A stretch of DNA of 64,000 nucleotides from an uncultured Pelagibacteraceae bacterium (lineage in GTDB: Bacteria; Pseudomonadota; Alphaproteobacteria; Pelagibacterales; Pelagibacteraceae): assembly GCA_902623975.1 (NCBI GenBank), contig CACNVR010000005.1:1-64000 (forward strand), given 5' to 3'. Under the pieces are notes generated by a model, which was not told the DNA's origin, ran no database searches, and worked only from the letters and a program-made list of their open reading frames with translations. This document shows, piece by piece, positions 1 to 64,000 of this stretch. Positions within the stretch are counted from its first letter, which is position 1, and each line of letters opens with the position of its first letter. The position numbers and the translations under genes are program-made.

Positions 1-483
1 TTAAAAAATAAAGAAACTCTTAAATTTGATGATTTTTACTTCAAGTGTACTATTGGAAAAAAAGGTCTTTCATTTAATAAAAAAGAGGGAGATTTAAAAA
101 CACCTAAAGGAAATTTTAAGATTGGCAATCTTTATTATAGAGCGGACAGAATAAACAAACCATTGACTAAACTAAAAACTATTCCAATAAAAAAAAATAT
201 GGGATGGTGTAATGATATAAACAATAAAAAGAAATATAATAAGTTAGTAAAAATTTCAAAAAATATTAAATACGAAAAAATGTATCGTTATGACAATAAG
301 TATGACTTAGTCCTTCCAATTAAATATAATTTCCATCAACCTAAATTAGGTAAAGGTAGTGCTATTTTTTTGCATCTTACAAAAAATTACAAAAATACAG
401 AAGGTTGTATTGCTTTAAGTAAAAAAGACTTTTTGATTTTGCTCAAACTTATAAAAAGAAATACAAATATTATAATAAATTAA
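1..483 (+). CDS. L,D-transpeptidase (YkuD fold), 5'-truncated by window edge
   Basis: The open frame runs from base 1 without a start, so the true start lies outside the window. The visible part carries the YkuD-family pattern: a GDLKTPKG stretch near the beginning, YYRADR, GWCND, YDLVLPIKYN, GKGSAIFLH, then the catalytic region TEGCIAL with Cys encoded at 406-408 and the conserved His at 373-375. Proteins of this family form 3-3 or protein-linked peptidoglycan crosslinks in the periplasm, or belong to the related YkuD-like group of uncertain substrate. Any signal peptide would be outside the window. The TTG at 163 is internal to the domain and is not a sensible start. The stop shares the TTAA at 480-483 with the stop of the opposite gene. 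Confidence 0.8.
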   Translation, partial: LKNKETLKFDDFYFKCTIGKKGLSFNKKEGDLKTPKGNFKIGNLYYRADRINKPLTKLKTIPIKKNMGWCNDINNKKKYNKLVKISKNIKYEKMYRYDNKYDLVLPIKYNFHQPKLGKGSAIFLHLTKNYKNTEGCIALSKKDFLILLKLIKRNTNIIIN

Positions 484-1130
484 TTTTGTCTTTGCCCAAA
501 AATTTTAGATCCAACTCTTACAAAAGTAGAACCATTTTGAGTAGCTAATTTATAATCATTTGACATGCCCATGCTTAACTCTTTTAGAGAAAACTTATCT
601 TTTAAAATTTTCATTTCATGAAAATAAGTTGATGTATCTTTATCAATCGGGGGAATGCACATAAGACCAATAATGTCTAACTTATAATCATTTTGACAAG
701 TATTTAAAAATGAATCTAGCTCGCTTATGTTGATGCCATTTTTTTGAATTTCATTCCCAATATTTACTTGAATAAATATCTTAGGCTTAAATCCTGACTT
801 TTCTTGTTGTACTGAAATTTTTTCTGCAAGTTTTTTGTTATCTAAAGAATGAATATAGTCAAACAAAGGTAGCACGAACTTTACTTTATTAGTTTGTAAT
901 TTACCAATTAAATGAAGCTTTATCTGTTTATTTTCTTGTTTTAATTTTGTCCATTTTTCAATTGCTTCTTGAACTTTATTTTCTCCAAAATGAGTATGAC
1001 CAAAATCAATTAGAGGATTAATTGTTTCCACCGGAAAAGTTTTACTTACTGCTATTATTTTTGTGTCTTTGTTTATTAATTCTACTTCACTCTTAATTAT
1101 TTTTAGATTATCAATTGAATTATGTTTCAT
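480..1130 (-). CDS. yggS: YggS-family PLP homeostasis protein
   Basis: A 216-residue protein of normal length for the YggS/PROSC family, a single-domain fold-type III PLP-binding protein involved in vitamin B6 and amino-acid homeostasis rather than a known enzymatic step. IIAVSKTF contains the PLP-binding Lys (residue 30); HFGENKVQEA, HLIGKLQTNK (usually HFIGxLQxNK), GLMCIPP and LSMGMSNDY are the family signatures in their usual order. The start overlaps the start region of the divergent ThiE-like gene by 9 bp, so its promoter must lie inside that gene. Its end overlaps the L,D-transpeptidase stop. Confidence 0.9.
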   Translation of the reverse strand: MKHNSIDNLKIIKSEVELINKDTKIIAVSKTFPVETINPLIDFGHTHFGENKVQEAIEKWTKLKQENKQIKLHLIGKLQTNKVKFVLPLFDYIHSLDNKKLAEKISVQQEKSGFKPKIFIQVNIGNEIQKNGINISELDSFLNTCQNDYKLDIIGLMCIPPIDKDTSTYFHEMKILKDKFSLKELSMGMSNDYKLATQNGSTFVRVGSKIFGQRQN

Positions 1131-1673
1131 TTCAATAATGTTTACTATTTTATAGACAAATTTGATAGAGATGAAATTTTAAATTTGAACTCAAAAATTG
1201 TTATTATTTATAGAAATTATAAATCAAGCAATCAGGAAACAGATATAATCAAACTCAAAAATTTAAGTAAGATTAAAAAGAGAAAAATATTTATTGCTAA
1301 TAATATTAAATTAGCCATTAAACATAATCTCGATGGTGTCTATATTCCTGCATTTAATAAAAATTTAAATCTTAAAAATATATGTTTAAGGAAAAACTTT
1401 TGCTTTATCGGTTCAGCTCATAATCTAAAGGAATTAAGGGTAAAAATTAAACAAAACTGTGAATCTATTTTTGTCTCACCATTGTTTTTTAATATAAAAA
1501 ATAAAAGTTTTCTTGAGCTGATAAAGTTTAACTTACTGAGCTTAAATACTAAAAAAAAGATTGTTGCTCTTGGTGGAATAAATCAGAAAAATTTCAAAAG
1601 ACTTTATTGTACCAAAGTAGATGGGTTTGCTTCAATTTCCTGGATAAAAAAAAACCGGCCTACATTTAAGTAA
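1122..1673 (+). CDS. thiamine-phosphate synthase-like protein (ThiE/TenI fold)
   Basis: A 183-residue TIM-barrel-type protein resembling ThiE/TenI. Visible marks are a YYFID strand at the N-terminus, IANNIKLAIKHNLDGVYIP (aligned with the family's ND...A..LGADGVHLGQ region), SAHNLKEL, IFVSPLF with following Lys residues, and the phosphate-binding VALGGI. The family's ND and HLGQxD residues are changed here, so the substrate is uncertain: it may be a divergent ThiE joining HMP-PP and thiazole phosphate, or a TenI-type paralogue. No other in-frame ATG, GTG or TTG is close, so the start at 1122 is kept although it overlaps yggS. The stop lies inside a terminator hairpin. Confidence 0.6.
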   Translation: MFHFNNVYYFIDKFDRDEILNLNSKIVIIYRNYKSSNQETDIIKLKNLSKIKKRKIFIANNIKLAIKHNLDGVYIPAFNKNLNLKNICLRKNFCFIGSAHNLKELRVKIKQNCESIFVSPLFFNIKNKSFLELIKFNLLSLNTKKKIVALGGINQKNFKRLYCTKVDGFASISWIKKNRPTFK

Positions 1674-1682
1674 GCCGGTTTT
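1651..1682. terminator. bidirectional intrinsic terminator between ThiE-like gene and porin
   Basis: AAAACCGGC (1651-1659) pairs with GCCGGTTTT (1674-1682), and TAC/GTA inside extends the stem past one mismatch, leaving an ATTTAA loop. A-runs precede and T-runs follow the stem, so it can act on both strands for the converging ThiE-like gene and porin. It overlaps the last codons of the ThiE-like gene. It is the only hairpin terminator I found at any of the 13 convergent junctions in the window. Confidence 0.85.
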
Positions 1683-1705
1683 AGTATTTTTTAAACTATG
1701 CTTTA

Positions 1706-2737
1706 TTAGAATGCAAAGTTAACTGCGATAGATGTTTCTTCGTAGTTGTCACCTGCAGTCGTAGCAATGTTTGAACCTTCAGATAAAGAAGCCATAATTG
1801 TCATAGAACCCATTGTGTATGACGCTTGGATAGCTTCTAACTCTTGCACTGATGATGCAGCAGTGTTTGATACTGCAGCAGTTGAGTACTCAGATTCTGC
1901 GTAAGAAAGAGCAATTCCGTCTTGAGAGTATTTTAAACCCCAAAACTCTGCTTCTTCGTCAGCACCTTCTGTACCAGCAGCGTGTCTGTTGTTCGAGTAT
2001 GCTTCTTGATAACCAATAGAAATTGGACCCATTGCATATTTAATATAACCAGTAGTATTTTCTTCGTCACTACCAGCTGTTAAACCTGCGCCGTTGTCAA
2101 TGTTCTCTTGACCAAGACCTACTTCTAGACCCATAGCTGAAAGCTGTAATACATATGCAGTTCCAGGTACGCTAGTTGAGATACCACCAGATGAAGCGTT
2201 TGATGATTCTTCACCAGTGTTTGGATCGTAAGTAGCCGCTAAGTTAATTGTTAAACCACCAATTTCTTGTGTTGGTATTCTGTAATCAACTGAACCTTGA
2301 GCTGATGAAGCACCAAAGAATGATGGGTTTGTTGAGTTAACGTCTGCAACTCTGTCCCAAGTTTCTTGCATTGCATTTGGCATTACGTCGTCAATTGCAT
2401 TTGCTTTTGAACCACCGTCTTCGTTAAGTTGTAAAGTTCCTAATGAACCCATTCCTAACGTTACTTGTGCAGTTGTAACCGCCATTGTAGAGTTTGTATT
2501 AATACCTTGGAAGAAAGAAACAGTAAAACCGTTATCTAACTCTGTAGAGGCATTTGCATACAAATCCATATCAGCAGCAAAGTGTTTACCACTTGCGTTC
2601 TCTGACGCTACTGAATCCTCAGTAGAGTAAACAACATAAGCATCACCTGTAAGAGAATACTCTACAGCATTTGATGCAGTGGCAACCGCTAATGACCCAG
2701 CTAAAGCTGAAAGTCCGATTGTTTTTAATTTATTCAT
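1706..2737 (-). CDS. outer-membrane porin (general diffusion porin-like)
   Basis: A 343-residue secreted beta-barrel-like protein. Residues 1-24 form a signal peptide (MNKLKTIGLSALAGSLAVAT, cleavage after ASNA). The mature part is rich in Asp, Gly, Ser, Ala and Thr with alternating-hydrophobic strands such as SLTGDAYVVYS and TVSFFQGI and no Cys, and it ends in VNFAF, with the terminal Phe expected for BAM-dependent barrel insertion. This matches alphaproteobacterial porins. Codon choice is visibly less A/T-skewed than in neighbours and an AAGGAG ribosome site precedes the ATG, both consistent with high expression. The gene stands alone, closed by a terminator. Confidence 0.85.
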   Translation of the reverse strand: MNKLKTIGLSALAGSLAVATASNAVEYSLTGDAYVVYSTEDSVASENASGKHFAADMDLYANASTELDNGFTVSFFQGINTNSTMAVTTAQVTLGMGSLGTLQLNEDGGSKANAIDDVMPNAMQETWDRVADVNSTNPSFFGASSAQGSVDYRIPTQEIGGLTINLAATYDPNTGEESSNASSGGISTSVPGTAYVLQLSAMGLEVGLGQENIDNGAGLTAGSDEENTTGYIKYAMGPISIGYQEAYSNNRHAAGTEGADEEAEFWGLKYSQDGIALSYAESEYSTAAVSNTAASSVQELEAIQASYTMGSMTIMASLSEGSNIATTAGDNYEETSIAVNFAF

Positions 2738-2741
2738 AATA

Positions 2742-2766
2742 CTCCTTTTTTGTTATTCATATGAAT
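2742..2766 (-). promoter_or_regulatory. strong Shine-Dalgarno and palindrome in the porin leader
   Basis: Reading on the minus strand, AAGGAG (complement of 2742-2747) sits about 5 bases before the porin ATG at 2737; few genes in this window have such a clear site. Just upstream is a perfect 12-bp palindrome ATTCATATGAAT (2755-2766), which could be an operator half-site pair or a short hairpin in the leader. No convincing -10/-35 pair was assigned. Confidence 0.5.
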
Positions 2767-2906
2767 GGTTGATATTTACCATCAGAAAACTTGAAAGTGT
2801 TACTATTTCTGTTGTTTTTAGTATTTTTTTGATGAGTGTGATATATATGCAACATTATAGATTATTTGAATATAAGGATTATTTAGTTTATTTATTCTTC
2901 GAAAAT

Positions 2907-3485
2907 ATGCTTTCTTTAAATAAAAATACTACAATTTTCCTTATTTTTTCGATGATTTTAATCACTGGATGTGGTGACTCTGGTTTTTTTAAAAAACCTG
3001 ATTGGTCTGAACCAGCAATTGATGGAAAAGAATTAGCTAGGAAAAACGTTAGAGAGGGAAAAGGAATTCAAATTAGACCTAACAAAGAACAGGGAGGAAA
3101 TTTTCTTTTTGCATCCTCTAATCCAATGTGGAGGGCTTCGCTTGAAACTATTGACTTTATGCCTCTTTTAACAGTCGACTATGCAGGAGGATTAATAATT
3201 ACGGACTGGTATAGTGATGGCTCATCAAGAGAATCTATAAAAATTACAATTAAATTTCTAGATACTGAAGTTAGAGTTGATGCAATGATAATAGATATTC
3301 ATAAAAAAGTCTGTAATGAAATGAATAATTGTAAAATAAGTAAAATAGATACGAAATTGAATTTTGAAATAAGAGACAAAATTTTAAAAAAGGCAGCCGT
3401 GTACGCAAAAGATCTTAAAACAAGACGTGTTAAAAGCAGACCGAAGAAAGTCTATCCAGGAGACGGTGGTCCAACATCTGAATAG
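2907..3485 (+). CDS. DUF3576 family lipoprotein
   Basis: A 192-residue protein beginning MLSLNKNTTIFLIFSMIL with lipobox ITGC, so a lipidated envelope protein. The body contains NPMWRASLETIDFMPLLTVDYAGGLIITDW, the recognisable core of alphaproteobacterial DUF3576 proteins, followed by a basic C-terminal tail (TRRVKSRPKKVYP). Function is unknown. The frame is open further upstream to 2679, but that would overlap the porin signal-peptide region; the ATG at 2907 puts the signal sequence at the N-terminus and is preferred. It immediately precedes leuS (9 bp), as in other alphaproteobacteria where leuS-lptE-holA follow, suggesting one transcription unit for envelope and translation genes. Confidence 0.8.
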   Translation: MLSLNKNTTIFLIFSMILITGCGDSGFFKKPDWSEPAIDGKELARKNVREGKGIQIRPNKEQGGNFLFASSNPMWRASLETIDFMPLLTVDYAGGLIITDWYSDGSSRESIKITIKFLDTEVRVDAMIIDIHKKVCNEMNNCKISKIDTKLNFEIRDKILKKAAVYAKDLKTRRVKSRPKKVYPGDGGPTSE

Positions 3486-3494
3486 AATAATTAA

Positions 3495-6059
3495 GTGAAT
3501 AGATATAACTTTAAAGAAGTTGAAAAAAAATGGCAGTCTTATTGGCATAAAAATAAACTTTTTAAAACGAAAAGAGATTTAAAAAAAAAAAAGTTTTATT
3601 GTTTAGAAATGTTTCCTTATCCTTCAGGAAACATTCATATGGGTCATGTAAGAAATTATACTATTGGCGATGTTCTTTCTAGATACAAAACTGCAAAAGG
3701 TTATAATGTTTTACATCCAATGGGATGGGATTCGTTCGGGATGCCAGCAGAAAATGCTGCAAGACAAAACAAGTTAGATCCTAAAGATTGGACTAATAAG
3801 AACATAGAAAATATGAAGTCTCAACTTAAAGAGTTAGGACTGTCAATTGATTGGGATAGGGAAATATCAACATGTTCACCAGATTATTACAAGCATCAGC
3901 AAAATTTTTTTCTAGAATTATTTGACAAAGGTCTCGTTTATAGAAAAGAAAATTACGTTAATTGGGATCCAATTGACCAAACAGTTTTAGCTAATGAACA
4001 AGTAATAAATGGAAAAGGATGGAGATCCGGTGCCACGGTTGAAAGGAAAAAATTAAATCAGTGGTTTTTTAATATAACTAAATTCTCAAATGAATTACTC
4101 GAAGATTTAGAAGATTTAAATGAATGGCCTGAAAAAGTGAAAACAATGCAAAAAAATTGGATCGGAAAATCTTTTGGTTGTGAGTTAAATTTTTCAATAA
4201 AAGGAAACCCTAACATAAAAAAAATCAAATGTTTTACGACAAGGCCTGACACTTTATTTGGAATGTCTTTTTTAGCAGTGTCTGTAGATCACCCAATATC
4301 TAAATTTTATGAAAATGATAATGAATTTAAAAAATTTAAAGAAGAATGCTCTAAAACAGGCACAACTGAAGAGTCAATTGCGCAAGCTGAAAAATTAGGG
4401 TTTAAAACTAATTTAACAGCAATAAATCCTTTCGATGACACAACTGAAGTACCAGTATATTTTGCCAACTTTGTCCTTATGGATTATGGTTTTGGTGCAG
4501 TATTTGGATGCCCAGCACACGATCAAAGAGATCTGGATTTCGCACTTAAATATAAATTAAAAGTTAAACCTGTAGTAAAACCAAAAGATGAAAATGATTC
4601 TTTTGAAATCAAAGATCAAGCTTATACAGGTCCAGGTGTAATTTTTAATTCGAAATTTTTAGATAACCTAAAAGTTCCTGACGAATCGATTTTAAAATCG
4701 ATAGAAATAATTGAAAAAAAAAGTATTGGGAAAAAAAAAATTAATTTTCGATTAAAAGACTGGGGAATTTCACGACAAAGATATTGGGGTTGTCCTATAC
4801 CCATAGCCTACAATGCAAAACAGGAAATTGTTAAAGTTCCATTCAAACAACTTCCAATTAAATTACCAGAAAAAATAGATTTAAATGTACCAGGAAATCC
4901 ACTTGATCATCAATCTAAATGGAAAAAAATAATTATAGATGGTGAAGAATGTGAATTAGAAACTGACACATTAGATACTTTTGTTGACTCCTCATGGTAT
5001 TTCTTAAGATTTTGTTCACCGCAAGAAAAAAGTAAAGGTTTCGATATTGCAGATATAAATTATTGGATGCCAGTGGACCAATATATAGGTGGAGTCGAGC
5101 ATGCTATATTACATCTACTTTACTCTAGATTTTTTACAAAAGCTTTGGGTTATAAAAATAAAACCTTTAAAATCTCAGAACCATTTAAAGGCCTTTTTAC
5201 ACAAGGAATGGTCTGTCATGAAACTTATAGAATAGATAATGAATGGAAAAGTCCAGATGAAGTAGAAAGTACAAATGGTAAAGATTTTTATTTAAAAAAC
5301 AAGCCTGAAAAAAAAGTAATTGTTGGACCGTCTGAGTCTATGTCTAAGTCAAAAAAAAATACAATCGATCCTGCAATTATGATTCAAAATTACGGTGCTG
5401 ATGCAGTTAGATTCTTTATTTTATCAGATAGTCCACCTGAAAAAGATATCCAATGGTCAGATCAAGGAATGCAAGCAGCTTATAAATACATTCAAAAATT
5501 CTGGAATTTACATTACGAAATTAAAGAAAAATTTTTTTCAGAAAAAAAACAAGCAAAAAAAAATTTAGATAAAAAAATAACAGAGGAAATCAATATTTTT
5601 ACTAATCAAACAATCAAGAAGATTACCTCCAACTTGGAAAATTTTAATTATAATGTCATAGTGGCAAACTTACACGAAATTTATAATTTTTATTATAAAA
5701 TTAAAAGCAATGAAAATTTTGACTTTGAAGATCTTAAAAAAAATTACTTAAAAATATTAACAGTAATGCATCCAATACTTCCGCACCTGATGTCAGAATG
5801 TTTAGCGGATTTAAATGAAAAACCTATTATTAAGTGGCCTGATACTGAAAAAAAGTATCTTAATAAAGAGACGGTTGTCATTGTTGTTCAGATAAATGGT
5901 AAAAAAAGAGGTATTATAGATTGTAAACAAGATATTTCTGAGGAAAAATTAGTTGATTCAATTAAAAATAAAACAGAATTTAAAAAATATTTAGAGAATT
6001 CAGAGATAATAAAAAATATTTATGTTAAAAATAAAATAATAAATTTCATAACTAAATGA
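3495..6059 (+). CDS. leuS: leucyl-tRNA synthetase
   Basis: Class I aminoacyl-tRNA synthetase charging tRNA-Leu in the cytoplasm. The 854 residues match bacterial LeuRS length. [11 protein letters not shown] carries the HIGH motif (48-51), the CP1 editing domain shows TTRPDTLFG and [22 protein letters not shown] and [17 protein letters not shown] follow, and the second signature is MSKS (616-619). The C-terminal domain ends with VQINGKKRG and the usual short extension. The start is GTG at 3495 with no visible Shine-Dalgarno, right after the DUF3576 gene. The end overlaps lptE by 4 bp (ATGA), so translation is probably coupled. Confidence 0.98.
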
Positions 6060-6511
6060 AAAAAATAATTTTTATTTTAATTTTTATTTTAGTAAATAAT
6101 TGTAATGGATACCAACCAGTATTTTCATCAAAAGGGTCTAATTTTTATGTTAATGAAATTTCAATAAAGGATGGAGATAAAATTTCTCAAAAACTAAAGA
6201 AAAAATTTAAGCCATATGAGTTATCTGAAAATAGCAAGAAAGAGATTAACCTTAGAATAAACTCCTCGAAAATATCAAGATCTATAGCAAAAAATTCCAA
6301 AGGTGATGACACGACTTTTGAGATGGTAATTAATTCAAATATAAAAATTACTTTAAAAGATTCTGATGATTTGGATATAAATTTTCAAGAAAAGTTTGTT
6401 TACAATAATCAAACAAATAAATTTGAATTAGAACAATATAAGAAAACAATAGAAGATGATTTAATTAATAAAATTTTTGAAAAATTAATAATTAAATTGA
6501 GAAGTTTATAA
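6056..6511 (+). CDS. lptE: LPS-assembly lipoprotein LptE-like
   Basis: A 151-residue protein with a short hydrophobic leader and lipobox-like end VNNC (Cys16), followed by GYQPVF, the typical mature start of alphaproteobacterial LptE (GYxPxY/F). In the outer membrane LptE plugs the LptD barrel that inserts LPS. The rest is weakly conserved: alternating strands and a basic C-terminus, as in the LptE/DUF fold. Its position between leuS and holA, with a 4-bp overlap upstream and no gap to holA downstream, is the conserved order for lptE in Proteobacteria and is the main support. Confidence 0.8.
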
Positions 6512-7498
6512 ATGATTATTAAGTCATATGAAATTAGTAAAAAAAAAGTAGATAATTTTAAATTTTTTTTGTTCTATGGTGAGAACCAAGGATATAAGGA
6601 AGAGTCAATCAAACTGATAGTAAAAAAAGATGAAGTTGTTAGTTACTATTATGAAAATGAAATTTTTAATAATGTAGATCAGTTTACAGAAACTCTCGTA
6701 ACAAAATCTTTTTTTGAAAATAAAAAATTGATAGTAGTCAAGAAAGCAACAGATAAAATTTTAACATTAATAGAGAGCCTTTTTAAAAAGGAACTTGAAG
6801 ATGTAAAGATAATTTTGGTTGCTGATGAATTAACAAAAAAATCTAAATTAAGAAATTATTTTGAAAAGGACAAAAATCTCCTTTGTTCAGCATTTTATCC
6901 TGATAACTACCAATCATTGATTTTTATAGTAAATGATTTTTTGCGAAATAATAAAATTGAAATTTCAAGAGAAATCATAAACTTAATAATCGAAAGATCT
7001 CAAGGGAGCAGGCTTCATTTAAAAAATGAACTAGAGAAAATTAGAAATTATTCATTAAACAAAAAAACAATAAACCTGAATGATGTTAAGACACTGTCAA
7101 ATTTAAATGATAATTACCAGGTATCTGAACTTGTTGATAATTGTCTAGCTAAAAACAAAATTAAGCTTACAAAAATTTTAAATGAAAACAATCTTTCTAA
7201 CGATGAAGTAATAAAAATTATAAGAGTTTTTTTGTCAAAAGCAAAAAGATTATATGAAATAAAAAAAAATACTAATGACGTAAATATAGATAGTGCTATA
7301 AATAGCTTCAAACCACCAATTTTCTGGAAAGATAAAGATTTAGTGAAAAAACAAATTAATAATTGGACACTAAAAAGTATAAAACTACTTTTAATAGAGA
7401 CTAACAGAACTGAATATCTAGTAAAAAAAAATTTCTCTAATTCTCTAAAAATTCTACTAGATTTTATTTATAAACAAACAAATTCCATTAGTAATTAG
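6512..7498 (+). CDS. holA: DNA polymerase III delta subunit
   Basis: A 328-residue protein with the HolA N-terminal pattern KFFLFYGENQGYKEESI (the degenerate P-loop region), a middle AAA+ lid with RSQGSRLHLKNELEKI, and a helical C-terminal collar domain. Delta opens the beta sliding clamp during clamp loading. It starts directly after the lptE stop and completes the leuS-lptE-holA unit. Its 3' end overlaps convergent parB by 11 bp with no terminator between them. Confidence 0.92.
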   Translation: MIIKSYEISKKKVDNFKFFLFYGENQGYKEESIKLIVKKDEVVSYYYENEIFNNVDQFTETLVTKSFFENKKLIVVKKATDKILTLIESLFKKELEDVKIILVADELTKKSKLRNYFEKDKNLLCSAFYPDNYQSLIFIVNDFLRNNKIEISREIINLIIERSQGSRLHLKNELEKIRNYSLNKKTINLNDVKTLSNLNDNYQVSELVDNCLAKNKIKLTKILNENNLSNDEVIKIIRVFLSKAKRLYEIKKNTNDVNIDSAINSFKPPIFWKDKDLVKKQINNWTLKSIKLLLIETNRTEYLVKKNFSNSLKILLDFIYKQTNSISN

Positions 7499-8333
7499 AC
7501 TTAATTATTTCGATAATTTTATTAAGTTGCTCAATATCATGATAAGAAAATGTAATCGTACCTTTATTTTTTTTACTATTCTTTATAGAGACATTCAATC
7601 CAATTTTATCAGTAATTGATTTTTCGAGATGTTGAATGTTAGGGTCAAAAGATTTTACAAATGTACTTTTTCTCTTTTTGAATATTTTGACAAAATTTTC
7701 TGTTTGACGAACAGAAAGTTTTTTTTCAACGATTTTATTGGCAATAAATTCAGCATTCTCTAAACCAACTAAGATCTTAGCATGTCCTGAGCTAATCTTT
7801 TTTTCTTCTACATATTTAAGCACAGTAACTGGTAAAGTTAATAATCTTAATGAATTAGTAATATAGCTTCTACTTTTTCCTATGAATTTAGATACTTTTT
7901 GTTGATCATATGAAAATTCATCTATTAATCTCTTATATCCTTGAGCTTCTTCAAGTGGATTTAAATCATGCCTTTGAACATTTTCAACTATTGCGAATTC
8001 CAAAGATTTTAAATCGTCAGCTTCTGTGATTACTGCGGGGATATCGTGCATGCCTGCTTTTCTTGCTGCTAACCATCGTCTTTCACCAGCAATGATCTCA
8101 TATTTGGAATTATCGGTATTTGATCTTCTAACTATTATCGGTTGGATTATGCCTCGTTCTTTAATTGAATTGGTTAAATCATATAAGTTTTCTTCGTCAA
8201 AGTTCTTTCTTGGCTGATACTTGTTAGGTATTATATCGCTCAATGAAAGTTTATTGTTTTTATTTTCAATTTTAGTCTCGCCAATTAAAGATGATAAACC
8301 TCTGCCTAGTCCTTTTTTTATTTTCGAATTCAT
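7488..8333 (-). CDS. parB: chromosome partitioning protein ParB
   Basis: A 281-residue CTP-dependent clamp that loads at parS and spreads to organise the origin region. Domains in order: KKGLGRGLSSLIG N-terminal ParA-contact region; ParB/Srx domain with the GERRW box (83-87) and ENVQRHDLNPLEEA (117-130); helix-turn-helix around 145-164 (VSKFIGKSRSYITNSLRLL); and a C-terminal dimerisation region. It follows parA with a 1-bp overlap, and a parS-like site lies 1.4 kb away inside rsmG. Confidence 0.96.
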   Translation of the reverse strand: MNSKIKKGLGRGLSSLIGETKIENKNNKLSLSDIIPNKYQPRKNFDEENLYDLTNSIKERGIIQPIIVRRSNTDNSKYEIIAGERRWLAARKAGMHDIPAVITEADDLKSLEFAIVENVQRHDLNPLEEAQGYKRLIDEFSYDQQKVSKFIGKSRSYITNSLRLLTLPVTVLKYVEEKKISSGHAKILVGLENAEFIANKIVEKKLSVRQTENFVKIFKKRKSTFVKSFDPNIQHLEKSITDKIGLNVSIKNSKKNKGTITFSYHDIEQLNKIIEIIKSNY

Positions 8334-9127
8334 TAAGCTGCACTTCCTAAATTGTTTTCTTGAGCGATAAATTCATCTGTAAAGCTATAATACGATTTAC
8401 TCCCAGGACAATTTTTATCATAGATTAAGACTGGGACACCATGTGAAGGTGCCTCGGACAATCTCACGTTTCGTGGTATAACAGTTTGGTAAACTTTATC
8501 TTTAAAATAATCTCTTGCTTCTTGCTCTACTTGAGAGGATAATTTGTTTCTTCTATCATACATAGTCAATAAAATTCCTTGTATCTTAAGATCAGGATTT
8601 AAATTAACTTTTATTCTTTCAATGGTTTTCATTAATTGAGTTAGGCCCTCTAATGCAAAAAATTCTGTTTGAAGCGGTACCAAGAGCGAATTAGAGCTTA
8701 CCAATGCCATTACAGTCAATAAGCTTAAAGAAGGTGGGCAATCTATAAGGATATAATCATATAATGCTCTAGAATCATTTAAATACGCGGTTAATTTAGT
8801 CTTAAGTAAAAAGGCTCGATCACTGTCACCAGCTGTTTCAACCTCTAAACCCGATAAATCTACATTTGAAGTAATCAAATCTAATCCTTTGAATTTAGTT
8901 TCCTTGATAACATTAGAAATTGACGTTGTTCCATTCAAAATTCCATAAATAGTTTGATCTGACTGTTCTACATTAGATAATCCTAATCCTGTTGTAGCAT
9001 TTCCCTGTGGATCAAGATCAATGACCAAAATTTTTTTATCTTGCTGCGATAAAGCAGACGCTAAATTAATTACTGTTGTTGTTTTACCGACCCCACCTTT
9101 TTGATTTATTATTGAAATAATTTTCAT
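8333..9127 (-). CDS. parA: chromosome partitioning ATPase ParA
   Basis: A 264-residue Walker-type ATPase of the ParA/Soj family. The deviant Walker A is KGGVGKTT (residues 10-17), followed by DLDPQGNATTGLG, the Walker B region ILIDCPPSLSLLT and the RNVRLSEAPSHG C-terminal signature. With ParB and parS it moves newly replicated origins apart. It overlaps rsmG by 4 bp (ATGA-type) and parB by 1 bp, so mnmE-mnmG-rsmG-parA-parB probably forms one leftward operon. Confidence 0.97.
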   Translation of the reverse strand: MKIISIINQKGGVGKTTTVINLASALSQQDKKILVIDLDPQGNATTGLGLSNVEQSDQTIYGILNGTTSISNVIKETKFKGLDLITSNVDLSGLEVETAGDSDRAFLLKTKLTAYLNDSRALYDYILIDCPPSLSLLTVMALVSSNSLLVPLQTEFFALEGLTQLMKTIERIKVNLNPDLKIQGILLTMYDRRNKLSSQVEQEARDYFKDKVYQTVIPRNVRLSEAPSHGVPVLIYDKNCPGSKSYYSFTDEFIAQENNLGSAA

Positions 9128-9771
9128 GAGATTTTTTTTTTTATTTTTTTTATATTCAATATAAATGATTCTTCATTAGTTATACTTTTCTTTTCCTCGT
9201 AATCTAAATCCCATTCTTTTAATGTTTCATTTAAAATTTTTTTTCCACTTTTACCCATAAAAAAAATTAAATTCTTATACTTTTGAAAATTTTCATTTAC
9301 TAAATTTAAGATTATTGGCATTGGTTTAAATGCTCTAGACATGACTGTACCTGTTTCAATATTTTTTATTTGAAAAATATCTTTTTGAATAATTTCTGTG
9401 TTCAATTTTAATTTTTTTGAAACCTCCTTTAAAAAAACACATTTATGGTAGCTTTTTTCAAAAAGATTAATTTTCATTTTTTTTTTTAAATTTTTCATCA
9501 CGATTGCAACTATTAGGCCAGGCATACCTCCTCCAGTTCCTAAATCTGAGGTTGTATTGCAATTTAAATCAACAAAATCAACTATTTGTGCCGAATCAAT
9601 TATATGTCTTTCTCTTATCTCCTGTTTTTTCTCTATTTTTTTGCTAATTAAGTTAATTTCCTTATTTTTTTGCTGAATCATTGAAATTAGGCTCTCAAAC
9701 TCATTACAAGTTTCACGTGAAACATTTAATTTAAATATTTTAGAATAAGAATTATAAATTACGTTATCCAT
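9124..9771 (-). CDS. rsmG: 16S rRNA (guanine-N7) methyltransferase RsmG
   Basis: A 215-residue Rossmann methyltransferase (GidB) that methylates G527 of 16S rRNA using SAM. The SAM-binding motif is DLGTGGGMPG (76-85), preceded by RERHIIDS, and VMSRAFKPM lies in the C-terminal half. Near the N-terminus NVSRET (16-21) is encoded by DNA that is also a near-perfect parS palindrome, a dual-use arrangement known from other alphaproteobacterial gidB genes. It abuts mnmG (1-bp overlap) and parA (4-bp overlap). Confidence 0.95.
   Translation of the reverse strand: MDNVIYNSYSKIFKLNVSRETCNEFESLISMIQQKNKEINLISKKIEKKQEIRERHIIDSAQIVDFVDLNCNTTSDLGTGGGMPGLIVAIVMKNLKKKMKINLFEKSYHKCVFLKEVSKKLKLNTEIIQKDIFQIKNIETGTVMSRAFKPMPIILNLVNENFQKYKNLIFFMGKSGKKILNETLKEWDLDYEEKKSITNEESFILNIKKIKKKIS
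9709..9724. other. parS centromere-like site inside rsmG
   Basis: aGTTTCACGTGAAACa contains the perfect 14-bp palindrome GTTTCACGTGAAAC (9710-9723) and matches the widely conserved 16-bp parS consensus TGTTTCACGTGAAACA at 15 of 16 positions. It lies in the coding sequence for VSRET of RsmG, two genes upstream of parB and about 9 kb from the proposed origin. ParB is expected to load here. I found no second full match in the window. Confidence 0.85.
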
Positions 9772-11642
9772 TAAGCTATATGCTTAATAGACTTTCTTTT
9801 GACGTGTGACAACAAAATATATACAGCAGCTGGCGTAATACCATCGATTCTTAATGCTTGGCCCATAGTTTTTGGTCTTATTTCCTTAAATTTAGCCTTA
9901 ACTTCGTTTGAAAGCCCTGAAAATTGGTCATAATCAAGATTATCTGGAATTGATAAATTTTCATCTCGTTTAAAAGCTAAAATATCTGCCTTTTGCTTTT
10001 TTAAATAACCTCTATAATGAGAATTAATTTCTATCTGTTCATCAATAATAGGCCCATAATTTGAGATTTCTGGCCAAATATCTCGAATTTTAATCATATC
10101 AACTCCTTTTTGAGTTAATATCTCCTCAGCAGTTCTGAATACGCCATCTTTAGCTATTTTTATATCAAATTTATCTGCCCTTGAAGGAGAAATATTCAAA
10201 TTTGACATTTGTAGAGAAATTTTGCTTAGTTTATTAAATTTATCCTCAAATATCTCTTTTCTATCATCAGGTATCAATCCAATATTAATTCCTTTTTGAG
10301 TCAACCTTAGGTCTGCGTTATCAGATCTGAGACTCAATCTGTACTCAGCACGTGAAGTAAACATTCTATATGGTTCAGCAACTCCTTTTGTAACCAAATC
10401 ATCTATCATAACACCAATGTAGGCATCTGATCTATCAAGTATAAAAGGTTCCTTTTTTTTTAATGATAGAGCTGCATTAATCCCAGCAATTAGACCTTGA
10501 GCTGCTGCCTCTTCATACCCAGTCGTTCCGTTAATTTGTCCAGCAAGGAATAAATTTTTAATTTTTTTGGTTTCAAGGGTCAAAAATAATTCTCTAGGAT
10601 CAATATAATCATATTCTATAGCATAACCTGGTCTTATTATTTTTACATTTTCTAAACCATTGATATTATTGAGTATTTCTGATTGTACAACCTCAGGTAG
10701 TGATGTAGAGATACCATTTGGATATACTGTATGATCATTAAGACCTTCTGGCTCTAAAAAAATTTGATGCCTTGCCTTATCGGCAAATTTTACTATTTTA
10801 TCCTCTATTGAAGGACAATATCTAGGGCCTACACCTTTTATGCTACCCGAGTACATTGCGCTTTTAGATAAATTTTTTTGAATTATCTTATGAACTTTTT
10901 CGTTAGTATAGGTCATAGAACACGATACTTGTTTATTTAAATTTTTTTTAGTTAAGAAAGAGAAAAAATACGGGTCATTATCAGCAAACTGTTTTTCCAA
11001 GTTTTCAAAATTTATAGTTCTAGAATCTAACCTCGGAGGGGTTCCTGTTTTTAATCTTCCTATCTTAAAATTATATTTCTCTAACTGTTCACTCAAACCT
11101 GTGCTTGGTTTTTCATTAAATCTACCAGCAGGAGTTCTTTCTTTACCAATGTGAATCATTCCATTTAAAAAAGTACCAGTCGTGAGAATTAATTTGTTGC
11201 AGTCTATTTTATTACCTTTTAAAGTTGTAAAGCCACTTATCTCATTATTAGAGAAAATAAAATTTATTACAGGATCTGAAAAAATGCTTAAATTACAATA
11301 GTTTACGAGTTTTTCTTGCATAAATTTCTTATATAATGATCTATCTGATTGAGTTCTAGGACCTCTGACAGCAGGTCCTCTACTTCTATTTAATAATCTA
11401 AATTGTATACCAGACTTATCTGCAACCTCACCCATAACCCCACCCAGAGCATCTATTTCTCTAACCAAATGTCCTTTTCCTAAACCACCAATAGCAGGAT
11501 TACATGACATTTCTCCTATGGTATTTTTATTATGAGTAAACAATGCAGTATTTATTCCAAGTCTTGCTGATGCAGCTGCTGCTTCACAACCTGCATGGCC
11601 TCCACCAATTACTACCACATCGAATGATAAATTTTTTTTCAT
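9771..11642 (-). CDS. mnmG: tRNA uridine 5-carboxymethylaminomethyl modification enzyme MnmG
   Basis: A 623-residue FAD protein (GidA) that works with MnmE to install cmnm5 at U34 of certain tRNAs. The FAD-binding GGGHAG sits at residues 13-18. [48 protein letters not shown] and the C-terminal [11 protein letters not shown] helical domain follow in the usual order. Length is normal. It is one gene downstream of mnmE, separated by 112 bp in which I see no hairpin terminator. Confidence 0.98.
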
Positions 11643-11754
11643 AGTATAAATTTATATTTGATTTTAATATTTACAAGATTTGAGTTTTTATTTTAAAATA
11701 AGCCTTAATTAGTAAGAAAAGTGAGAAAAAACGTTATTAACAAATAAGATTAAA

Positions 11755-13086
11755 TTATTTTCCTATACAAAAATCGTTGAAAATACTGCCTAATATCTCC
11801 TCCACATCAACTTTTCCAACAATCATGCCCAAATGTCTAGTCGCTAACCTTAAATCCTCAGCTGCTTTATCAAAATCCTTTTTATCATTTTTATCTAGGA
11901 AATTCTTTAAATGATTTGAGCACTGAACTAAATGTTGTCTGTGTCTTTCTCTAGTAATGAGAATATCGTCTTCAGAAATAAATTTATTTTTTAATTTTTC
12001 TTTTATTTTTGAAATTAACACATCTAAATTTAAATTCTCTTTTAATGAAATCAAAACATGATTAAATTTAATTATTTCTGGATCTAATTTTTTTTTAATA
12101 AGATCTGATTTATTGATTACTAATAATGCATCATTTTTTAAAAGATCAGTCAGAAAACCGCTTAAATCAACACTTTTAGCATCAACTACTACTAGCTTTA
12201 GATCTGCATTTTCAGCCTTTTTAAGTGATAATTTAATACCTTTTTTCTCAATTTCATCTTTCGAGTCTCTTATCCCGGCTGTGTCCGAAATAATAACTGG
12301 ATAACCATCAATATTCAAATGTGTTTCTACGACATCTCTTGTTGTACCAGCAATCTCAGATACTATTGCAACTTCTCTGTTTGAGAGATTATTTATCAGA
12401 CTCGATTTACCAGCATTAGTTGGTCCTATGATTGCAATTTTAAAACCTTCACGTATTATTTCTCCAACTCTTTGGTCGCTTAGAATTTTGTTAATTTCCT
12501 TCAAAACATCTGAGGACTCAATTTTTAATTTTTTTAGATTTTCCTCAGGAAGATCCTCATCAGGAAAGTCTATTTTAGCTTCAACGAACGATAATAGTTT
12601 TAATAATTTTTCTCTTAACTCATTAAATTTATTAGAAGATTTACCTTGCATCACTTTTGTTGCTTGTAATCTTTGAATTTCTGTTTCTGCTGAGATTAAA
12701 TCAGCTATACTTTCGGCTTTTAATAAATTTATTTTCCCATTTTGAAAAGCGAGTTTTGTAAATTCTCCTGGTTCAGCTAATCTACAATTTTCAATTTTAG
12801 ATATCTCTTTCTGGACAGCTAAAATGACTGCTTTCCCTCCATGGACATGTATCTCAGCCATATCTTCACCTGTGTAGCTCTCAGGCCCAGGAAACCATAA
12901 TATAATCCCCTCATCAATTAGTCCAGAAGTGTTGATATTGTTTATTTTTCGAAGGGTTGCGACTCTTGGCTTTGGTAATTCTTTTCCTGTAATATTTTTT
13001 AATACTAAAGCTGACTCAGGTCCTGATATTCTTATTATAGCCACTCCTGATAAGCCGGGCCCAGATGATAAAGCAAAAATAGTCAT
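11755..13086 (-). CDS. mnmE: tRNA modification GTPase MnmE
   Basis: A 443-residue GTPase (TrmE), the partner of MnmG. An N-terminal folate-binding domain (TIFALSSGPGLSGVAIIRISG, GPESYTGEDMAEIHVHGG) and a helical domain surround a G domain with G1 GPTNAGKS (221-228), G3 DTAGIRD and G4 NKSD. The protein ends in CIGK, matching the conserved C-terminal CIGK motif whose Cys is needed for activity. It heads the leftward mnmE-mnmG-rsmG-parA-parB block. The 67 bp upstream separates it from the divergent TPR-sulfotransferase gene. Confidence 0.98.
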   Translation of the reverse strand: MTIFALSSGPGLSGVAIIRISGPESALVLKNITGKELPKPRVATLRKINNINTSGLIDEGIILWFPGPESYTGEDMAEIHVHGGKAVILAVQKEISKIENCRLAEPGEFTKLAFQNGKINLLKAESIADLISAETEIQRLQATKVMQGKSSNKFNELREKLLKLLSFVEAKIDFPDEDLPEENLKKLKIESSDVLKEINKILSDQRVGEIIREGFKIAIIGPTNAGKSSLINNLSNREVAIVSEIAGTTRDVVETHLNIDGYPVIISDTAGIRDSKDEIEKKGIKLSLKKAENADLKLVVVDAKSVDLSGFLTDLLKNDALLVINKSDLIKKKLDPEIIKFNHVLISLKENLNLDVLISKIKEKLKNKFISEDDILITRERHRQHLVQCSNHLKNFLDKNDKKDFDKAAEDLRLATRHLGMIVGKVDVEEILGSIFNDFCIGK

Positions 13087-13153
13087 TCAAAGTTAATATA
13101 GCAATAATAATAATATATTATAATTTAAGTCTTAGTATAAAAACAGGCAAAAT

Positions 13154-14713
13154 ATGGAAAATGTAGAATATCTCAAGAAACAAACCTCTATTTTGATTAA
13201 TCTTTATAATGCTAAACGATTTGAAGATGTTGTTTCAAAAGGAAAAATATTAATAAAGAAATTTCCAAACCAACTATTATTTTATAATGCTACATCTTTA
13301 TCTCTATCTGCTATCGGGAAAGATGAAGAGGCATTAAAAATTTTAGCACAAGCTTTAAGTCAACAAAATAATAATATTCATGTTTTAAATAATTTAGGAT
13401 TGATAAATGGCAATCTCAACAAAAATAAAATAGCTAGAGAGTATTTTGATAAAGCTTTATTAATAAATGAAAATTTTATAGATACTCTAGTGAATTTAGC
13501 TAATTTGAACTTGAAAGAGAATAGAATTCAAGAAGCAAAAGAGTGTTTAGATAAAGCAGCTAAGACAAGCAAAATTCCAGAGACAGATATAATAATTTAT
13601 TCTGCTCTAGGTCAATATTATCAGCATATAGGAAACTTCAAAGAAGCTATAAATTGTTTTAACATTGTAAATAAATTAAATCCTGAAAATGTAATAGCTG
13701 ATAAAGGCATCAGTCTTATTCATAAATATAAAAATAAAGATGATGAACATCTTAAATTAATGGAAGGGAAACTGAATAAGATTAATGATAAAGAGAATTT
13801 ACAGCATTTATTTTTTGCCCTAGGTAAGGCGTATGAAGATTTGAACGAATACAAAAAATCTTTTGAATATTTAAACAAAGCAAATGAAATCGCTGATAAA
13901 AAATTTAGCTTCGATATTAATGAGCAAAATGAATTATTTAACAATATTAAGAAACTTTTCCAAAATTTGGATATGTCAAAAATACTACAATCTAGTCAAA
14001 AAATTATATTTATAGTAGGTATGCCTCGATCAGGGACGACATTAGCTGAACAGATACTATCATCACATAAAAAAGTTTATGGTGCAGGAGAGTTATCATT
14101 TCTAGAGTTTGCAGTTAAGGATAACTTAATGCGTGATAAAAAGTTTTTAACTATAGAAAATGAGGATTTAAATTTTAAAAATTTGTCTAATATTCAGAAT
14201 GAATATTTACAAGGAATTTCCTCATTTAATCATGAAGAACAGTATATTATTGATAAAGCACCACTTAATTTTAAATGGATTGGAATAATAAAGCTAATTT
14301 TTCCAGAAGCAAAGATTGTGCATTGTAAAAGAGATGCGATGGATGTTTGTTTTTCAAACTTTAAAAATAATTTTTCATCAAAAACAATAGGGTTTTCATT
14401 TAATCTTCAAAAGCTTGGTCAGTATTTTAATTTATACTCTGATCTAATGATGTTTTGGAAGGAAATATTTAAGGATGAGATATTTGATCTCTCCTATGAA
14501 GAACTTATATCCAATCAAGAAGAAACTACCAAAAAATTGCTGAATTTCTGTAATTTAGAGTGGGACCCTAACTGCTTAAGCCCTCATAAAAACACAAAAA
14601 CAGTTTCTACAGCTAGTCTGGCTCAAGTAAGATCCCCTGTTTATAAATCATCAATAAAAAAATGGGAAAAATTTTCAAACGAACTTGGTGAACTTAAAAA
14701 TATAATAAAATAA
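13154..14713 (+). CDS. TPR repeat-sulfotransferase fusion protein
   Basis: A 519-residue two-part protein. Residues about 10-270 are tetratricopeptide repeats (for example VLNNLGLINGNLNKNKIARE and YYQHIGNFKEAINCFN). Residues about 283-519 are a sulfotransferase domain with the PAPS 5'-phosphosulfate loop GMPRSGTT (289-296) and a 3'-phosphate region KIVHCKRDAMDVCFSNF. No signal peptide is seen, so it is probably cytoplasmic, with the TPRs binding a protein or glycan acceptor. The acceptor is unknown. It sits on the opposite strand between rho and mnmE, breaking an otherwise co-oriented block, and ends directly against the rho stop. Confidence 0.85.
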   Translation: MENVEYLKKQTSILINLYNAKRFEDVVSKGKILIKKFPNQLLFYNATSLSLSAIGKDEEALKILAQALSQQNNNIHVLNNLGLINGNLNKNKIAREYFDKALLINENFIDTLVNLANLNLKENRIQEAKECLDKAAKTSKIPETDIIIYSALGQYYQHIGNFKEAINCFNIVNKLNPENVIADKGISLIHKYKNKDDEHLKLMEGKLNKINDKENLQHLFFALGKAYEDLNEYKKSFEYLNKANEIADKKFSFDINEQNELFNNIKKLFQNLDMSKILQSSQKIIFIVGMPRSGTTLAEQILSSHKKVYGAGELSFLEFAVKDNLMRDKKFLTIENEDLNFKNLSNIQNEYLQGISSFNHEEQYIIDKAPLNFKWIGIIKLIFPEAKIVHCKRDAMDVCFSNFKNNFSSKTIGFSFNLQKLGQYFNLYSDLMMFWKEIFKDEIFDLSYEELISNQEETTKKLLNFCNLEWDPNCLSPHKNTKTVSTASLAQVRSPVYKSSIKKWEKFSNELGELKNIIK

Positions 14714-15982
14714 TTAAGAAGGTTTGTTCATTGAGTTGAAAAACTCAGCATTATTCTTTGTATCTTTTAATTTAGAACTAATAAATTCTATAGCATCCAT
14801 TGTTCCCATTGGAGCAATTATTCTTCTTAATACATTCATTTTTTGTAGGTCATTTTTATCAAAAAGTAGCTCTTCTCTTCTAGTTCCAGATTTAGTGATA
14901 TCGATTGCTGGATAAATTCTTTTATCTGCAATTTTCCTATCAAGAACAGTTTCGCTATTACCTGTTCCTTTAAATTCTTCAAAAATCACTTCGTCCATTC
15001 TACTACCAGTATCAATCAAAGCAGTAGAGATAATCGTCAAAGATCCACCTTCTTCAATATTTCTAGCTGCTCCGAAGAATCTTTTTGGTCTTTGTAGTGC
15101 ATTTGCGTCGACACCACCGGTTAAAACTTTTCCTGAGCTTGGTATCACTGCATTGTAAGCTCTACCTAGTCTTGTTATAGAATCTAAGAGTATAACAACA
15201 TCTTTTTTGTGCTCTGTTAATCTTTTAGCTTTTTCAATAACTATTTCAGCAACTGCAACGTGTCTTTGTGCAGGTTCATCAAATGTTGAACTAATAACTT
15301 CACCTTTTACGGTTCTTTGCATGTCAGTTACTTCTTCAGGTCTTTCATCAATTAAAAGAACTATCAGGTAGCACTCGGGATAATTTTTTGCAATCGAGTT
15401 TGCTATACTTTGTAAAATCATTGTTTTTCCAGCTTTCGGTGGAGAAATAATTATAGATCTTTGACCTTTTCCAATGGGGCTGACAAGATCGATTAATCTA
15501 GGTGTTAAGTCTTGCTTTTTGTCTGGTTTTGAAATTTCTACCTCCATTACTAATTGTTTATCTGGATAAAGAGGAGTCAAGTTATCAAATGCTATTTTAT
15601 GACGAGACTTTTCTGGTTCTTCAAAATTAATCTTACTCACTTGTAGTAAAGCAAAATATCTTTCTCCATCTTTTGGGGCTCGAACAGGTCCTTCAACAGT
15701 ATCTCCTGTTCTCAAACCAAATTTTCTTATTTGGCTTGGACTTACATAAATATCATCGGGGCCAGGTAAATAATTTGACTCCATTGCTCTTAAAAAACCA
15801 AAGCCATCCTGGAGTAATTGCAAAACACCCGCTCCTGTGATTTCCTCTTTTTCAGCAACTTTTTTTAAGATTGCAAACAATATTTCTTGCTTTCTTAATG
15901 TACTAGCGTTTTCAATACCTAATTCTTCAGCTTGAGAAATAAGTTGCTCGGAAGATTTTAATTTTAATTCTTGAATGTTCAT
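14714..15982 (-). CDS. rho: transcription termination factor Rho
   Basis: A 422-residue hexameric RNA helicase. The N-terminal Rho domain starts [20 protein letters not shown], the RNA-binding cold-shock-like fold contains DGFGFLR (59-65), and the ATPase domain has Walker A PPKAGKT (181-187), [13 protein letters not shown] and the Q-/R-loop region [27 protein letters not shown]. Length is normal. Since nearly all convergent junctions here lack hairpin terminators, Rho may carry much of the termination load. Confidence 0.99.
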
Positions 15983-16045
15983 GATTTGGATTTATTAAGG
16001 ACTTAATATAAATTTAATATATATACTATTTTATATTTTTCAACC

Positions 16046-16477
16046 CTAGATTGGCTTAAAAATTACTACAAAAACGATTAAAATCAGCAACAGTGTCGGC
16101 ACTTCATTTATATAACGGTAAAATTTAGAACTCCTTAAATTTTGATCAAGATTAAACTTTTTTAACAAGAAGCCTAAATAAAAATGATACGAAGTTAAAA
16201 TAATCACAAATATTAATTTTAGTTGAAGCCATAAACTGCCCAACTCATCAAAGCCAATCTCATGGATAAGTACCAAACCAAACAGCCAGCTTAGGATCAT
16301 TGCAGGTGTCATAATGTAATAAAATAATTTTTTTTCCATTGTTTTAAAAACATTAGTTATAATTTCATTATTATTTTCCGAATGATAAACAAAAATTCTT
16401 GGTAAATATAAAAGACCTGCCATCCATGAAATAACAGCTATTAAATGCAGACTTTTAAATAAAAGATATGTGTTCAT
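16046..16477 (-). CDS. hemJ: protoporphyrinogen IX oxidase HemJ
   Basis: A 143-residue four-helix membrane protein of the HemJ (UPF0093) family, which oxidises protoporphyrinogen IX to protoporphyrin IX. The N-terminal helix KSLHLIAVISWMAGLLYLPR carries the conserved His (residue 11) and the WxxGLLYLPR signature; the second conserved region contains KLIFVIILTSYH. It lies directly downstream of hemH and hemE, so the last three steps of heme synthesis before and including iron insertion are encoded together. Confidence 0.93.
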   Translation of the reverse strand: MNTYLLFKSLHLIAVISWMAGLLYLPRIFVYHSENNNEIITNVFKTMEKKLFYYIMTPAMILSWLFGLVLIHEIGFDELGSLWLQLKLIFVIILTSYHFYLGFLLKKFNLDQNLRSSKFYRYINEVPTLLLILIVFVVIFKPI

Positions 16478-17503
16478 TTAGGTACAAGGACATTTAACAA
16501 ATTTGTTTGGACATTGAATTTTCGGAGGATATAATTTTTCAGTTAGTTTGTTTTTTTCTTTATTAATAACTATAGAGGCCAACGAATTTATAAAATCAAT
16601 GTTTGTTCCCAGCGCAGGAACTCTTGAATATTCTATGCAGCCGTTTTTATCTGCTAGTTCTTTATATTCAATATCAAGCTCGACCAAAGTTTCTGAGTGC
16701 TCAGAAACAAATGCAATAGGCACTAGAACTATTTTTTTTCCTAATTTTGAATTTTCAATTATTATATCCTCTGTTGAGGGTCCTATCCATTTTAATGGAC
16801 CAACTCTACTTTGATAGCTCAAAATCCAATCTAAATTTTCAAATTCAAGTTTTTCTACAATCTTATTAACTGATTGCTCCACTTGCCATTGATATGGATC
16901 TCCTTTTTTAATGTTTTTTTCCGGAAGCCCGTGAGCAGAAAATATTAATTTAAAATTTTTTAGATCTTTAATTTTTTTTTTTATTTCTCCTACATGACTT
17001 TTAATAAATAAATCATCTGTGGGATAGCAACAAATAGTCGAAGTTTTAGTTTTGTAATTGTTTTTTTCACATACTTCGTGCCATTCTTTTATGGATGAAC
17101 CAGATGTTGCGGCTGAATATTGTGGATATAAAGGTAATAAAATTATTTCATCAGGATTATAATTTTTAACAACTTTTATTACATCTTCTGCTCTTGGATG
17201 CCAACACCTCATGACAACAAAACACTTGTATTGATCTTTTTTATTATTGTAATTAAGTTTTTTTTCTAAATCATGTCGCTGATTGTTTGTTAATTCTAAA
17301 ATGGGTGATTTGCCACCTAATTCCATATAAATTTTTTTTGCAGTTGGTGCCCTCCTCTTCGAAATAAGTTTGGCTAAAGGAAATCTTATCCAAGTAGGTA
17401 AATTTAATATTGCCGGATCATTAAAAAGATTAAACAAAAAGGGTTCCACACTTTCGATTTTATCTGGACCTCCTAAGTTAAATAAAATTACAGCTTTTTT
17501 CAT
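16478..17503 (-). CDS. hemH: ferrochelatase
   Basis: A 341-residue enzyme inserting ferrous iron into protoporphyrin IX. NLGGPD at the N-terminus, MRCWHPRAEDV, LLPLYPQYSAATSGSS and the active-site His in SAHGLPEK (189-194) identify it. SEHSETLVELDIEY is the C-terminal signature. The last 11 residues contain three Cys (331, 338, 340), an arrangement that could ligate a [2Fe-2S] cluster as described for some alphaproteobacterial and animal ferrochelatases; this is inference. It abuts hemE (0-bp gap) and hemJ. Confidence 0.97.
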   Translation of the reverse strand: MKKAVILFNLGGPDKIESVEPFLFNLFNDPAILNLPTWIRFPLAKLISKRRAPTAKKIYMELGGKSPILELTNNQRHDLEKKLNYNNKKDQYKCFVVMRCWHPRAEDVIKVVKNYNPDEIILLPLYPQYSAATSGSSIKEWHEVCEKNNYKTKTSTICCYPTDDLFIKSHVGEIKKKIKDLKNFKLIFSAHGLPEKNIKKGDPYQWQVEQSVNKIVEKLEFENLDWILSYQSRVGPLKWIGPSTEDIIIENSKLGKKIVLVPIAFVSEHSETLVELDIEYKELADKNGCIEYSRVPALGTNIDFINSLASIVINKEKNKLTEKLYPPKIQCPNKFVKCPCT

Positions 17504-18505
17504 TTAATAATCTTTCACCATCTTCACAAGATACTCAACATTAGCAATATTGGTTTCAGGTAAAATTCCATGTCCTAAATTAAAAATATAAGGATGATCT
17601 TTAAATATATCTAAATATCTAGTTGCTTCCTTTTTTAAATTTTTAATATCCGTTAATAAGATTTTCGGGTCTAATCCACCTTGAACAGGTATTTGAATAT
17701 TTTTTCTTATGTATAAAGGGTCAACTTCATAATCAATACAGATTGCGTCTGGTTTTACAATATCACAATAATTTTTGTAATCTTTAATCCCTCTTGGAAA
17801 ACAAATTACTGGTACACCTAAAGATTTCACATAATCAACTAAATTTAAAGTAGGAATATAAACGTAGTTAGGTAAGTCTTTTTGATCTAATAATCCAGCC
17901 CAACTATCAAAAATTTGTATTATATCAGCCCCATTATCGATTTGATTTTTTATATGAACTTTTAAAAACTTTTCTAAAATAATTAGAATTCTATTTAATA
18001 AAAAATCATCTTTGTAAAACGTATCTATTAATTGCTTCTTAGGTGATTGTTTATTAATCATATAAACAAGCAAAGTCCATGGAGCTCCAACAAAACCTAT
18101 AATATTTTTATTTTTAGTTAATGGATTCTTTTTTATTAAATTTAAAGTTTTATAAATAGGAAAAATTCTTTGAACAAAATCTATTTCATCTAATTCAGAC
18201 ATTTCTTTTAAATTTAAGTCTCCTAACAAGGGTCCAAAACTTTTTTTAAATTCTACTTTTTGATTCAATCCATAAGGGACCATTAAAATGTCTGAAAAAA
18301 TAATTGCTGCATCTAAATCAAATCTTTTCAAAGGTTGTAATGTTATTTCTGATGATAAATCAGGATTTAAGCATAATTTTATAAAATCGGTGTTTTTTGA
18401 TCTAATTTCTCTGAATTCTGGCAAATATCTACCGGCTTGCCTCATTATCCAAATTGGATTAATAGAGGTTTTTTTATTTATTAAAACATCATTCAATAAA
18501 CTCAT
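17504..18505 (-). CDS. hemE: uroporphyrinogen decarboxylase
   Basis: A 333-residue TIM-barrel enzyme that decarboxylates uroporphyrinogen III to coproporphyrinogen III. The N-terminal signature is PIWIMRQAGRYLPEFR; FSDILMVPYGL, GFVGAPWTLLVYMI, QIFDSWAGLL and FNLGHGILPET follow in canonical order. hemE flanks the replication origin in Caulobacter and Rickettsia, and here too it borders the largest gene-free AT-rich stretch of the window. It heads the leftward hemE-hemH-hemJ group. Confidence 0.98.
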   Translation of the reverse strand: MSLLNDVLINKKTSINPIWIMRQAGRYLPEFREIRSKNTDFIKLCLNPDLSSEITLQPLKRFDLDAAIIFSDILMVPYGLNQKVEFKKSFGPLLGDLNLKEMSELDEIDFVQRIFPIYKTLNLIKKNPLTKNKNIIGFVGAPWTLLVYMINKQSPKKQLIDTFYKDDFLLNRILIILEKFLKVHIKNQIDNGADIIQIFDSWAGLLDQKDLPNYVYIPTLNLVDYVKSLGVPVICFPRGIKDYKNYCDIVKPDAICIDYEVDPLYIRKNIQIPVQGGLDPKILLTDIKNLKKEATRYLDIFKDHPYIFNLGHGILPETNIANVEYLVKMVKDY

Positions 18506-18538
18506 AATATATATATTTATTGTTTAATTAGTATAACT

Positions 18539-18547
18539 TGTGAATAA
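18539..18547 (-). other. consensus DnaA box
   Basis: TGTGAATAA on the plus strand reads TTATTCACA on the minus strand, an exact match to TTATNCACA. It lies 34 bp upstream of hemE within the proposed origin. Confidence 0.5.
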
Positions 18548-18657
18548 TGATAATTAAAAGTTATATACATTTTAATAACAAGATATTCTTTTTTGATTAT
18601 TAATAAATGCTTCAAAATCAACACTTTTTTATTAAATTTAAACATCTTATATATCGG

Positions 18658-18699
18658 TTAATATCTTATTAACATGTTTAATTATGTTAACTAAGTTAG
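18658..18699 (+). repeat. TTAA word array with CtrA-like spacing in the candidate origin
   Basis: TTAA starts at 18658, 18669, 18678 and 18687, and TTAG at 18696, i.e. spacings of 11, 9, 9 and 9. The first pair is an exact TTAA-N7-TTAA, the core of the CtrA-binding motif. In so A/T-rich a sequence each word is individually unremarkable; the regular spacing within the origin candidate is what merits note. Confidence 0.35.
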
Positions 18700-18779
18700 T
18701 TTTATACAGTGGGTTATATTGTTTTAAAAAATAGCGGGTTTAAAAAAAAAATTATACATAATTATAAACAACTTTTACA

Positions 18780-20789
18780 ATGTTAATAAATAAAAAAACG
18801 ATATTAAAAATATTCTTATATTTTATAGGTTTAATCTTAATATTTATATTATTTGAACTTTTCTCTTTTGATAAATATTATATCAATAAATCCTCCATTA
18901 CTTTTAATGTGGATAATGTGCGGAATCCACAAGTTAAAAAAATTGTTAGAACAGTTGATAATTTAGGCGGTGAGCTTTATTTAAATTTAAGTAAAAAAAA
19001 AAAAGATGAATTTTACGAAATTGATTTAGAAAAATATAACAATCTACCAAACGTGGTAGAAATTAAAGTAGATGATAAAAACTTAACGCTTTCAAATAAT
19101 AAAAATGAAAACAACAGCAAAAACTGGCCAAGAAGTCATGGAAATCATTCATCAAACAAGTTTTCTTTATTAGATCAAATTAATTCAAACAATATTAATT
19201 CATTAGATCTCGCATGGACTTATAAATTTTCAAAAAAAGGAGTGGTTCCTGGAAACGCAATATTCTTCGAAGGTAAAATTTATGTGTCCTCACCAGGTAA
19301 ATCATTAATTGCCTTAGACGCTTTAAGTGGCAAAAAAATATGGGAACGAAACACAGAGGGTAAAGCAGCAGTAAGAGGTTTAATGATACACGAAAATAAA
19401 AACATATACTTTTGCGATCAGAAAAATTTAATATCTATTAACTCAAAAGATGGAAATTTAAACTTAAATTTTGGTAATAGTGGTAAAATAAAACTTAAAC
19501 ACAAATGTCAGACAACACCAGTAATTCTTGATAATGAAATAATAATAGCAACTTTTGAACCGGGGATAGAAGTCTATGATTTAGAAAGTGGAAAAATAAG
19601 ATGGAAATATTTTTTAAAAGAAAAAAACAAAGAATTCTTCAGATATGGAGGTAAAAGATATGACTACTCTGGTGGAAACCCATGGGGAGGTATATCTGCT
19701 GATACAAACAGGAAAATTGTATATGTTTCAACTGGTAACGCTGGAAGATTTTATGAAGGAACTAGTAGACCAGGTGACAATAAATATTCTAACTCTGTTA
19801 TAGCAATCGACATATCCTCAAAAGAGATGTTGTGGGAATTTCAAGAAATAGCACATGATATATGGAATTATGACATTGCTTCCCCACCAATTCTTACATC
19901 AATTATTAAAGATGGTAAAAAAATTGACGTTGTCATAGCTCCAACAAAATTTGGAAATACACTAGTCTTAGATAGGCTAACTGGAAAAAGTCTTTATGAT
20001 TATAAAAAAATAAAGGTACCATTATCAAAAATACCTGGAGAAAAAACAGCATTTTATCAAAAAAAATTTTCTCTACCTGAGCCTTTTTCTAGACAATTTT
20101 TTAGAAAAAATGATGTAACAAATTTATTCCCAGAGAGCACTGAATTTGTTACTAAAAAAATTAAAAATGCTTCTTATGGTTTTTTTACGCCAAATTCTAT
20201 AAATAAAAAAAATATTGTTTATAAGGGTGGAGCTCAATGGATGGGAGCGAGTGTTGATCATCTTACTGGGACAATGTTTGTAAATTCAAGTGACATACCA
20301 AGTTTCTTGTGGCTAGAAAAAGCAAAAAGTAAAAATTCTTATTATCGTTACAGTTCGAACTTTGAAATTATAAAAGATCAATTTGGCTATCCCGGTTCTA
20401 AGCCTCCATGGGGTAATTTAACGTCAATAAATTTGAATAATGGTAAAATAAATTGGAGAATTCCATTTGGTGAATATGAGGAACTTACAAAGAAGAATAT
20501 ACCTTTAACAGGAACAGTAAACTTTGGTGGAGTAACTGCTACTGCAGGTAATTTAGTTTTTGCCACGGGCACAGTAGATAATAAAGTAAGAGCCTATAGA
20601 GCGACTGACGGTAAAGAATTGTGGAGCTATAAAATGAAATATCTTGGTTCTAGCCCGCCAACTATATTTGAATATAATAATGATCAATATATTTTAGTTG
20701 TTGCAACTGGGAGCCAAACTATTAAATCACAATTTCCTGATCAAACCGAATTTGGTGATATGATGTATGTTTTTAAATTAAAAGATTGA
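18780..20789 (+). CDS. membrane-anchored PQQ-dependent (quinoprotein) dehydrogenase
   Basis: A 669-residue protein with one N-terminal membrane helix (about residues 9-30) followed by about 110 lineage-specific residues and then an eight-bladed quinoprotein propeller starting near NNSKNWPRSHGNHSSNKF. Propeller signatures include SLIALDALSGKKIWE, GGNPWGGISADTNRKIVYVSTGNAG, IAHDIWNYDIASPP, DRLTGKSLYDY and the C-terminal VTATAGNLVFATGTVDNKVRAY. The family oxidises sugars or alcohols in the periplasm, passing electrons to ubiquinone or a cytochrome. The substrate cannot be read from sequence, and no cytochrome domain is present. It directly follows the candidate origin and is not part of the conserved gene order. 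Confidence 0.85.
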   Translation: MLINKKTILKIFLYFIGLILIFILFELFSFDKYYINKSSITFNVDNVRNPQVKKIVRTVDNLGGELYLNLSKKKKDEFYEIDLEKYNNLPNVVEIKVDDKNLTLSNNKNENNSKNWPRSHGNHSSNKFSLLDQINSNNINSLDLAWTYKFSKKGVVPGNAIFFEGKIYVSSPGKSLIALDALSGKKIWERNTEGKAAVRGLMIHENKNIYFCDQKNLISINSKDGNLNLNFGNSGKIKLKHKCQTTPVILDNEIIIATFEPGIEVYDLESGKIRWKYFLKEKNKEFFRYGGKRYDYSGGNPWGGISADTNRKIVYVSTGNAGRFYEGTSRPGDNKYSNSVIAIDISSKEMLWEFQEIAHDIWNYDIASPPILTSIIKDGKKIDVVIAPTKFGNTLVLDRLTGKSLYDYKKIKVPLSKIPGEKTAFYQKKFSLPEPFSRQFFRKNDVTNLFPESTEFVTKKIKNASYGFFTPNSINKKNIVYKGGAQWMGASVDHLTGTMFVNSSDIPSFLWLEKAKSKNSYYRYSSNFEIIKDQFGYPGSKPPWGNLTSINLNNGKINWRIPFGEYEELTKKNIPLTGTVNFGGVTATAGNLVFATGTVDNKVRAYRATDGKELWSYKMKYLGSSPPTIFEYNNDQYILVVATGSQTIKSQFPDQTEFGDMMYVFKLKD

Positions 20790-20790
20790 C

Positions 20791-21420
20791 TTATTTTTTT
20801 TGAAATTTATTTGTAAAAAATTCTTTAATTTTTCGATTTAAACTTCCAATAAAACTTCTTCTGATTAATTTTGGTTTATGATCAATTATTTCCATTCTAT
20901 ACTCAGAGTTTTTTGTTAATGGTATTTGCCATGATTTCCCATATAGAAACTCACATAATTCATTTTGTTTATTAGGAAGTTTTATATAATCAAATTTTTC
21001 ACTTTTTTTGATTGGAAAAATTAAACTTTTTGGGATGTGAAGTGAATGCTCTTCAATATCAATTGAAGATAACCAATTATGTTTTTCAACTATGTAATCT
21101 TTTTTTTTATCGTTAATAAAAAAATAAAAATCAATAAAGGTTTTGGTATCATACTTATTATTTATAAATTGAGTAAAATATTTATTTTCAACCTTTTTGT
21201 TAATTTGAAGATGATTTAATAAACTAATCTTCTCTAATATTTTTTCTTTAAGTTCTATATCTATAAAAAAATCTACATCATCGTCACTTTTGAGAATATT
21301 ATTAGATCTCGTTATTCCAAGAAGTGTCCCATAAAAAATGAAGAAATCAAAATCTTTCAATACTTCTGACACTAATTTAAGATTTTCTAAATTAATCTCT
21401 TCAAGTTTTTTTGTATCCAT
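20791..21420 (-). CDS. LicD-family-like protein (nucleotidyltransferase-like fold)
   Basis: A 209-residue protein whose N-terminal part carries the LicD signature in order: FFIFYGTLLGITRSNNIL (GTLLG at 31-35) and DDDVDFF (acidic residues 46-50), the metal-binding region of these minimal nucleotidyltransferase-fold proteins. Members transfer phosphocholine or related groups to cell-surface glycans, or act in glycosylation; the substrate here is unknown. The C-terminus is basic. It overlaps the upstream methyltransferase by 1 bp, so the two are probably co-transcribed. The pair is strongly A/T-rich and lies where other alphaproteobacteria have no gene between hemE and ppsR. Confidence 0.65.
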   Translation of the reverse strand: MDTKKLEEINLENLKLVSEVLKDFDFFIFYGTLLGITRSNNILKSDDDVDFFIDIELKEKILEKISLLNHLQINKKVENKYFTQFINNKYDTKTFIDFYFFINDKKKDYIVEKHNWLSSIDIEEHSLHIPKSLIFPIKKSEKFDYIKLPNKQNELCEFLYGKSWQIPLTKNSEYRMEIIDHKPKLIRRSFIGSLNRKIKEFFTNKFQKK

Positions 21421-22061
21421 TATATTATTTCTAAAATTATACGAGTTAGGTTTGGGTTATCATTTTTAACAATCGATAGATTTTTTGAGGATTTATTGTA
21501 TTTAATTTTGCAATTTAATTTTGCTTTAATCTTTTTTAAAAATTTTTTATCATCAATTATTCTTCTGAAATGACCTTTTTCAAACTCAACTAATTTATTG
21601 TTTTTTTTTAATTTGATATTTTTAAAAATGAGATCTTTCTTATTTCTAAATTCAAAAAAAACTAATGTTTTTTTCTTTTTAATTTTATTAATTAGTTTGA
21701 ATAATTTATTTTCAGCTACTTCACTGATTGCATGTAAAAAAAATCTTGAATATATAAAATCAAATTTCTCTGTTGTTGTATCTTTTTCTATATCAAAATT
21801 CTTAAATTTAATTTTTTTATTTGAATAAATTAAGTTATTTTTAATAATCTTACTTGAAATATCTATACCCAAAACAGTTAACTTTTTTTTATAAAAATAA
21901 AAACTATCTCTCCCGTTCCCACATCCAATATCTATAATTTTTTTTTCTTTGCGATTTTTACCAATGAATTTCATGGTAAATTTAGCAAAACTAGACTCTT
22001 TTAAAATCTTAACATTGCCATAATAATTGTTCCAATAACTAATAAGTGATTTTTTTTTCAT
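21420..22061 (-). CDS. class I SAM-dependent methyltransferase
   Basis: A 213-residue protein from the ATG at 22061. The SAM motif I is IIDIGCGNGRDS, followed by VLGIDIS (motif II) and FDFIYSRFFLHAI (motif post-II/III). The substrate is unknown. The frame stays open to a TTG at 22109, adding 16 residues, but the ATG start places SYWNNYYG, common at the beginning of such methyltransferases, near the N-terminus. Pairing with the LicD-like gene suggests modification of a surface molecule; this is inference. The composition is very rich in Lys, Asn and Ile, as in low-constraint accessory genes here. Confidence 0.75.
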   Translation of the reverse strand: MKKKSLISYWNNYYGNVKILKESSFAKFTMKFIGKNRKEKKIIDIGCGNGRDSFYFYKKKLTVLGIDISSKIIKNNLIYSNKKIKFKNFDIEKDTTTEKFDFIYSRFFLHAISEVAENKLFKLINKIKKKKTLVFFEFRNKKDLIFKNIKLKKNNKLVEFEKGHFRRIIDDKKFLKKIKAKLNCKIKYNKSSKNLSIVKNDNPNLTRIILEII

Positions 22062-22151
22062 ATTATTTATTTGTATTGAAATTAATTCACCGAGGATTAT
22101 GTTTAACAAATTATTAGTTATATTTATATAGAATATTATTATAAAAAATTA

Positions 22152-22976
22152 ATGAAAAACATTTACCAAATTTATCTTATATCAGACTCGACTGGAGAGA
22201 CACTTGATAGAATTTTTACTGCTATCAAAGCTCAATTCAAAAATATTGAATATAAAATACACACTTACTCATTTACTAGAACAGAAAATCAAATTTTTAG
22301 AATTTTATCTGACGCAGAAAAAGAGGATAATTCAATTATTCTCTATTCTATAGTTGATAGCAACTTAGCCAAGTATCTCGCAAACATTTCAAGTGAAAAA
22401 AAAATACCTTGCTTTGGGATTTTAGGAGATCTTATATTGAGTTTTTCGAAACTTCTTAATCAAAAAGCATCTCATGAACCGAGTGGTCAGTATGCGCTTA
22501 ATGATGAATATTATAAAAGAATTGAAGCTATCCAATTCACAATGAATCATGATGATGGAAATTTGATAAATGATATTAAAAAATCTGATATAATTTTACT
22601 TGGTGTAAGTAGAACTAGTAAGACACCAACAGCTATATACTTAGCTAACAAAGGTTTTAAAACTTCAAACATCCCTTTGGTAAATCAAAATTCTATCCCT
22701 AAAATTCTTAAAGATAATCCAAAATTATCTTGTGTAGTTGGTTTAAGCACTGAACCCGAGAGACTTGTAGATCTTAGAAAAAATAGAATGAATTCACTTA
22801 AAGAAACCGAAAATAAATCATACACAGATCTTGATAAGATTAAGAAAGAAGTTGATGAAGCTAAAAATACTTTTAGAAAATATATGTGGCCAGTAATTGA
22901 TGTCACAAGAAAATCTGTTGAAGAAACAGCTGCCTCAGTAATAAAGATTTACGAAATTTACAAGCAAAATGTTTGA
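22152..22976 (+). CDS. ppsR: pyruvate, phosphate dikinase / PEP synthase regulatory protein (DUF299)
   Basis: A 274-residue bifunctional kinase/pyrophosphorylase that controls PPDK or PEP synthase by reversible phosphorylation of an active-site Thr. The family start YQIYLISDSTGETLD, HEPSGQYALNDEYYKRIEAIQF and the P-loop GVSRTSKT (151-158) are all present, and LRKNRMNSL marks the C-terminal half. It begins the rightward ppsR-maf-aroE-coaE-dnaQ series conserved near alphaproteobacterial origins, and overlaps maf by 8 bp. Confidence 0.93.
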   Translation: MKNIYQIYLISDSTGETLDRIFTAIKAQFKNIEYKIHTYSFTRTENQIFRILSDAEKEDNSIILYSIVDSNLAKYLANISSEKKIPCFGILGDLILSFSKLLNQKASHEPSGQYALNDEYYKRIEAIQFTMNHDDGNLINDIKKSDIILLGVSRTSKTPTAIYLANKGFKTSNIPLVNQNSIPKILKDNPKLSCVVGLSTEPERLVDLRKNRMNSLKETENKSYTDLDKIKKEVDEAKNTFRKYMWPVIDVTRKSVEETAASVIKIYEIYKQNV

Positions 22977-23553
22977 AATAATTCTTGCATCAAAAAGTAA
23001 AGTGAGAAAGGAAATGCTTGATAAAAACAATATATCATCGAAAGTTGTACCTTCAAATGTTGATGAGGAAATTATAAAAAAGGGATTATTAAAAGAAAAT
23101 GCTTCTCCAGAAATAATTTCAAAAAGTTTAGCTGAACTAAAAGCCAATAAAGTTAGTCTAAAAAATAATGATATATTGGTTTTAGGTGCTGATAGCGTTA
23201 TAGATTTAGAAGGAGAATTAATATCTAAACCAAATAATAGGTCTGAAGCCTTAAGAATATTAAAAAAACTTAATGGAAAAAAGCATCATCTAATTAGCTC
23301 TGTTTGTATTTCAAAAAACGGCAATATGATATGGAATTTTACAGATAAGGCATCTTTAAAAATGAAAAGTATGACCGAAAAAGATCTCATGAATTACTTA
23401 TCCAAAATATCAGACGAGGCATTGTATGCTTATAATGTTTATCAAATTGAAGGCGAAGGAAAAAATTTATTTTCCAATATTGAGGGTGATAAAAATACGA
23501 TTATGGGATTACCAATAAAAAAAATCAAAGAATATTTAAGTAATTACAAATAA
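22969..23553 (+). CDS. maf: Maf-like nucleotide pyrophosphatase
   Basis: A 194-residue Maf/YceF/YhdE fold protein. The N-terminal ILASKSKVRKEML matches the substrate-binding (S/T)xSxxR pattern, LGADSVIDLEG carries the catalytic Asp, and KPNNRSEALRILKKLNGK is the next block. Members hydrolyse canonical or modified NTPs (dTTP/UTP/m7GTP depending on subgroup) to monophosphates; I cannot assign the subgroup. Translation is likely coupled to ppsR through the overlap. Confidence 0.9.
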   Translation: MFEIILASKSKVRKEMLDKNNISSKVVPSNVDEEIIKKGLLKENASPEIISKSLAELKANKVSLKNNDILVLGADSVIDLEGELISKPNNRSEALRILKKLNGKKHHLISSVCISKNGNMIWNFTDKASLKMKSMTEKDLMNYLSKISDEALYAYNVYQIEGEGKNLFSNIEGDKNTIMGLPIKKIKEYLSNYK

Positions 23554-23574
23554 AGGTGTTAAAAGAATAAGAAA

Positions 23575-24369
23575 ATGAAAAAATTTTTTGTTATTGGAAA
23601 TCCAATAGATCATTCACTGTCTCCAAAATTACATAATTATTGGTTCAAAAAAAATAATATTGAGGCAATTTATGATAAAAAAGAATTAAATAGTGATAAT
23701 TTAAAAAATTTTATTTCAGGAATTAAAGAAAAAAAAATTTTTGGAATAAATGTAACTGTTCCATTTAAAAAATCCGTTATACCCTTTTTAGATAAACTCA
23801 GCCCAGAAGCAGAGACAACACAATCAGTAAATACTATCTATCTAGATTCAGAAAAAGTTATTGGACATAACACAGATATAATTGGGTTCCAAAATAGTAT
23901 AAGAAACGTTAGCTATGACATTAAGGATAAAAAAATATTACTTTTGGGAGCTGGTGGGGTTGCACCATCTATTATTTTTGCCTTGAATAAAATGAGCGTT
24001 TCAAAAATTTTTGTAAGCAATAGAACTAAGGAAAAAGCTGAAAATCTTAAAGACTATTTCGAAAATTTGATAGTTGTTGATTGGGGTGAAATTCCAAGTT
24101 TTGATATGATTATTAATGCCACAAGCGTTGGTCTCAATAATAATGACAGAATTAATTTAGATCTTTCAAAGATTGAAAAAGGAAAATTTTTTTATGATAT
24201 AATTTATAACCCAGAGGAAACAGAATTTCTAAAATTAGGTAAAAATTTAGGTCACCAGACTGAAAATGGGAAAAAAATGTTTATCTATCAAGCCGCTGAA
24301 TCTTTTCATATATGGCATGGCGTGAAACCCAATGTGGATGAGGATACAAATAAAATCTTAAATCAATGA
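23575..24369 (+). CDS. aroE: shikimate dehydrogenase (NADP+)
   Basis: A 264-residue enzyme reducing 3-dehydroshikimate to shikimate in aromatic amino-acid synthesis. The shikimate-binding NPIDHSLSPKLHN (8-20) and NVTVPFKK (with the catalytic Lys), GHNTDIIGF, the nucleotide-binding GAGGVAPSI and NRT, and INATSVG and GKKMFIYQAAESF near the end are in normal order. It overlaps coaE by 4 bp. Confidence 0.96.
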   Translation: MKKFFVIGNPIDHSLSPKLHNYWFKKNNIEAIYDKKELNSDNLKNFISGIKEKKIFGINVTVPFKKSVIPFLDKLSPEAETTQSVNTIYLDSEKVIGHNTDIIGFQNSIRNVSYDIKDKKILLLGAGGVAPSIIFALNKMSVSKIFVSNRTKEKAENLKDYFENLIVVDWGEIPSFDMIINATSVGLNNNDRINLDLSKIEKGKFFYDIIYNPEETEFLKLGKNLGHQTENGKKMFIYQAAESFHIWHGVKPNVDEDTNKILNQ

Positions 24370-24938
24370 TTAGAATTGGAATTTTAGGAGATATCGGATC
24401 TGGCAAAACTTTTGTAGCAAAAAAATTTGGATATCCAATATTTAATGCTGATGAAGAAGTGGCTAAATTATATAGAAAAGATAAAAAAATTTTTAAAAAA
24501 CTTCAAAAAATTTTGCCAAATTATATTTTTTCTTTTCCAATTAATAAAAAAGAAATATCAGAAGCTATCTTATCTCAAAACAGCAATCTGAAAAAAATAG
24601 TTAAAATTGTTCATTTGGAGATAAGAAAAAAACTTAGAAAGTTCTTAATTAAGAATAAGAATAGTAGAATAGTTGTTTTAGATATACCACTTTTATTAGA
24701 AAATAAGATTAATAAAAAAAAAGATATTCTTATATTTGTTGACTCAAAAAAAAAAGCTATTTTAAAGAGATTAACTAAAAGACCAAATTTTAATAAAAAG
24801 CTATTAATGAAATTTAAAAAAATTCAACTTTCACTTGATTATAAAAAAAGACGATCTCATTTTATAATTAAAAATAATTTTACAAATAAATCTGTTAATC
24901 TAAATATTGAGAATATTTTAAGAAAAATAAACAAATGA
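24366..24938 (+). CDS. coaE: dephospho-CoA kinase
   Basis: A 190-residue P-loop kinase performing the last step of coenzyme A synthesis. GDIGSGKTFVAKKF is the Walker A region (8-21), FNADEEVAKLY the substrate site, VLDIPLLLE the Walker B/ lid entry, and RLTKRPN the lid. Length is close to the family's usual 195-200 residues. It is linked by 4-bp overlaps to aroE upstream and dnaQ downstream. Confidence 0.93.
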   Translation: MIRIGILGDIGSGKTFVAKKFGYPIFNADEEVAKLYRKDKKIFKKLQKILPNYIFSFPINKKEISEAILSQNSNLKKIVKIVHLEIRKKLRKFLIKNKNSRIVVLDIPLLLENKINKKKDILIFVDSKKKAILKRLTKRPNFNKKLLMKFKKIQLSLDYKKRRSHFIIKNNFTNKSVNLNIENILRKINK

Positions 24939-25600
24939 AAGAAATAGTTCTAGATACAGAGACGACTGGCTTATCAGTTAAGGAAGGTCATCGTATTGTT
25001 GAAATAGGCTGTATTGAGTTAGATAATTTAATTCCAACAAATAATAAATTTCATTGTTTTTTAAATCCTCAAAGAAAAGTTTCAGAAAAAGCTTTTCAAG
25101 TTCACGGTTATTCTGATGAATTCTTATCTAAAGAAAAGAAATTTAAAGAAATTGTAGATGATTTTTTGAAGTTCATTAAAAATAAAAGATTAGTTATTCA
25201 TAATGCAGAATTTGATCTTTCACATCTAAATAATGAACTTCAATTGTTAGGAAAAGAAAAAATTAGTAATGAAATTGTCGATACATTAGAATTAGCAAGA
25301 AATAAATATCCTGGCAGTCAAATTAGTTTAGATGCTCTCTGTAAAAAATTTAGAATTGATAATTCAAAAAGGAAAGTACATACTGCCTTAATTGACTGCG
25401 ATTTATTGTCAAAAGTTTATATTAATTTGATTGATCAAAAAGAACCAAAATTGAACTTCAAAGATACAGAGACATTTAATACTGAGAATATTACTGGTAA
25501 TACTTTATACTTTAAAAAAATAATTAATCCATCTAAAGAAGAAATATTAAGTCACAAAAAATTTTTAAATTCAAATTTGAAAAAAAATTTTTTTAATTAA
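24935..25600 (+). CDS. dnaQ: DNA polymerase III epsilon subunit (3'-5' exonuclease)
   Basis: A 221-residue DEDDh exonuclease, the proofreading subunit. ExoI is VLDTETTGL (Asp7, Glu9), ExoII VIHNAEFDLSHLN, and ExoIII HTALIDCDLLSKVY with the catalytic His and Asp. The C-terminal tail that binds the alpha subunit is short. The gene ends in TTAATTAA shared with the convergent secB stop (8-bp overlap). Confidence 0.96.
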   Translation: MKEIVLDTETTGLSVKEGHRIVEIGCIELDNLIPTNNKFHCFLNPQRKVSEKAFQVHGYSDEFLSKEKKFKEIVDDFLKFIKNKRLVIHNAEFDLSHLNNELQLLGKEKISNEIVDTLELARNKYPGSQISLDALCKKFRIDNSKRKVHTALIDCDLLSKVYINLIDQKEPKLNFKDTETFNTENITGNTLYFKKIINPSKEEILSHKKFLNSNLKKNFFN

Positions 25601-26024
25601 ATCGTTCATTATATAATTTATTAAAATCAATTTTTTTTTCCAATTTAATTCCTGGATGACCAGAGTCATGTATTAAGTTAAGAAATACTCTTTCTAAATC
25701 TGAATAAATAGAGTTTGGAACATCACACAAAATAATTTTTTCAAGTTCTTTCTTTTCTTTCACATCATCATTAATTCTTACAACAGATGTATAAACTATC
25801 TCAAAATACGATTTTTTCTCACTAGCTTCCTTGTCTTCAAATTTAAGTGTTGTATTAACTTCTATCAATTTATTTTTAAGTGCCTTGGATGTTATTTCAA
25901 TGTTTAATTGATACTTAGATATATTATCTTTAACAAATAAATAGGTTTCAATATCTGGTGTTTCACTGGACATATCTTTCACATATTTTGTTAAAATTTT
26001 AAATTTTTCGGTCATTTTCGTCAT
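25593..26024 (-). CDS. secB: protein-export chaperone SecB
   Basis: A 143-residue SecB: KYVKDMSSETPDIETY at the N-terminus is the usual Y(I/V)KDxSxExP signature; IEITSKALKNKLIEVNTTLKFE and DSGHPGIKLEKKIDFNKLY are also recognisable, though the family's NPGTLFPYAR-like region is worn down (DVPNSIYSDLERVFL). SecB keeps preproteins unfolded for SecA. The start codon at 26024 or the Met three codons later are both possible. It overlaps the upstream fxsA by 26 bp in another frame. Confidence 0.88.
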   Translation of the reverse strand: MTKMTEKFKILTKYVKDMSSETPDIETYLFVKDNISKYQLNIEITSKALKNKLIEVNTTLKFEDKEASEKKSYFEIVYTSVVRINDDVKEKKELEKIILCDVPNSIYSDLERVFLNLIHDSGHPGIKLEKKIDFNKLYNERFN

Positions 26025-26424
26025 CTATATCTTCAAATTCTCCTTCTATAAAATCTTTTTTCTTTTCAGGTTTATTTTTGAATTTTCCGGATAATTTATA
26101 AAAAATAATTTTTCTGGTTAGAGGAAATATTATTAGGAAACCTAAAAAATCTGTAGCAAATCCTGGTATGATTAATAAAAGTGCAGCAAATGCAATTGCT
26201 GCTCCAGAAATTATTTCATAAGCAGGTAACTCATTTCTTATCATTTGAGTTAGTCCAGATCTTAGAGTGTTTAAACCTTCATACCGAGCATAAATTATAC
26301 CAATAATCGCAGTAATAAATATAAGAGAAATTGTATTAAAAGCTCCAATTTGACTTCCTATCTTTATAAATAGGTAGATCTCAATAATTGGAACTAAAAC
26401 AATTAACAAAATAAGTGTGTTCAT
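25999..26424 (-). CDS. fxsA: FxsA family membrane protein
   Basis: A 141-residue inner-membrane protein. LIVLVPIIEIYLFIKIGSQIG and GLNTLRSGLTQMIRNE, followed by GAAIAFAALLLIIPGFATDFLGFLIIFP, are the FxsA (suppressor of F exclusion of T7) pattern. The C-terminus is charged. Function beyond the phage-related E. coli phenotype is unknown. In alphaproteobacteria fxsA is regularly found next to secB and the Tim44-domain gene, as here. It is divergent from the latter, with 57 bp between starts. Confidence 0.88.
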   Translation of the reverse strand: MNTLILLIVLVPIIEIYLFIKIGSQIGAFNTISLIFITAIIGIIYARYEGLNTLRSGLTQMIRNELPAYEIISGAAIAFAALLLIIPGFATDFLGFLIIFPLTRKIIFYKLSGKFKNKPEKKKDFIEGEFEDIDDENDRKI

Positions 26425-26481
26425 TTGTCTTTAATGTAATTGTTGGTTGAAATTAATCAACATAGTAATTACAATCAAATT

Positions 26482-27078
26482 ATGAATTATAGTTTCGAAT
26501 ATATCGATATAATATTACTTGCGATGATTGCAGGCTTTATTTTTTTGAGATTAAGAGGAATATTAGGTAAAAGATCTGGTTTTGATGGAAAACCACCACC
26601 TCAGTTTCAAGAAGTGCTTAAGAATATGCAATCAGACATTAAAGAGAATGAAAAAGCAGAATTTGACGAGAAAGCTCAAAACGAATTTTTAAATGGTGCA
26701 AAGATTGCATATGAAACAATAATTACTGATTTTAGCGACCAGGATAATAAATTAGTAGCTAGCAAACCTCTTTTAAGCAGAGATATTTATGATCAATTTA
26801 ATAATGCTCTTAAAGAGCGAAATAAAAAAGGTCTTTTTGCTGAAATTACTTTTATTGGAGTAAACTCAGCAAAAATAAAAGAACATAAAAAAATCAATCA
26901 AGTTATGAAAGTTACAGTAGATTTTGTAGGGGAAGTAATTACTTGTATTAGAGATAAAGAAAAAAAAATAGTTTCTGGTGATCCTGAAAAAATTAAAAAA
27001 ATTTATGATACTTGGGTATTCTCGAGGGACACTAATTCAAACAACCCTAATTGGTTGTTAGTCGACACACTTACATAA
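26482..27078 (+). CDS. Tim44-domain protein (TimA-like)
   Basis: A 198-residue protein with one N-terminal membrane helix (YIDIILLAMIAGFIFLRLRG) followed by GKRSGFDGKPPP and a Tim44-like domain (FLNGAKIAYETIITDFSDQD through TWVFSRDTNSNNPNWLLVDT). The bacterial homologue of mitochondrial Tim44 is membrane-bound and of uncertain role. ATG at 26482 is chosen over the upstream TTG at 26440 because it puts the membrane helix at the N-terminus. It is followed immediately by the smr gene; in many alphaproteobacteria mltA lies between them but is absent here. Confidence 0.85.
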   Translation: MNYSFEYIDIILLAMIAGFIFLRLRGILGKRSGFDGKPPPQFQEVLKNMQSDIKENEKAEFDEKAQNEFLNGAKIAYETIITDFSDQDNKLVASKPLLSRDIYDQFNNALKERNKKGLFAEITFIGVNSAKIKEHKKINQVMKVTVDFVGEVITCIRDKEKKIVSGDPEKIKKIYDTWVFSRDTNSNNPNWLLVDTLT

Positions 27079-27501
27079 TTGATAAAAAAAATTACAGATA
27101 AAGATAAAAAAGACTGGCAAGATTTTTTATCAAGTGCAGATACTCTTGAAAATAAAGATAAAGAAAAAATATTTAATAAAGTTGAAAAAATTAAATCTGT
27201 AGATTTACATGGATTTACACTAGATCAAGCAAACAGATTTATTGAGAAATTAATTAAAGAATCTTATAAAAAAGGAATAAGAAAATTAATTGTAATAACG
27301 GGTAAGGGAATACATTCAAATAATGATAAAGATCCTTATAAGTCAAAAGATCTGAGTATTCTTAAATATTCTGTTCCTGAGTTCATAAGAAATAACAGTG
27401 GATTAATGAAAATTATCAATGATATTGAAAATGCTTCAATTGAAGATGGTGGAGGCGGGGCGTTTTATGTTTACTTAAGAAAAAACACTAATAATTTATA
27501 A
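27079..27501 (+). CDS. Smr domain protein
   Basis: A 140-residue protein with TTG start directly after the Tim44-domain stop. VDLHGFTLDQANRFIEKLI and KLIVITGKGIHS are the LDLHG and TGxGxHS signatures of the Smr endonuclease-like domain, and GGGGAFYVYLRK is the C-terminal strand. Stand-alone Smr proteins are nucleases or RNA-binding proteins, in some bacteria acting in ribosome rescue; the role of this short alphaproteobacterial type is not known to me. Confidence 0.88.
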   Translation: MIKKITDKDKKDWQDFLSSADTLENKDKEKIFNKVEKIKSVDLHGFTLDQANRFIEKLIKESYKKGIRKLIVITGKGIHSNNDKDPYKSKDLSILKYSVPEFIRNNSGLMKIINDIENASIEDGGGGAFYVYLRKNTNNL

Positions 27502-27519
27502 TTTCATTATAATTAATTT

Positions 27520-28362
27520 ATGATTATTTGGTTAGCATCCTATCCTAAAAGTGGCAATACTTTAGTTCGATCGTTATTGTCTAGTTATTTTTTTTCTGAA
27601 GATGGTGAATTTAATTTTGAAATGTTAAAAAAGATCGATCAATTTCCACACATTAAATTGTTTAATCAATTAGGAATTGATCTCTCAAATAAAGAAGAAG
27701 TTGAAAAAAATTATATAGAGGCACAAAAAATAATTAATAAAGAGAAGGGTGGAGTACAATTTTGGAAAACTCATAATTGTTTTTGTAAGTTTGATAATAA
27801 ATATCCTTTCACTGATTTAAAAAATACTGCTGGAGTTATTTATATTGTAAGAGACCCAAGGAATGTAGTTTTATCTTACGCTCATCATTACCAAAAATCC
27901 TTAGAGGATTCTTTTAATGACCTAAAATCCACCTCTGTAATTAAACAATCAAAAAATGATCAATTACCGGTCTTAGTTGGATCATGGAACTTTAATTATA
28001 ACTCTTGGAAACAACTTAAATCTCTCAATAAATATATTCTAATAAAATATGAAGATCTAATTAGTGATACAGAGAAAACTTTCATAAATATAATTAATTT
28101 TATTTCTAAGTTGATAAATTCAAAAATTGAGATAAATGAAAAAAAATTAAAAAAAGTTATTGAGGCGACTAGTTTTGAAAAAATTCAGAAACTTGAAAAA
28201 AAATCTGGATTTTCGGAGGCAAAGATTAAAAAAAATGGAGAAAAGATTAATTTTTTTAATTTAGGACCAGAAAATAAATGGGAAAAAAATTTAGAACCTA
28301 AAATCAAAAATGAAATAGAAAATACTTTTAGAGTTGAAATGAAAGAAATAGGATATCTCTAA
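27520..28362 (+). CDS. sulfotransferase-domain protein
   Basis: A 280-residue cytosolic-type sulfotransferase. The PAPS 5'-phosphosulfate loop is SYPKSGNT (7-14), FWKTHN is the next block, and YIVRDPRNVVLSYAHHY is the 3'-phosphate-binding region, followed by ILIKYEDLI and a C-terminal GxxxxW-like region with KWEKN. The acceptor is unknown. It lies between smr and hslU, where a conserved housekeeping order is otherwise kept, so it is probably a lineage addition. It is the second sulfotransferase gene in the window. Confidence 0.87.
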   Translation: MIIWLASYPKSGNTLVRSLLSSYFFSEDGEFNFEMLKKIDQFPHIKLFNQLGIDLSNKEEVEKNYIEAQKIINKEKGGVQFWKTHNCFCKFDNKYPFTDLKNTAGVIYIVRDPRNVVLSYAHHYQKSLEDSFNDLKSTSVIKQSKNDQLPVLVGSWNFNYNSWKQLKSLNKYILIKYEDLISDTEKTFINIINFISKLINSKIEINEKKLKKVIEATSFEKIQKLEKKSGFSEAKIKKNGEKINFFNLGPENKWEKNLEPKIKNEIENTFRVEMKEIGYL

Positions 28363-28366
28363 ATTA

Positions 28367-29740
28367 TTACAAAATAAATTTTGAAAGATCAGTATCTTTT
28401 ACTAGATTATCTAAATTTTTTGTAATGTAGTCTTTATTAATAATAATTTTTTCTCCAGATCTATCTGTTGCTGTAAAGCTGATATCATCAAGAATTTTTT
28501 CTATGATGGTATGAAGTCTTCTAGCACCAATATTTTCTACTGTCGAGTTTACCTCTGAAGCAATATTTGCAATTGTGTCTATTCCATCCTCAGAAAATTC
28601 TAGATCTACATTTTCAGTTTTTAACAAAGCTATATATTGTTTAATTAAACTGAAATCGGGCTCTTTTAAAATTCTTTTAAAATCCTCACTGGTTAAAGCC
28701 TCTAACTCAACTCTAATTGGCAATCTTCCTTGAAGCTCTGGAAGTAAATCAGATGGTTTGGCAAGTTGGAAAGCTCCTGAGGCAATAAATAATATATGAT
28801 CAGTTTTAATTGGACCATACTTTGTATTGACTGTTGTTCCCTCAATTAATGGTAATAAATCTCTTTGGACTCCCTCTCTTGAGACATCACCTCCAACTCT
28901 ATCTGTTCTTCCAGAAATTTTATCTATTTCATCTAAAAAAACTATACCATTATTCTCAGTAGAAGTTTTTGCTGCTTTTATAATCTTATCTTGTTCAATT
29001 AGTTTATCAGACTCATCATTTATAAGAATCTCGTGAGATTCTTTAACAGTCATCTTTTTCTTTTTTTCTTTAGCTCCCATTGATTTACCGAGCATTTCTC
29101 CAATGTTTATCATCCCAACATTTGCTCCTGGCATTCCTGGTATTTCAAAAGATGTACTATTTCCACCTGAATCATTTACTGCTATTTCAATCTCATTGTC
29201 ATCAAGATCGCCATTTCTTAATCTTTTTCTAAAACTTTCTCTCGTAGCTAAACTTGCTTTTTTTCCTACAAGTGCATCCAAAACTTTTTCCTCTGCAAGT
29301 TTTTGGGCTTTCGCAAACACTTCTTTTCTTTTTTTAACTTTTTCCATTGAAATGGCAATTTCTATCAAATCTCTTATAATTTGCTCAACATCTCTACCTA
29401 CATAACCAACTTCAGTAAATCGAGTTGCTTCAACTTTCACAAAAGGTGCTTCAGCTAATTTTGATAGCCTTCTAGATATTTCTGTCTTACCAACTCCAGT
29501 TGGCCCAATCATTAAAATATTTTTTGGAAGAACTTCATTTTTCATTTCACCCTTTAAAGCTTGTCGTCTCCATCTATTTCTCAAAGCAACAGCTACAGCT
29601 TTTTTGGCCTTATCTTGGCCTACAACAAATCTATCTAACTCAGAAACGATTTCCCTTGGAGAAAGAGAAGTACCAATAGAGGCATCAGCTTTTTGATTTT
29701 TTTCTTTCGGATGTAATTTTGTAACGTTCGAATTATCCAT
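28367..29740 (-). CDS. hslU: ATP-dependent protease ATPase subunit HslU
   Basis: A 457-residue AAA+ unfoldase. [24 protein letters not shown] begins the conserved part; Walker A is GPTGVGKT (79-86), with [15 protein letters not shown] and Walker [10 protein letters not shown] following, and [13 protein letters not shown] and terminal LSKFIL match the tail that docks into HslV. The protein carries a short extra N-terminus ([17 protein letters not shown]). It is overlapped by the hslV stop upstream and forms the two-gene hslVU operon. Confidence 0.98.
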
Positions 29741-30255
29741 TATATTTTTTCAACTTTAACATTGTTATTTGTAAAAACGCAAATCTCAGCAGCTACTTCT
29801 ATAGCCTTTTTTGCTAGTTGTTCTGCATTCATATCAGTTCCCATTAAAACTTTTCCAGCTGCTAATGCATAATTTCCACCTGATCCAATTCCTATAACAT
29901 CACCTTCAGGTTCTAACACATCTCCAGTACCTGAAATTATATAGCTATTCTCTTTATCACCTACAGCCATCAAAGCTTCTAATCTTCTTAAATATTTATC
30001 TGTTCGCCAATCTTTAGCTAATTCAACTGCAGCTCTTGATAAATTTCCTGCATGTTTTTCTAATTTTGCCTCTAATCTCTCAAATAAAGTTAGAGCATCT
30101 GCTGTTGATCCTGCAAAACCAGCAACAACTCCTCTCTTATCAATTTTTCTGACTTTTGAAGCGGTACTTTTAACCACAGTATTTCCCATACTTACCTGCC
30201 CATCACCAGCAACCACTACTTCATTGTTTTTCCTAACTAATACAATTGTTGTCAT
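29740..30255 (-). CDS. hslV: ATP-dependent protease peptidase subunit HslV
   Basis: A 171-residue proteasome-like peptidase. TTIVLVR starts with the catalytic N-terminal Thr exposed after Met removal, followed by [14 protein letters not shown] and [17 protein letters not shown], all typical. Length is normal (about 175). It overlaps hslU by one base, and is divergent from hisB with 91 bp between starts. Confidence 0.98.
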
Positions 30256-30306
30256 AACCTATAGATGGATACTAAATTAGATAGTTCAAGCCCAGGTTTA
30301 GTATTA

Positions 30307-30335
30307 TTGCCATATTTGGATAATATATGTATACC
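30307..30335 (+). promoter_or_regulatory. possible sigma-70 promoter for the his operon
   Basis: TTGCCA (30307-30312), a 17-bp spacer and TATACC (30330-30335) precede the hisB ATG at 30347, giving an expected transcript start only a few bases before the start codon. The match is moderate and rests on spacing. Confidence 0.3.
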
Positions 30336-30346
30336 TGTTTTTAATT

Positions 30347-30937
30347 ATGAAGCGTAAAGGCAAAATTAGTAGAAAGACTAAAGAGACAAGTATCAGTGTT
30401 GATTTAAATATTGATGGAAAAGGTAAATACAAAATTGACACAGGTATTGGTTTTTTAAATCATATGCTTGAACAATTATCTAAACACTCATCAATTGATA
30501 TGAACATCAAAGCTAAAGGTGATACTCACATTGATTTACATCATACAACTGAGGATACTGGAATTGCTATTGGAGAAGCTTTAAAAAAAGCATCTAAAAA
30601 ATTTGTTGGGATAAAAAGATATGCACACGCAATGATTCCAATGGATGAAACATTAACAAGAGTAGCAATAGACGTTTCCAATAGACCATATTTGATTTGG
30701 AAAGTTAAGCTTAAAGTTGAAAAATTGGGTGAGATGGATACAGAACTATTTAAAGAGTGGTTCCAGGCTTTTTCACAAGCTGCAGGAATTACATTACACG
30801 TTGAAAACATTTATGGTGACAATAGTCATCACATTATTGAGTCTTGTTTCAAAGGCTTAGCAAGATCTTTAAGAACTGCATTGGAAATGGATCCAAGAAA
30901 TAAAAAATCAATTCCTTCTACTAAAGGTTCTTTATAA
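30347..30937 (+). CDS. hisB: imidazoleglycerol-phosphate dehydratase
   Basis: A 196-residue monofunctional IGPD without the histidinol-phosphatase domain, as is usual in alphaproteobacteria. [36 protein letters not shown] (here [12 protein letters not shown]) and [20 protein letters not shown] carry the metal-binding His/Glu residues. It starts the rightward his operon; hisH follows after 5 bp. Confidence 0.98.
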
Positions 30938-30942
30938 GTTTA

Positions 30943-31569
30943 ATGAACGTTACAATTGTTGACTATAATTCGGGCAATATTAGCTCGGTGATAAACTCTT
31001 TTAAAGAGGTTGCTCAAGATAAAGTTAATATCGAAGTTACTTCTGATTTAAGTAAAATTAAATCAAGTGACAAAGTAGTTTTGCCTGGTCAGGGCTCATT
31101 TAAAAGTTGTGTAGATGCCTTGAATAAAATGAATGGTCTTATCAATACTCTTAATGAATTTGCAATAATTAATAAAAAACCTCTTCTTGGAATTTGTGTT
31201 GGCTTACAAATGTTTGCTGATATTGGTTACGAGGAAACTGAAACAAAAGGTTTAGGATGGATTGCAGGAAAGGTTTCGAAAATTGATAATCAAAATGGAA
31301 AATTTAAACTTCCTCATATTGGTTGGAATCAGATTAATATAATTAAGAACAGCAAGATTTTCCAAAACATAGAAAATAATTCACACATGTATTTCGTGCA
31401 TAGTTATGAATTTATACCAAATGATAAAAATGTAGTTTCAGCAACAACCGATTATTCATCAAATATTGTTTGTTCTATTGAAAAAGAAAATATTTTTGGA
31501 ACTCAATTCCACCCTGAAAAGAGTGATAAGATAGGACTCAAAATAATTGATAATTTTATTAATCTATAA
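30943..31569 (+). CDS. hisH: imidazole glycerol phosphate synthase glutaminase subunit
   Basis: A 208-residue class I glutamine amidotransferase. VDYNSGNISSV at the N-terminus, LPGQGSF, the nucleophile in LGICVGLQM and the C-terminal FGTQFHPEKSDKIG (catalytic His and Glu) give the full triad. It supplies ammonia to HisF, encoded two genes downstream. Confidence 0.98.
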   Translation: MNVTIVDYNSGNISSVINSFKEVAQDKVNIEVTSDLSKIKSSDKVVLPGQGSFKSCVDALNKMNGLINTLNEFAIINKKPLLGICVGLQMFADIGYEETETKGLGWIAGKVSKIDNQNGKFKLPHIGWNQINIIKNSKIFQNIENNSHMYFVHSYEFIPNDKNVVSATTDYSSNIVCSIEKENIFGTQFHPEKSDKIGLKIIDNFINL

Positions 31570-31578
31570 ATAAAAAAA

Positions 31579-32295
31579 ATGAAAATTTTTCCAGCTATAG
31601 ATATTAAAGACAAAAAGTGTGTTAGATTAGTTAAAGGAGATTTTGATAATAAAACTGAGTATAAAATGTCTCCAGTAGAACAAGCTGGAAAATATAAAGA
31701 CCATGGTTTTAAAAATTTACACATAGTTGATTTAGATGGAGCTTTAACAGGTGAAACAGTAAATTTAGATATTATTCAGGATATAGTTAGTAAATTTGAT
31801 CTCAGGGTTGAAATTGGTGGTGGTATAAGAAATATAGATAGTATTCAGAAATATATCGATATTGGTGCTGAGAAAGTTATTTTAGGAAGTGCTGCAATAA
31901 AAGATAAAAATTTTTTAAGAAAAGCGTGTGAAAAATTTAAAAATAAAATTGCTTTAGGTCTAGATGCCAAAGATGGGTATTTGTCAGTATCTGGATGGAA
32001 AGAAAGTTCTAGTCAATTAACTTTAGAGTATTTAAAAGAAATTAACGACTATGGTGTTGGTAGACTGATTTATACTGATATAAATAGGGATGGTATGAAA
32101 CAAGGTCCAAATTTTAATGAAACCATCAAAGTTGCTGAAATGTCAAATTGTCCAGTGATTATATCTGGCGGAGTTTCATCAATAGATGACATTAAAAAAG
32201 CGAAGAATTTAAAAAATGTTGAGGGGGTAATTGTTGGTAAAGCCATTTATGATGGTGATATAAAATTAGAGGAATTAGCAAAAGAAGATGCTTAA
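31579..32295 (+). CDS. hisA: phosphoribosylformimino-5-aminoimidazole carboxamide ribotide isomerase
   Basis: A 238-residue half-barrel-repeat TIM barrel. [18 protein letters not shown] contains the first catalytic Asp (AID), [12 protein letters not shown] and [14 protein letters not shown] contain the second (TDI) and phosphate sites, and [13 protein letters not shown] completes the barrel. It overlaps hisF by 8 bp. Confidence 0.98.
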
Positions 32296-33043
32296 AAATA
32301 GAATAATACCTTGTTTAGATGTTAAAAATGGTCGTGTTGTTAAGGGTATAAACTTTGTCGACCTAAAAGATGCAGGAGACCCAGTGGAACAAGCAAAAAT
32401 TTATAGCGATGGTGGAGCAGATGAAATTTGTTTTTTAGATATTACTGCTTCAAACGAAAACAGAGATACCATTTATGATGTTGTGGATAAAACTTCAAAA
32501 AAATGTTTTGTCCCTTTGACTGTAGGAGGTGGTATTAGAAGTGTTGAGGATATTAACAAATTACTTAACTGTGGGGCTGATAAAGTTTCCATAAACACAG
32601 CAGCAGTTGAGAACTCAAAAATCGTTACAGACAGTTCAAAAAAATTTGGATCTCAATGCATTGTGGTAGCTATTGATGCAAAAAAAAAGGGAAATAAGTG
32701 GGAAGTATTTACTCATGGGGGAAGAAAAAATAGTGGAATAGATGCATTAAACTATGCGAAACAAATGGAACAAAATGGTGCTGGAGAATTGCTAGTAACT
32801 TCAATGGATAGAGATGGAACACAAGTTGGTTATGATATTGATTTAATGTCAAAAATTTCATCTCAGGTCAACATTCCTGTAATTGCATCTGGAGGTGTTG
32901 GTAACCTAGATCATTTAGTTGATGGAATTAAGATAGGAAAAGCAAGTGCTGTTCTAGCAGCTTCTATATTTCACTATGGAAAATATTCTGTAAAAGAGGC
33001 TAAGGAGTATTTGGACTCTAAAGGAATTCCTGTTAGAATTTAA
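32288..33043 (+). CDS. hisF: imidazole glycerol phosphate synthase cyclase subunit
   Basis: A 251-residue TIM barrel. [15 protein letters not shown] (catalytic Asp), [45 protein letters not shown] (second catalytic Asp) and [14 protein letters not shown] follow the family exactly. With HisH it makes IGP and AICAR; the latter can feed PurH, encoded further right. Confidence 0.98.
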
Positions 33044-33044
33044 A

Positions 33045-33317
33045 ATGCTAAATGCGTTAGAAAGCTTATTTGAACTTGCTCGGGACCGAAAAAAAAAACC
33101 ATTAGATGGGTCTTATACAAATAAATTATTGAGCGATAAGTCATTGAGTAAAGCCAAAGTTTTAGAAGAAATTAACGAATTAATTGAAGCGGTCGATCAA
33201 GACTCGAACCAAATACATGAAGCTGCAGATGTATTTTATCATTTGATAATGTATCTTGAGGCAAATAACATAAAGATTGAAGAAATTGAGAAAGAATTAG
33301 AAAAAAGAAAAAAATAA
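33045..33317 (+). CDS. hisE: phosphoribosyl-ATP pyrophosphatase
   Basis: A 90-residue MazG-fold protein: LFELARDRKKKPLDGSYTNKLL at the N-terminus, KVLEEINELIEA with the metal-binding Glu residues and EAADVFYHLIMYLE match HisE. It is separate from hisI, which is not in this window. It starts 2 bases after hisF and ends the hisBHAFE run. Confidence 0.95.
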   Translation: MLNALESLFELARDRKKKPLDGSYTNKLLSDKSLSKAKVLEEINELIEAVDQDSNQIHEAADVFYHLIMYLEANNIKIEEIEKELEKRKK

Positions 33318-33662
33318 ATGGGTAAAATAAAAATAATTTTTATTATTTTAATTTGTTATGGTCTTTATAAAGGATATGAGGCATTTACTAATTTTGAAAT
33401 TGGTGTCTCAGATAGAGTTACTAGGTTAGAGGAATTGGCTGATATTGAGAAAGAGGGTGAAGTAATTGCATTAATGATGTATCTAGGTGATCCTCCTAGA
33501 TTAACTGAACATTTGTTGGTTAAAAACGAGTCAAAATGCCTTGAGATGAAAAAAATTGCTGAGGAAACATCTTTTGCTTATTATGAATGCGCAGTAGTAG
33601 ATGCAATTCTCATAGGTGGAAAAATAACTAAAGTTAACCGAGAATTGAAAGTTCTTCAATGA
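33318..33662 (+). CDS. hypothetical membrane-anchored protein
   Basis: A 114-residue protein I do not recognise. An N-terminal hydrophobic segment (IKIIFIILICYGLYKGYEAF) looks like a signal anchor with the rest periplasmic. The remainder includes VIALMMYLGDPPRLTEHLL and two Cys (in ESKCLEM and YYECAVV) that could form a disulfide. It is directly between hisE and a HIT gene, with a 4-bp overlap downstream, so it is co-transcribed with the his operon. Confidence 0.75.
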   Translation: MGKIKIIFIILICYGLYKGYEAFTNFEIGVSDRVTRLEELADIEKEGEVIALMMYLGDPPRLTEHLLVKNESKCLEMKKIAEETSFAYYECAVVDAILIGGKITKVNRELKVLQ

Positions 33663-34024
33663 CTTATGATAATAATAATATTTTCGCAAAAATCTTAAGA
33701 GGTGAAATCCCATGCAAAAAAATTTATGAAGATGAATTTGTACTATCATTTTATGATATAAATCCGCAAAAAAAAATTCATGCTCTAGTTATTCCAAAAG
33801 GAAAGTATACTGATCTTGATGATTTTAGTAACAATGCCTCATCAGAAGAAATAGTTGGTTTAGTAAAAGGAATAAATATAGTAGCAAAAAAACTTTGCAT
33901 CTCAGTTGATACTGGAAAAGGCTATAGAGCATTGGCAAACATTAGTGAGGACGGAGGGCAAGAAGTTCCTCATTTACATTTCCATTTATTTGGAGGTGAA
34001 AGAGTTGGTAAAATGGTTCAATGA
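33659..34024 (+). CDS. HIT family protein (HINT-like)
   Basis: A 121-residue histidine-triad nucleotide-binding hydrolase. IFAKILRGEIPCKKIYED is the HINT N-terminus and PHLHFHLFGGE carries the triad (His105, 107, 109). Members hydrolyse purine phosphoramidates such as AMP-NH2 or aminoacyl-AMP. In alphaproteobacteria the HIT gene commonly follows hisE, as here. 4-bp overlaps join it to both neighbours. Confidence 0.95.
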   Translation: MTYDNNNIFAKILRGEIPCKKIYEDEFVLSFYDINPQKKIHALVIPKGKYTDLDDFSNNASSEEIVGLVKGINIVAKKLCISVDTGKGYRALANISEDGGQEVPHLHFHLFGGERVGKMVQ

Positions 34025-34524
34025 AAAGAAAAATTGAAAGAAACTACTTAGAAATTAATTCTCTGGAAGATTTAAATGAGTCAAATATTGCTTCAAGAGA
34101 TTTTTCAATTACTCTTCAAGAACCAGTTGATTTTAATTTGAATAAATTTTTTTATAAACTTGTGGGCAAGGATCATCAATGGGTTGATCGTTTAAGTTGG
34201 TCTGATGAAAAATGGTTTCAATATGTTTCTGATAAAAGAGTAAAGACCTATACTTTAAAAAAAGGTAAAGAATTAGCAGGTTATTTTGAATTAATTTTTC
34301 ATAAAGAAAAAGACGAAGTAGAAATTGCTTATTTAGGTCTTTTAAAGGAATATCATAATCAAAAATTGGGATCTTATCTTTTGTCATCTGCTATTCATAA
34401 TTCATTTTTGGAAAAACCAAGAAGAGTGTGGGTACATACCTGTTCACTAGATCACAAAAATGCTCTGAATAATTATCTATCAAGAGGAATGAAAATTTTC
34501 AAAAAAGAGACAATTTCAATTTAA
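34021..34524 (+). CDS. GNAT-family N-acetyltransferase
   Basis: A 167-residue protein. DEVEIAYLGLLKEYHNQKLGSYLLSSAI (shown here as the family's beta4 strand and acetyl-CoA pyrophosphate loop around NQKLGSYLL) and a C-terminal CSLDHKNALNNYLSRGMKIF, the usual D...A...Y...GF ending, identify the GNAT fold. The substrate is unknown. It is the last gene of the rightward his-HIT-GNAT run and stops 1 bp before the convergent lolA stop. Confidence 0.85.
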   Translation: MKRKIERNYLEINSLEDLNESNIASRDFSITLQEPVDFNLNKFFYKLVGKDHQWVDRLSWSDEKWFQYVSDKRVKTYTLKKGKELAGYFELIFHKEKDEVEIAYLGLLKEYHNQKLGSYLLSSAIHNSFLEKPRRVWVHTCSLDHKNALNNYLSRGMKIFKKETISI

Positions 34525-34525
34525 T

Positions 34526-35074
34526 TTAATCCTGTGTTGGTAACTTAAAAAGATTTTTTTTTAATTCCTGATTTTTTTTAATTGAGTACAAATAAGTAAT
34601 ATTTAAATTTTGGTAAATATCAGAAGTTTGCCAAGCTACTAAATCATAACTGTTTTTATTGAAAAAAATATTAAACTCATTTCCGTTTTCAGTAAATTTA
34701 TAATTAATCATTTCTTCGATAATTTTTTTTTCTGTGAAACCTTGAATTTTTTTTATCAAAAATTTTTTATCTAAAATTAAATTTAATGCAGTTTTTTCTA
34801 AAGGATAAATGTAGTAGTCATTTTTTGTCTTTATCACTAAAGATTTTCCATTTGAAATCAAAATCTTTTTATTATCCGAATTGTATTTACAATTAATTTT
34901 TTTTGGATATTGAACTGTACAATTGCCCTTTTCTATTTTTCCATTAATATTTTGTTCAAAATTAAATGATATATTTTTTATTTTATCAAAATTTTGTATG
35001 ATTTTGTCTTCTATTGATGCATCAGTTTCTGTAAAAAATAAGATTAAAATCAGAATTAATAAAAACTTCTTCAT
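34526..35074 (-). CDS. lolA: outer-membrane lipoprotein carrier LolA-like
   Basis: A 182-residue secreted protein: signal peptide MKKFLLILILILFFTETDA, then an amphipathic start IEDKIIQNFDKIKNISFNFEQ that matches the LolA pattern, GNCTVQYPKKINCKY (in place of the GxFxxxRPxxF region) and ISNGKSLVI. LolA shuttles lipoproteins across the periplasm. Sequence conservation is moderate, but the position immediately downstream of ftsK, sharing one base, is the conserved arrangement for lolA. Confidence 0.8.
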   Translation of the reverse strand: MKKFLLILILILFFTETDASIEDKIIQNFDKIKNISFNFEQNINGKIEKGNCTVQYPKKINCKYNSDNKKILISNGKSLVIKTKNDYYIYPLEKTALNLILDKKFLIKKIQGFTEKKIIEEMINYKFTENGNEFNIFFNKNSYDLVAWQTSDIYQNLNITYLYSIKKNQELKKNLFKLPTQD

Positions 35075-37164
35075 TAAAGAACATCACGCTTCCCAACATG
35101 ATTGGCCTTACTTACGATACCCTCAGCTTCCATCATATCGATTATCCTAGCAGCGCGATTATATCCTATTTGAAGTTTTCTCTGTAAAAAAGAAGTAGAT
35201 GCTTTCCCCTCAGATTTAATAATATCAACTGCAGTTTGATACAATTCGTCTTTATCACCTTGATTTTTTGAACTTTCATTCATCTCTTTCTCGTCGGCAA
35301 AGTTAAGTATTTCATCTACATAGTCTGGTTCTGCCTGTGATCTTAATGAATTATTTATTTTTTCTATTTCGTTGTCAGATACAAAGGGTGCATGAATTCT
35401 TACAATTCTGTTGGCCGATGACATAAAAAGCATGTCTCCTTTACCTAGTAATTGTTCTGCACCTTGTTCTCCTAAAATAGTTCTACTATCAATTTTAGAT
35501 GTAACTTGAAATGAAATACGAGTTGGAAAATTAGCTTTAATAGTTCCTGTTATAACATCTACACTAGGTCTTTGTGTTGCCATTATAATATGAATACCTG
35601 CTGCTCTAGCCATTTGAGATAATTTTTGTATATAATTTTCTATTTCTTTACCAGCCACCAACATAAGGTCAGACATCTCATCAACAACCACGACTATGTA
35701 AGGCATCGAAAGTTTATGTTTTAAATTATATCCATCAATATTTCGAACTCCTTCTTTTGTCATTAATCTGTATCTACTCTCCATTTCCTTAACGACCCAT
35801 CCTAAAACAGATGTAGCTTTTTTAGCTTCAGTAATGACTGGGCATAGTAAGTGAGGTATTCCTTCATAAGCAGAAAGTTCTAACATCTTCGGGTCTATTA
35901 GTATAAATTTACATTTATCTGGAGTGTGTCTATATAGTAGAGATAATATAATTGTATTTATACACACTGATTTTCCAGAACCAGTCGTTCCCGCAATTAA
36001 TAAATGTGGCATGATAGCTAAATCACTTACAATTGGTGTCCCGGAAATATTTTTTCCTAAAGCTATTGGAAGTTTTATATCTTTTTTCTTAAAATCAGAA
36101 CAATTAAGAATTTCACTTAAATAAACATTCTCTCTTGAAAGATTAGGTATTTCTATTCCAACTGTATTACTTCCAGGGATCGTCGAAATCCTCGCAGACT
36201 CAGAACTTGTATTTCTAGCAATATCATCTGAAAGATTAACTATTTTTGATACTTTGACTCCAGCTGCAGGTTCAAATTCATTTAGAGTTACAACAGGTCC
36301 ATGATTTACTTTTTTAATTTTTCCATTTACACCAAAGTCTAAAAGAATTTTTTCTAAAAAGTCTGAACTGATATTCTCATTTTGATCTGAATTTTCTCTT
36401 TCTTTTTTGGTTGGAATTTTAAGTAGTTCAATAGTCGGTAGTAGAAATTTTGATTTATTTGATGTTCTTACATTTTCAGCTTTTATAAATGGTAAATCTT
36501 CTTGTATTAAATCCTTTATTTGATCTTGAGGTATATATTCATTAATTAACTCGTTTTCATTTGTATAATTTTTATTTTCTTTTTTAAAGAAAATATTATT
36601 TAACTTTTTTATCGAGTTGAAAAAATTTTTTATATTAAAATTTATACTAATCAAAAAAATGATAATAATAAAAAAAATGAATATATAATACAAGCTAGTC
36701 TCATATGAGGAGTTTAAATATTTCAATAAAATTTGATTGAAATAATTACCTATAAAACCACCATTTCCATTAATATAAAAAGTTAATGTATCTTTATAAA
36801 AGTAACTAAAAAATATTGATCCAATTAAAGTGTATATCACAATAAAAAACGTATTTTCAATAAAGAGAAATATTTCTTTTTTCCTAAAAATATTGATACC
36901 TGTGAATAAATATGTGATTGGAATTAAGTACGCTATTTGACCAAATGATTGAAAAAAAAGATCCGATATATAGCTTCCCTGAAAACCTAGCAGATTATTA
37001 ATTTCTGTATTTTCAGGAAATATAAAATTTGGATCTGTTGGTGAGTAGGAAAAGAAAGCTATGAGAAGTAAAATTCCCATAATAAAAACGAAAATTCCAA
37101 TAATTTCTAATATTCTTTTAATTGTAAAAATTAATGTAAGATTTGCTAGTTTTTTTATATCCAT
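35074..37164 (-). CDS. ftsK: DNA translocase FtsK
   Basis: A 696-residue divisome DNA pump. Four or so membrane helices lie in residues 20-175, then a short linker (about 180-240, much shorter than in E. coli), the alpha/beta motor with GTTGSGKS (392-399), DPKMLELSAYEGIPHLL and VVVDEMSDLM, and the gamma DNA-reading domain (about 650-696; LQIGYNRAARIIDMMEAEGI). It resolves chromosome dimers at the septum. The short linker fits a streamlined genome. lolA follows on the same strand; the UbiH-like gene is divergent with 62 bp between starts. Confidence 0.97.
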   Translation of the reverse strand: MDIKKLANLTLIFTIKRILEIIGIFVFIMGILLLIAFFSYSPTDPNFIFPENTEINNLLGFQGSYISDLFFQSFGQIAYLIPITYLFTGINIFRKKEIFLFIENTFFIVIYTLIGSIFFSYFYKDTLTFYINGNGGFIGNYFNQILLKYLNSSYETSLYYIFIFFIIIIFLISINFNIKNFFNSIKKLNNIFFKKENKNYTNENELINEYIPQDQIKDLIQEDLPFIKAENVRTSNKSKFLLPTIELLKIPTKKERENSDQNENISSDFLEKILLDFGVNGKIKKVNHGPVVTLNEFEPAAGVKVSKIVNLSDDIARNTSSESARISTIPGSNTVGIEIPNLSRENVYLSEILNCSDFKKKDIKLPIALGKNISGTPIVSDLAIMPHLLIAGTTGSGKSVCINTIILSLLYRHTPDKCKFILIDPKMLELSAYEGIPHLLCPVITEAKKATSVLGWVVKEMESRYRLMTKEGVRNIDGYNLKHKLSMPYIVVVVDEMSDLMLVAGKEIENYIQKLSQMARAAGIHIIMATQRPSVDVITGTIKANFPTRISFQVTSKIDSRTILGEQGAEQLLGKGDMLFMSSANRIVRIHAPFVSDNEIEKINNSLRSQAEPDYVDEILNFADEKEMNESSKNQGDKDELYQTAVDIIKSEGKASTSFLQRKLQIGYNRAARIIDMMEAEGIVSKANHVGKRDVL

Positions 37165-37226
37165 ATAGATGAATCAAATTTACCACTTTGTATCATCTAA
37201 TTTTTGTTGTTAAAATTAAAATTATT

Positions 37227-38300
37227 ATGAAAGTTTCTATATTGGGGAATAGTCTAACAAGCTTAACATTAGCAAAGTTACTTGTTAATCAAGATATTAG
37301 AGTTGATATTTATTCCTTTGGCAAAATAATAAAAAAAAATCAAATACAAACTATTGGAATTTCAAAAACAAATATTGATTTTTTTAATAATAATATTTTA
37401 AATATCAAAAAACTAATATGGAATATACAAAAAATAGAAATTTATAGTGAAAATTTAAATAGTGAGAAAATATTAAACTTTAAAAATAATGAAAATCATC
37501 TTTTTTCAATAATTAAGAATTGTGATCTTTATAATTATATTAAAAAAAATTTAAAAAAAAATAAGTTAGTTAAGTTTAAAAATTATATAACGTATCAAAA
37601 TTTATTAAAAAGTAACTATAATTTGATTTTTAATTGTGACAAAGAAAATTTTATTTCTAAAAAATTTTTTAGTAAAACGATTAACAAAAATTATAAAAGT
37701 CGTGCATATATCACTACCTTAAAACATGAAAAATTATCTAATAATTTTACTGCAACTCAAATTTTTACAAAAAAAGGACCTTTAGCTTTTTTACCTGTTT
37801 CTTCTACAGAAACTTCCGTAGTTTATTCAATTAAAGGAAAAAAAAATTTTGATATAAAAGATTCAATTAAAAAGCATAATACGAAATATAAAATTTTGAA
37901 AATAAATGATTTCCTTAATTTTGAATTAAAGGCTTCAAGTTTAAGATCTTATTATCATAAAAATATTATTGCTTTTGGTGATATGCTTCACAGATTACAT
38001 CCTCTTGCTGGTCAAGGCTTTAATATGACAATTAGGGATATGAAAGAAATTCATAGGTTAATTCTTTTTAAAAAAGAACACGGCCTAGATTTAGATCTTT
38101 CATTAAGTTTTGAATTCGAAAAAAATATGAAAGATAAAAATTATTTGTTTTCAAGTGGGATTGATTTTATTTATGAATTTTTTAATCTTGAGAATAAAAT
38201 AAATAAAAATATAGTTAGTAAATCATTAAAGTTTTTGGGTAAAAATAAAATCACAAATAATTTTTTTACAAAATTAGCAGATAGTGGACTTAATATTTAA
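37227..38300 (+). CDS. UbiH/COQ6-like FAD monooxygenase
   Basis: A 357-residue flavoprotein. The N-terminal ILGNSLTSLTLAKLLVNQ is a modified dinucleotide-binding GxGxxG region, and FGDMLHRLHPLAGQGFNMTIRDM is the second FAD motif (GD..H...P..GQG.N) of aromatic-ring hydroxylases of ubiquinone synthesis. The middle is poorly conserved and Lys/Asn-rich. It most likely hydroxylates the ubiquinone ring at one or more positions. ATG at 37227 is preferred to the in-frame start at 37188 because the FAD motif then begins at residue 3. It ends 2 bp from the LonN-domain gene stop. Confidence 0.82.
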   Translation: MKVSILGNSLTSLTLAKLLVNQDIRVDIYSFGKIIKKNQIQTIGISKTNIDFFNNNILNIKKLIWNIQKIEIYSENLNSEKILNFKNNENHLFSIIKNCDLYNYIKKNLKKNKLVKFKNYITYQNLLKSNYNLIFNCDKENFISKKFFSKTINKNYKSRAYITTLKHEKLSNNFTATQIFTKKGPLAFLPVSSTETSVVYSIKGKKNFDIKDSIKKHNTKYKILKINDFLNFELKASSLRSYYHKNIIAFGDMLHRLHPLAGQGFNMTIRDMKEIHRLILFKKEHGLDLDLSLSFEFEKNMKDKNYLFSSGIDFIYEFFNLENKINKNIVSKSLKFLGKNKITNNFFTKLADSGLNI

Positions 38301-38302
38301 TT

Positions 38303-38953
38303 TTATTGTATAGTTGTATTATTGTATTGATCAAACGAATAAGTTGTTAATATCTCTGAAATTTTAGTTTTTCTATTAGCTAAACTTTTTGCTTCCAATA
38401 AAATTTGTTTTTCTTCAATAGTAAACGGAGAAGCCATAGCAAGTGCATTTATAGTTTCATCTAAACTCTGTTTTTCCAATGCTTTCCAATTTATTATAAA
38501 ACCTCTTTTTTCAAAAAGAGATTTCAAGTCCTTAAAAATCAATTCCAAATCTGAAAATTTTATATCTTCTTTTTTATTTTCTAGATCTTCAAAAAAATTA
38601 CTAAAATTTATTTCACATTCTCTATATTTTTTATTTGATTGTATTTCTTTGATAACTTCAAATCTTATTATACCTTTTAATTCTATAATAAACCTTGAGT
38701 CCTCAGTTTCTTTAAAGGTTGTAATCTTACCCATACAACCAATTTGGTGAAGTGGTGGAGAAAAATCATATATATTTTCTTTTGAAATTTTTGGCTGAAT
38801 AATCCCAATAAGCTTATTTGTCTTCATGCTATCGTTTATCATGTCAATGTATCTAGGTTCAAAAATATTTAAAGGAACAGATGTCTTAGGAAAAATTATA
38901 AAATTACTTAGAGGGAAAACTGCTAGCTTTTTTGGTAAATCATCTTTTTTCAT
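38303..38953 (-). CDS. Lon N-terminal (substrate-binding) domain protein
   Basis: A 216-residue stand-alone LON-N domain: LAVFPLSNFIIFPKTSVPLNIFEPRYIDMI is the typical start (PL...P...LPL.IFEPRY), IGCMGKITTFKETEDSRFIIELKG is the second block, and the helical end includes ALAMASPFTIEEKQILLEA. No AAA+ or protease domain is present. Such proteins are widespread in alphaproteobacteria and of unknown role, perhaps adaptors. It is divergent from tRNA-Gly. Confidence 0.9.
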   Translation of the reverse strand: MKKDDLPKKLAVFPLSNFIIFPKTSVPLNIFEPRYIDMINDSMKTNKLIGIIQPKISKENIYDFSPPLHQIGCMGKITTFKETEDSRFIIELKGIIRFEVIKEIQSNKKYRECEINFSNFFEDLENKKEDIKFSDLELIFKDLKSLFEKRGFIINWKALEKQSLDETINALAMASPFTIEEKQILLEAKSLANRKTKISEILTTYSFDQYNNTTIQ

Positions 38954-39023
38954 ATAAGCTAAAGATATATCATATTTAATATTTCTTGAATTAGAAAAAA
39001 TGTCTTACTATAATAATCCATGT

Positions 39024-39098
39024 GCGGGCGTAGCTCAGTGGTAGAGCGTCTCGTTGCCAACGAGAAGGTCGAGGGTTCGATCCCCTTTGCCCGCTCCA
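39024..39098 (+). tRNA. tRNA-Gly (GCC)
   Basis: A complete 75-base cloverleaf with encoded CCA. Acceptor GCGGGCG pairs with TGCCCGC (one G-T), D arm GCTC/GAGC, anticodon arm TCTCG-TTGCCAA-CGAGA with anticodon GCC, T arm GAGGG-TTCGATC-CCCTT, discriminator T and CCA (39096-39098). It is the only tRNA I found in the window. The pterin dehydratase gene starts 6 bp later and may be co-transcribed. Confidence 0.98.
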
Positions 39099-39104
39099 GA
39101 ATTT

Positions 39105-39446
39105 ATGACAGACTTAATTAATAAAAAATGTGTACCGTGTGAAGGAGGAGTTATTCCTTTTGATATTTCTGAAATTCATAAATTTCAAAAAAAAGTTGAT
39201 GGATGGAATGTTATAAAAAATGAAAATAATATTTTTCTTTTAGAGAAGAAATTTAACTTTAAAAATTTTTTAGAAAGTCAAAAATTTGTTAATATTGTTG
39301 GAAAAATTTCAGAAGAAGAAGGTCACCATCCAGATATTTCTTTTGGTTGGGGTTATGCAAAAATAAATATAACCACACATGCCATCGAGGGTTTGTCCGA
39401 AAATGATTTTATTTTAGCGGCAAAAATAGATCAAGCTAATGTCTAA
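39105..39446 (+). CDS. pterin-4a-carbinolamine dehydratase family protein
   Basis: A 113-residue PCD/DCoH-like protein. WNVIKNENNIFLLEKKFNFKNF, then EEEGHHPDISFGWGYAKINITTHAIEGLSENDF with the paired His (HHPD) and distant His of the active site, match the family. In bacteria without phenylalanine hydroxylase its role is uncertain, possibly in pterin or molybdopterin chemistry. An upstream in-frame start at 39054 lies inside the tRNA and is rejected. It overlaps the convergent purH by 11 bp. Confidence 0.93.
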   Translation: MTDLINKKCVPCEGGVIPFDISEIHKFQKKVDGWNVIKNENNIFLLEKKFNFKNFLESQKFVNIVGKISEEEGHHPDISFGWGYAKINITTHAIEGLSENDFILAAKIDQANV

Positions 39447-40974
39447 AATGTCTAGTTTTTGAAAAAACCAAAACAGTACCTGTTTCATTAGCAAATTTGA
39501 TAATTTCTTTATCTCTTATTGATCCTGCAGGTTGAACTACTGCATTAACACCGGCTTGAACTAGTTTCTCGATACCATCTACAAAAGGAAAAAAGGCGTC
39601 AGATGCAGCTACAACATTTTCTTTTAAAGTATTAAATTTGTTCATTTTATCAATAGCAATTTTACAGCTATCTAATCTACTAGGTTGGCCAGAGCCAATA
39701 CCCACAGTCTTCTTTTCTGTTGCTAAAACAATAGCATTTGATTTAACATATCGACATACATTAAAAGCAAAAATTAGATTTTCAAATTGGTCTTTATTAG
39801 GTTTTATTTTTGAGACAATTTTAAAATCTTTTTTAGTAAATATTTTTTTATCTTCTGATTGAATAATTATAGAGTCATTTAAAGAATTGAATGTTAACTG
39901 TTCATTTTCTTGATAACTAGAGGCATCAATTAATCTCAGGTTTTTCTTTGATTTTAATATTTTAAGAGCATCTTTTTCAAAACCATTAGCAATTATGACC
40001 TCAAAAAAGATTTTATTTAATTCAAGAGATAATTTTTTTGTTATCTTGAAATTACAAGATACAATTCCTCCAAATGCACTTATAGGATCACAAGCTAATG
40101 CTGATCTATAACTGTCTAAGTTTTTTTTTGCTATTGATACACCACAAGGGTTAGCATGTTTTACGATAACTGTTCCAATATTTTTTGGCAGAGACTTTGA
40201 AATAGATAATGCAGCAAAAATATCGTTATAATTATTATAACTTAGTTGTTTGCCATGTATCTTTTCTATATTTAGCTTTGATTTATTTGAATAAATTGCA
40301 CCAAGCTGGTGTGGATTTTCTCCGTATCTTAATTTTTCAATTAGATTGGCTTGAATGATTTTTTTTTTTGGAAAATAAGTTTTAGAAATTTTATTAAAAT
40401 AATTTGATATTATTGAGTCATAATATGATGTTTCTGTAAACGCTAATTTAGACATTTTTTCTCTAAATTTTAGGGATGTTGCTCCGTTATTTTTTATCAA
40501 TTCGTTAATTAAATCAGAATAATTTGACTTTGAGACAATTACTGTAACATCATTGTAATTTTTTGCGGCCGATCTCACCATTGCGGGCCCACCGACATCA
40601 ATATTTTCTATAATTGTTTTATGATTTCTATTTTGTTCAAGGATTTTAGAAAAAGGGTAAAAATTTACTATAACTAGATCAATATTTTCATAATTATTCA
40701 GTTTTAATTCTTTTTGATGATTTTTATTGTTTCTTTTATTTAAAATACCTGAATGAATTTTTGGATGTAAAGTTTTAACTCTTCCATCTAGAATTTCATT
40801 GAAACCTGTAAATTTTGACACCTCTATACATTTAAATTTAAGTCGTTTTATCTCTTTATATGTTCCCCCTGAACTAATGATTTTTATATTGTATTTTTTT
40901 AAAATATTTAATAATAATTTTAAATCGGTTTTATCTGAAACAGAAATAAGAGCTGTTTTAATTTTTTGCATCAT
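39436..40974 (-). CDS. purH: bifunctional AICAR transformylase / IMP cyclohydrolase
   Basis: A 512-residue enzyme for the last two steps of IMP synthesis. The N-terminal MGS-like cyclohydrolase domain has ISVSDKTDL, ISSGGTYKEI and GRVKTLHPKIHSGIL; the C-terminal transformylase has LRYGENPHQ, the catalytic VKHANPCGVS and SDAFFPFVDGIE. The ATG at 40974 overlaps the heparinase-like stop by 4 bp (ATGA) and is preferred to the upstream in-frame start at 40992. It is the last gene of the rpe-heparinase-purH run. Confidence 0.97.
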   Translation of the reverse strand: MMQKIKTALISVSDKTDLKLLLNILKKYNIKIISSGGTYKEIKRLKFKCIEVSKFTGFNEILDGRVKTLHPKIHSGILNKRNNKNHQKELKLNNYENIDLVIVNFYPFSKILEQNRNHKTIIENIDVGGPAMVRSAAKNYNDVTVIVSKSNYSDLINELIKNNGATSLKFREKMSKLAFTETSYYDSIISNYFNKISKTYFPKKKIIQANLIEKLRYGENPHQLGAIYSNKSKLNIEKIHGKQLSYNNYNDIFAALSISKSLPKNIGTVIVKHANPCGVSIAKKNLDSYRSALACDPISAFGGIVSCNFKITKKLSLELNKIFFEVIIANGFEKDALKILKSKKNLRLIDASSYQENEQLTFNSLNDSIIIQSEDKKIFTKKDFKIVSKIKPNKDQFENLIFAFNVCRYVKSNAIVLATEKKTVGIGSGQPSRLDSCKIAIDKMNKFNTLKENVVAASDAFFPFVDGIEKLVQAGVNAVVQPAGSIRDKEIIKFANETGTVLVFSKTRHFRH

Positions 40975-42578
40975 ATTCTTTCTAATTTCCATTTAATATT
41001 TTCTATCTGATTGTTAGATATACCAGAAATAAAGATATTTTGATTTTCAATATAAGAATTTTTATTACCGAAATACAAACCATTATCAATATTAATGTTG
41101 AAATTTTCGCATGTGAATTTCCAACCTTCATCATCAAGTTCAATCAAAATTGATTTATTATCTTGTGTTTTCATTAACTTAATATTTGGCTCCAAATGAA
41201 ATCTAATATCAAATTTGTAATTATTATTATTTTTTTTTATGATCTTGTCAAAACCAATAAAGACCATTTGTTCTGGAAAAAATTCTATTTCTCTTTCATG
41301 TATTGAATTATATTTCTTAAGATAACCGTCATGAGAAGCAATTATTTTCCAATAATTTTTTTCAAAAATTACTTTTCTTTTCAATATTTTTAATCCTTTA
41401 TTTAAAAGATATAAACTTTTCGTATTTTTAAATTTACATGAAGAATTATCATCTATTATTAATGTATTATGGACCGCAGTAGATTTCGATAGTGAATTAA
41501 GTTTAGAATTCTTTTTATTAAAATAACCACAGTTACTAATTAATTTTTTCTGATTTGATATAATTTCAAAAGATAAAGATCCGGCTTGATAATCTTGGGT
41601 ATATTTTGCAAGTGGCGGATTTCCTGTATCCATGACTAAACATATTTTTTTATTCTTGAGAATGTAATAACCTCCAAAATCATAATCATTACTTCTAAAT
41701 TTATATCCAAATCTTTTTAGGTAATTATCAAATTCTGCATTGTTCGAGATATTATTGCCATTGAATAAAACATCACAATTTATATTTTGCCATGCAAAAT
41801 TGTATCCCTGACCTAGATAGTAAATATTTTCATCGATATATTCTGGAATTGAAACTTGAGATTCTTTAAACCATTCTCTTATTAGAATAAAATATTTTAA
41901 GTAAAAAATTAATTGTTTAATATTTCTTGATTTAGGAAATCCTCTATTATCTAAAGTTGCTTTAGAAATTTTTTTTAAAACATCTAAACCATAAAATAAA
42001 TAATTTTTTTCATCTTTGTATGATAAGCCTACTAAAATAATTGAGGCACATCCAATTAACTTGTTATCAACTGATCTCGATTTACTTATTTCATTAATTA
42101 AATGATTAGTTTGTTTTTTAATCATTAGATTGAATTTTTCTTTATAATCCGAGTTACTTTGATCAAATGAGAGATTATGACACGACAGCCAAGCTATAAT
42201 TCTTTTAGCTGTTAGATCAAATTCCCAGCTTTGAGAGTCATATTTATGATTTCTGTCAATCCAATTTCTAATAATCATTTGAATTTTTTCTTTAGATGAT
42301 TTTAAGTCAAGATTGAAAAACCAATAGAATGAATTCAAATTTTTAAAATCTTTTTTGTTAATATTTTCGTTATTCCAAATTTCATCTATAATATAATCCT
42401 CAATTTTAAATCTTTTTTTTTGATATTTAACTAATGATGCAACTAAGTGAGGACTAGGTTTATAACTTAAGTCATTACTTATAATTTTAGAAATTTTTTT
42501 ATCGTAAAAATTTGAATTTAAATAAATTTTTCTAAATTTTTGGGAAATATTATGAAAAAAATTGGCAATATAAACCAT
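40971..42578 (-). CDS. heparinase II/III-family protein
   Basis: A 535-residue protein: helical N-terminal half (SWEFDLTAKRIIAWLSCHNLSF; GCASIILVGLSY) followed by a beta-sandwich half with FGGYYILKNKKICLVMDTGNPPLAKYTQDYQAGSLSFEI and STAVHNTLIIDDNSS, typical of heparinase II/III-like proteins of alphaproteobacteria. Despite the name it has no signal peptide and its polysaccharide target is unknown. It lies between rpe and purH, an order seen across alphaproteobacteria. It abuts rpe by 1 bp. Confidence 0.85.
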   Translation of the reverse strand: MVYIANFFHNISQKFRKIYLNSNFYDKKISKIISNDLSYKPSPHLVASLVKYQKKRFKIEDYIIDEIWNNENINKKDFKNLNSFYWFFNLDLKSSKEKIQMIIRNWIDRNHKYDSQSWEFDLTAKRIIAWLSCHNLSFDQSNSDYKEKFNLMIKKQTNHLINEISKSRSVDNKLIGCASIILVGLSYKDEKNYLFYGLDVLKKISKATLDNRGFPKSRNIKQLIFYLKYFILIREWFKESQVSIPEYIDENIYYLGQGYNFAWQNINCDVLFNGNNISNNAEFDNYLKRFGYKFRSNDYDFGGYYILKNKKICLVMDTGNPPLAKYTQDYQAGSLSFEIISNQKKLISNCGYFNKKNSKLNSLSKSTAVHNTLIIDDNSSCKFKNTKSLYLLNKGLKILKRKVIFEKNYWKIIASHDGYLKKYNSIHEREIEFFPEQMVFIGFDKIIKKNNNNYKFDIRFHLEPNIKLMKTQDNKSILIELDDEGWKFTCENFNINIDNGLYFGNKNSYIENQNIFISGISNNQIENIKWKLERI

Positions 42579-43237
42579 TAATGTGATCTTAATAATTCAA
42601 TATTTTTTTTTATATCTCCATCGTTGCTTTTAAAAATAGTTGTACCAGAAACAAGAATATTTGCTCCTGCGTTTACTGCTAATTTTGAATTCTCGAAATT
42701 TATTCCTCCATCAATTTCAATATCGTAATTAAATTTTTTTTCGTCTTTAATTTTTTTCAATTTTTTTACTTTATCTAAAACTTCAGGCATAAATTTTTGA
42801 CCCCCAAAACCAGGATTAACGCTCATTATTAAAACTAAATCAATTTCATCTAAATGATTTTCTATCAAACTTATTTCAGACTCAGGATTTAAAGATACAC
42901 CTGCTTTTTTTCCTAATTTTTTTATTTTGAGAATTGAAGACTTCAAATTTTCTGTAGCTTCTGGATGCACTGTAATAATATCTGCTCCAGCTTTTGAATA
43001 GTCCTCAATATATTTATGAACAGGTGAAATCATTAAATGAACATCGAATTTAATTGATGAATGTTTTTTCAATGATTTGATGACTGGAGGACCTATCGTT
43101 AAATTAGGGACGAAATGACCATCCATTACATCTACATGAATCATATCAGCACCTGCTTGTTCCAGTTTTTTAATTTCATTGCCTAGCTGACTAAAATCTG
43201 CCGACAAGATAGACGGTGAAATTTGTATTTTTTTCAT
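42578..43237 (-). CDS. rpe: ribulose-phosphate 3-epimerase
   Basis: A 219-residue TIM barrel: ISPSILSADFSQLGNEI, MIHVDVMDGHFVPNLTIGPPVI, FDVHLMIS and LIMSVNPGFGGQKFMPEVLDKV, and EIDGGINFENS carry the metal-binding His/Asp and phosphate loops. It interconverts ribulose-5-P and xylulose-5-P in the pentose phosphate pathway. Confidence 0.98.
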   Translation of the reverse strand: MKKIQISPSILSADFSQLGNEIKKLEQAGADMIHVDVMDGHFVPNLTIGPPVIKSLKKHSSIKFDVHLMISPVHKYIEDYSKAGADIITVHPEATENLKSSILKIKKLGKKAGVSLNPESEISLIENHLDEIDLVLIMSVNPGFGGQKFMPEVLDKVKKLKKIKDEKKFNYDIEIDGGINFENSKLAVNAGANILVSGTTIFKSNDGDIKKNIELLRSH

Positions 43238-43266
43238 TGATAGTTAGATTAAACTAGTATCAATTT

Positions 43267-43623
43267 TTAAAATTTAATTGAATTAAAAAATTGGTAAATT
43301 TGTCTCGAAATTTCACTTTCCAATGGAAAAGACAGCATTCCCATTACTGAATATCCTAAAATCCATGGCATTAAATAAAATCTTATCATAAAGAAAAACC
43401 AAGCGACATATAGTGGAACTATTGGTTGAATAATAAACTCGGGTGTAATTGGTTTAAAAATACGTAGTAATGGATTGGTAAATTTAACGAATACTTTCAT
43501 GAAAAAAAATTGTGAGTCCTCTTTTTGGAAAATATTCATTGCAACTCTGCCAATTAAAGTCCACATTATTACTCCAAGTATGTAATCAATAATGTACACC
43601 ATTGGGTGAAAATTAGCCGACAT
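43267..43623 (-). CDS. small membrane protein, YggT-like
   Basis: A 118-residue protein with about three hydrophobic segments. FVKFTNPLLRIFKPITPEFIIQPIVPLYVAWFFFMIRFYL resembles the YggT pattern of a helix, a Pro-rich turn after an amphipathic segment, and a second helix, but the match is loose. Function is unknown. It lies between the symporter terminator and rpe, 29 bp upstream of the latter, and may share its transcript. Confidence 0.65.
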   Translation of the reverse strand: MSANFHPMVYIIDYILGVIMWTLIGRVAMNIFQKEDSQFFFMKVFVKFTNPLLRIFKPITPEFIIQPIVPLYVAWFFFMIRFYLMPWILGYSVMGMLSFPLESEISRQIYQFFNSIKF

Positions 43624-43656
43624 TTTAGAATTTATATTGGAAAAATACTTGAATTA

Positions 43657-43682
43657 AAAGGGGCGAAATTAATCGCCCCTTT
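43657..43682 (-). terminator. intrinsic terminator downstream of the symporter operon
   Basis: AAAGGGGCGA (43657-43666) pairs perfectly with TCGCCCCTTT (43673-43682) around a 6-base loop. On the minus strand the stem ends in a T-run directly after the symporter large-subunit stop, and the stem is strikingly GC-rich for this sequence. Confidence 0.88.
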
Positions 43683-43692
43683 AAATAATTAT

Positions 43693-45507
43693 TTAGTGTT
43701 GTTTGCCAAGGATCGATTTACCTGATGGTACACGAACCTCATCAACCATTCTCTGCGTTGCAGCACTTGGCTCAGATGTAATTAAACTTACAACTACCAT
43801 TGCTACTAAACTCACAGCAGATCCAAAGATACCAAACGTTAACTGTGTAATACCTAAGAATCCACTTCCGCCTGTTCTTACCCAAATTAGGTAACCAGCA
43901 CCAGAAATTAATCCTAAAGCCATACCAGCTATAGCACCTTCTCTGTTAGCTCTCTTCCACCATACACCAAGTACAAGTGGGAAGAATAATCCAGACATCG
44001 CAAAGTCAAAAGCCCAGATTACTGAACCTAAGATACCTTGGATCTCCATTGCCGCAATAGTTGCTCCAGCAAAACCAATTACTACAAGTAATACCCTTGC
44101 AACAACTAGTCTCTTAGCAGTCTCAGCTTTTGGATCGATGATTTTATAGTAAACATCGTGTGAGATTGCATTTGCGATTGCTAGAATCAAACCATCGGCT
44201 GTTGACATGGCAGCAGCCATACCTCCAGCAGCAACTAGACCTGAGATTACGTATGGTAATCCAGCTATTTCTGGAGTTGCTAACACAACGGCTTTACCAC
44301 CCATGAAAAACTCGTTCAACTCAAGAGTTCCATTTCCGTTAAAGTCGCTCACAAACATTAAGTTTGCTTGGTTCCAGTTTTGATACCAATCTATCGCTTG
44401 AACTTCTGCAATTGATTTACCGATAATACCTGTTGGTAATGACGGATCAATTAATGACAATTTAGACAGCGTTGCTAACATTGGAGCAGAAGAATAAAGT
44501 AGGAAGATAAAGAATAAAGACCAACCTACTGATTTTCTAGCTGCTTTTACACTTGGAGTAGTGAAATATCTCATCATCACATGTGGCAACGATGCTGTTC
44601 CCATCATCATCGCTAATGCTAATGAAATAAAAGCCCAAGGCGATGCGTTCACTGCCGAGTGAGCTTTAGTTATTCCAGCTAATCCTTTTGGTACATTCGC
44701 AAGATCAGCAGCAGAGTTTTTAATAAAACCAAATTGCTGTTCTAATTCACCAATTCTAGCTACTTCATCAGCCAACATAAAGTGTGGGAAGAAACCTGCA
44801 CCCATTTTGTTACTGATCCAGAATACTGGTAATAAGTAAGCTATGATTAGTACGATGTACTGTGCAACCTGAGTCCAAGTTACTCCTCTCATACCACCTA
44901 ACATTGAACATAGTAAGATACTTACTAATCCAACATAAACTGCGTATTGGAATGGGATATCAAGTGCAACAGATGCAATAGTACCTGTAGCGTTAATTTG
45001 AGCAGTCACATAGGTAAATGAAGCAACAGTTAAAACTACTACTGCAAGAAACCTTGTTAAATTACCACCGTATCTTGTACCAATAAAATCTGGGACTGTG
45101 TAACAACCAAATTTTCTTAAGTACGGTGCTAATAATGATGCAACTAATACATATCCACCAGTCCAACCTACAAGAAGTGCCATATAACCGTAACCTTTAA
45201 AGTAAATACCACCTGCCATTGCAACGAATGATGCACCAGACATCCAGTCTGCTGCAGTCGCCATTCCGTTGAATACAGTTGGCACTTGTCTTCCAGCTAC
45301 GTAGTACGCATCTGCTTGAGCTGTACGTGATAGATAACCAATTATAGCATAGATGGCTACTGTGAAGGCAACGAAACAAATTCCAATTGTTTTCGCTGTC
45401 ATACCCATCTGCTCGGCAATCGACATAATGATTATGAAAGCTAAAAAACCACCCGTATAGATTCCATAAACCTTAGGTAAATTGTCTATAAAATTACCTT
45501 TAATCAT
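43693..45507 (-). CDS. sodium:solute symporter large subunit, acetate permease-like (VC_2705 type)
   Basis: A 604-residue SSS-family transporter with about 13 membrane helices. DAYYVAGRQVPTVFNGMATAADWMSGASF is the conserved substrate/sodium region of ActP-like proteins, with GYVLVASLLAPYLRKFG and GLPYVISGLVAAGGMAAAMSTADGL further on. Pairing with a DUF4212 small subunit places it in the VC_2705-type group. Acetate or another small monocarboxylate is the likely substrate, supported by acs nearby. Residues 388-399 (DFNGNGTLELNE) form an EF-hand-like calcium loop between helices. Codon use is richer in G/C than most neighbours, suggesting high expression. The operon ends at a terminator. Confidence 0.9.
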   Translation of the reverse strand: MIKGNFIDNLPKVYGIYTGGFLAFIIIMSIAEQMGMTAKTIGICFVAFTVAIYAIIGYLSRTAQADAYYVAGRQVPTVFNGMATAADWMSGASFVAMAGGIYFKGYGYMALLVGWTGGYVLVASLLAPYLRKFGCYTVPDFIGTRYGGNLTRFLAVVVLTVASFTYVTAQINATGTIASVALDIPFQYAVYVGLVSILLCSMLGGMRGVTWTQVAQYIVLIIAYLLPVFWISNKMGAGFFPHFMLADEVARIGELEQQFGFIKNSAADLANVPKGLAGITKAHSAVNASPWAFISLALAMMMGTASLPHVMMRYFTTPSVKAARKSVGWSLFFIFLLYSSAPMLATLSKLSLIDPSLPTGIIGKSIAEVQAIDWYQNWNQANLMFVSDFNGNGTLELNEFFMGGKAVVLATPEIAGLPYVISGLVAAGGMAAAMSTADGLILAIANAISHDVYYKIIDPKAETAKRLVVARVLLVVIGFAGATIAAMEIQGILGSVIWAFDFAMSGLFFPLVLGVWWKRANREGAIAGMALGLISGAGYLIWVRTGGSGFLGITQLTFGIFGSAVSLVAMVVVSLITSEPSAATQRMVDEVRVPSGKSILGKQH

Positions 45508-45767
45508 TAGTCATCTCCTCTTTCACTAAAGCCGAACTCTTCATCAATTTTTTCTTGTCTATTCGCAAACCAGAAAATTAGGATTACGAAAGCCCCAAGA
45601 GAACCTTGACATGTGAACCAATAAGTTAAAGGATAACCAAATGGTCCCGTAACTTCATTCATTTCAGCCCCGAATAGGAAGATGCCAATTGAGAATACAA
45701 ACCAGATCGCTAAAGTTATCAATAGCAGACCTCTGGATTTTTCCCAGTGTTGTGCTTGTTTTGACAT
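45507..45767 (-). CDS. sodium:solute symporter small subunit (DUF4212)
   Basis: An 86-residue protein with two membrane helices: HWEKSRGLLLITLAIWFVFSIG, FGAEMNEVTGPFGYPLTYWFTCQGSLGAFVILIFWFANRQEKIDEEFG. The LxxxxxxWFxxSF..GYP..FW.A.QGS pattern is that of the DUF4212 / small symporter subunit. It overlaps the large subunit by one base. An AGAGAGG ribosome-binding sequence lies a few bases before its ATG (complement of about 45773-45780), one of the clearer ones in the window. Confidence 0.93.
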   Translation of the reverse strand: MSKQAQHWEKSRGLLLITLAIWFVFSIGIFLFGAEMNEVTGPFGYPLTYWFTCQGSLGAFVILIFWFANRQEKIDEEFGFSERGDD

Positions 45768-45892
45768 TTATACCTCTCTCTTTTTAGTTATAACTGGCCA
45801 AAACCATAACCATTATGAAAGAGATTTAAAGTGTTAAAATTGTTCATATTGGTGGAGTTTTTAGGGTATAAGTTGAAAAATAAGCAATTTTT

Positions 45893-46516
45893 ATGGGAAA
45901 ATATAAACTTACCTGGAAAGATCTAACTTGGCATGATTTTAAGACCTATCTTTTCGCTATGTTTAAAGCTTTCATCCCTAAGGGGAAAATCAGCAATTTA
46001 GATGAACTTGAAAATTTTATTCAAACAAAATCTGCATGGGTAAGTCAAGTTACTCTTTATGGATACCTTAAAACGAGAATGGGTACAAGATATGTTCTTC
46101 ATTTCGAGAACGATACATTTATGGAGTCAGTTAACTTAGCTAAGTGGAATATTTATGCTGTTGCCCTTCAAGACTTAACTCTTTTTACATTTTCAAAATT
46201 GAGAGCAAATTTTAATTATCAAGACATTGAAAAAGCTAAAGAAATTTTTTTAAAAATTTTGGACGACGAGACTTCAAATAAAATGCCGATTGATATTATA
46301 GAAAATGCTAAAAAAAGTTTCGATGAAAGATTAAAAAAAATCAATTGGGATAATTATCATAATGATCTACCATTTAATCCCAGTGCTTTGTCACTATATA
46401 AGTGGGCACCTATTGCAGAAGATTTAAAAAGTTTAGATCGTAAAATAGTTCTTAACTCTGTAATTTTAAAATGGGGTGTTGTAAAAAAAGAATTTGAAGA
46501 GAGAATAAAATTTTAA
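45893..46516 (+). CDS. conserved hypothetical protein next to acetate genes
   Basis: A 207-residue soluble-looking protein I cannot assign. It contains [57 protein letters not shown]-like segments (a Trp- and Tyr-rich N-terminal half) and a charged C-terminal half with Trp at WKWAP- and LKWGVV-like positions. No signal peptide, membrane helix or Cys cluster is seen. It is divergent from the symporter operon (125 bp between starts) and convergent with acs (4-bp overlap at TTAA), so a role with either is possible only by position. Confidence 0.8.
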
Positions 46517-48588
46517 GTATTTTTTCTGTTATCAACTAAACTTGCCACTACAGAAGGGTCTGCTAAAGTTGTGGTATCCCCAAGTTTGTCGTGTTCATTA
46601 GCTGCAATTTTTCTTAATATCCTTCTCATAATTTTTCCAGAGCGAGTTTTTGGAAGTCCCGGTGTAAAATGAATTAAATCTGGAGTTGCCAACGGGCCAA
46701 TTTGTTTTCTTACCCAAAGTTTTAAATCTCTTTCTAGATCTCCAGTTTCACTCTCTCCAGCATTCAGTGTTACATAACAGTATAAGCCATTACCTTTTAT
46801 ATCATGTGGGTATCCTACTACTGCGGCTTCAGCTACTTTGGGATGAGCAACAAAAGCACTTTCAATTTCTGCTGTTCCTAAATTATGACCAGAGACTATG
46901 ATAACATCATCAACTCTTCCTGTTATCCAATAGTAGCCGTCTTTATCTCTTCTACATCCATCACCAGTAAAATATTTCCCATCAAATTGTGAAAAATAAG
47001 TGTCTATAAATCTTTGATGATCACCATACACTGTTCTCATTTGCCCAGGCCATGATTGTGCGATACATAGTCTTCCTTCTCCAGCACCTTTTATTTCTTT
47101 ACCATTTTTATCAACCAAGACTGGCTTAATACCATAAAAAGGTTTTGTAGCAGAACCTGGTTTAAGAGGAATAGCTCCTGTCTGAGGTGCTATGAGAATT
47201 CCACCTGTTTCGGTTTGCCACCAAGTGTCAACAATTGGACATTTTGAATTTCCAACAGTTTTAAAATACCACATCCAAGCCTCAGGATTTATTGGTTCAC
47301 CTACAGTTCCTAATAATTTTAAAGATTTTCTTGAGGTTTTATTTACTGGTTTATCGCCTTCTCTCATTAATGCTCTTATTGCAGTGGGGGCTGTGTAAAA
47401 TGTATTTACTTTGAATTTATCCACTATTTGCCACCATCTTGAGCTGTCTGGATAATTTGGTACACCTTCAAACATTATGGTCGTTGCTCCATTTGAGAGC
47501 GGACCATAAATTATATAGCTATGACCAGTGACCCAACCTATATCGGCAGTGCACCAATAGATATCTTTTGGTTTGTAGTTGAAAATATATTGATGTGTCA
47601 TTGATGCATATACCATATATCCACCAGTGGTATGCAAAACACCTTTCGGTTTACCCGTTGATCCAGAAGTATAAAGAATAAATAATGGGTCCTCCGCATT
47701 CATCTCTTCCGGTTCACAATGGTTAGACACATCTTTAATCAAATCATGATACCAAACATCTCTATCACTATTCCAATAAACATAATTTCCTGTCCTTTTA
47801 ACCACGATACATTTTTTTACATTTGGACAACTCGTTAACGCTTCATCCGTCGTAGATTTTAGAGGAATTGTTTTGCCTCCCCTAATCCCTTCATCAGCTG
47901 TAATAATATATTCAGACTCACAATCATTTACTCTGCCAGAAATCGATTCTGCTGAAAAACCACCAAAAATTATTGAGTGAACTGCTCCGATACGTGCACA
48001 TGCTAACATTAAAATTGCAAGCTCAGGTATCATAGTTAGATAGATTGTCACTCTATCTCCTTTTTTTATACCTAATTTTTTTAATCCATTCGCCGCCCTA
48101 GATACTTTTTGATGTAGCTGTTTGTAAGAAATTTTTTGATTATCTTTAGGATCGTCTCCAACCCAAATAATAGCAGTTTTATCTTTTTTATCTTTTAAAT
48201 GCCTATCGATACAATTGGCAGATGCATTTAAAGTTCCATCCTCATACCATTTAATCCTAACTTCATCTTTACTATACTTAACATCTTTAATTTTTTTATA
48301 TGGTTTAATCCAAGTAATTCTTTTTCCCTCTTTTTTCCAGAAAGTATTGTTATTTTTAATCGACTCTGTATATTTTTTTTGGTATTGAGCTTTATTTACT
48401 AGACTACCTTTTATCCAATCAGGTTTAGTTTTAAATATTAATTCAGATTGTGAGGAATTTTCAGTCTGTTTTAATTTTTTTATAACTTTCCTTTTTATAA
48501 CTTTTCTTTTTTTTAAAGACTTTTTCTTAGTACTTTTTTTTCTTTTTTTTGAAGATCGTTTTTTTGATTTTCTTTTCTTTTTTGGCAT
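46513..48588 (-). CDS. acs: acetyl-CoA synthetase with Lys/Arg-rich N-terminal extension
   Basis: A 691-residue AMP-forming acetate-CoA ligase. From about residue 55 it follows the normal enzyme ([36 protein letters not shown]), with the phosphate loop [39 protein letters not shown] and the C-terminal [14 protein letters not shown] carrying the acetylatable Lys. Residues 1-44 form an extra tail almost entirely of Lys, Arg and Ser without any alternative Met, so the extension is part of the frame. It activates acetate imported by the nearby symporter; PatZ/CobB-type control is plausible from the Lys motif. Confidence 0.96.
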
Positions 48589-48590
48589 AT

Positions 48591-49010
48591 CTAAATTTTA
48601 CTAGTGTTATTTAAAATTTTCCAGCTTTTAGAGTCAATAGGCATCACCGATAATCGACTTTGTTTAATCAACGATAAATGGCTTAATTCCTTGTTTTTTT
48701 TTATATCTTCAAGTTTAATTGGCTTTTTCAATTTTTTTAAAAATCTTACTTTGACAGAAACAAATCGACCAGTTTTATCTGATTTATCTAAATAGGCTTC
48801 TTTAATGATTTCAACTACCCCAACTATTTCTTTTCCAATGTTTGAGTGATAAAAAAAACATTGATCACCTTTTTTCATAGCCTTTAAATTTTTTGCAGCT
48901 TGATAATTTCTAACACCGTCCCACTCAGCACCTTTAACGCCAGCTTTTTTTTGTTGATCAATTGACCAAACGTCTGGTTCTGATTTTAATAACCAATAAG
49001 ATTTTTTCAT
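48591..49010 (-). CDS. EVE-domain protein
   Basis: A 139-residue protein consisting of one EVE (PUA-like) domain: [58 protein letters not shown] and [17 protein letters not shown] match the family (thymocyte nuclear protein 1 type). EVE domains bind modified bases in DNA or RNA. It stops 3 bp after acs begins on the same strand and follows tsaD by 3 bp, an order also found in other alphaproteobacteria. Confidence 0.94.
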
Positions 49011-49013
49011 TAA

Positions 49014-50087
49014 TTATAATTTTACTCCTGCACCTTTAAGAAATATTGCATTTTCATCAAGTGGCCATCTCGGAATTGCTGGATGACTTAGTTCACTAAA
49101 CTCACCTTTTTTAAATTTTTCTAATCCAACCATTGCAATCATTGCTGCATTATCACCACATAACTCTTGCTTAGGAAATATTGGCATAACATCATTTTCT
49201 TTGCAAAGATTGATTAACATTTTTCTTATATTTGAATTTGCAGCAACCCCTCCGGCTACAACAAATTTATCAGCTTTAATCTCGTTTACTTTTTCAAATT
49301 CTTTAAAAGCAATTTGAGTTTTTTTATAAAGTATTTCCTCAATTGTTTTTTGAAAAGATGCTGCAAGATCATACTTATCTTGAGTTGATTTTAAATCTTT
49401 TGAAATTCTAAGCACTGCTGTTTTTAAACCTGCGAATGATAGATTACAGCCACCTTTGTAAAATATTGGTTTTGGTAATTGATATTTTCTAGGATTTCCT
49501 TTAGATGCAAGAATTTCAACTTGTGGGCCTCCAGGAAACTCTATACCTAAAATTTTTGCTGTCTTATCAAATGCTTCCCCTAAAGCATCATCTATTGTTG
49601 TTCCAAGTCTTTTATACTTTCCTAATCCCTCTACACTTAAATATTGAGAGTGCCCACCTGATATTAATAAAAGAAGATATGGATAATCTAGTTTACAATT
49701 AAGTTTTGGACTCAGAGCATGACCCTCTAAATGATTGACAGCTATAAAAGGTTTATTAAGTGATATAGACAAAGCCTTACCAAAACTGAGTCCTACTGAA
49801 AGACAAACAATTAATCCAGGTCCAGCGGTAGATGCTATTGCATCTATATTTTTAATTTGAATACCACTATCTTTTATTGCTTTTTCAACTATTAAATCAA
49901 TTTTTTCAATATGTGATCGAGCTGCTAATTCAGGCACTACTCCTCCAAATTCTTTATGTACATCAATCTGACTTGATATGATATTAGATAGAATAATCGG
50001 AATATTTTGCTCATTTTGAGTAATAACTGATGCAGCGGTTTCATCGCAGCTAGACTCAATACCAAGAATTAAAGGCTTTTTGTTCAT
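49014..50087 (-). CDS. tsaD: tRNA N6-adenosine threonylcarbamoyltransferase
   Basis: A 357-residue Kae1/TsaD ASKHA-fold enzyme of t6A37 tRNA modification. LGIESSCDETAASV, the metal-binding NHLEGH, LLLISGGHSQYL, TIDDALGEAFDKTAK and VAGGVAANSNIR follow in the normal order. Length is slightly above the usual 340. It is divergent from hemC with 53 bp between starts. Confidence 0.98.
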   Translation of the reverse strand: MNKKPLILGIESSCDETAASVITQNEQNIPIILSNIISSQIDVHKEFGGVVPELAARSHIEKIDLIVEKAIKDSGIQIKNIDAIASTAGPGLIVCLSVGLSFGKALSISLNKPFIAVNHLEGHALSPKLNCKLDYPYLLLLISGGHSQYLSVEGLGKYKRLGTTIDDALGEAFDKTAKILGIEFPGGPQVEILASKGNPRKYQLPKPIFYKGGCNLSFAGLKTAVLRISKDLKSTQDKYDLAASFQKTIEEILYKKTQIAFKEFEKVNEIKADKFVVAGGVAANSNIRKMLINLCKENDVMPIFPKQELCGDNAAMIAMVGLEKFKKGEFSELSHPAIPRWPLDENAIFLKGAGVKL

Positions 50088-50140
50088 TCAAATAGTTTTT
50101 ATAAATAGTACAATCTTTATACAAGAAACATAAAGTTTTA

Positions 50141-51061
50141 ATGAAAAAAAAAATAATTATTGGTTCAAGGGGAAGCAAATTAGCTTTGATTTATGCAAAA
50201 AAAGCTAGAGAAGAATTGTTTAAATATTTAGATGATTACAATGATACCCAAATCATAATAAAAGAAATTGTTACAACAGGCGATGAGGTTAAGGATAAAA
50301 GACTATCTGACCTGGGTGGAAAAGGATTATTTTCAAAAAATATAGAAAATGAATTAATTGAAAAAAAAATTGATATTGCCATTCATGCTTTAAAAGATAT
50401 GCCAGCAGTAGAAACTAAAGGATTAATAACTGATTGTTTTTTAAAAAGAAATGATCCTAGAGAGATTTTAATTAGTTCTCAAAATAAAAAATTGGATGAG
50501 TTAGAAAAAGACTCAATTATTGGAACCTCATCATTCAGAAGAGAATTTCAGTTAAAAAAATTAAGAAAAGATCTTAATTATAAATTAATTAGAGGTAATG
50601 TTGACACTCGTATTAACAAATTAAAAGACGGAAAATATGATGCGATACTACTTGCTGGTGCAGGAATAAAATCTTTAGATTTAGAAAATAAAATATCCCA
50701 ATTTTTTTCAACTTCAGAGATAATACCTAGTGCTGGTCAAGGAATAATAGCTTTACAATGTAGGGAAAGTGATAATGAAATGATCGAATTATTAAAAAAA
50801 ATTAATCATAAACATACTCATTTTTGTGCTTTAGCTGAAAGGAATGTTTTGAAAATTTTAGAGGGAGATTGTGAAACTGCAGTAGGTGTTCATGCGAAAA
50901 TAAATAATAATGAAATAGAGTTAGATGCTGAACTTTTTTCGTTAGATGGTACAAAAAGATATAATGAAAAAAAAATTGGTGCAATCGATTCAGCTGGGAA
51001 ATTAGGGCGGGAAGTTGGAATAAATTTAAAAAAAAGATCTAACGATTTATATAAAAAATGA
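50141..51061 (+). CDS. hemC: porphobilinogen deaminase (hydroxymethylbilane synthase)
   Basis: A 306-residue enzyme polymerising four porphobilinogens. IIGSRGSKLALIYA, DLGGKGLFSKNIE, HALKDMPA, GTSSFRRE, LIRGNVDTRINKL, PSAGQGIIALQ and the dipyrromethane-cofactor Cys in EGDCETAVG (Cys244) are all present. It is followed after 1 bp by hemD. Confidence 0.98.
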   Translation: MKKKIIIGSRGSKLALIYAKKAREELFKYLDDYNDTQIIIKEIVTTGDEVKDKRLSDLGGKGLFSKNIENELIEKKIDIAIHALKDMPAVETKGLITDCFLKRNDPREILISSQNKKLDELEKDSIIGTSSFRREFQLKKLRKDLNYKLIRGNVDTRINKLKDGKYDAILLAGAGIKSLDLENKISQFFSTSEIIPSAGQGIIALQCRESDNEMIELLKKINHKHTHFCALAERNVLKILEGDCETAVGVHAKINNNEIELDAELFSLDGTKRYNEKKIGAIDSAGKLGREVGINLKKRSNDLYKK

Positions 51062-51062
51062 T

Positions 51063-51761
51063 ATGCATATTTTATTAACACGACCTTTAGAAGATTGTTC
51101 TGAAATGATTTTAAAATTAAAAAATTTAGGCCATCAAATTTCACACTTACCACTTTTAAAGGTAGAAGCTGTTCAGTATGAAAAAATTAATTTAACTGAT
51201 TTTAATGCAATAATTTTTACCAGCGCTAATGCTATTAAGCATCTTAATTCAAAAGATTTCGATAAAGATATTCCTTGTTTTTGTGTAGGTAATGCAACAG
51301 AGAAAAAAGCAAGAAGTACAGGATTTCAGAATGTTTTTACGGCAGATGGAAATGTTTCTAATTTAAAAGAAATAATTTTCCAAAATTTTAACTCATCAGA
51401 TGGAAGGATTCTTTACATAAGTGGAGAACTTCTATCTAGCGACTTGGACAATCAACTAATTAAAGAGGGCTATAAGTTAAAAAGAATTATTAATTATAAA
51501 ACTATACATAATGAAATATTTGATGAAAAATTTGTTGAAAAACTAAAATTACAGATTCCTGATATAGTGTATGTTTACTCTCAAAATTCAGCTGTAAGTT
51601 TTTTGAATTTTATAAAGAATTATCAATCAGAGAGCTTATGGATGAATACGAATTTAATGTGTATTGGTGAAAAAACATCATCTATATTAAATGAGATTAA
51701 ATGGAAAAAAATATTTCTTTTTAATCCTGGTGAAGAGGAGTTTTTGTTATATAAAATTTGA
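51063..51761 (+). CDS. hemD: uroporphyrinogen-III synthase
   Basis: A 232-residue two-lobed protein with the weakly conserved HemD pattern: ILLTRPLEDCSEMILKLKNLGHQISHLPLL at the N-terminus, DFNAIIFTSANAIKHL, FCVGNATEKKARSTGFQNV, ILYISGELLSSDLDNQL and VYVYSQNSAVSFLNF. It cyclises hydroxymethylbilane. Sequence conservation in HemD is always low, so the position after hemC carries much of the weight. It overlaps the TTG of the next frame but not its preferred ATG. Confidence 0.92.
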   Translation: MHILLTRPLEDCSEMILKLKNLGHQISHLPLLKVEAVQYEKINLTDFNAIIFTSANAIKHLNSKDFDKDIPCFCVGNATEKKARSTGFQNVFTADGNVSNLKEIIFQNFNSSDGRILYISGELLSSDLDNQLIKEGYKLKRIINYKTIHNEIFDEKFVEKLKLQIPDIVYVYSQNSAVSFLNFIKNYQSESLWMNTNLMCIGEKTSSILNEIKWKKIFLFNPGEEEFLLYKI

Positions 51762-51763
51762 TT

Positions 51764-52849
51764 ATGGAGATGTTAAAAAATTTTTCAGAAATATTTTTAT
51801 CAGTATGGAATAAAGGTATTTTAGGTGTAGATATTTTTCAAATATTAATTGGTATAGGAATTTTTTTAATATTTCTTATTTTTAGAGGATTGATAAGTAA
51901 ATTGATAATCAAAAAATTAGAGGTAATATCAAAAAGAACTACAAATAAATTAGATGACACATTTGTAAGTTCACTTGTAGGTCCTGCAAGGTTTATTCCA
52001 ATTGTTTTAGGTTTTTTTATTGCAAGTTATTATATGACATTCTCTTCTGAAGGAAGAGAAATAGTTGATACAATTAATAGAACTTTAATTACAATTTTAA
52101 TTTTTTGGGTCATCCACCAAATTATAGAACCAGTCTCATATATTTTGAGTGGTCTTGATAAGCTCTTAACTAGAGAATTAATTGGTTGGATCATAAAATC
52201 ATTAAAAATACTAATATTTATTTTAGGTTTAGCTGCTGTTTTAGAGTTATGGGGAATAAAAATCGGGCCAATAATTGCAGGGCTAGGTTTATTTGGTGTT
52301 GCGGTAGCATTAGGTGCTCAAGATTTATTTAAAAATTTAATTTCAGGAATTTTAGTACTAGTTGAAAAAAGATTTAAAATTGGTGATTGGATTTTAGTAG
52401 ATGGAATAATAGAGGGCATTGTCGAAAAAATTGGTTTTAGATCAACCACAATAAGAAAATTTGACAAATCTTTGGCGATTATTCCTAATTTTCAGTTTGC
52501 TGAAAATGCAGTTATTAATGTTAGCGAAACATCTAATTGGTTAATTAGCTGGATAATAACCCTTCAATACGATACCACAGTTGATCAATTAAAGATTATA
52601 AGAGATCAAATAGAAAATCATATAAATAAAAGCGAAGATTTCAATACTAGCATTGGAGTTGCGGTGCGCGTTGATAAATTTTCTGATAGTTCAATAGACA
52701 TGTACGTAAGATGTTTCACAAAAACAGATAGTTGGAATGAATGGTTGTCAGTAAAAGAACGTTTAGCCATAGCAATAAAACAGATAGTCGAAAAAAATAA
52801 GGCCTCTTTTGCTTTTCCAAGTACATCTATCTATGTAGAAAAAAAATGA
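51764..52849 (+). CDS. small-conductance mechanosensitive channel (MscS family)
   Basis: A 361-residue membrane protein with about five hydrophobic segments. The pore helix GIKIGPIIAGLGLFGVAVALGAQDLFKNLISGILVL has the Gly/Ala-rich TM3 of MscS, followed by the beta domain VEKRFKIGDWILVDGIIEGIVEKIGFRSTTIRKFDKSLAIIPN and a C-terminal alpha/beta cap. It releases solutes on osmotic downshock. ATG at 51764 is preferred to the earlier TTG overlapping hemD. It overlaps the YggT gene by 4 bp. Confidence 0.93.
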   Translation: MEMLKNFSEIFLSVWNKGILGVDIFQILIGIGIFLIFLIFRGLISKLIIKKLEVISKRTTNKLDDTFVSSLVGPARFIPIVLGFFIASYYMTFSSEGREIVDTINRTLITILIFWVIHQIIEPVSYILSGLDKLLTRELIGWIIKSLKILIFILGLAAVLELWGIKIGPIIAGLGLFGVAVALGAQDLFKNLISGILVLVEKRFKIGDWILVDGIIEGIVEKIGFRSTTIRKFDKSLAIIPNFQFAENAVINVSETSNWLISWIITLQYDTTVDQLKIIRDQIENHINKSEDFNTSIGVAVRVDKFSDSSIDMYVRCFTKTDSWNEWLSVKERLAIAIKQIVEKNKASFAFPSTSIYVEKK

Positions 52850-53136
52850 TTGCTATCTTTTATTTGGTTTTACAATTATTAAAACTTTATTCTTATGTAG
52901 TTATCGCAAATGTTATTATAAGTTGGCTAATTGCTTTTAATATTTTGAATACTCAAAATAGATTTGTGTATGTAATTTTAGATTTTACTTATAGACTTAC
53001 GGAGCCTTTTTTAAACAGAATAAGAAGATTTCTTCCCAATTTAGGTCCTTTAGATATATCACCAATAATTTTACTTCTATTGATTTGGTTCATAGAAATG
53101 TGTATGAAGCTCTACATTGCACCAATGATATTTTAA
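52846..53136 (+). CDS. YggT family membrane protein
   Basis: A 96-residue protein with two helices: LKLYSYVVIANVIISWLIAFN, then YRLTEPFLNRIRRFLPNLGPLDISPIILLLLIWFIEM, the exact YggT signature (TEP.L.PIRR..P..G.lDiSPI). Function is unknown; homologues are linked to osmotic stress and plastid membrane organisation. Overlap with the MscS gene by 4 bp suggests coupled expression. Confidence 0.94.
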   Translation: MIAIFYLVLQLLKLYSYVVIANVIISWLIAFNILNTQNRFVYVILDFTYRLTEPFLNRIRRFLPNLGPLDISPIILLLLIWFIEMCMKLYIAPMIF

Positions 53137-53142
53137 AAATAT

Positions 53143-53988
53143 ATGATTTTAATTGATGGAAAAAAAGAGGCTGCACTTCTAAGAGAAGAGCTTAAAAAGG
53201 AAGTTTCAAGCTTGAAAACAAAATATAATAAAGTTCCTGGGTTAACTGTAATTTTAGTTGGTGATTTAACTCCGAGTCAAATTTATGTTCGAAATAAAGA
53301 AAAATCAGCAAATGAAGTTGGTCTTAAATCAGAGGTTATTAAATATCCTAATAATGTAGAGGAAAAAATTGTTTTAGATAAAATTAAAGAATTGAATAAA
53401 GATATTTCAGTCTCGGGTATTTTGGTACAATTGCCTCTTCCAAAACATATAGATAAACAAAAAGTTATTGAGACCATTGATCCTTCTAAAGATGTAGACG
53501 GTTTTCATCCTATGAATGTAGGAAATCTTTCATCAGGGTATGAAAGTTCAGTCCCATGCACACCATTAGGATGCTATCTTTTAATTAAAAAAATAGAGCC
53601 AAATTTAAGTGGAAAGAAGGCAGTAGTAGTTGGTAGGTCTAATTTAAATGGCAAACCAATGACACAACTTTTATTAAAAGAAAATTGTACAGTTACAATT
53701 ACTCATTCAAGAACTAAGGATTTGAAAGCAGAATGTTTAGGGGCTGACATAATTATTGCAGCAGTTGGTATACCAGAGCTAGTTAAGGGAGATTGGGTAA
53801 AAAAGGATACAATTGTAATAGATGTAGGTATCAATAAAACAGACAAAGGGATAGTAGGCGATGTTGCATTTGAAGAGGTTTCAAAAAATGCTAAAGCATT
53901 AACACCAGTTCCTGGTGGTGTAGGACCGATGACTATTGCGTGTTTACTTAAAAATACGATTGACTGTTTCAAAAGATCGCAAATTTAA
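53143..53988 (+). CDS. folD: methylenetetrahydrofolate dehydrogenase / cyclohydrolase
   Basis: A 281-residue bifunctional enzyme interconverting 5,10-methylene-, methenyl- and 10-formyl-THF. YVRNKEKSANEVG (catalytic Lys region), GILVQLPLPKH, KDVDGFHPMNVG, VVGRSNLNGKPM (NADP site) and TPVPGGVGPMT match. It starts 6 bp after yggT. Confidence 0.98.
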   Translation: MILIDGKKEAALLREELKKEVSSLKTKYNKVPGLTVILVGDLTPSQIYVRNKEKSANEVGLKSEVIKYPNNVEEKIVLDKIKELNKDISVSGILVQLPLPKHIDKQKVIETIDPSKDVDGFHPMNVGNLSSGYESSVPCTPLGCYLLIKKIEPNLSGKKAVVVGRSNLNGKPMTQLLLKENCTVTITHSRTKDLKAECLGADIIIAAVGIPELVKGDWVKKDTIVIDVGINKTDKGIVGDVAFEEVSKNAKALTPVPGGVGPMTIACLLKNTIDCFKRSQI

Positions 53989-54025
53989 TATTTAATCCAT
54001 TTAACAATCTTTGATAAGTTAGGTT

Positions 54026-54229
54026 ATGAAAAAACCTAAGTATCCTTATAGAATAGCAATCCTTATGGCTATACTTACAATTCCTCCAATAGGGGCAACA
54101 CAATTAGGTTGGTACTTTTATGATCAACAAACTGGATTTGATTATGGTATGATCGTAGGAACATTTTCAGTCATATTTGCTGCATGGCTCATGTATGAAA
54201 AAAATTGGAGAGAGGAAGATGAGGATTAA
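54026..54229 (+). CDS. small membrane protein, unknown
   Basis: A 67-residue protein with two hydrophobic segments, YRIAILMAILTIPPIGATQLGW and MIVGTFSVIFAAWLMYE, and an acidic C-terminal tail (WREEDED). I do not recognise it. It is followed after 3 bp by another small membrane protein, so the two probably form a unit. Confidence 0.7.
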   Translation: MKKPKYPYRIAILMAILTIPPIGATQLGWYFYDQQTGFDYGMIVGTFSVIFAAWLMYEKNWREEDED

Positions 54230-54232
54230 TTA

Positions 54233-54496
54233 ATGGAAAAAATTATTTTTTTTGGTTTAGTAATTCCAATTCTTGGGTTTGTTTTATATTTAGGGGCTAC
54301 AGCTATAATGAAAGGCTTTAGTGCTAAAAGTGCAAACAAAGCAAATGAAAATATTTCGACAGAAAATTCATCAGAAACTTCCATAGATGAAAATAAACTC
54401 AGTGATGAAATTGAGAAATTAAATCAACTTTTAAATGATGGGATCTTAACGCAAGAAGAATTTGAAAAAGCGAAAAAAAAACTATTAGATAATTAA
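54233..54496 (+). CDS. SHOCT-domain small membrane protein
   Basis: An 87-residue protein with one N-terminal helix (IIFFGLVIPILGFVLYLGATAIM), a Ser/Asn/Glu-rich linker and a C-terminal SHOCT motif (LSDEIEKLNQLLNDGILTQEEFEKAKKKLL). SHOCT segments are short oligomerisation or interaction tails found on many membrane proteins; function is unknown. Its stop overlaps the convergent metallo-hydrolase stop at TTAA (54493-54496). Confidence 0.8.
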   Translation: MEKIIFFGLVIPILGFVLYLGATAIMKGFSAKSANKANENISTENSSETSIDENKLSDEIEKLNQLLNDGILTQEEFEKAKKKLLDN

Positions 54497-55566
54497 TTGT
54501 AATTAAGTAGTTTTTTTAATGATCCAAACTCACCAATTTTATAAATAATTGCATCTTCTTTTTTGAAACCATATCTTTCTGCATTGGCTTTAAATCTTAC
54601 AGGAGGTTCCATAATTGGTTCTAATGAAAGAACGAAAGTTCCCCAGTGCATTCCAATTACTTTTTTGCTTTTTAAATTCTTAGCAATTTCTAAAGCTTCC
54701 TCGGGATTAGTATGATAAACTGATTTATCTTTGTAGGGTAATATTGGGTAAAAATTATAGGCTCCTATATTTATAAATGTTAAATCAATCGGTCCATATT
54801 TACTACCTATATCTTTATAGACATCTCCAATTCCAGTATCACATGTAAATAAAATTTTTTTTCCATTGTATTCAATCAAAAAATTTCCCCATAATGATTT
54901 ATTTGTATCTGTTAAACTTCTTTTTGACCAGTGAACGGCAGGTAAAAATGTAACTTTCAAATTATCTTTAATTTTAATTTCATCGTACCAATCCATTTCG
55001 TTAACATCTTTGTATTTTCTAAAATATTTACTAAGTTTAAGTGGGAGTAAAACTTTTGCATTTTTATAAGGAAATCTTCTAATAGTAGACATGTCTTGAT
55101 GATCGTAATGGTTATGAGTTAGTAAAAATAAATCAATTTTTGGAATTTCGTTAAGTTTTAAAGCCGGTTCCGTAAATCTATCCGGTCCAAAAATTAATGG
55201 GCCTGCATTTTTTGAAAATACAGGATCCGTAATTATTGTCGTGTCTCCAAGCTTTATTAAAAAAGTAGCATGACCTATCCAGGCTACATAATCGTCTTCC
55301 TGGTATTTTTTTAGATCTGATAAAACTTTTTCTTTTTCAACAACGTGCTCTTTTGGAACTGTCATATCAAGTTTCTTTTTTTCCTGGTTAAATATTTTGT
55401 AAGACCATTTTACATTAGGGTCTCTCTTAGGCGAACCTTCTGGGTTTCTAAAAGTTCCGTCTGGTAGATGATGATAAGGTTTTTCCATCGCAATACTTAA
55501 ACAATTATAAAAAAAAATTCCAACTAAAATTAATGAAATACTAATTAACTTTTTTCCATCAACCAC
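54493..55566 (-). CDS. MBL-fold metal-dependent hydrolase (UlaG/NAPE-PLD-like)
   Basis: A 357-residue metallo-beta-lactamase-fold protein. A hydrophobic N-terminus (LISISLILVGIFFYNCLSIA) suggests export; then AWIGHATFLIKLGDTTIITDPVFS, the metal motif LTHNHYDHQD, VHWSKRS, FTCDTGIG and IGMHWGTF give the metal ligands in order. Related proteins cleave phosphodiesters or lactones; the substrate is unknown. The start is a GTG at 55566, overlapping the upstream sugar dehydrogenase end by 22 bp, and there is no closer ATG before the signal-like segment. Confidence 0.85.
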   Translation of the reverse strand: MVDGKKLISISLILVGIFFYNCLSIAMEKPYHHLPDGTFRNPEGSPKRDPNVKWSYKIFNQEKKKLDMTVPKEHVVEKEKVLSDLKKYQEDDYVAWIGHATFLIKLGDTTIITDPVFSKNAGPLIFGPDRFTEPALKLNEIPKIDLFLLTHNHYDHQDMSTIRRFPYKNAKVLLPLKLSKYFRKYKDVNEMDWYDEIKIKDNLKVTFLPAVHWSKRSLTDTNKSLWGNFLIEYNGKKILFTCDTGIGDVYKDIGSKYGPIDLTFINIGAYNFYPILPYKDKSVYHTNPEEALEIAKNLKSKKVIGMHWGTFVLSLEPIMEPPVRFKANAERYGFKKEDAIIYKIGEFGSLKKLLNYN

Positions 55567-56609
55567 AAATTATCTCCTCCTAAAAAATAAATTTTACCAG
55601 TATTTGGATGAACCTGTATATCTCTTATTCTTCCAATTTTATCTTTAAAAATAATCTTCTCTTTTACATTTGATAGGTCAGTAAATATCAATTTCCTAAG
55701 AGATTGATCTTTAAGAGAAGTAATTAATGCATGTCCATTCCATTCGCTAAATTCTTTACCTTTATAAATAGTTATTGCACTTGTTGCTATTGATGGTACC
55801 CAATATTGTATTGCTTTTGTAAAACCTGGCTTCCATTTAGGGCCAATAGGAATACCTGAATAATTTTTTCCACCCCATCCTAAAATTTTCCATCCATAAT
55901 TTTCTCCTTTTTTTACCTCACCAAACCAATCACCTCCTCTGGCTCCGTGGTTGCTCATATAAATTTTTCCATCAAATGGAGATAAAGTGAGGCCTTGTGG
56001 ATTTCTAACTCCAATTTGATAAATTTCTGGTAGCCAATCTGGTTTATCTATAAATTTGGGATTGTCTTTAGGAATACTTCCATCAATATTTATCCTGATA
56101 ATACTTCCAGGATGTTTTGTAGGATCTTGAGCAATCATACCTTGTCCTCTTTCGCCCGCAGACGCGAAAAGATGATTATCATCAATCGCTAACCTTGATC
56201 CAAAATGATATCCAGAGTCGATAGGAGGTTTTGCTTGAAAAATATTTTTGAATATCAGATTTTTTTTATTAAATTTACCTTTAGCTATTGATGTACTTGT
56301 TTTTCGATCACCTTTATTTTCTGTATAAGAAATATAAACAAAATTGTCCTTAAAAAGGATATCTAACAAACCTCCTTGACCATGTTCTAAATAATTAAGA
56401 TTGTGATTTATTTCTAAAACTTCTCTTGAGTTAAGATTGATTAATTTTATTTTTCCGCTTTTTTCTGTAATCAACAGTTCATTAGAATTAATAAATGTAG
56501 AGCCCCATGGATCATTCAAATGAACGATCTTCTTGAAATTTAAATCATCGGCAAATGAGATATTTATAGAAATTAAATATACAAATATTGAAATAAAAAA
56601 TATTTTCAC
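55545..56609 (-). CDS. soluble PQQ-dependent sugar dehydrogenase (YliI/Asd-like)
   Basis: A 354-residue secreted beta-propeller. The GTG at 56609, 1 bp after the SDR stop, starts a signal peptide KIFFISIFVYLISINISFA followed by mature DDLNFKKIVHL. GQGGLLDILF, SGYHFGSRLAIDD, GSIIRINIDGSIPKDNPKF, IYQIGVRNPQGLTL, HGARGGDWFGEVKKGENYGWK and ATSAITIYKG are the soluble glucose/aldose dehydrogenase signatures. It would oxidise sugars in the periplasm with PQQ. No pqq genes are in the window. A longer frame upstream lies in the SDR gene and is rejected. Confidence 0.88.
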   Translation of the reverse strand: MKIFFISIFVYLISINISFADDLNFKKIVHLNDPWGSTFINSNELLITEKSGKIKLINLNSREVLEINHNLNYLEHGQGGLLDILFKDNFVYISYTENKGDRKTSTSIAKGKFNKKNLIFKNIFQAKPPIDSGYHFGSRLAIDDNHLFASAGERGQGMIAQDPTKHPGSIIRINIDGSIPKDNPKFIDKPDWLPEIYQIGVRNPQGLTLSPFDGKIYMSNHGARGGDWFGEVKKGENYGWKILGWGGKNYSGIPIGPKWKPGFTKAIQYWVPSIATSAITIYKGKEFSEWNGHALITSLKDQSLRKLIFTDLSNVKEKIIFKDKIGRIRDIQVHPNTGKIYFLGGDNLWLMEKS

Positions 56610-56610
56610 T

Positions 56611-57321
56611 TCAAGATAGTTTTGATCTACCACCATCGACAGCAATAATCTGACCTGTAACCCAGGAACTGTCATCAGTAATGAGAAATTTCGCAAGTGA
56701 GGCTGAGTCCTTTCCTTCGCCCAATCTTCTTAATGGATGTGCTTTTGCTATTCCATCAGCTAGTGCTTTGTTTTTTAACATCGGTTCGGCAATTTTTGAA
56801 TTAGTTAAACTTGGAGCGATACAGTTCACTCTAATATTTGGAGCAAACTCAGCAGCCAATGAGACAGTTAATCCCTCTACAGCGGCTTTAGTAGAAGCAA
56901 TTATTGCGTGATTAGTAAACCCTCGTTGTGCTGCGACTGTTGAAAATAAAACAACTGAACCTTTATTTTTCTTCAAACTTTCTTGGTATCCCTTAATAAC
57001 TTCGACAGCCGAATAGAGATTTAGTTTCATACATTTATTAAAATCTTCTTCTTTTACCATTCTTAAAGGCTTTAAATCTATTGAACCAACACAATAAGCG
57101 ACACCTTTAATATCTGAAATGTCATTTTTAATTTTTTCTATAAATCCATTATCTAAAACATCAGCAATCGTATAAGCACAACCGAGCTTTTCAGAAATAT
57201 TTTTGGTTTCATTTTCATTTCTACCAACTAAATGAACAGAATTTCCAGAGTTTACTAATTGTTCAGCCAAGCTAGATCCGATTGAACCTGTCGCACCAAA
57301 AATAAGATATTTTTCTGACAT
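56611..57321 (-). CDS. SDR-fold protein lacking the catalytic Tyr
   Basis: A 236-residue short-chain dehydrogenase-fold protein: nucleotide loop FGATGSIGSSLAEQL (8-22), VGRN, CVGS, Ser region VVLFSTVAAQRG, and C-terminal ITDDSSWVTGQIIAVDGG. In the active-site segment NHAIIASTKAAVEGL the Lys is residue 145, but position 141, where Tyr of YxxxK belongs, is Ile. It may act on an unusual substrate or be a non-classical reductase, since several SDR subfamilies carry this change. It lies 27 bp divergent from the photolyase and upstream of the sugar dehydrogenase. Confidence 0.88.
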   Translation of the reverse strand: MSEKYLIFGATGSIGSSLAEQLVNSGNSVHLVGRNENETKNISEKLGCAYTIADVLDNGFIEKIKNDISDIKGVAYCVGSIDLKPLRMVKEEDFNKCMKLNLYSAVEVIKGYQESLKKNKGSVVLFSTVAAQRGFTNHAIIASTKAAVEGLTVSLAAEFAPNIRVNCIAPSLTNSKIAEPMLKNKALADGIAKAHPLRRLGEGKDSASLAKFLITDDSSWVTGQIIAVDGGRSKLS

Positions 57322-57348
57322 AAAAAATTTTATTAGTTATATTTAACC

Positions 57349-58839
57349 ATGAAGTTATTTTTTATACTGGGTAATCAATTATTTCCATCAAAATACTTGG
57401 ACCGCTTCAAAAAAGACCACCTGTTTTTTATGGCCGAAGATTACCAGTTATGTACTTATGAAAAACACCATAAACAAAAAATACTCCTTTTCCTATCATC
57501 AATGCGTTCACATGCTGAAAGTCTAAAAAAAGATAAATTTAAATTAGCATACATTAAAATCGAAGATAAAGAATTTAAAGATGATTATTTAAAAAAATTA
57601 AAAAAAATAATTAGCTCAAAAAAAATAAAAGAGATTTCAAGTTTTGAAGTTGAAGATAAATTTTTTGAAAAAAAAATTAATCAATTTATTAAAAAAGAAA
57701 AAGTTAAATGGAACATCATTCAAACTCCAATGTTTTTAAATTCAAGAGAAGAGTTCAAACAATATGTATCTAAATCAAAAAAACCTTTTATGGCAACTTT
57801 TTATAAAGATGTTAGAAAAAAATCAGGGATATTAATGGGCTCAGATGGAAATCCGATTGGAGGCAAATGGAGTTTTGATGAAGATAATAGAAATAAATTA
57901 CCAAAAAACATTTCAATTCCAAAGTTTCCAAAAATAAATGAAACTTATCATACTAAAAAATTAAAACCGATTATCGAGAGATTGTTCAGAGACCATCCAG
58001 GTAAAACTGAAAACTTTTGGTTTGCTACTGAATATAATGATGTCGTAAAGCTTTTAAATTTCTTTATTAAAGAAAAATCAAACTTATTTGGTGATTATGA
58101 GGATGCTGTTGATCAAAAAGATAATATTTTATTTCATAGTGCATTAAGTCCTTACATTAACTTAGGTTTACTCACCCCAGAATTTATTATCAAAAAGGTT
58201 TTAGAATTCCATAAAAGTAAAAAGATAAGATTAAATTCATTAGAAGGTTACATGCGTCAGATAATTGGTTGGAGAGAATTTATGAGAGGAATTTATCAAA
58301 GTTACTCGAATGAAATGGAGACTGGAAATTTTTTTAAACATAATCGTAAAATGAAAAAATCCTGGTATGACGGAACTACTGGATTGCCACCACTAGACTA
58401 CGCAATAAAGAATGCTTTAAATCATGGATGGTCTCATCATATTGAAAGATTAATGATTTTATCAAACATTATGAACCTTTGTGAGATAAAACCAACTATT
58501 GTTTACAAGTGGTTTATGGAAATGTTTGTGGACTCCTCAGACTGGGTAATGGTTCCTAATGTTTATGGAATGGGTCTATTTAGTGACGGTGGAATATTTG
58601 CGACTAAACCATACATTTGTGGATCAAGTTATTTTATGAAGATGATGGATTTTAAAAGAGGTGATTGGTGCAATATAATGGATGGTCTTTATTGGAGATT
58701 TATAGATCGAAATAGAAAATTTTTTTTGAAAAATCCAAGACTTTCTATGATGGTCAGAATTTTTGATAAAATGAAAACTGACAGAAAAAAATTGATTTTG
58801 TCAGCAGCAGATAAATTTATTAAACAAAATACAATATAG
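57349..58839 (+). CDS. cryptochrome/photolyase-related protein (DPRP / FeS-BCP type)
   Basis: A 496-residue protein of the prokaryotic (6-4) photolyase-like group. The N-terminal alpha/beta domain starts LFFILGNQLFPSKYL with MRSHAESLKKDKFKLAYI; the FAD domain contains ALSPYINLGLLTPEFI, SLEGYMRQIIGWREFMRGIY, GLPPLDYAIKNALNHGWSHHIERLMILSN and NVYGMGLFSDGGIFATKPYICGSSYFM. Family members bind FAD, a lumazine antenna and usually a 4Fe-4S cluster. Here Cys378 and Cys441 fit two cluster ligands, but the loop expected to carry the middle CxxC pair is short (MMDFKRGDW), so the cluster may be missing. DUF2256 overlaps the end. Confidence 0.9.
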   Translation: MKLFFILGNQLFPSKYLDRFKKDHLFFMAEDYQLCTYEKHHKQKILLFLSSMRSHAESLKKDKFKLAYIKIEDKEFKDDYLKKLKKIISSKKIKEISSFEVEDKFFEKKINQFIKKEKVKWNIIQTPMFLNSREEFKQYVSKSKKPFMATFYKDVRKKSGILMGSDGNPIGGKWSFDEDNRNKLPKNISIPKFPKINETYHTKKLKPIIERLFRDHPGKTENFWFATEYNDVVKLLNFFIKEKSNLFGDYEDAVDQKDNILFHSALSPYINLGLLTPEFIIKKVLEFHKSKKIRLNSLEGYMRQIIGWREFMRGIYQSYSNEMETGNFFKHNRKMKKSWYDGTTGLPPLDYAIKNALNHGWSHHIERLMILSNIMNLCEIKPTIVYKWFMEMFVDSSDWVMVPNVYGMGLFSDGGIFATKPYICGSSYFMKMMDFKRGDWCNIMDGLYWRFIDRNRKFFLKNPRLSMMVRIFDKMKTDRKKLILSAADKFIKQNTI

Positions 58840-58967
58840 TGAAAAAAGAAAATCTTCCTTCAAAAGTTTGTTCTATTTGTAAAAGACCTTTCGTGTGGCG
58901 TAAAAAATGGAGATTAAATTGGGAAAAAGTTAAGTATTGTTCAAAAAAATGTTCATCAAAAAAATAA
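58839..58967 (+). CDS. DUF2256 small zinc-ribbon-like protein
   Basis: A 42-residue protein starting with GTG whose G is the last base of the photolyase stop codon (TAGTG). It has NLPSKVCSICKRPFVWRKKW and WEKVKYCSKKCSSKK, the DUF2256 signature: CxxC, RPFxWRKKW, YCSxxC. The four Cys (11, 14, 34, 38) could bind zinc. It is too short for usual size cut-offs and is easily missed. DUF2256 genes are commonly next to this class of photolyase, suggesting a joint role. Its end overlaps the next gene's start by 19 bp. Confidence 0.85.
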   Translation: MKKENLPSKVCSICKRPFVWRKKWRLNWEKVKYCSKKCSSKK

Positions 58968-60394
58968 AAAATTTTTCTAAATATTTGATTTTATTTTTAT
59001 TTATAATTCTTACAAATAATGCTCGCGCAGAATTTTTTGAGGATTTATCGAAAATTATTGAGAATAATGAGAAAAGGCTTAGCTACGGTATTTCCGTAAC
59101 AGATTTTAATATGGATGGAAATTATGAGTTTTTAGTTACAGGTTTTGGCTTTCCTAATTTAGCTTTATCTTATCAGGATGGAAAACTAAAGGATTTAAAC
59201 CAACAAAAAATTTTTTCAGATGCTTTAAAGAAAACCATTGGAGTTGCTGCATGTGATATTGACAAAGATGGCTTTGAAGAAATCTACTTTTTAAATACCG
59301 ATACATATAGTGGAATTAAAAAATATTCAGACAGATTATTGGATATAAAAGATAATAATTATTTTGATTTATTTGAATTAGAAAAAAATAAAGAAAATCT
59401 AAATTTAACAGCCGGAAGATCTGTGGTTTGTGTCGATAGAAAGGGAGATGGTGAATATGGCATTTATGTTGCTAACTACGGAGGACCAACAAGATTTTAT
59501 GAGATTGAAAAGGATATAATAAAAGATAAAGCTCAGAATTTAAATCTTGATAATATTACTGGTGGAAGAGCTGTCGTGTCTGGACATATTTTAACGACAA
59601 GAGCAGATATTTTTGCAGCAAATGAAAGAGGAGCAAATTTTCTTTTTAAAAATGATAATGGAAATTTTAAGGATGTAGCATTTGATTATAGGGTAGATGA
59701 TGTAATCCAAAATGGGAGAGGCACTGCTTTATCTGATATATATTATCGTGGTAGATTAGATATTTTGAGTGGAAATTGGCTTGGTTATCATAGAGCCTAT
59801 GTTTTAGAAAATAACGAATTTAAGGATATCGGTAATAAAAATTTTGATAGACCCTCTAGGATAAGAACAATTATTTCTGCAGATTTTGATAACGATGGAT
59901 TTGATGAAGTTTTCATGAACAACATTGCAGAGCCAAATAAATTATTTCGAATTAAAAATAATGGAAAATTTGAACAAATAGATTTTCAGGTAGGACGCGA
60001 AGCTAACGGATATGGGACTGGGGCAGCAGTTGCAGACATAGACAATGACGGAATTTTAGAATTATTAGTTTCTCGAGGTGAAAGTAAAGAACAGACATTA
60101 ACTTTGTACAAGGCAATAGTTGATAAGAAAAATAAATACTTAAGAATTAAACCACTCAACAAACACGGTGCACCAGCAAGAGGAGCTACAGTAACATTAA
60201 TAACTAATCAGAGAAAACATTCAAAAACTATTGATGCAGGATCTGGTTACTTATGTCAAATGGAGCCTGTGGCACATTATGGAATTAGAAAAAATGAAAA
60301 AAATTTTAAAATAGAGGTTAGATGGACAGATGGAAGTAAAGAAATGATTGATATAAAGAGGCTAAATCAAACAATTACTGTAAAACAAAAATGA
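58949..60394 (+). CDS. FG-GAP/VCBS repeat protein with ASPIC/UnbV domain
   Basis: A 481-residue exported protein: signal peptide (NFSKYLILFLFIILTNNARA, ending near residue 27), then FG-GAP-type propeller repeats with calcium-binding DxDxDG-like loops (DFNMDGNYEF, DIDKDGFEEI, DFDNDGFDEVF, DIDNDGILELL) and a C-terminal ASPIC/UnbV domain (GAPARGATVTL, GSGYLCQMEP, HYGI). Such proteins are surface or periplasmic binders of unknown ligand. ATG at 58949 is chosen because it begins the signal peptide; it overlaps DUF2256. The gene overlaps the next by 4 bp. Confidence 0.88.
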   Translation: MFIKKIKNFSKYLILFLFIILTNNARAEFFEDLSKIIENNEKRLSYGISVTDFNMDGNYEFLVTGFGFPNLALSYQDGKLKDLNQQKIFSDALKKTIGVAACDIDKDGFEEIYFLNTDTYSGIKKYSDRLLDIKDNNYFDLFELEKNKENLNLTAGRSVVCVDRKGDGEYGIYVANYGGPTRFYEIEKDIIKDKAQNLNLDNITGGRAVVSGHILTTRADIFAANERGANFLFKNDNGNFKDVAFDYRVDDVIQNGRGTALSDIYYRGRLDILSGNWLGYHRAYVLENNEFKDIGNKNFDRPSRIRTIISADFDNDGFDEVFMNNIAEPNKLFRIKNNGKFEQIDFQVGREANGYGTGAAVADIDNDGILELLVSRGESKEQTLTLYKAIVDKKNKYLRIKPLNKHGAPARGATVTLITNQRKHSKTIDAGSGYLCQMEPVAHYGIRKNEKNFKIEVRWTDGSKEMIDIKRLNQTITVKQK

Positions 60395-61080
60395 AAAAAA
60401 TATTAAATATTTCTTTAATTTTTTTTGTAATATTATTTCAACTTAAGTCGTTTGCTGAGGAAAAAAACTATCACAAAGAGTTGATTACTGATTGGTCAAG
60501 AATATTTCCAGATAAAAATAGAAATGCTGCAGGACCAAAATTTTTTAAATATATTATAGATAAACAAATTACCTATAAAGACTTTATTGAGTTTAATAAA
60601 TTATATTGTGCAGTTTCAGGATCTCTGATTGATCCAAACAGTGACGCAGAGTTTTTATTTATTAAGGAAAGTAAAACAAACAAAAAAATTTGTGGAAATT
60701 ATTATAGGTGTTGTGTTCCATGTTCATGTGATTTAATGAAATATTCTGAAGCACAAAAAATGAAATATAAATTTGAAGATGGCACTGAAGAATTTTATGT
60801 TTTAACTATAAAAAATCCTTGTGATAAAAAAGATTTTCCTAATAGAGTAAACAAAGATTATTTTTGTGATGGTGAAAAAATAAATAAATCAGAGGTTTAT
60901 AGTCTTAATGATCGAATTGTAATAGGTTTATTACACAATGGAAAAAATTGTGAAAAAGATGAAATAGATTTTGTTAAAAGTCACCAAGTTACTGGTAGAT
61001 ATTGTGAACTAAGAAATAATACACCTTTAGAAAATTTAGATGCTGGTATGGGTGATATTTTTATAAAACTAGCAAGATAA
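60391..61080 (+). CDS. Cys-rich exported protein, unknown
   Basis: A 229-residue protein with signal peptide KKILNISLIFFVILFQLKSFA and ten Cys in the mature part (73, 101, 107, 108, 111, 113, 144, 159, 187, 205), including the tight cluster CGNYYRCCVPCSCD. TGRYCELRNNTPLENLDAGMGDIFIKLA closes it. The clustered Cys could bind metal or form disulfides in the periplasm. I do not recognise the family. The 4-bp ATGA overlap with the UnbV gene suggests co-expression and a shared envelope function. Confidence 0.82.
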   Translation: MKKILNISLIFFVILFQLKSFAEEKNYHKELITDWSRIFPDKNRNAAGPKFFKYIIDKQITYKDFIEFNKLYCAVSGSLIDPNSDAEFLFIKESKTNKKICGNYYRCCVPCSCDLMKYSEAQKMKYKFEDGTEEFYVLTIKNPCDKKDFPNRVNKDYFCDGEKINKSEVYSLNDRIVIGLLHNGKNCEKDEIDFVKSHQVTGRYCELRNNTPLENLDAGMGDIFIKLAR

Positions 61081-61173
61081 ATTCTGAGAAAAATTTGATT
61101 AATTTGTAAAAGAAAATATGACAGATATAAATAATTGTTCTAAGATTCCTTTAAACAATTTTGAAAAATTTTT

Positions 61174-61395
61174 ATGAATAATAAAATTTTTGAATGGGCA
61201 GGAGTAATTACTGCAATTTTGTATTCATTATTTGTAGCTATGAATATTGGGATAGAGTTTTTTGGTTTTTGTTTGTTACTAATTTCGGCAATTTTGATAG
61301 GAATTTGGGCTTATAGGGGTGGTCATAGAGGAATATTATTTTTGCAATTTTTTTATGCTACAGCAGGAATTATTGGAATGTTTAGGTGGTTTTAA
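61174..61395 (+). CDS. small membrane protein, unknown
   Basis: A 73-residue protein with two to three hydrophobic segments: WAGVITAILYSLFVAMNIGIEFFGFCLLLISAILIGIW, then YRGGHRGILFLQFFYATAGIIGMFRW. The GYRGG...Q.FY...GI.G..RW ending is reminiscent of PnuC-like or similar small proteins but gives no function. A 93-bp gap precedes it, holding only a 19-codon frame (61118-61177) that overlaps its start by 4 bp. Its stop overlaps the convergent photolyase-like gene. Confidence 0.75.
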   Translation: MNNKIFEWAGVITAILYSLFVAMNIGIEFFGFCLLLISAILIGIWAYRGGHRGILFLQFFYATAGIIGMFRWF

Positions 61396-62531
61396 TTAAA
61401 AGTTGAAATTATTTTAGGAATATAATTTTTAAAATTAAAAAAACCTTTATTACAATATTGCCAAGAATATTGATCCAGTGTTCTGTATAAAAAATCTACT
61501 TTTAAATTATTTAAATTTAAGTAATCTAAGTTTTCTCCAACTGTTGGGTATAAACCACAACAGTTATCAATATTTTCTATTTCATTTATATCGACGACTT
61601 GACAATTAATGGACTTAGCTTTTAACCTTTGTTCTTGATCATTTATTAAAAGGGCTTTAAATTTCACTACTTTTTCACTGAGTTTGATAAATCTATTTTC
61701 ATTTTTATTAGAAATTAAAAAAATTTTTTTAAACTTTAAATTTTGAAAATCAGTAATTTCAAAAGAAAGATTGTTATCAAAAACAAGTAGATTTTTATTT
61801 TCTAGATTTGTTGAATTACTAAAATCTTGTTTAATTATAGAGTAAGTTTTATTGGAAATTTTTGGAGGAGCGTTTTCATTTAATTTAATATTACTAAATC
61901 TATTATTTGTGAATTTTTTGATATTCCATTCACTCGCTAAATAATGTTTTCCATTTGTTTGCACTCCAGCGACCCATCTCCATCCAAGAGTATTTGATGC
62001 AGCATCGCCATCATAAAGATGTTGCAAAAAAAATTCTGCACCTAACTGCCAAGGTAGTTCTAAGGTAAAAATCCAAATACTGGCAAACCACATCCTTGTA
62101 TGATTATGTAAATAATTGTTTTCTTTAAGTTCACTTACCCATGAATTAAAGCATTCAATATTAGTTTTACCCTCTAATGCGTTAAGATAATTCCGATTAT
62201 CTTTAAATTCTTCTCTAATCTTATTTAATTCTATTAAATAGTCTGACCAAACATTGGGTCTTAATTCTAACCAGCCTTTCCAATATGTGCGCCATAAAAC
62301 TTCTTGAATGAATTTTTCATTCTTTGAAAAAGAATATTTATCAAGTGATCTTTTAATTACTTCTTTCTCATTAATAACTCCATGAGTGATATATGGAGAT
62401 AAGCAAGAAATATTGGACCTATTTTCTGGACCATAATCAAAATTCCTAAGTTTAGAATATTCAGAAAGATTATTTTCAACAAAATAATTTAATTTGTCTA
62501 AGGCCCCAGCCCTTGAAGCTTCAAAATTCAT
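61392..62531 (-). CDS. photolyase-like protein with FAD domain first and alpha/beta-like C-terminus
   Basis: A 379-residue protein. The FAD-binding domain of cryptochromes/photolyases begins almost at once: LSPYITHGVINEKEVI, FIQEVLWRTYWKGWLELRP, and LHNHTRMWFASIWIFTLELPWQLGAEFFLQHLYDGDAASNTLGWRWVAG (141-189). No N-terminal antenna domain precedes it. The C-terminal 160 residues instead look like a Rossmann-type alpha/beta region (NLLVFDNNLSF; KFKKIFLISNKNENRF; INCQVVDINEI). A photo-repair or blue-light-sensing role is inferred. Start ATG at 62531 leaves room for no antenna domain; upstream is PsiE. Confidence 0.8.
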   Translation of the reverse strand: MNFEASRAGALDKLNYFVENNLSEYSKLRNFDYGPENRSNISCLSPYITHGVINEKEVIKRSLDKYSFSKNEKFIQEVLWRTYWKGWLELRPNVWSDYLIELNKIREEFKDNRNYLNALEGKTNIECFNSWVSELKENNYLHNHTRMWFASIWIFTLELPWQLGAEFFLQHLYDGDAASNTLGWRWVAGVQTNGKHYLASEWNIKKFTNNRFSNIKLNENAPPKISNKTYSIIKQDFSNSTNLENKNLLVFDNNLSFEITDFQNLKFKKIFLISNKNENRFIKLSEKVVKFKALLINDQEQRLKAKSINCQVVDINEIENIDNCCGLYPTVGENLDYLNLNNLKVDFLYRTLDQYSWQYCNKGFFNFKNYIPKIISTFN

Positions 62532-62537
62532 TCTAAC

Positions 62538-62918
62538 TTATTTTGATTTTTTTTTCTTAAGACCTAACTTATCACTGTGCCTTAATCTTAAAATTACGAT
62601 AGCTCCAGCGATAAGAACTATGGCAACAGCCTCATAAACTAACGCAGTGGGATCCATTTCTTTTCCTTGAAGAATAATAAATCTTGCAAGTGCAGTAATC
62701 GCAATCAACAAAGGTAAGGTTATACTAATTGATTGCTGGTTCCAAAAAACTCTTACCATTGCAAGCACTTCTAAATACAGAAACATTAATAAAAGATCGG
62801 CTAATGTTACTGATCGATTTTGAAACATTTTATACATTTCTATTCCAACAGCAATAACTGTGCTAATAAGAATAATAACCATTAAAAGAAGCTGCAAATT
62901 TTTAGCTATTTTTTCCAT
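62538..62918 (-). CDS. PsiE-family membrane protein
   Basis: A 126-residue protein with four hydrophobic segments: LLLMVIILISTVIAVGIEMY, TLADLLLMFLYLEVLAMVRVFW, LPLLIAITALARFIILQG and VYEAVAIVLIAGAIVIL. The LLLMFLYLEVLAMVRVFW and ITALARFIIL blocks match phosphate-starvation-inducible E. Function is unknown. It shares one base with the upstream membrane gene and precedes the photolyase-like gene by 6 bp, so the three probably form an operon. Confidence 0.85.
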   Translation of the reverse strand: MEKIAKNLQLLLMVIILISTVIAVGIEMYKMFQNRSVTLADLLLMFLYLEVLAMVRVFWNQQSISITLPLLIAITALARFIILQGKEMDPTALVYEAVAIVLIAGAIVILRLRHSDKLGLKKKKSK

Positions 62919-63370
62919 TATTTATCTTTACTAAATGGTAGCCATTTTTCAAATACTGATTTTGATGGCCCGTCATAAGGAATAGTGTAAGAATTAGTAT
63001 TTGTTAAAACTTCAATGCCTTTTGAAAATACGAAGATGAAAACAATCACAAAAACTATCACCATTATTTTAAAGGGGTCAAAATTTTTTGTTTGAAAAAC
63101 GCTGCTCGATTTTTCCTCTGCTTTGTGAAATTGTTTAAATGTCATGTAAACTGCAAATATAAGCCCAATGTGTGCTATATATGTGCCTGCCCATCCAAAA
63201 GCAAAAGTGGTGTATGAGAACACATAAAGACTAAATACAGTCGTCCAAATAAAACTTAATACTAATAAAATTTGTAATCTTACAGCTTTTGGTAATGATC
63301 TAAGATCGTTTTTACTATCATCAAATAGTATATTTGCCGAATCTTGCATCCATTTTTTAAAATTGTCCAT
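62918..63370 (-). CDS. membrane protein, unknown
   Basis: A 150-residue protein from the ATG at 63370; a TTG at 63421 would add 17 residues. Three hydrophobic segments (LLVLSFIWTTVFSLYVFSYTTFAFGWAGTYIAHIGLIFAVYM and IMVIVFVIVFIFVFSKGI) follow a charged N-terminus. A 2Fe-2S, heme or transport motif is not visible. It lies between argG and psiE on one strand. Confidence 0.72.
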   Translation of the reverse strand: MDNFKKWMQDSANILFDDSKNDLRSLPKAVRLQILLVLSFIWTTVFSLYVFSYTTFAFGWAGTYIAHIGLIFAVYMTFKQFHKAEEKSSSVFQTKNFDPFKIMVIVFVIVFIFVFSKGIEVLTNTNSYTIPYDGPSKSVFEKWLPFSKDK

Positions 63371-63430
63371 ATCAATTAAATTAAGTTTTTTTTTAAAATT
63401 AACAATGCCTAAATTGTCCAAAGTTTAATG

Positions 63431-64000
63431 TTATTTTTTTAACTTTTTTTTATGAAAATTTATGAATTTCTCTACATTAGATTTATTGAAAGATTTATTT
63501 TCTTCAAAGGAAACCTTTCTTAAAGAGTAAGCTTTGCTATTAGTAACTCTTGATTCTATTATTATATTTCCTTTATAAAGTTTGAGTTTAATGGTTCCAT
63601 TAACTTTATTTCTTTTATGATCAACGATTTTTTGGAGTTTAAATCTTTCTTTTGAAAACCAGAAACCATTATAAATAAGCTCAGCATATCTTGACATTAT
63701 ATTATCTTTTTTATGCATAGTTTCTTTATCTAAGGTAATAGACTCAATTGCTCTATGAGCATAAATTAATAACGTTCCTCCAGGTGTTTCATAAACTCCT
63801 CTCGATTTAATTCCTAAAAATCTATTTTCAACAAGATCAACTCTTCCAATACCATTTTTTCCAGCTAGTTGGTTTAACTTTTCAAGTAGTTTTGATGGTC
63901 TTAATTTTTTTCCATTAATTCCAACAGGATCCCCATTTTTAAAATTGATAGAAACAAAAGTAGCTTTTTGAGGAGCCTTTTCAGGCGCAATGGTTCTTTG
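63431..64000 (-). CDS. argG: argininosuccinate synthase, 3' part (start outside window)
   Basis: The frame is open from the right edge of the window, encoding the C-terminal 189 residues. QRTIAPEKAPQ, FKNGDPVGINGKKLRPSKLLEKLN, IGRVDLVENRFLGIKSRGVYETPGG, LLIYAHRAIESITLDKETMH and LIYNGFWFS followed by TIKLKLYKGNIIIESR give the normal ArgG ending, including the GRxDxVENRxxGxKSRGxYExPG core. ArgG joins citrulline and aspartate in arginine synthesis. A Met at 63718 is internal and not a start. Confidence 0.96.
   Translation of the reverse strand, partial: QRTIAPEKAPQKATFVSINFKNGDPVGINGKKLRPSKLLEKLNQLAGKNGIGRVDLVENRFLGIKSRGVYETPGGTLLIYAHRAIESITLDKETMHKKDNIMSRYAELIYNGFWFSKERFKLQKIVDHKRNKVNGTIKLKLYKGNIIIESRVTNSKAYSLRKVSFEENKSFNKSNVEKFINFHKKKLKK

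Follow-up and report, generated by a model that had tools for sequence, protein, structure and literature searches.

The window, i.e. the whole 64-kb stretch of Pelagibacteraceae DNA analysed here, contains a 274-bp intergenic gap at positions 18506–18779, bounded on the left by the hemE gene (URO-D; 17504–18505, minus strand, PF01208, E 2.7e-83), which starts at 18505, and on the right by the next open reading frame (ORF), which starts at 18780. Leftwards from the gap the best matches are, in order, hemE, ferrochelatase, a UPF0093 (hemJ-type) protein, rho, a TPR-type ORF on the other strand, mnmE, gidA, gidB, parA and parB, with the gidB match lying below the curated cut-off and parA attaining no equivalog cut-off. 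To the right there are three other genes and then a gene coding for a COG1806/DUF299-type kinase/pyrophosphorylase (22152–22976, plus strand, PF03618, E 4.6e-87; we take PF03618 to be COG1806/DUF299), which is the usual right boundary, followed by maf, aroE and coaE. The original prediction described a divergence of gene direction at the gap, almost entirely leftwards between 7.5 and 18.5 kb and mostly rightwards between 22 and 34 kb, which is indeed observed with the exceptions of 13154–14713 on the left and four minus-strand genes at 25.6–30.3 kb on the right. It also placed parAB and a parS site nearby, and this agrees with the best-match parA and parB on the left and with a parS-like site at 9709–9724 (plus strand), which has one mismatch to what we assume to be the parS consensus; the mean number expected at no more than two mismatches is 0.11, and 11 of 100 shuffled sequences hold such a site. 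The 112-bp gap between gidA and mnmE (11643–11754), with a GC content of 16%, is as A/T-rich as the 274-bp gap.

The GC content of the 274-bp gap is 16.4% vs 28.5% for the 64-kb window, which places it among the lowest 0.9% of 274-bp windows and is in line with the A/T-rich core noted earlier. The gap was also taken for the largest gene-free stretch, which has to be corrected, as it ranks second when ORFs of at least 80 aa are considered. The largest ORF-free gap of the window is 61081–61391, with a length of 311 bp and a GC content of 26%, and no tRNA was found there. DnaA boxes of the TTATNNACA type are represented in the 274-bp gap by four copies, located at 18539 (minus strand), 18561, 18666 and 18762 (plus strand), which is about ten-fold over chance (0.41 in dinucleotide shuffles, with none of 500 shuffles reaching four). 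The exact box TTATTCACA at 18539–18547 on the minus strand and the tandem boxes 10 bp apart, TTATACATA at 18752 followed by the one at 18762, are present just as first described. Four or more TTATNNACA boxes occur in four of the 2549 sliding 274-bp windows (starts 18501–18651), all overlapping the gap, which is thus the densest cluster of the 64 kb. The strict pattern TTATNCACA provides a weak test, being found once in the gap and likewise in 54 other sliding windows; at least one TTWTNCACA is present in 6% of the shuffles, and a single strict box alone is weak evidence of an origin. A further TTATNNACA-type site, TGTTAATAA, is situated at 18782–18790 on the plus strand within the start of the neighboring PQQ dehydrogenase gene, in agreement with the count of five TTATNNACA boxes in the sliding window starting at 18526.

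In relatives, hemE and the COG1806 gene are direct neighbors separated by a gap of 261–300 bp in 47 of 47 loci, namely 18 of 18 from the same genus (L034–L051) and 29 of 29 named loci (L120–L148). The latter are the best hemE matches with up to 75% identity, 27 of them assigned to Pelagibacteraceae bacterium, one to Candidatus Pelagibacter sp. and one to Candidatus Fonsibacter sp. From these assignments the genome of the window would belong to SAR11. The two genes are 271–283 bp apart in all 29 closest relatives by the COG1806 protein, some of whose genomes are shared with the first 47 loci. Three loci were excluded from the origin set: L052 and L053, which come from another family and have no COG1806 match, and L159, in which the hemE match is in two pieces. 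The split hemE match of L159 (isolate AG-390-C17) suggests a frameshift or a sequencing error. The arrangement of hemE, gap and COG1806 gene is therefore kept in 76 of 76 relatives' loci, which, along with the enrichment and positional conservation of the boxes, supports the replication-origin claim for 18506–18779.

The same two genes are reported to flank the Caulobacter origin and the predicted origin of Rickettsia prowazekii (PMC1914354), so the likeness of the hemE flank to these origins holds for hemE at 17504–18505. Three features of hemE-linked origins given in that source were looked for in the gap. It contains more DnaA boxes than other gaps of the 64 kb when TTATNNACA is used, with the pattern of the source itself, TTATNCACA, giving one box; its A/T content is above that of the 64-kb window, against which it was judged in place of the genome; and it adjoins hemE in the window and both hemE and the COG1806 gene in relatives (PMC1914354).

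The box search in related genomes proposed in the original prediction showed boxes that are enriched and located at fixed columns. Box positions were compared in 74 origins, i.e. the window and 73 distinct relatives' intervals left from the 76 loci after the removal of three that were identical to another; the counts are inflated by shared descent, the relatives not being independent samples. The number of TTATNNACA boxes per origin ranges from one to six, and boxes exceed expectation in 48 of 48 origins. The box TTATTCACA at 18539–18547 (minus strand), hereafter the anchor box, lies at a column where TTATNNACA is found in 54 of 74 origins, most commonly as TGTGAATAA when read on the plus strand (41 of 74). 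It is followed by an 11-bp-spaced array on the plus strand, which starts with the box TTATATACA at 18561–18569 (25 of 74 origins, with AACA pairs at 11 and 22 bp) and continues with a second position at 18572–18580, degenerate in the window (TTAATAACA), and a third at 18583–18591, where the window has no box; TTATNNACA is found at these two positions in 19 and 34 of 74 origins, respectively, the window not among them. The central part contains the box TTATTAACA at 18666–18674 (plus strand, 15 of 74) and an inverted position at 18685–18693 (minus strand), which is degenerate in the window and has TTATNNACA in 49 of 74 origins, again without the window. The right-hand box TTATAAACA at 18762–18770 (plus strand) is shared by 43 of 74 origins. 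The window has therefore retained the conserved boxes at 18539, 18561, 18666 and 18762, while three of the seven positions (18572, 18583 and 18685) are degenerate. AACA core pairs on the plus strand number 42 at a spacing of 11 bp and 32 at 22 bp, as compared to zero to three at each of the 26 remaining spacings in the range 6–33. Box arrays with 2-bp gaps are known in the oriC of E. coli, and the 11-bp array of SAR11 resembles them. Of 18 relatives' loci of 11–19 kb, 16 have no other stretch as rich in boxes as the origin, and in the remaining two (L045 and L050) another stretch ties with it in box number.

On the hemE side of the anchor box there is a DnaA-trio-like element at 18523–18534 (plus strand), separated from the box by a 4-nt spacer (18535–18538) which, according to column frequencies in the 74 origins, is richer in G/C in relatives than the rest of the gap. 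A DnaA-trio module is described as a box, a spacer and repeats of 3′-GAT-5′ on one strand (PMC8287927). The relatives' majority reads TAt TAg TAg TAt and the window TTT AAT TAG TAT, which is partly degenerate. Thymine is found at positions −16, −13, −10 and −7 relative to the anchor box in 95–99% of 74 origins, and adenine at −15, −9 and −6 in 88–95%, with position −12 having adenine in 47% only. The mean trio score is 7.08 of 8 in the 74 origins vs a mean of 3.36 in within-sequence shuffles, the highest of 1000 shuffles being 3.85; the window scores 6 of 8, as two of the eight scored positions are degenerate. Runs of at least three consecutive TAN triplets are present in 29 of the 48 first origins (60%, vs 9% in shuffles) and in none of the 48 on the opposite side of the anchor box; in 23 of the 29 the spacer is 4 nt long. 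In the window, and likewise in 19 of the 48 origins, the longest TAN run is two. Shared descent raises these trio values as well. In 39 other loci, comprising 37 that have both genes and lie outside the origin set as well as L052 and L053, no TAN run above one was seen beside boxes of the TGTG/TGTT type, a result which cannot show absence because the scan covered one box orientation, strict patterns and no more than five boxes per locus.

The rule for a basal unwinding system (BUS) calls for a DnaA box, a spacer of 0–16 bp and at least three in-register NAN triplets (PMC8287927), and the window has the 4-nt spacer followed by TAT, TAG and AAT. Conservation in relatives is the stronger evidence, since NAN is easily matched in A/T-rich DNA and the TAN run of the window is only two. 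From the conserved geometry of box, spacer and trio it is possible to predict the site of strand opening: judging by the trio position, the putative unwinding region is the nearly pure A/T stretch between the hemE start codon and the anchor box (18506–18534), where opening is predicted to be DnaA-dependent. The GC content of 18506–18538 is 9%.

An alternative is that the gap is nothing but promoter DNA for hemE and the divergent gene on its right, with the DnaA boxes regulating transcription. Lying between divergent genes, it must contain their promoters, and DnaA is also reported to double as a transcriptional regulator in Caulobacter (PMC3193534). This is nevertheless a very improbable explanation, because the length, the box positions and the triplet element are conserved in relatives down to 45% hemE identity to the window and the known origin of the class occupies the same place (PMC1914354).

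A shift in GC skew is a further feature of hemE-linked origins (PMC1914354). The reading of the gap as an origin was compared with the skew, which was sampled in one-contig relatives because the genome of the window is in 32 contigs. In G012 (1,343,202 bp; 60 regular stretches of 6 kb, weighted by spacing), the cumulative skew has its maximum at 0.651 Mb and its minimum at 1.164 Mb, 98 kb (7.3% of the chromosome) from the hemE-COG1806 gap at 1.262 Mb. The best fit of the two-arm model falls at 1.280 Mb, at a distance of 18 kb from the gap, whose score is attained anywhere by 18 of 2000 shuffles. With three extra stretches at the locus the minimum becomes 1.295 Mb, a sum which over-weights the locus. 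In G098, sampled with 39 of 40 stretches of 8 kb (one fully masked stretch being skipped), the distances from the gap are 57 kb (3.9%) for the minimum and 51 kb for the two-arm best point. The score of the gap is matched there by 49 of 2000 shuffles and somewhere by 683, and with a sparser sample (19 of 20 stretches usable) the best point moves to a distance of 360 kb. In G314 (40 of 40 stretches), the corresponding distances are 57 kb (4.8%) and 58 kb, with none of 2000 shuffles matching at the gap and 25 somewhere. The skew thus turns in the same region in all three relatives, with sampled minima 4–7% of the chromosome away. As to the proposed refutation by a skew minimum elsewhere, the offsets of 98, 57 and 57 kb fit the region and do not fix the exact place; the skew supports this chromosome region without singling out the gap. 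The skew at four-fold sites in G012 has no clear turn and is too weak to use; gene direction may therefore account for most of the skew. The chromosome of Pelagibacter ubique HTCC1062 is listed among those perhaps divided unequally by origin and terminus (PMC2099444).

These offsets are what would speak for a true origin elsewhere in the region, e.g. beside dnaA or parAB, with hemE and COG1806 being just syntenic. The dnaA gene, which is present and carries an RDHTT signature, is on another contig in the genome of the window; in G012 it is 62 kb from hemE and falls between the locus and the sampled minimum. The dnaA gene of Caulobacter, as we understand it, is likewise not adjacent to the origin. 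An origin elsewhere is highly unlikely, as no 274-bp stretch in the 64-kb window outside those overlapping the gap matches its TTATNNACA count, as scanned within the window.

A Caulobacter-like use of CtrA in addition to DnaA was considered, as one exact TTAA-N7-TTAA motif is present in the gap at 18658 and 48 origins hold 29 such motifs, spread over 23 of them, vs 12.0 in mononucleotide shuffles. The spacing of 7 between TTAA pairs is nevertheless not favored, with 35 in the 74 origins vs 16–66 at the remaining spacings in the range 2–15, and the motif places are not conserved, no more than four of 48 origins sharing a column. Out of the 35, one half is inside a TTWTNNACA box in 11 and both halves in four, so that phased boxes as the cause of the matches are weakly supported. 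With a CtrA model built for Rhodobacterales, which one of 14 controls passes, no protein over the cut-off was found in four of four genomes, namely that of the window and three one-contig relatives. Three of the four Trans_reg_C proteins of the window's genome were scanned against NCBIfam, the fourth match, at a contig edge, being left out, and among the matches listed one PhoB was over the cut-off and none reached that of CtrA. Pelagibacter has also been reported to lack a ctrA orthologue (PMC2877005). Involvement of CtrA is accordingly given very little probability.

CtrA sites were rejected as an origin component for having no conserved place, no favored spacing and no CtrA over the cut-off, and IHF sites for being neither conserved nor enriched. 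There are no IHF-type sites in the window, the strict motif occurs in two of 48 origins (4.6 hits expected in all) and a loose one in seven of 48, with eight hits vs 23.0 expected, although each of the four genomes carries three genes of the HU/IHF family. Neither conserved CtrA sites with a CtrA protein nor an IHF site, as in a CtrA-controlled origin of the Caulobacter type, were found, so by the tests made the origin is not of this type, and both CtrA and IHF appear to have no role in it.

Between the origin and the COG1806 gene the window has a putative 3.4-kb insert (18780–22109) which is not found at this place in the 73 other distinct intervals; it would therefore be unique among the intervals compared, as judged from one assembly. 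It consists of a PQQ-type dehydrogenase gene (18780–20789, plus strand), a gene for a 209-aa protein with a weak match to a cholinephosphotransferase model (20791–21420, minus strand) and a methyltransferase gene (21420–22109, minus strand). No TTATNNACA was seen by eye in the 42 bp before the COG1806 gene (22110–22151), and no direct repeats linking the two edges of the insert were found among 13 repeat families. Relatives of the PQQ dehydrogenase are present in 16 of 300 same-genus genomes, including the window's own (E ≤ 1e-100), those in G007, G209 and G220 being 61–64% identical. Its flanks in the 15 other genomes (about 1.5 kb, more for these three) contain no match to hemE, COG1806, the 209-aa gene or the methyltransferase at E ≤ 1e-3. 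An accessory block inserted at the right edge would have parted the origin from its usual neighbor gene and left the hemE side, with the anchor box and the opening site, intact. If the origin tolerates such a block, this would show that the essential opening machinery is on the hemE side.

Taken together, the conserved place, the boxes, the trio-like element, the A/T richness and the regional skew turn in relatives form the basis for considering 18506–18779 the chromosomal replication origin (oriC) of a Pelagibacteraceae bacterium, of the hemE-linked alphaproteobacterial type, with a probability of roughly 0.9; its activity is predicted. The original prediction does not mention the insert on the right, the trio-like element or the missing signs of CtrA. 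It is quite probable that opening proceeds from the anchor box to the triplets: DnaA would bind the anchor box at 18539 and spread from it, aided by the weaker 11-bp-phased boxes on the right, the filament would extend leftwards onto the trio strand at 18523–18534, and the A/T-rich stretch beside the hemE start would then be opened for helicase loading. Somewhat more tentatively, we lean towards a general model of the SAR11 origin as a stripped-down, DnaA-only origin of about 270 bp, made up of a single anchor box, an opening element of four triplets right at the hemE start and an array phased at 11 bp. CtrA and IHF control would have been lost from its sequence, and in this strain it would tolerate the 3.4-kb block on the right.

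Few groups of bacteria in the ocean are as abundant as SAR11, which is difficult to manipulate genetically. No title describing a SAR11 origin was found among the matches listed in a literature search judged by title. An oriC at the hemE gap is a standard kind of bacterial origin, and the useful part is the fine detail obtained from dozens of relatives. A base-level model over dozens of SAR11 genomes would define the zero point when growth rates are estimated from read depth, provide a site at which DnaA-driven opening can be tested in a lineage that reportedly has no CtrA, and supply a short natural origin with which to build plasmids in laboratory strains.

The origin of Caulobacter crescentus (Cori), described as the only experimentally identified alphaproteobacterial origin as of 2007, has the same flanking genes, DnaA boxes and an A/T-rich stretch, and the origin of Rickettsia prowazekii likewise lies between hemE and COG1806 (PMC1914354). 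In contrast to Cori, the SAR11 gap is shorter and has no conserved CtrA or IHF sites, with no CtrA over the cut-off in the genomes searched. CtrA and IHF sites were reportedly described at the R. prowazekii origin by Brassinga et al. in 2002, whereas such sites are not conserved in SAR11 origins. The predicted SAR11 origin differs from the basal unwinding system of Bacillus subtilis and others in having one anchor box with a weaker array on its far side, and resembles that system in the succession of a box, a 4-nt spacer and in-register triplets fitting 3′-GAT-5′ (PMC8287927).
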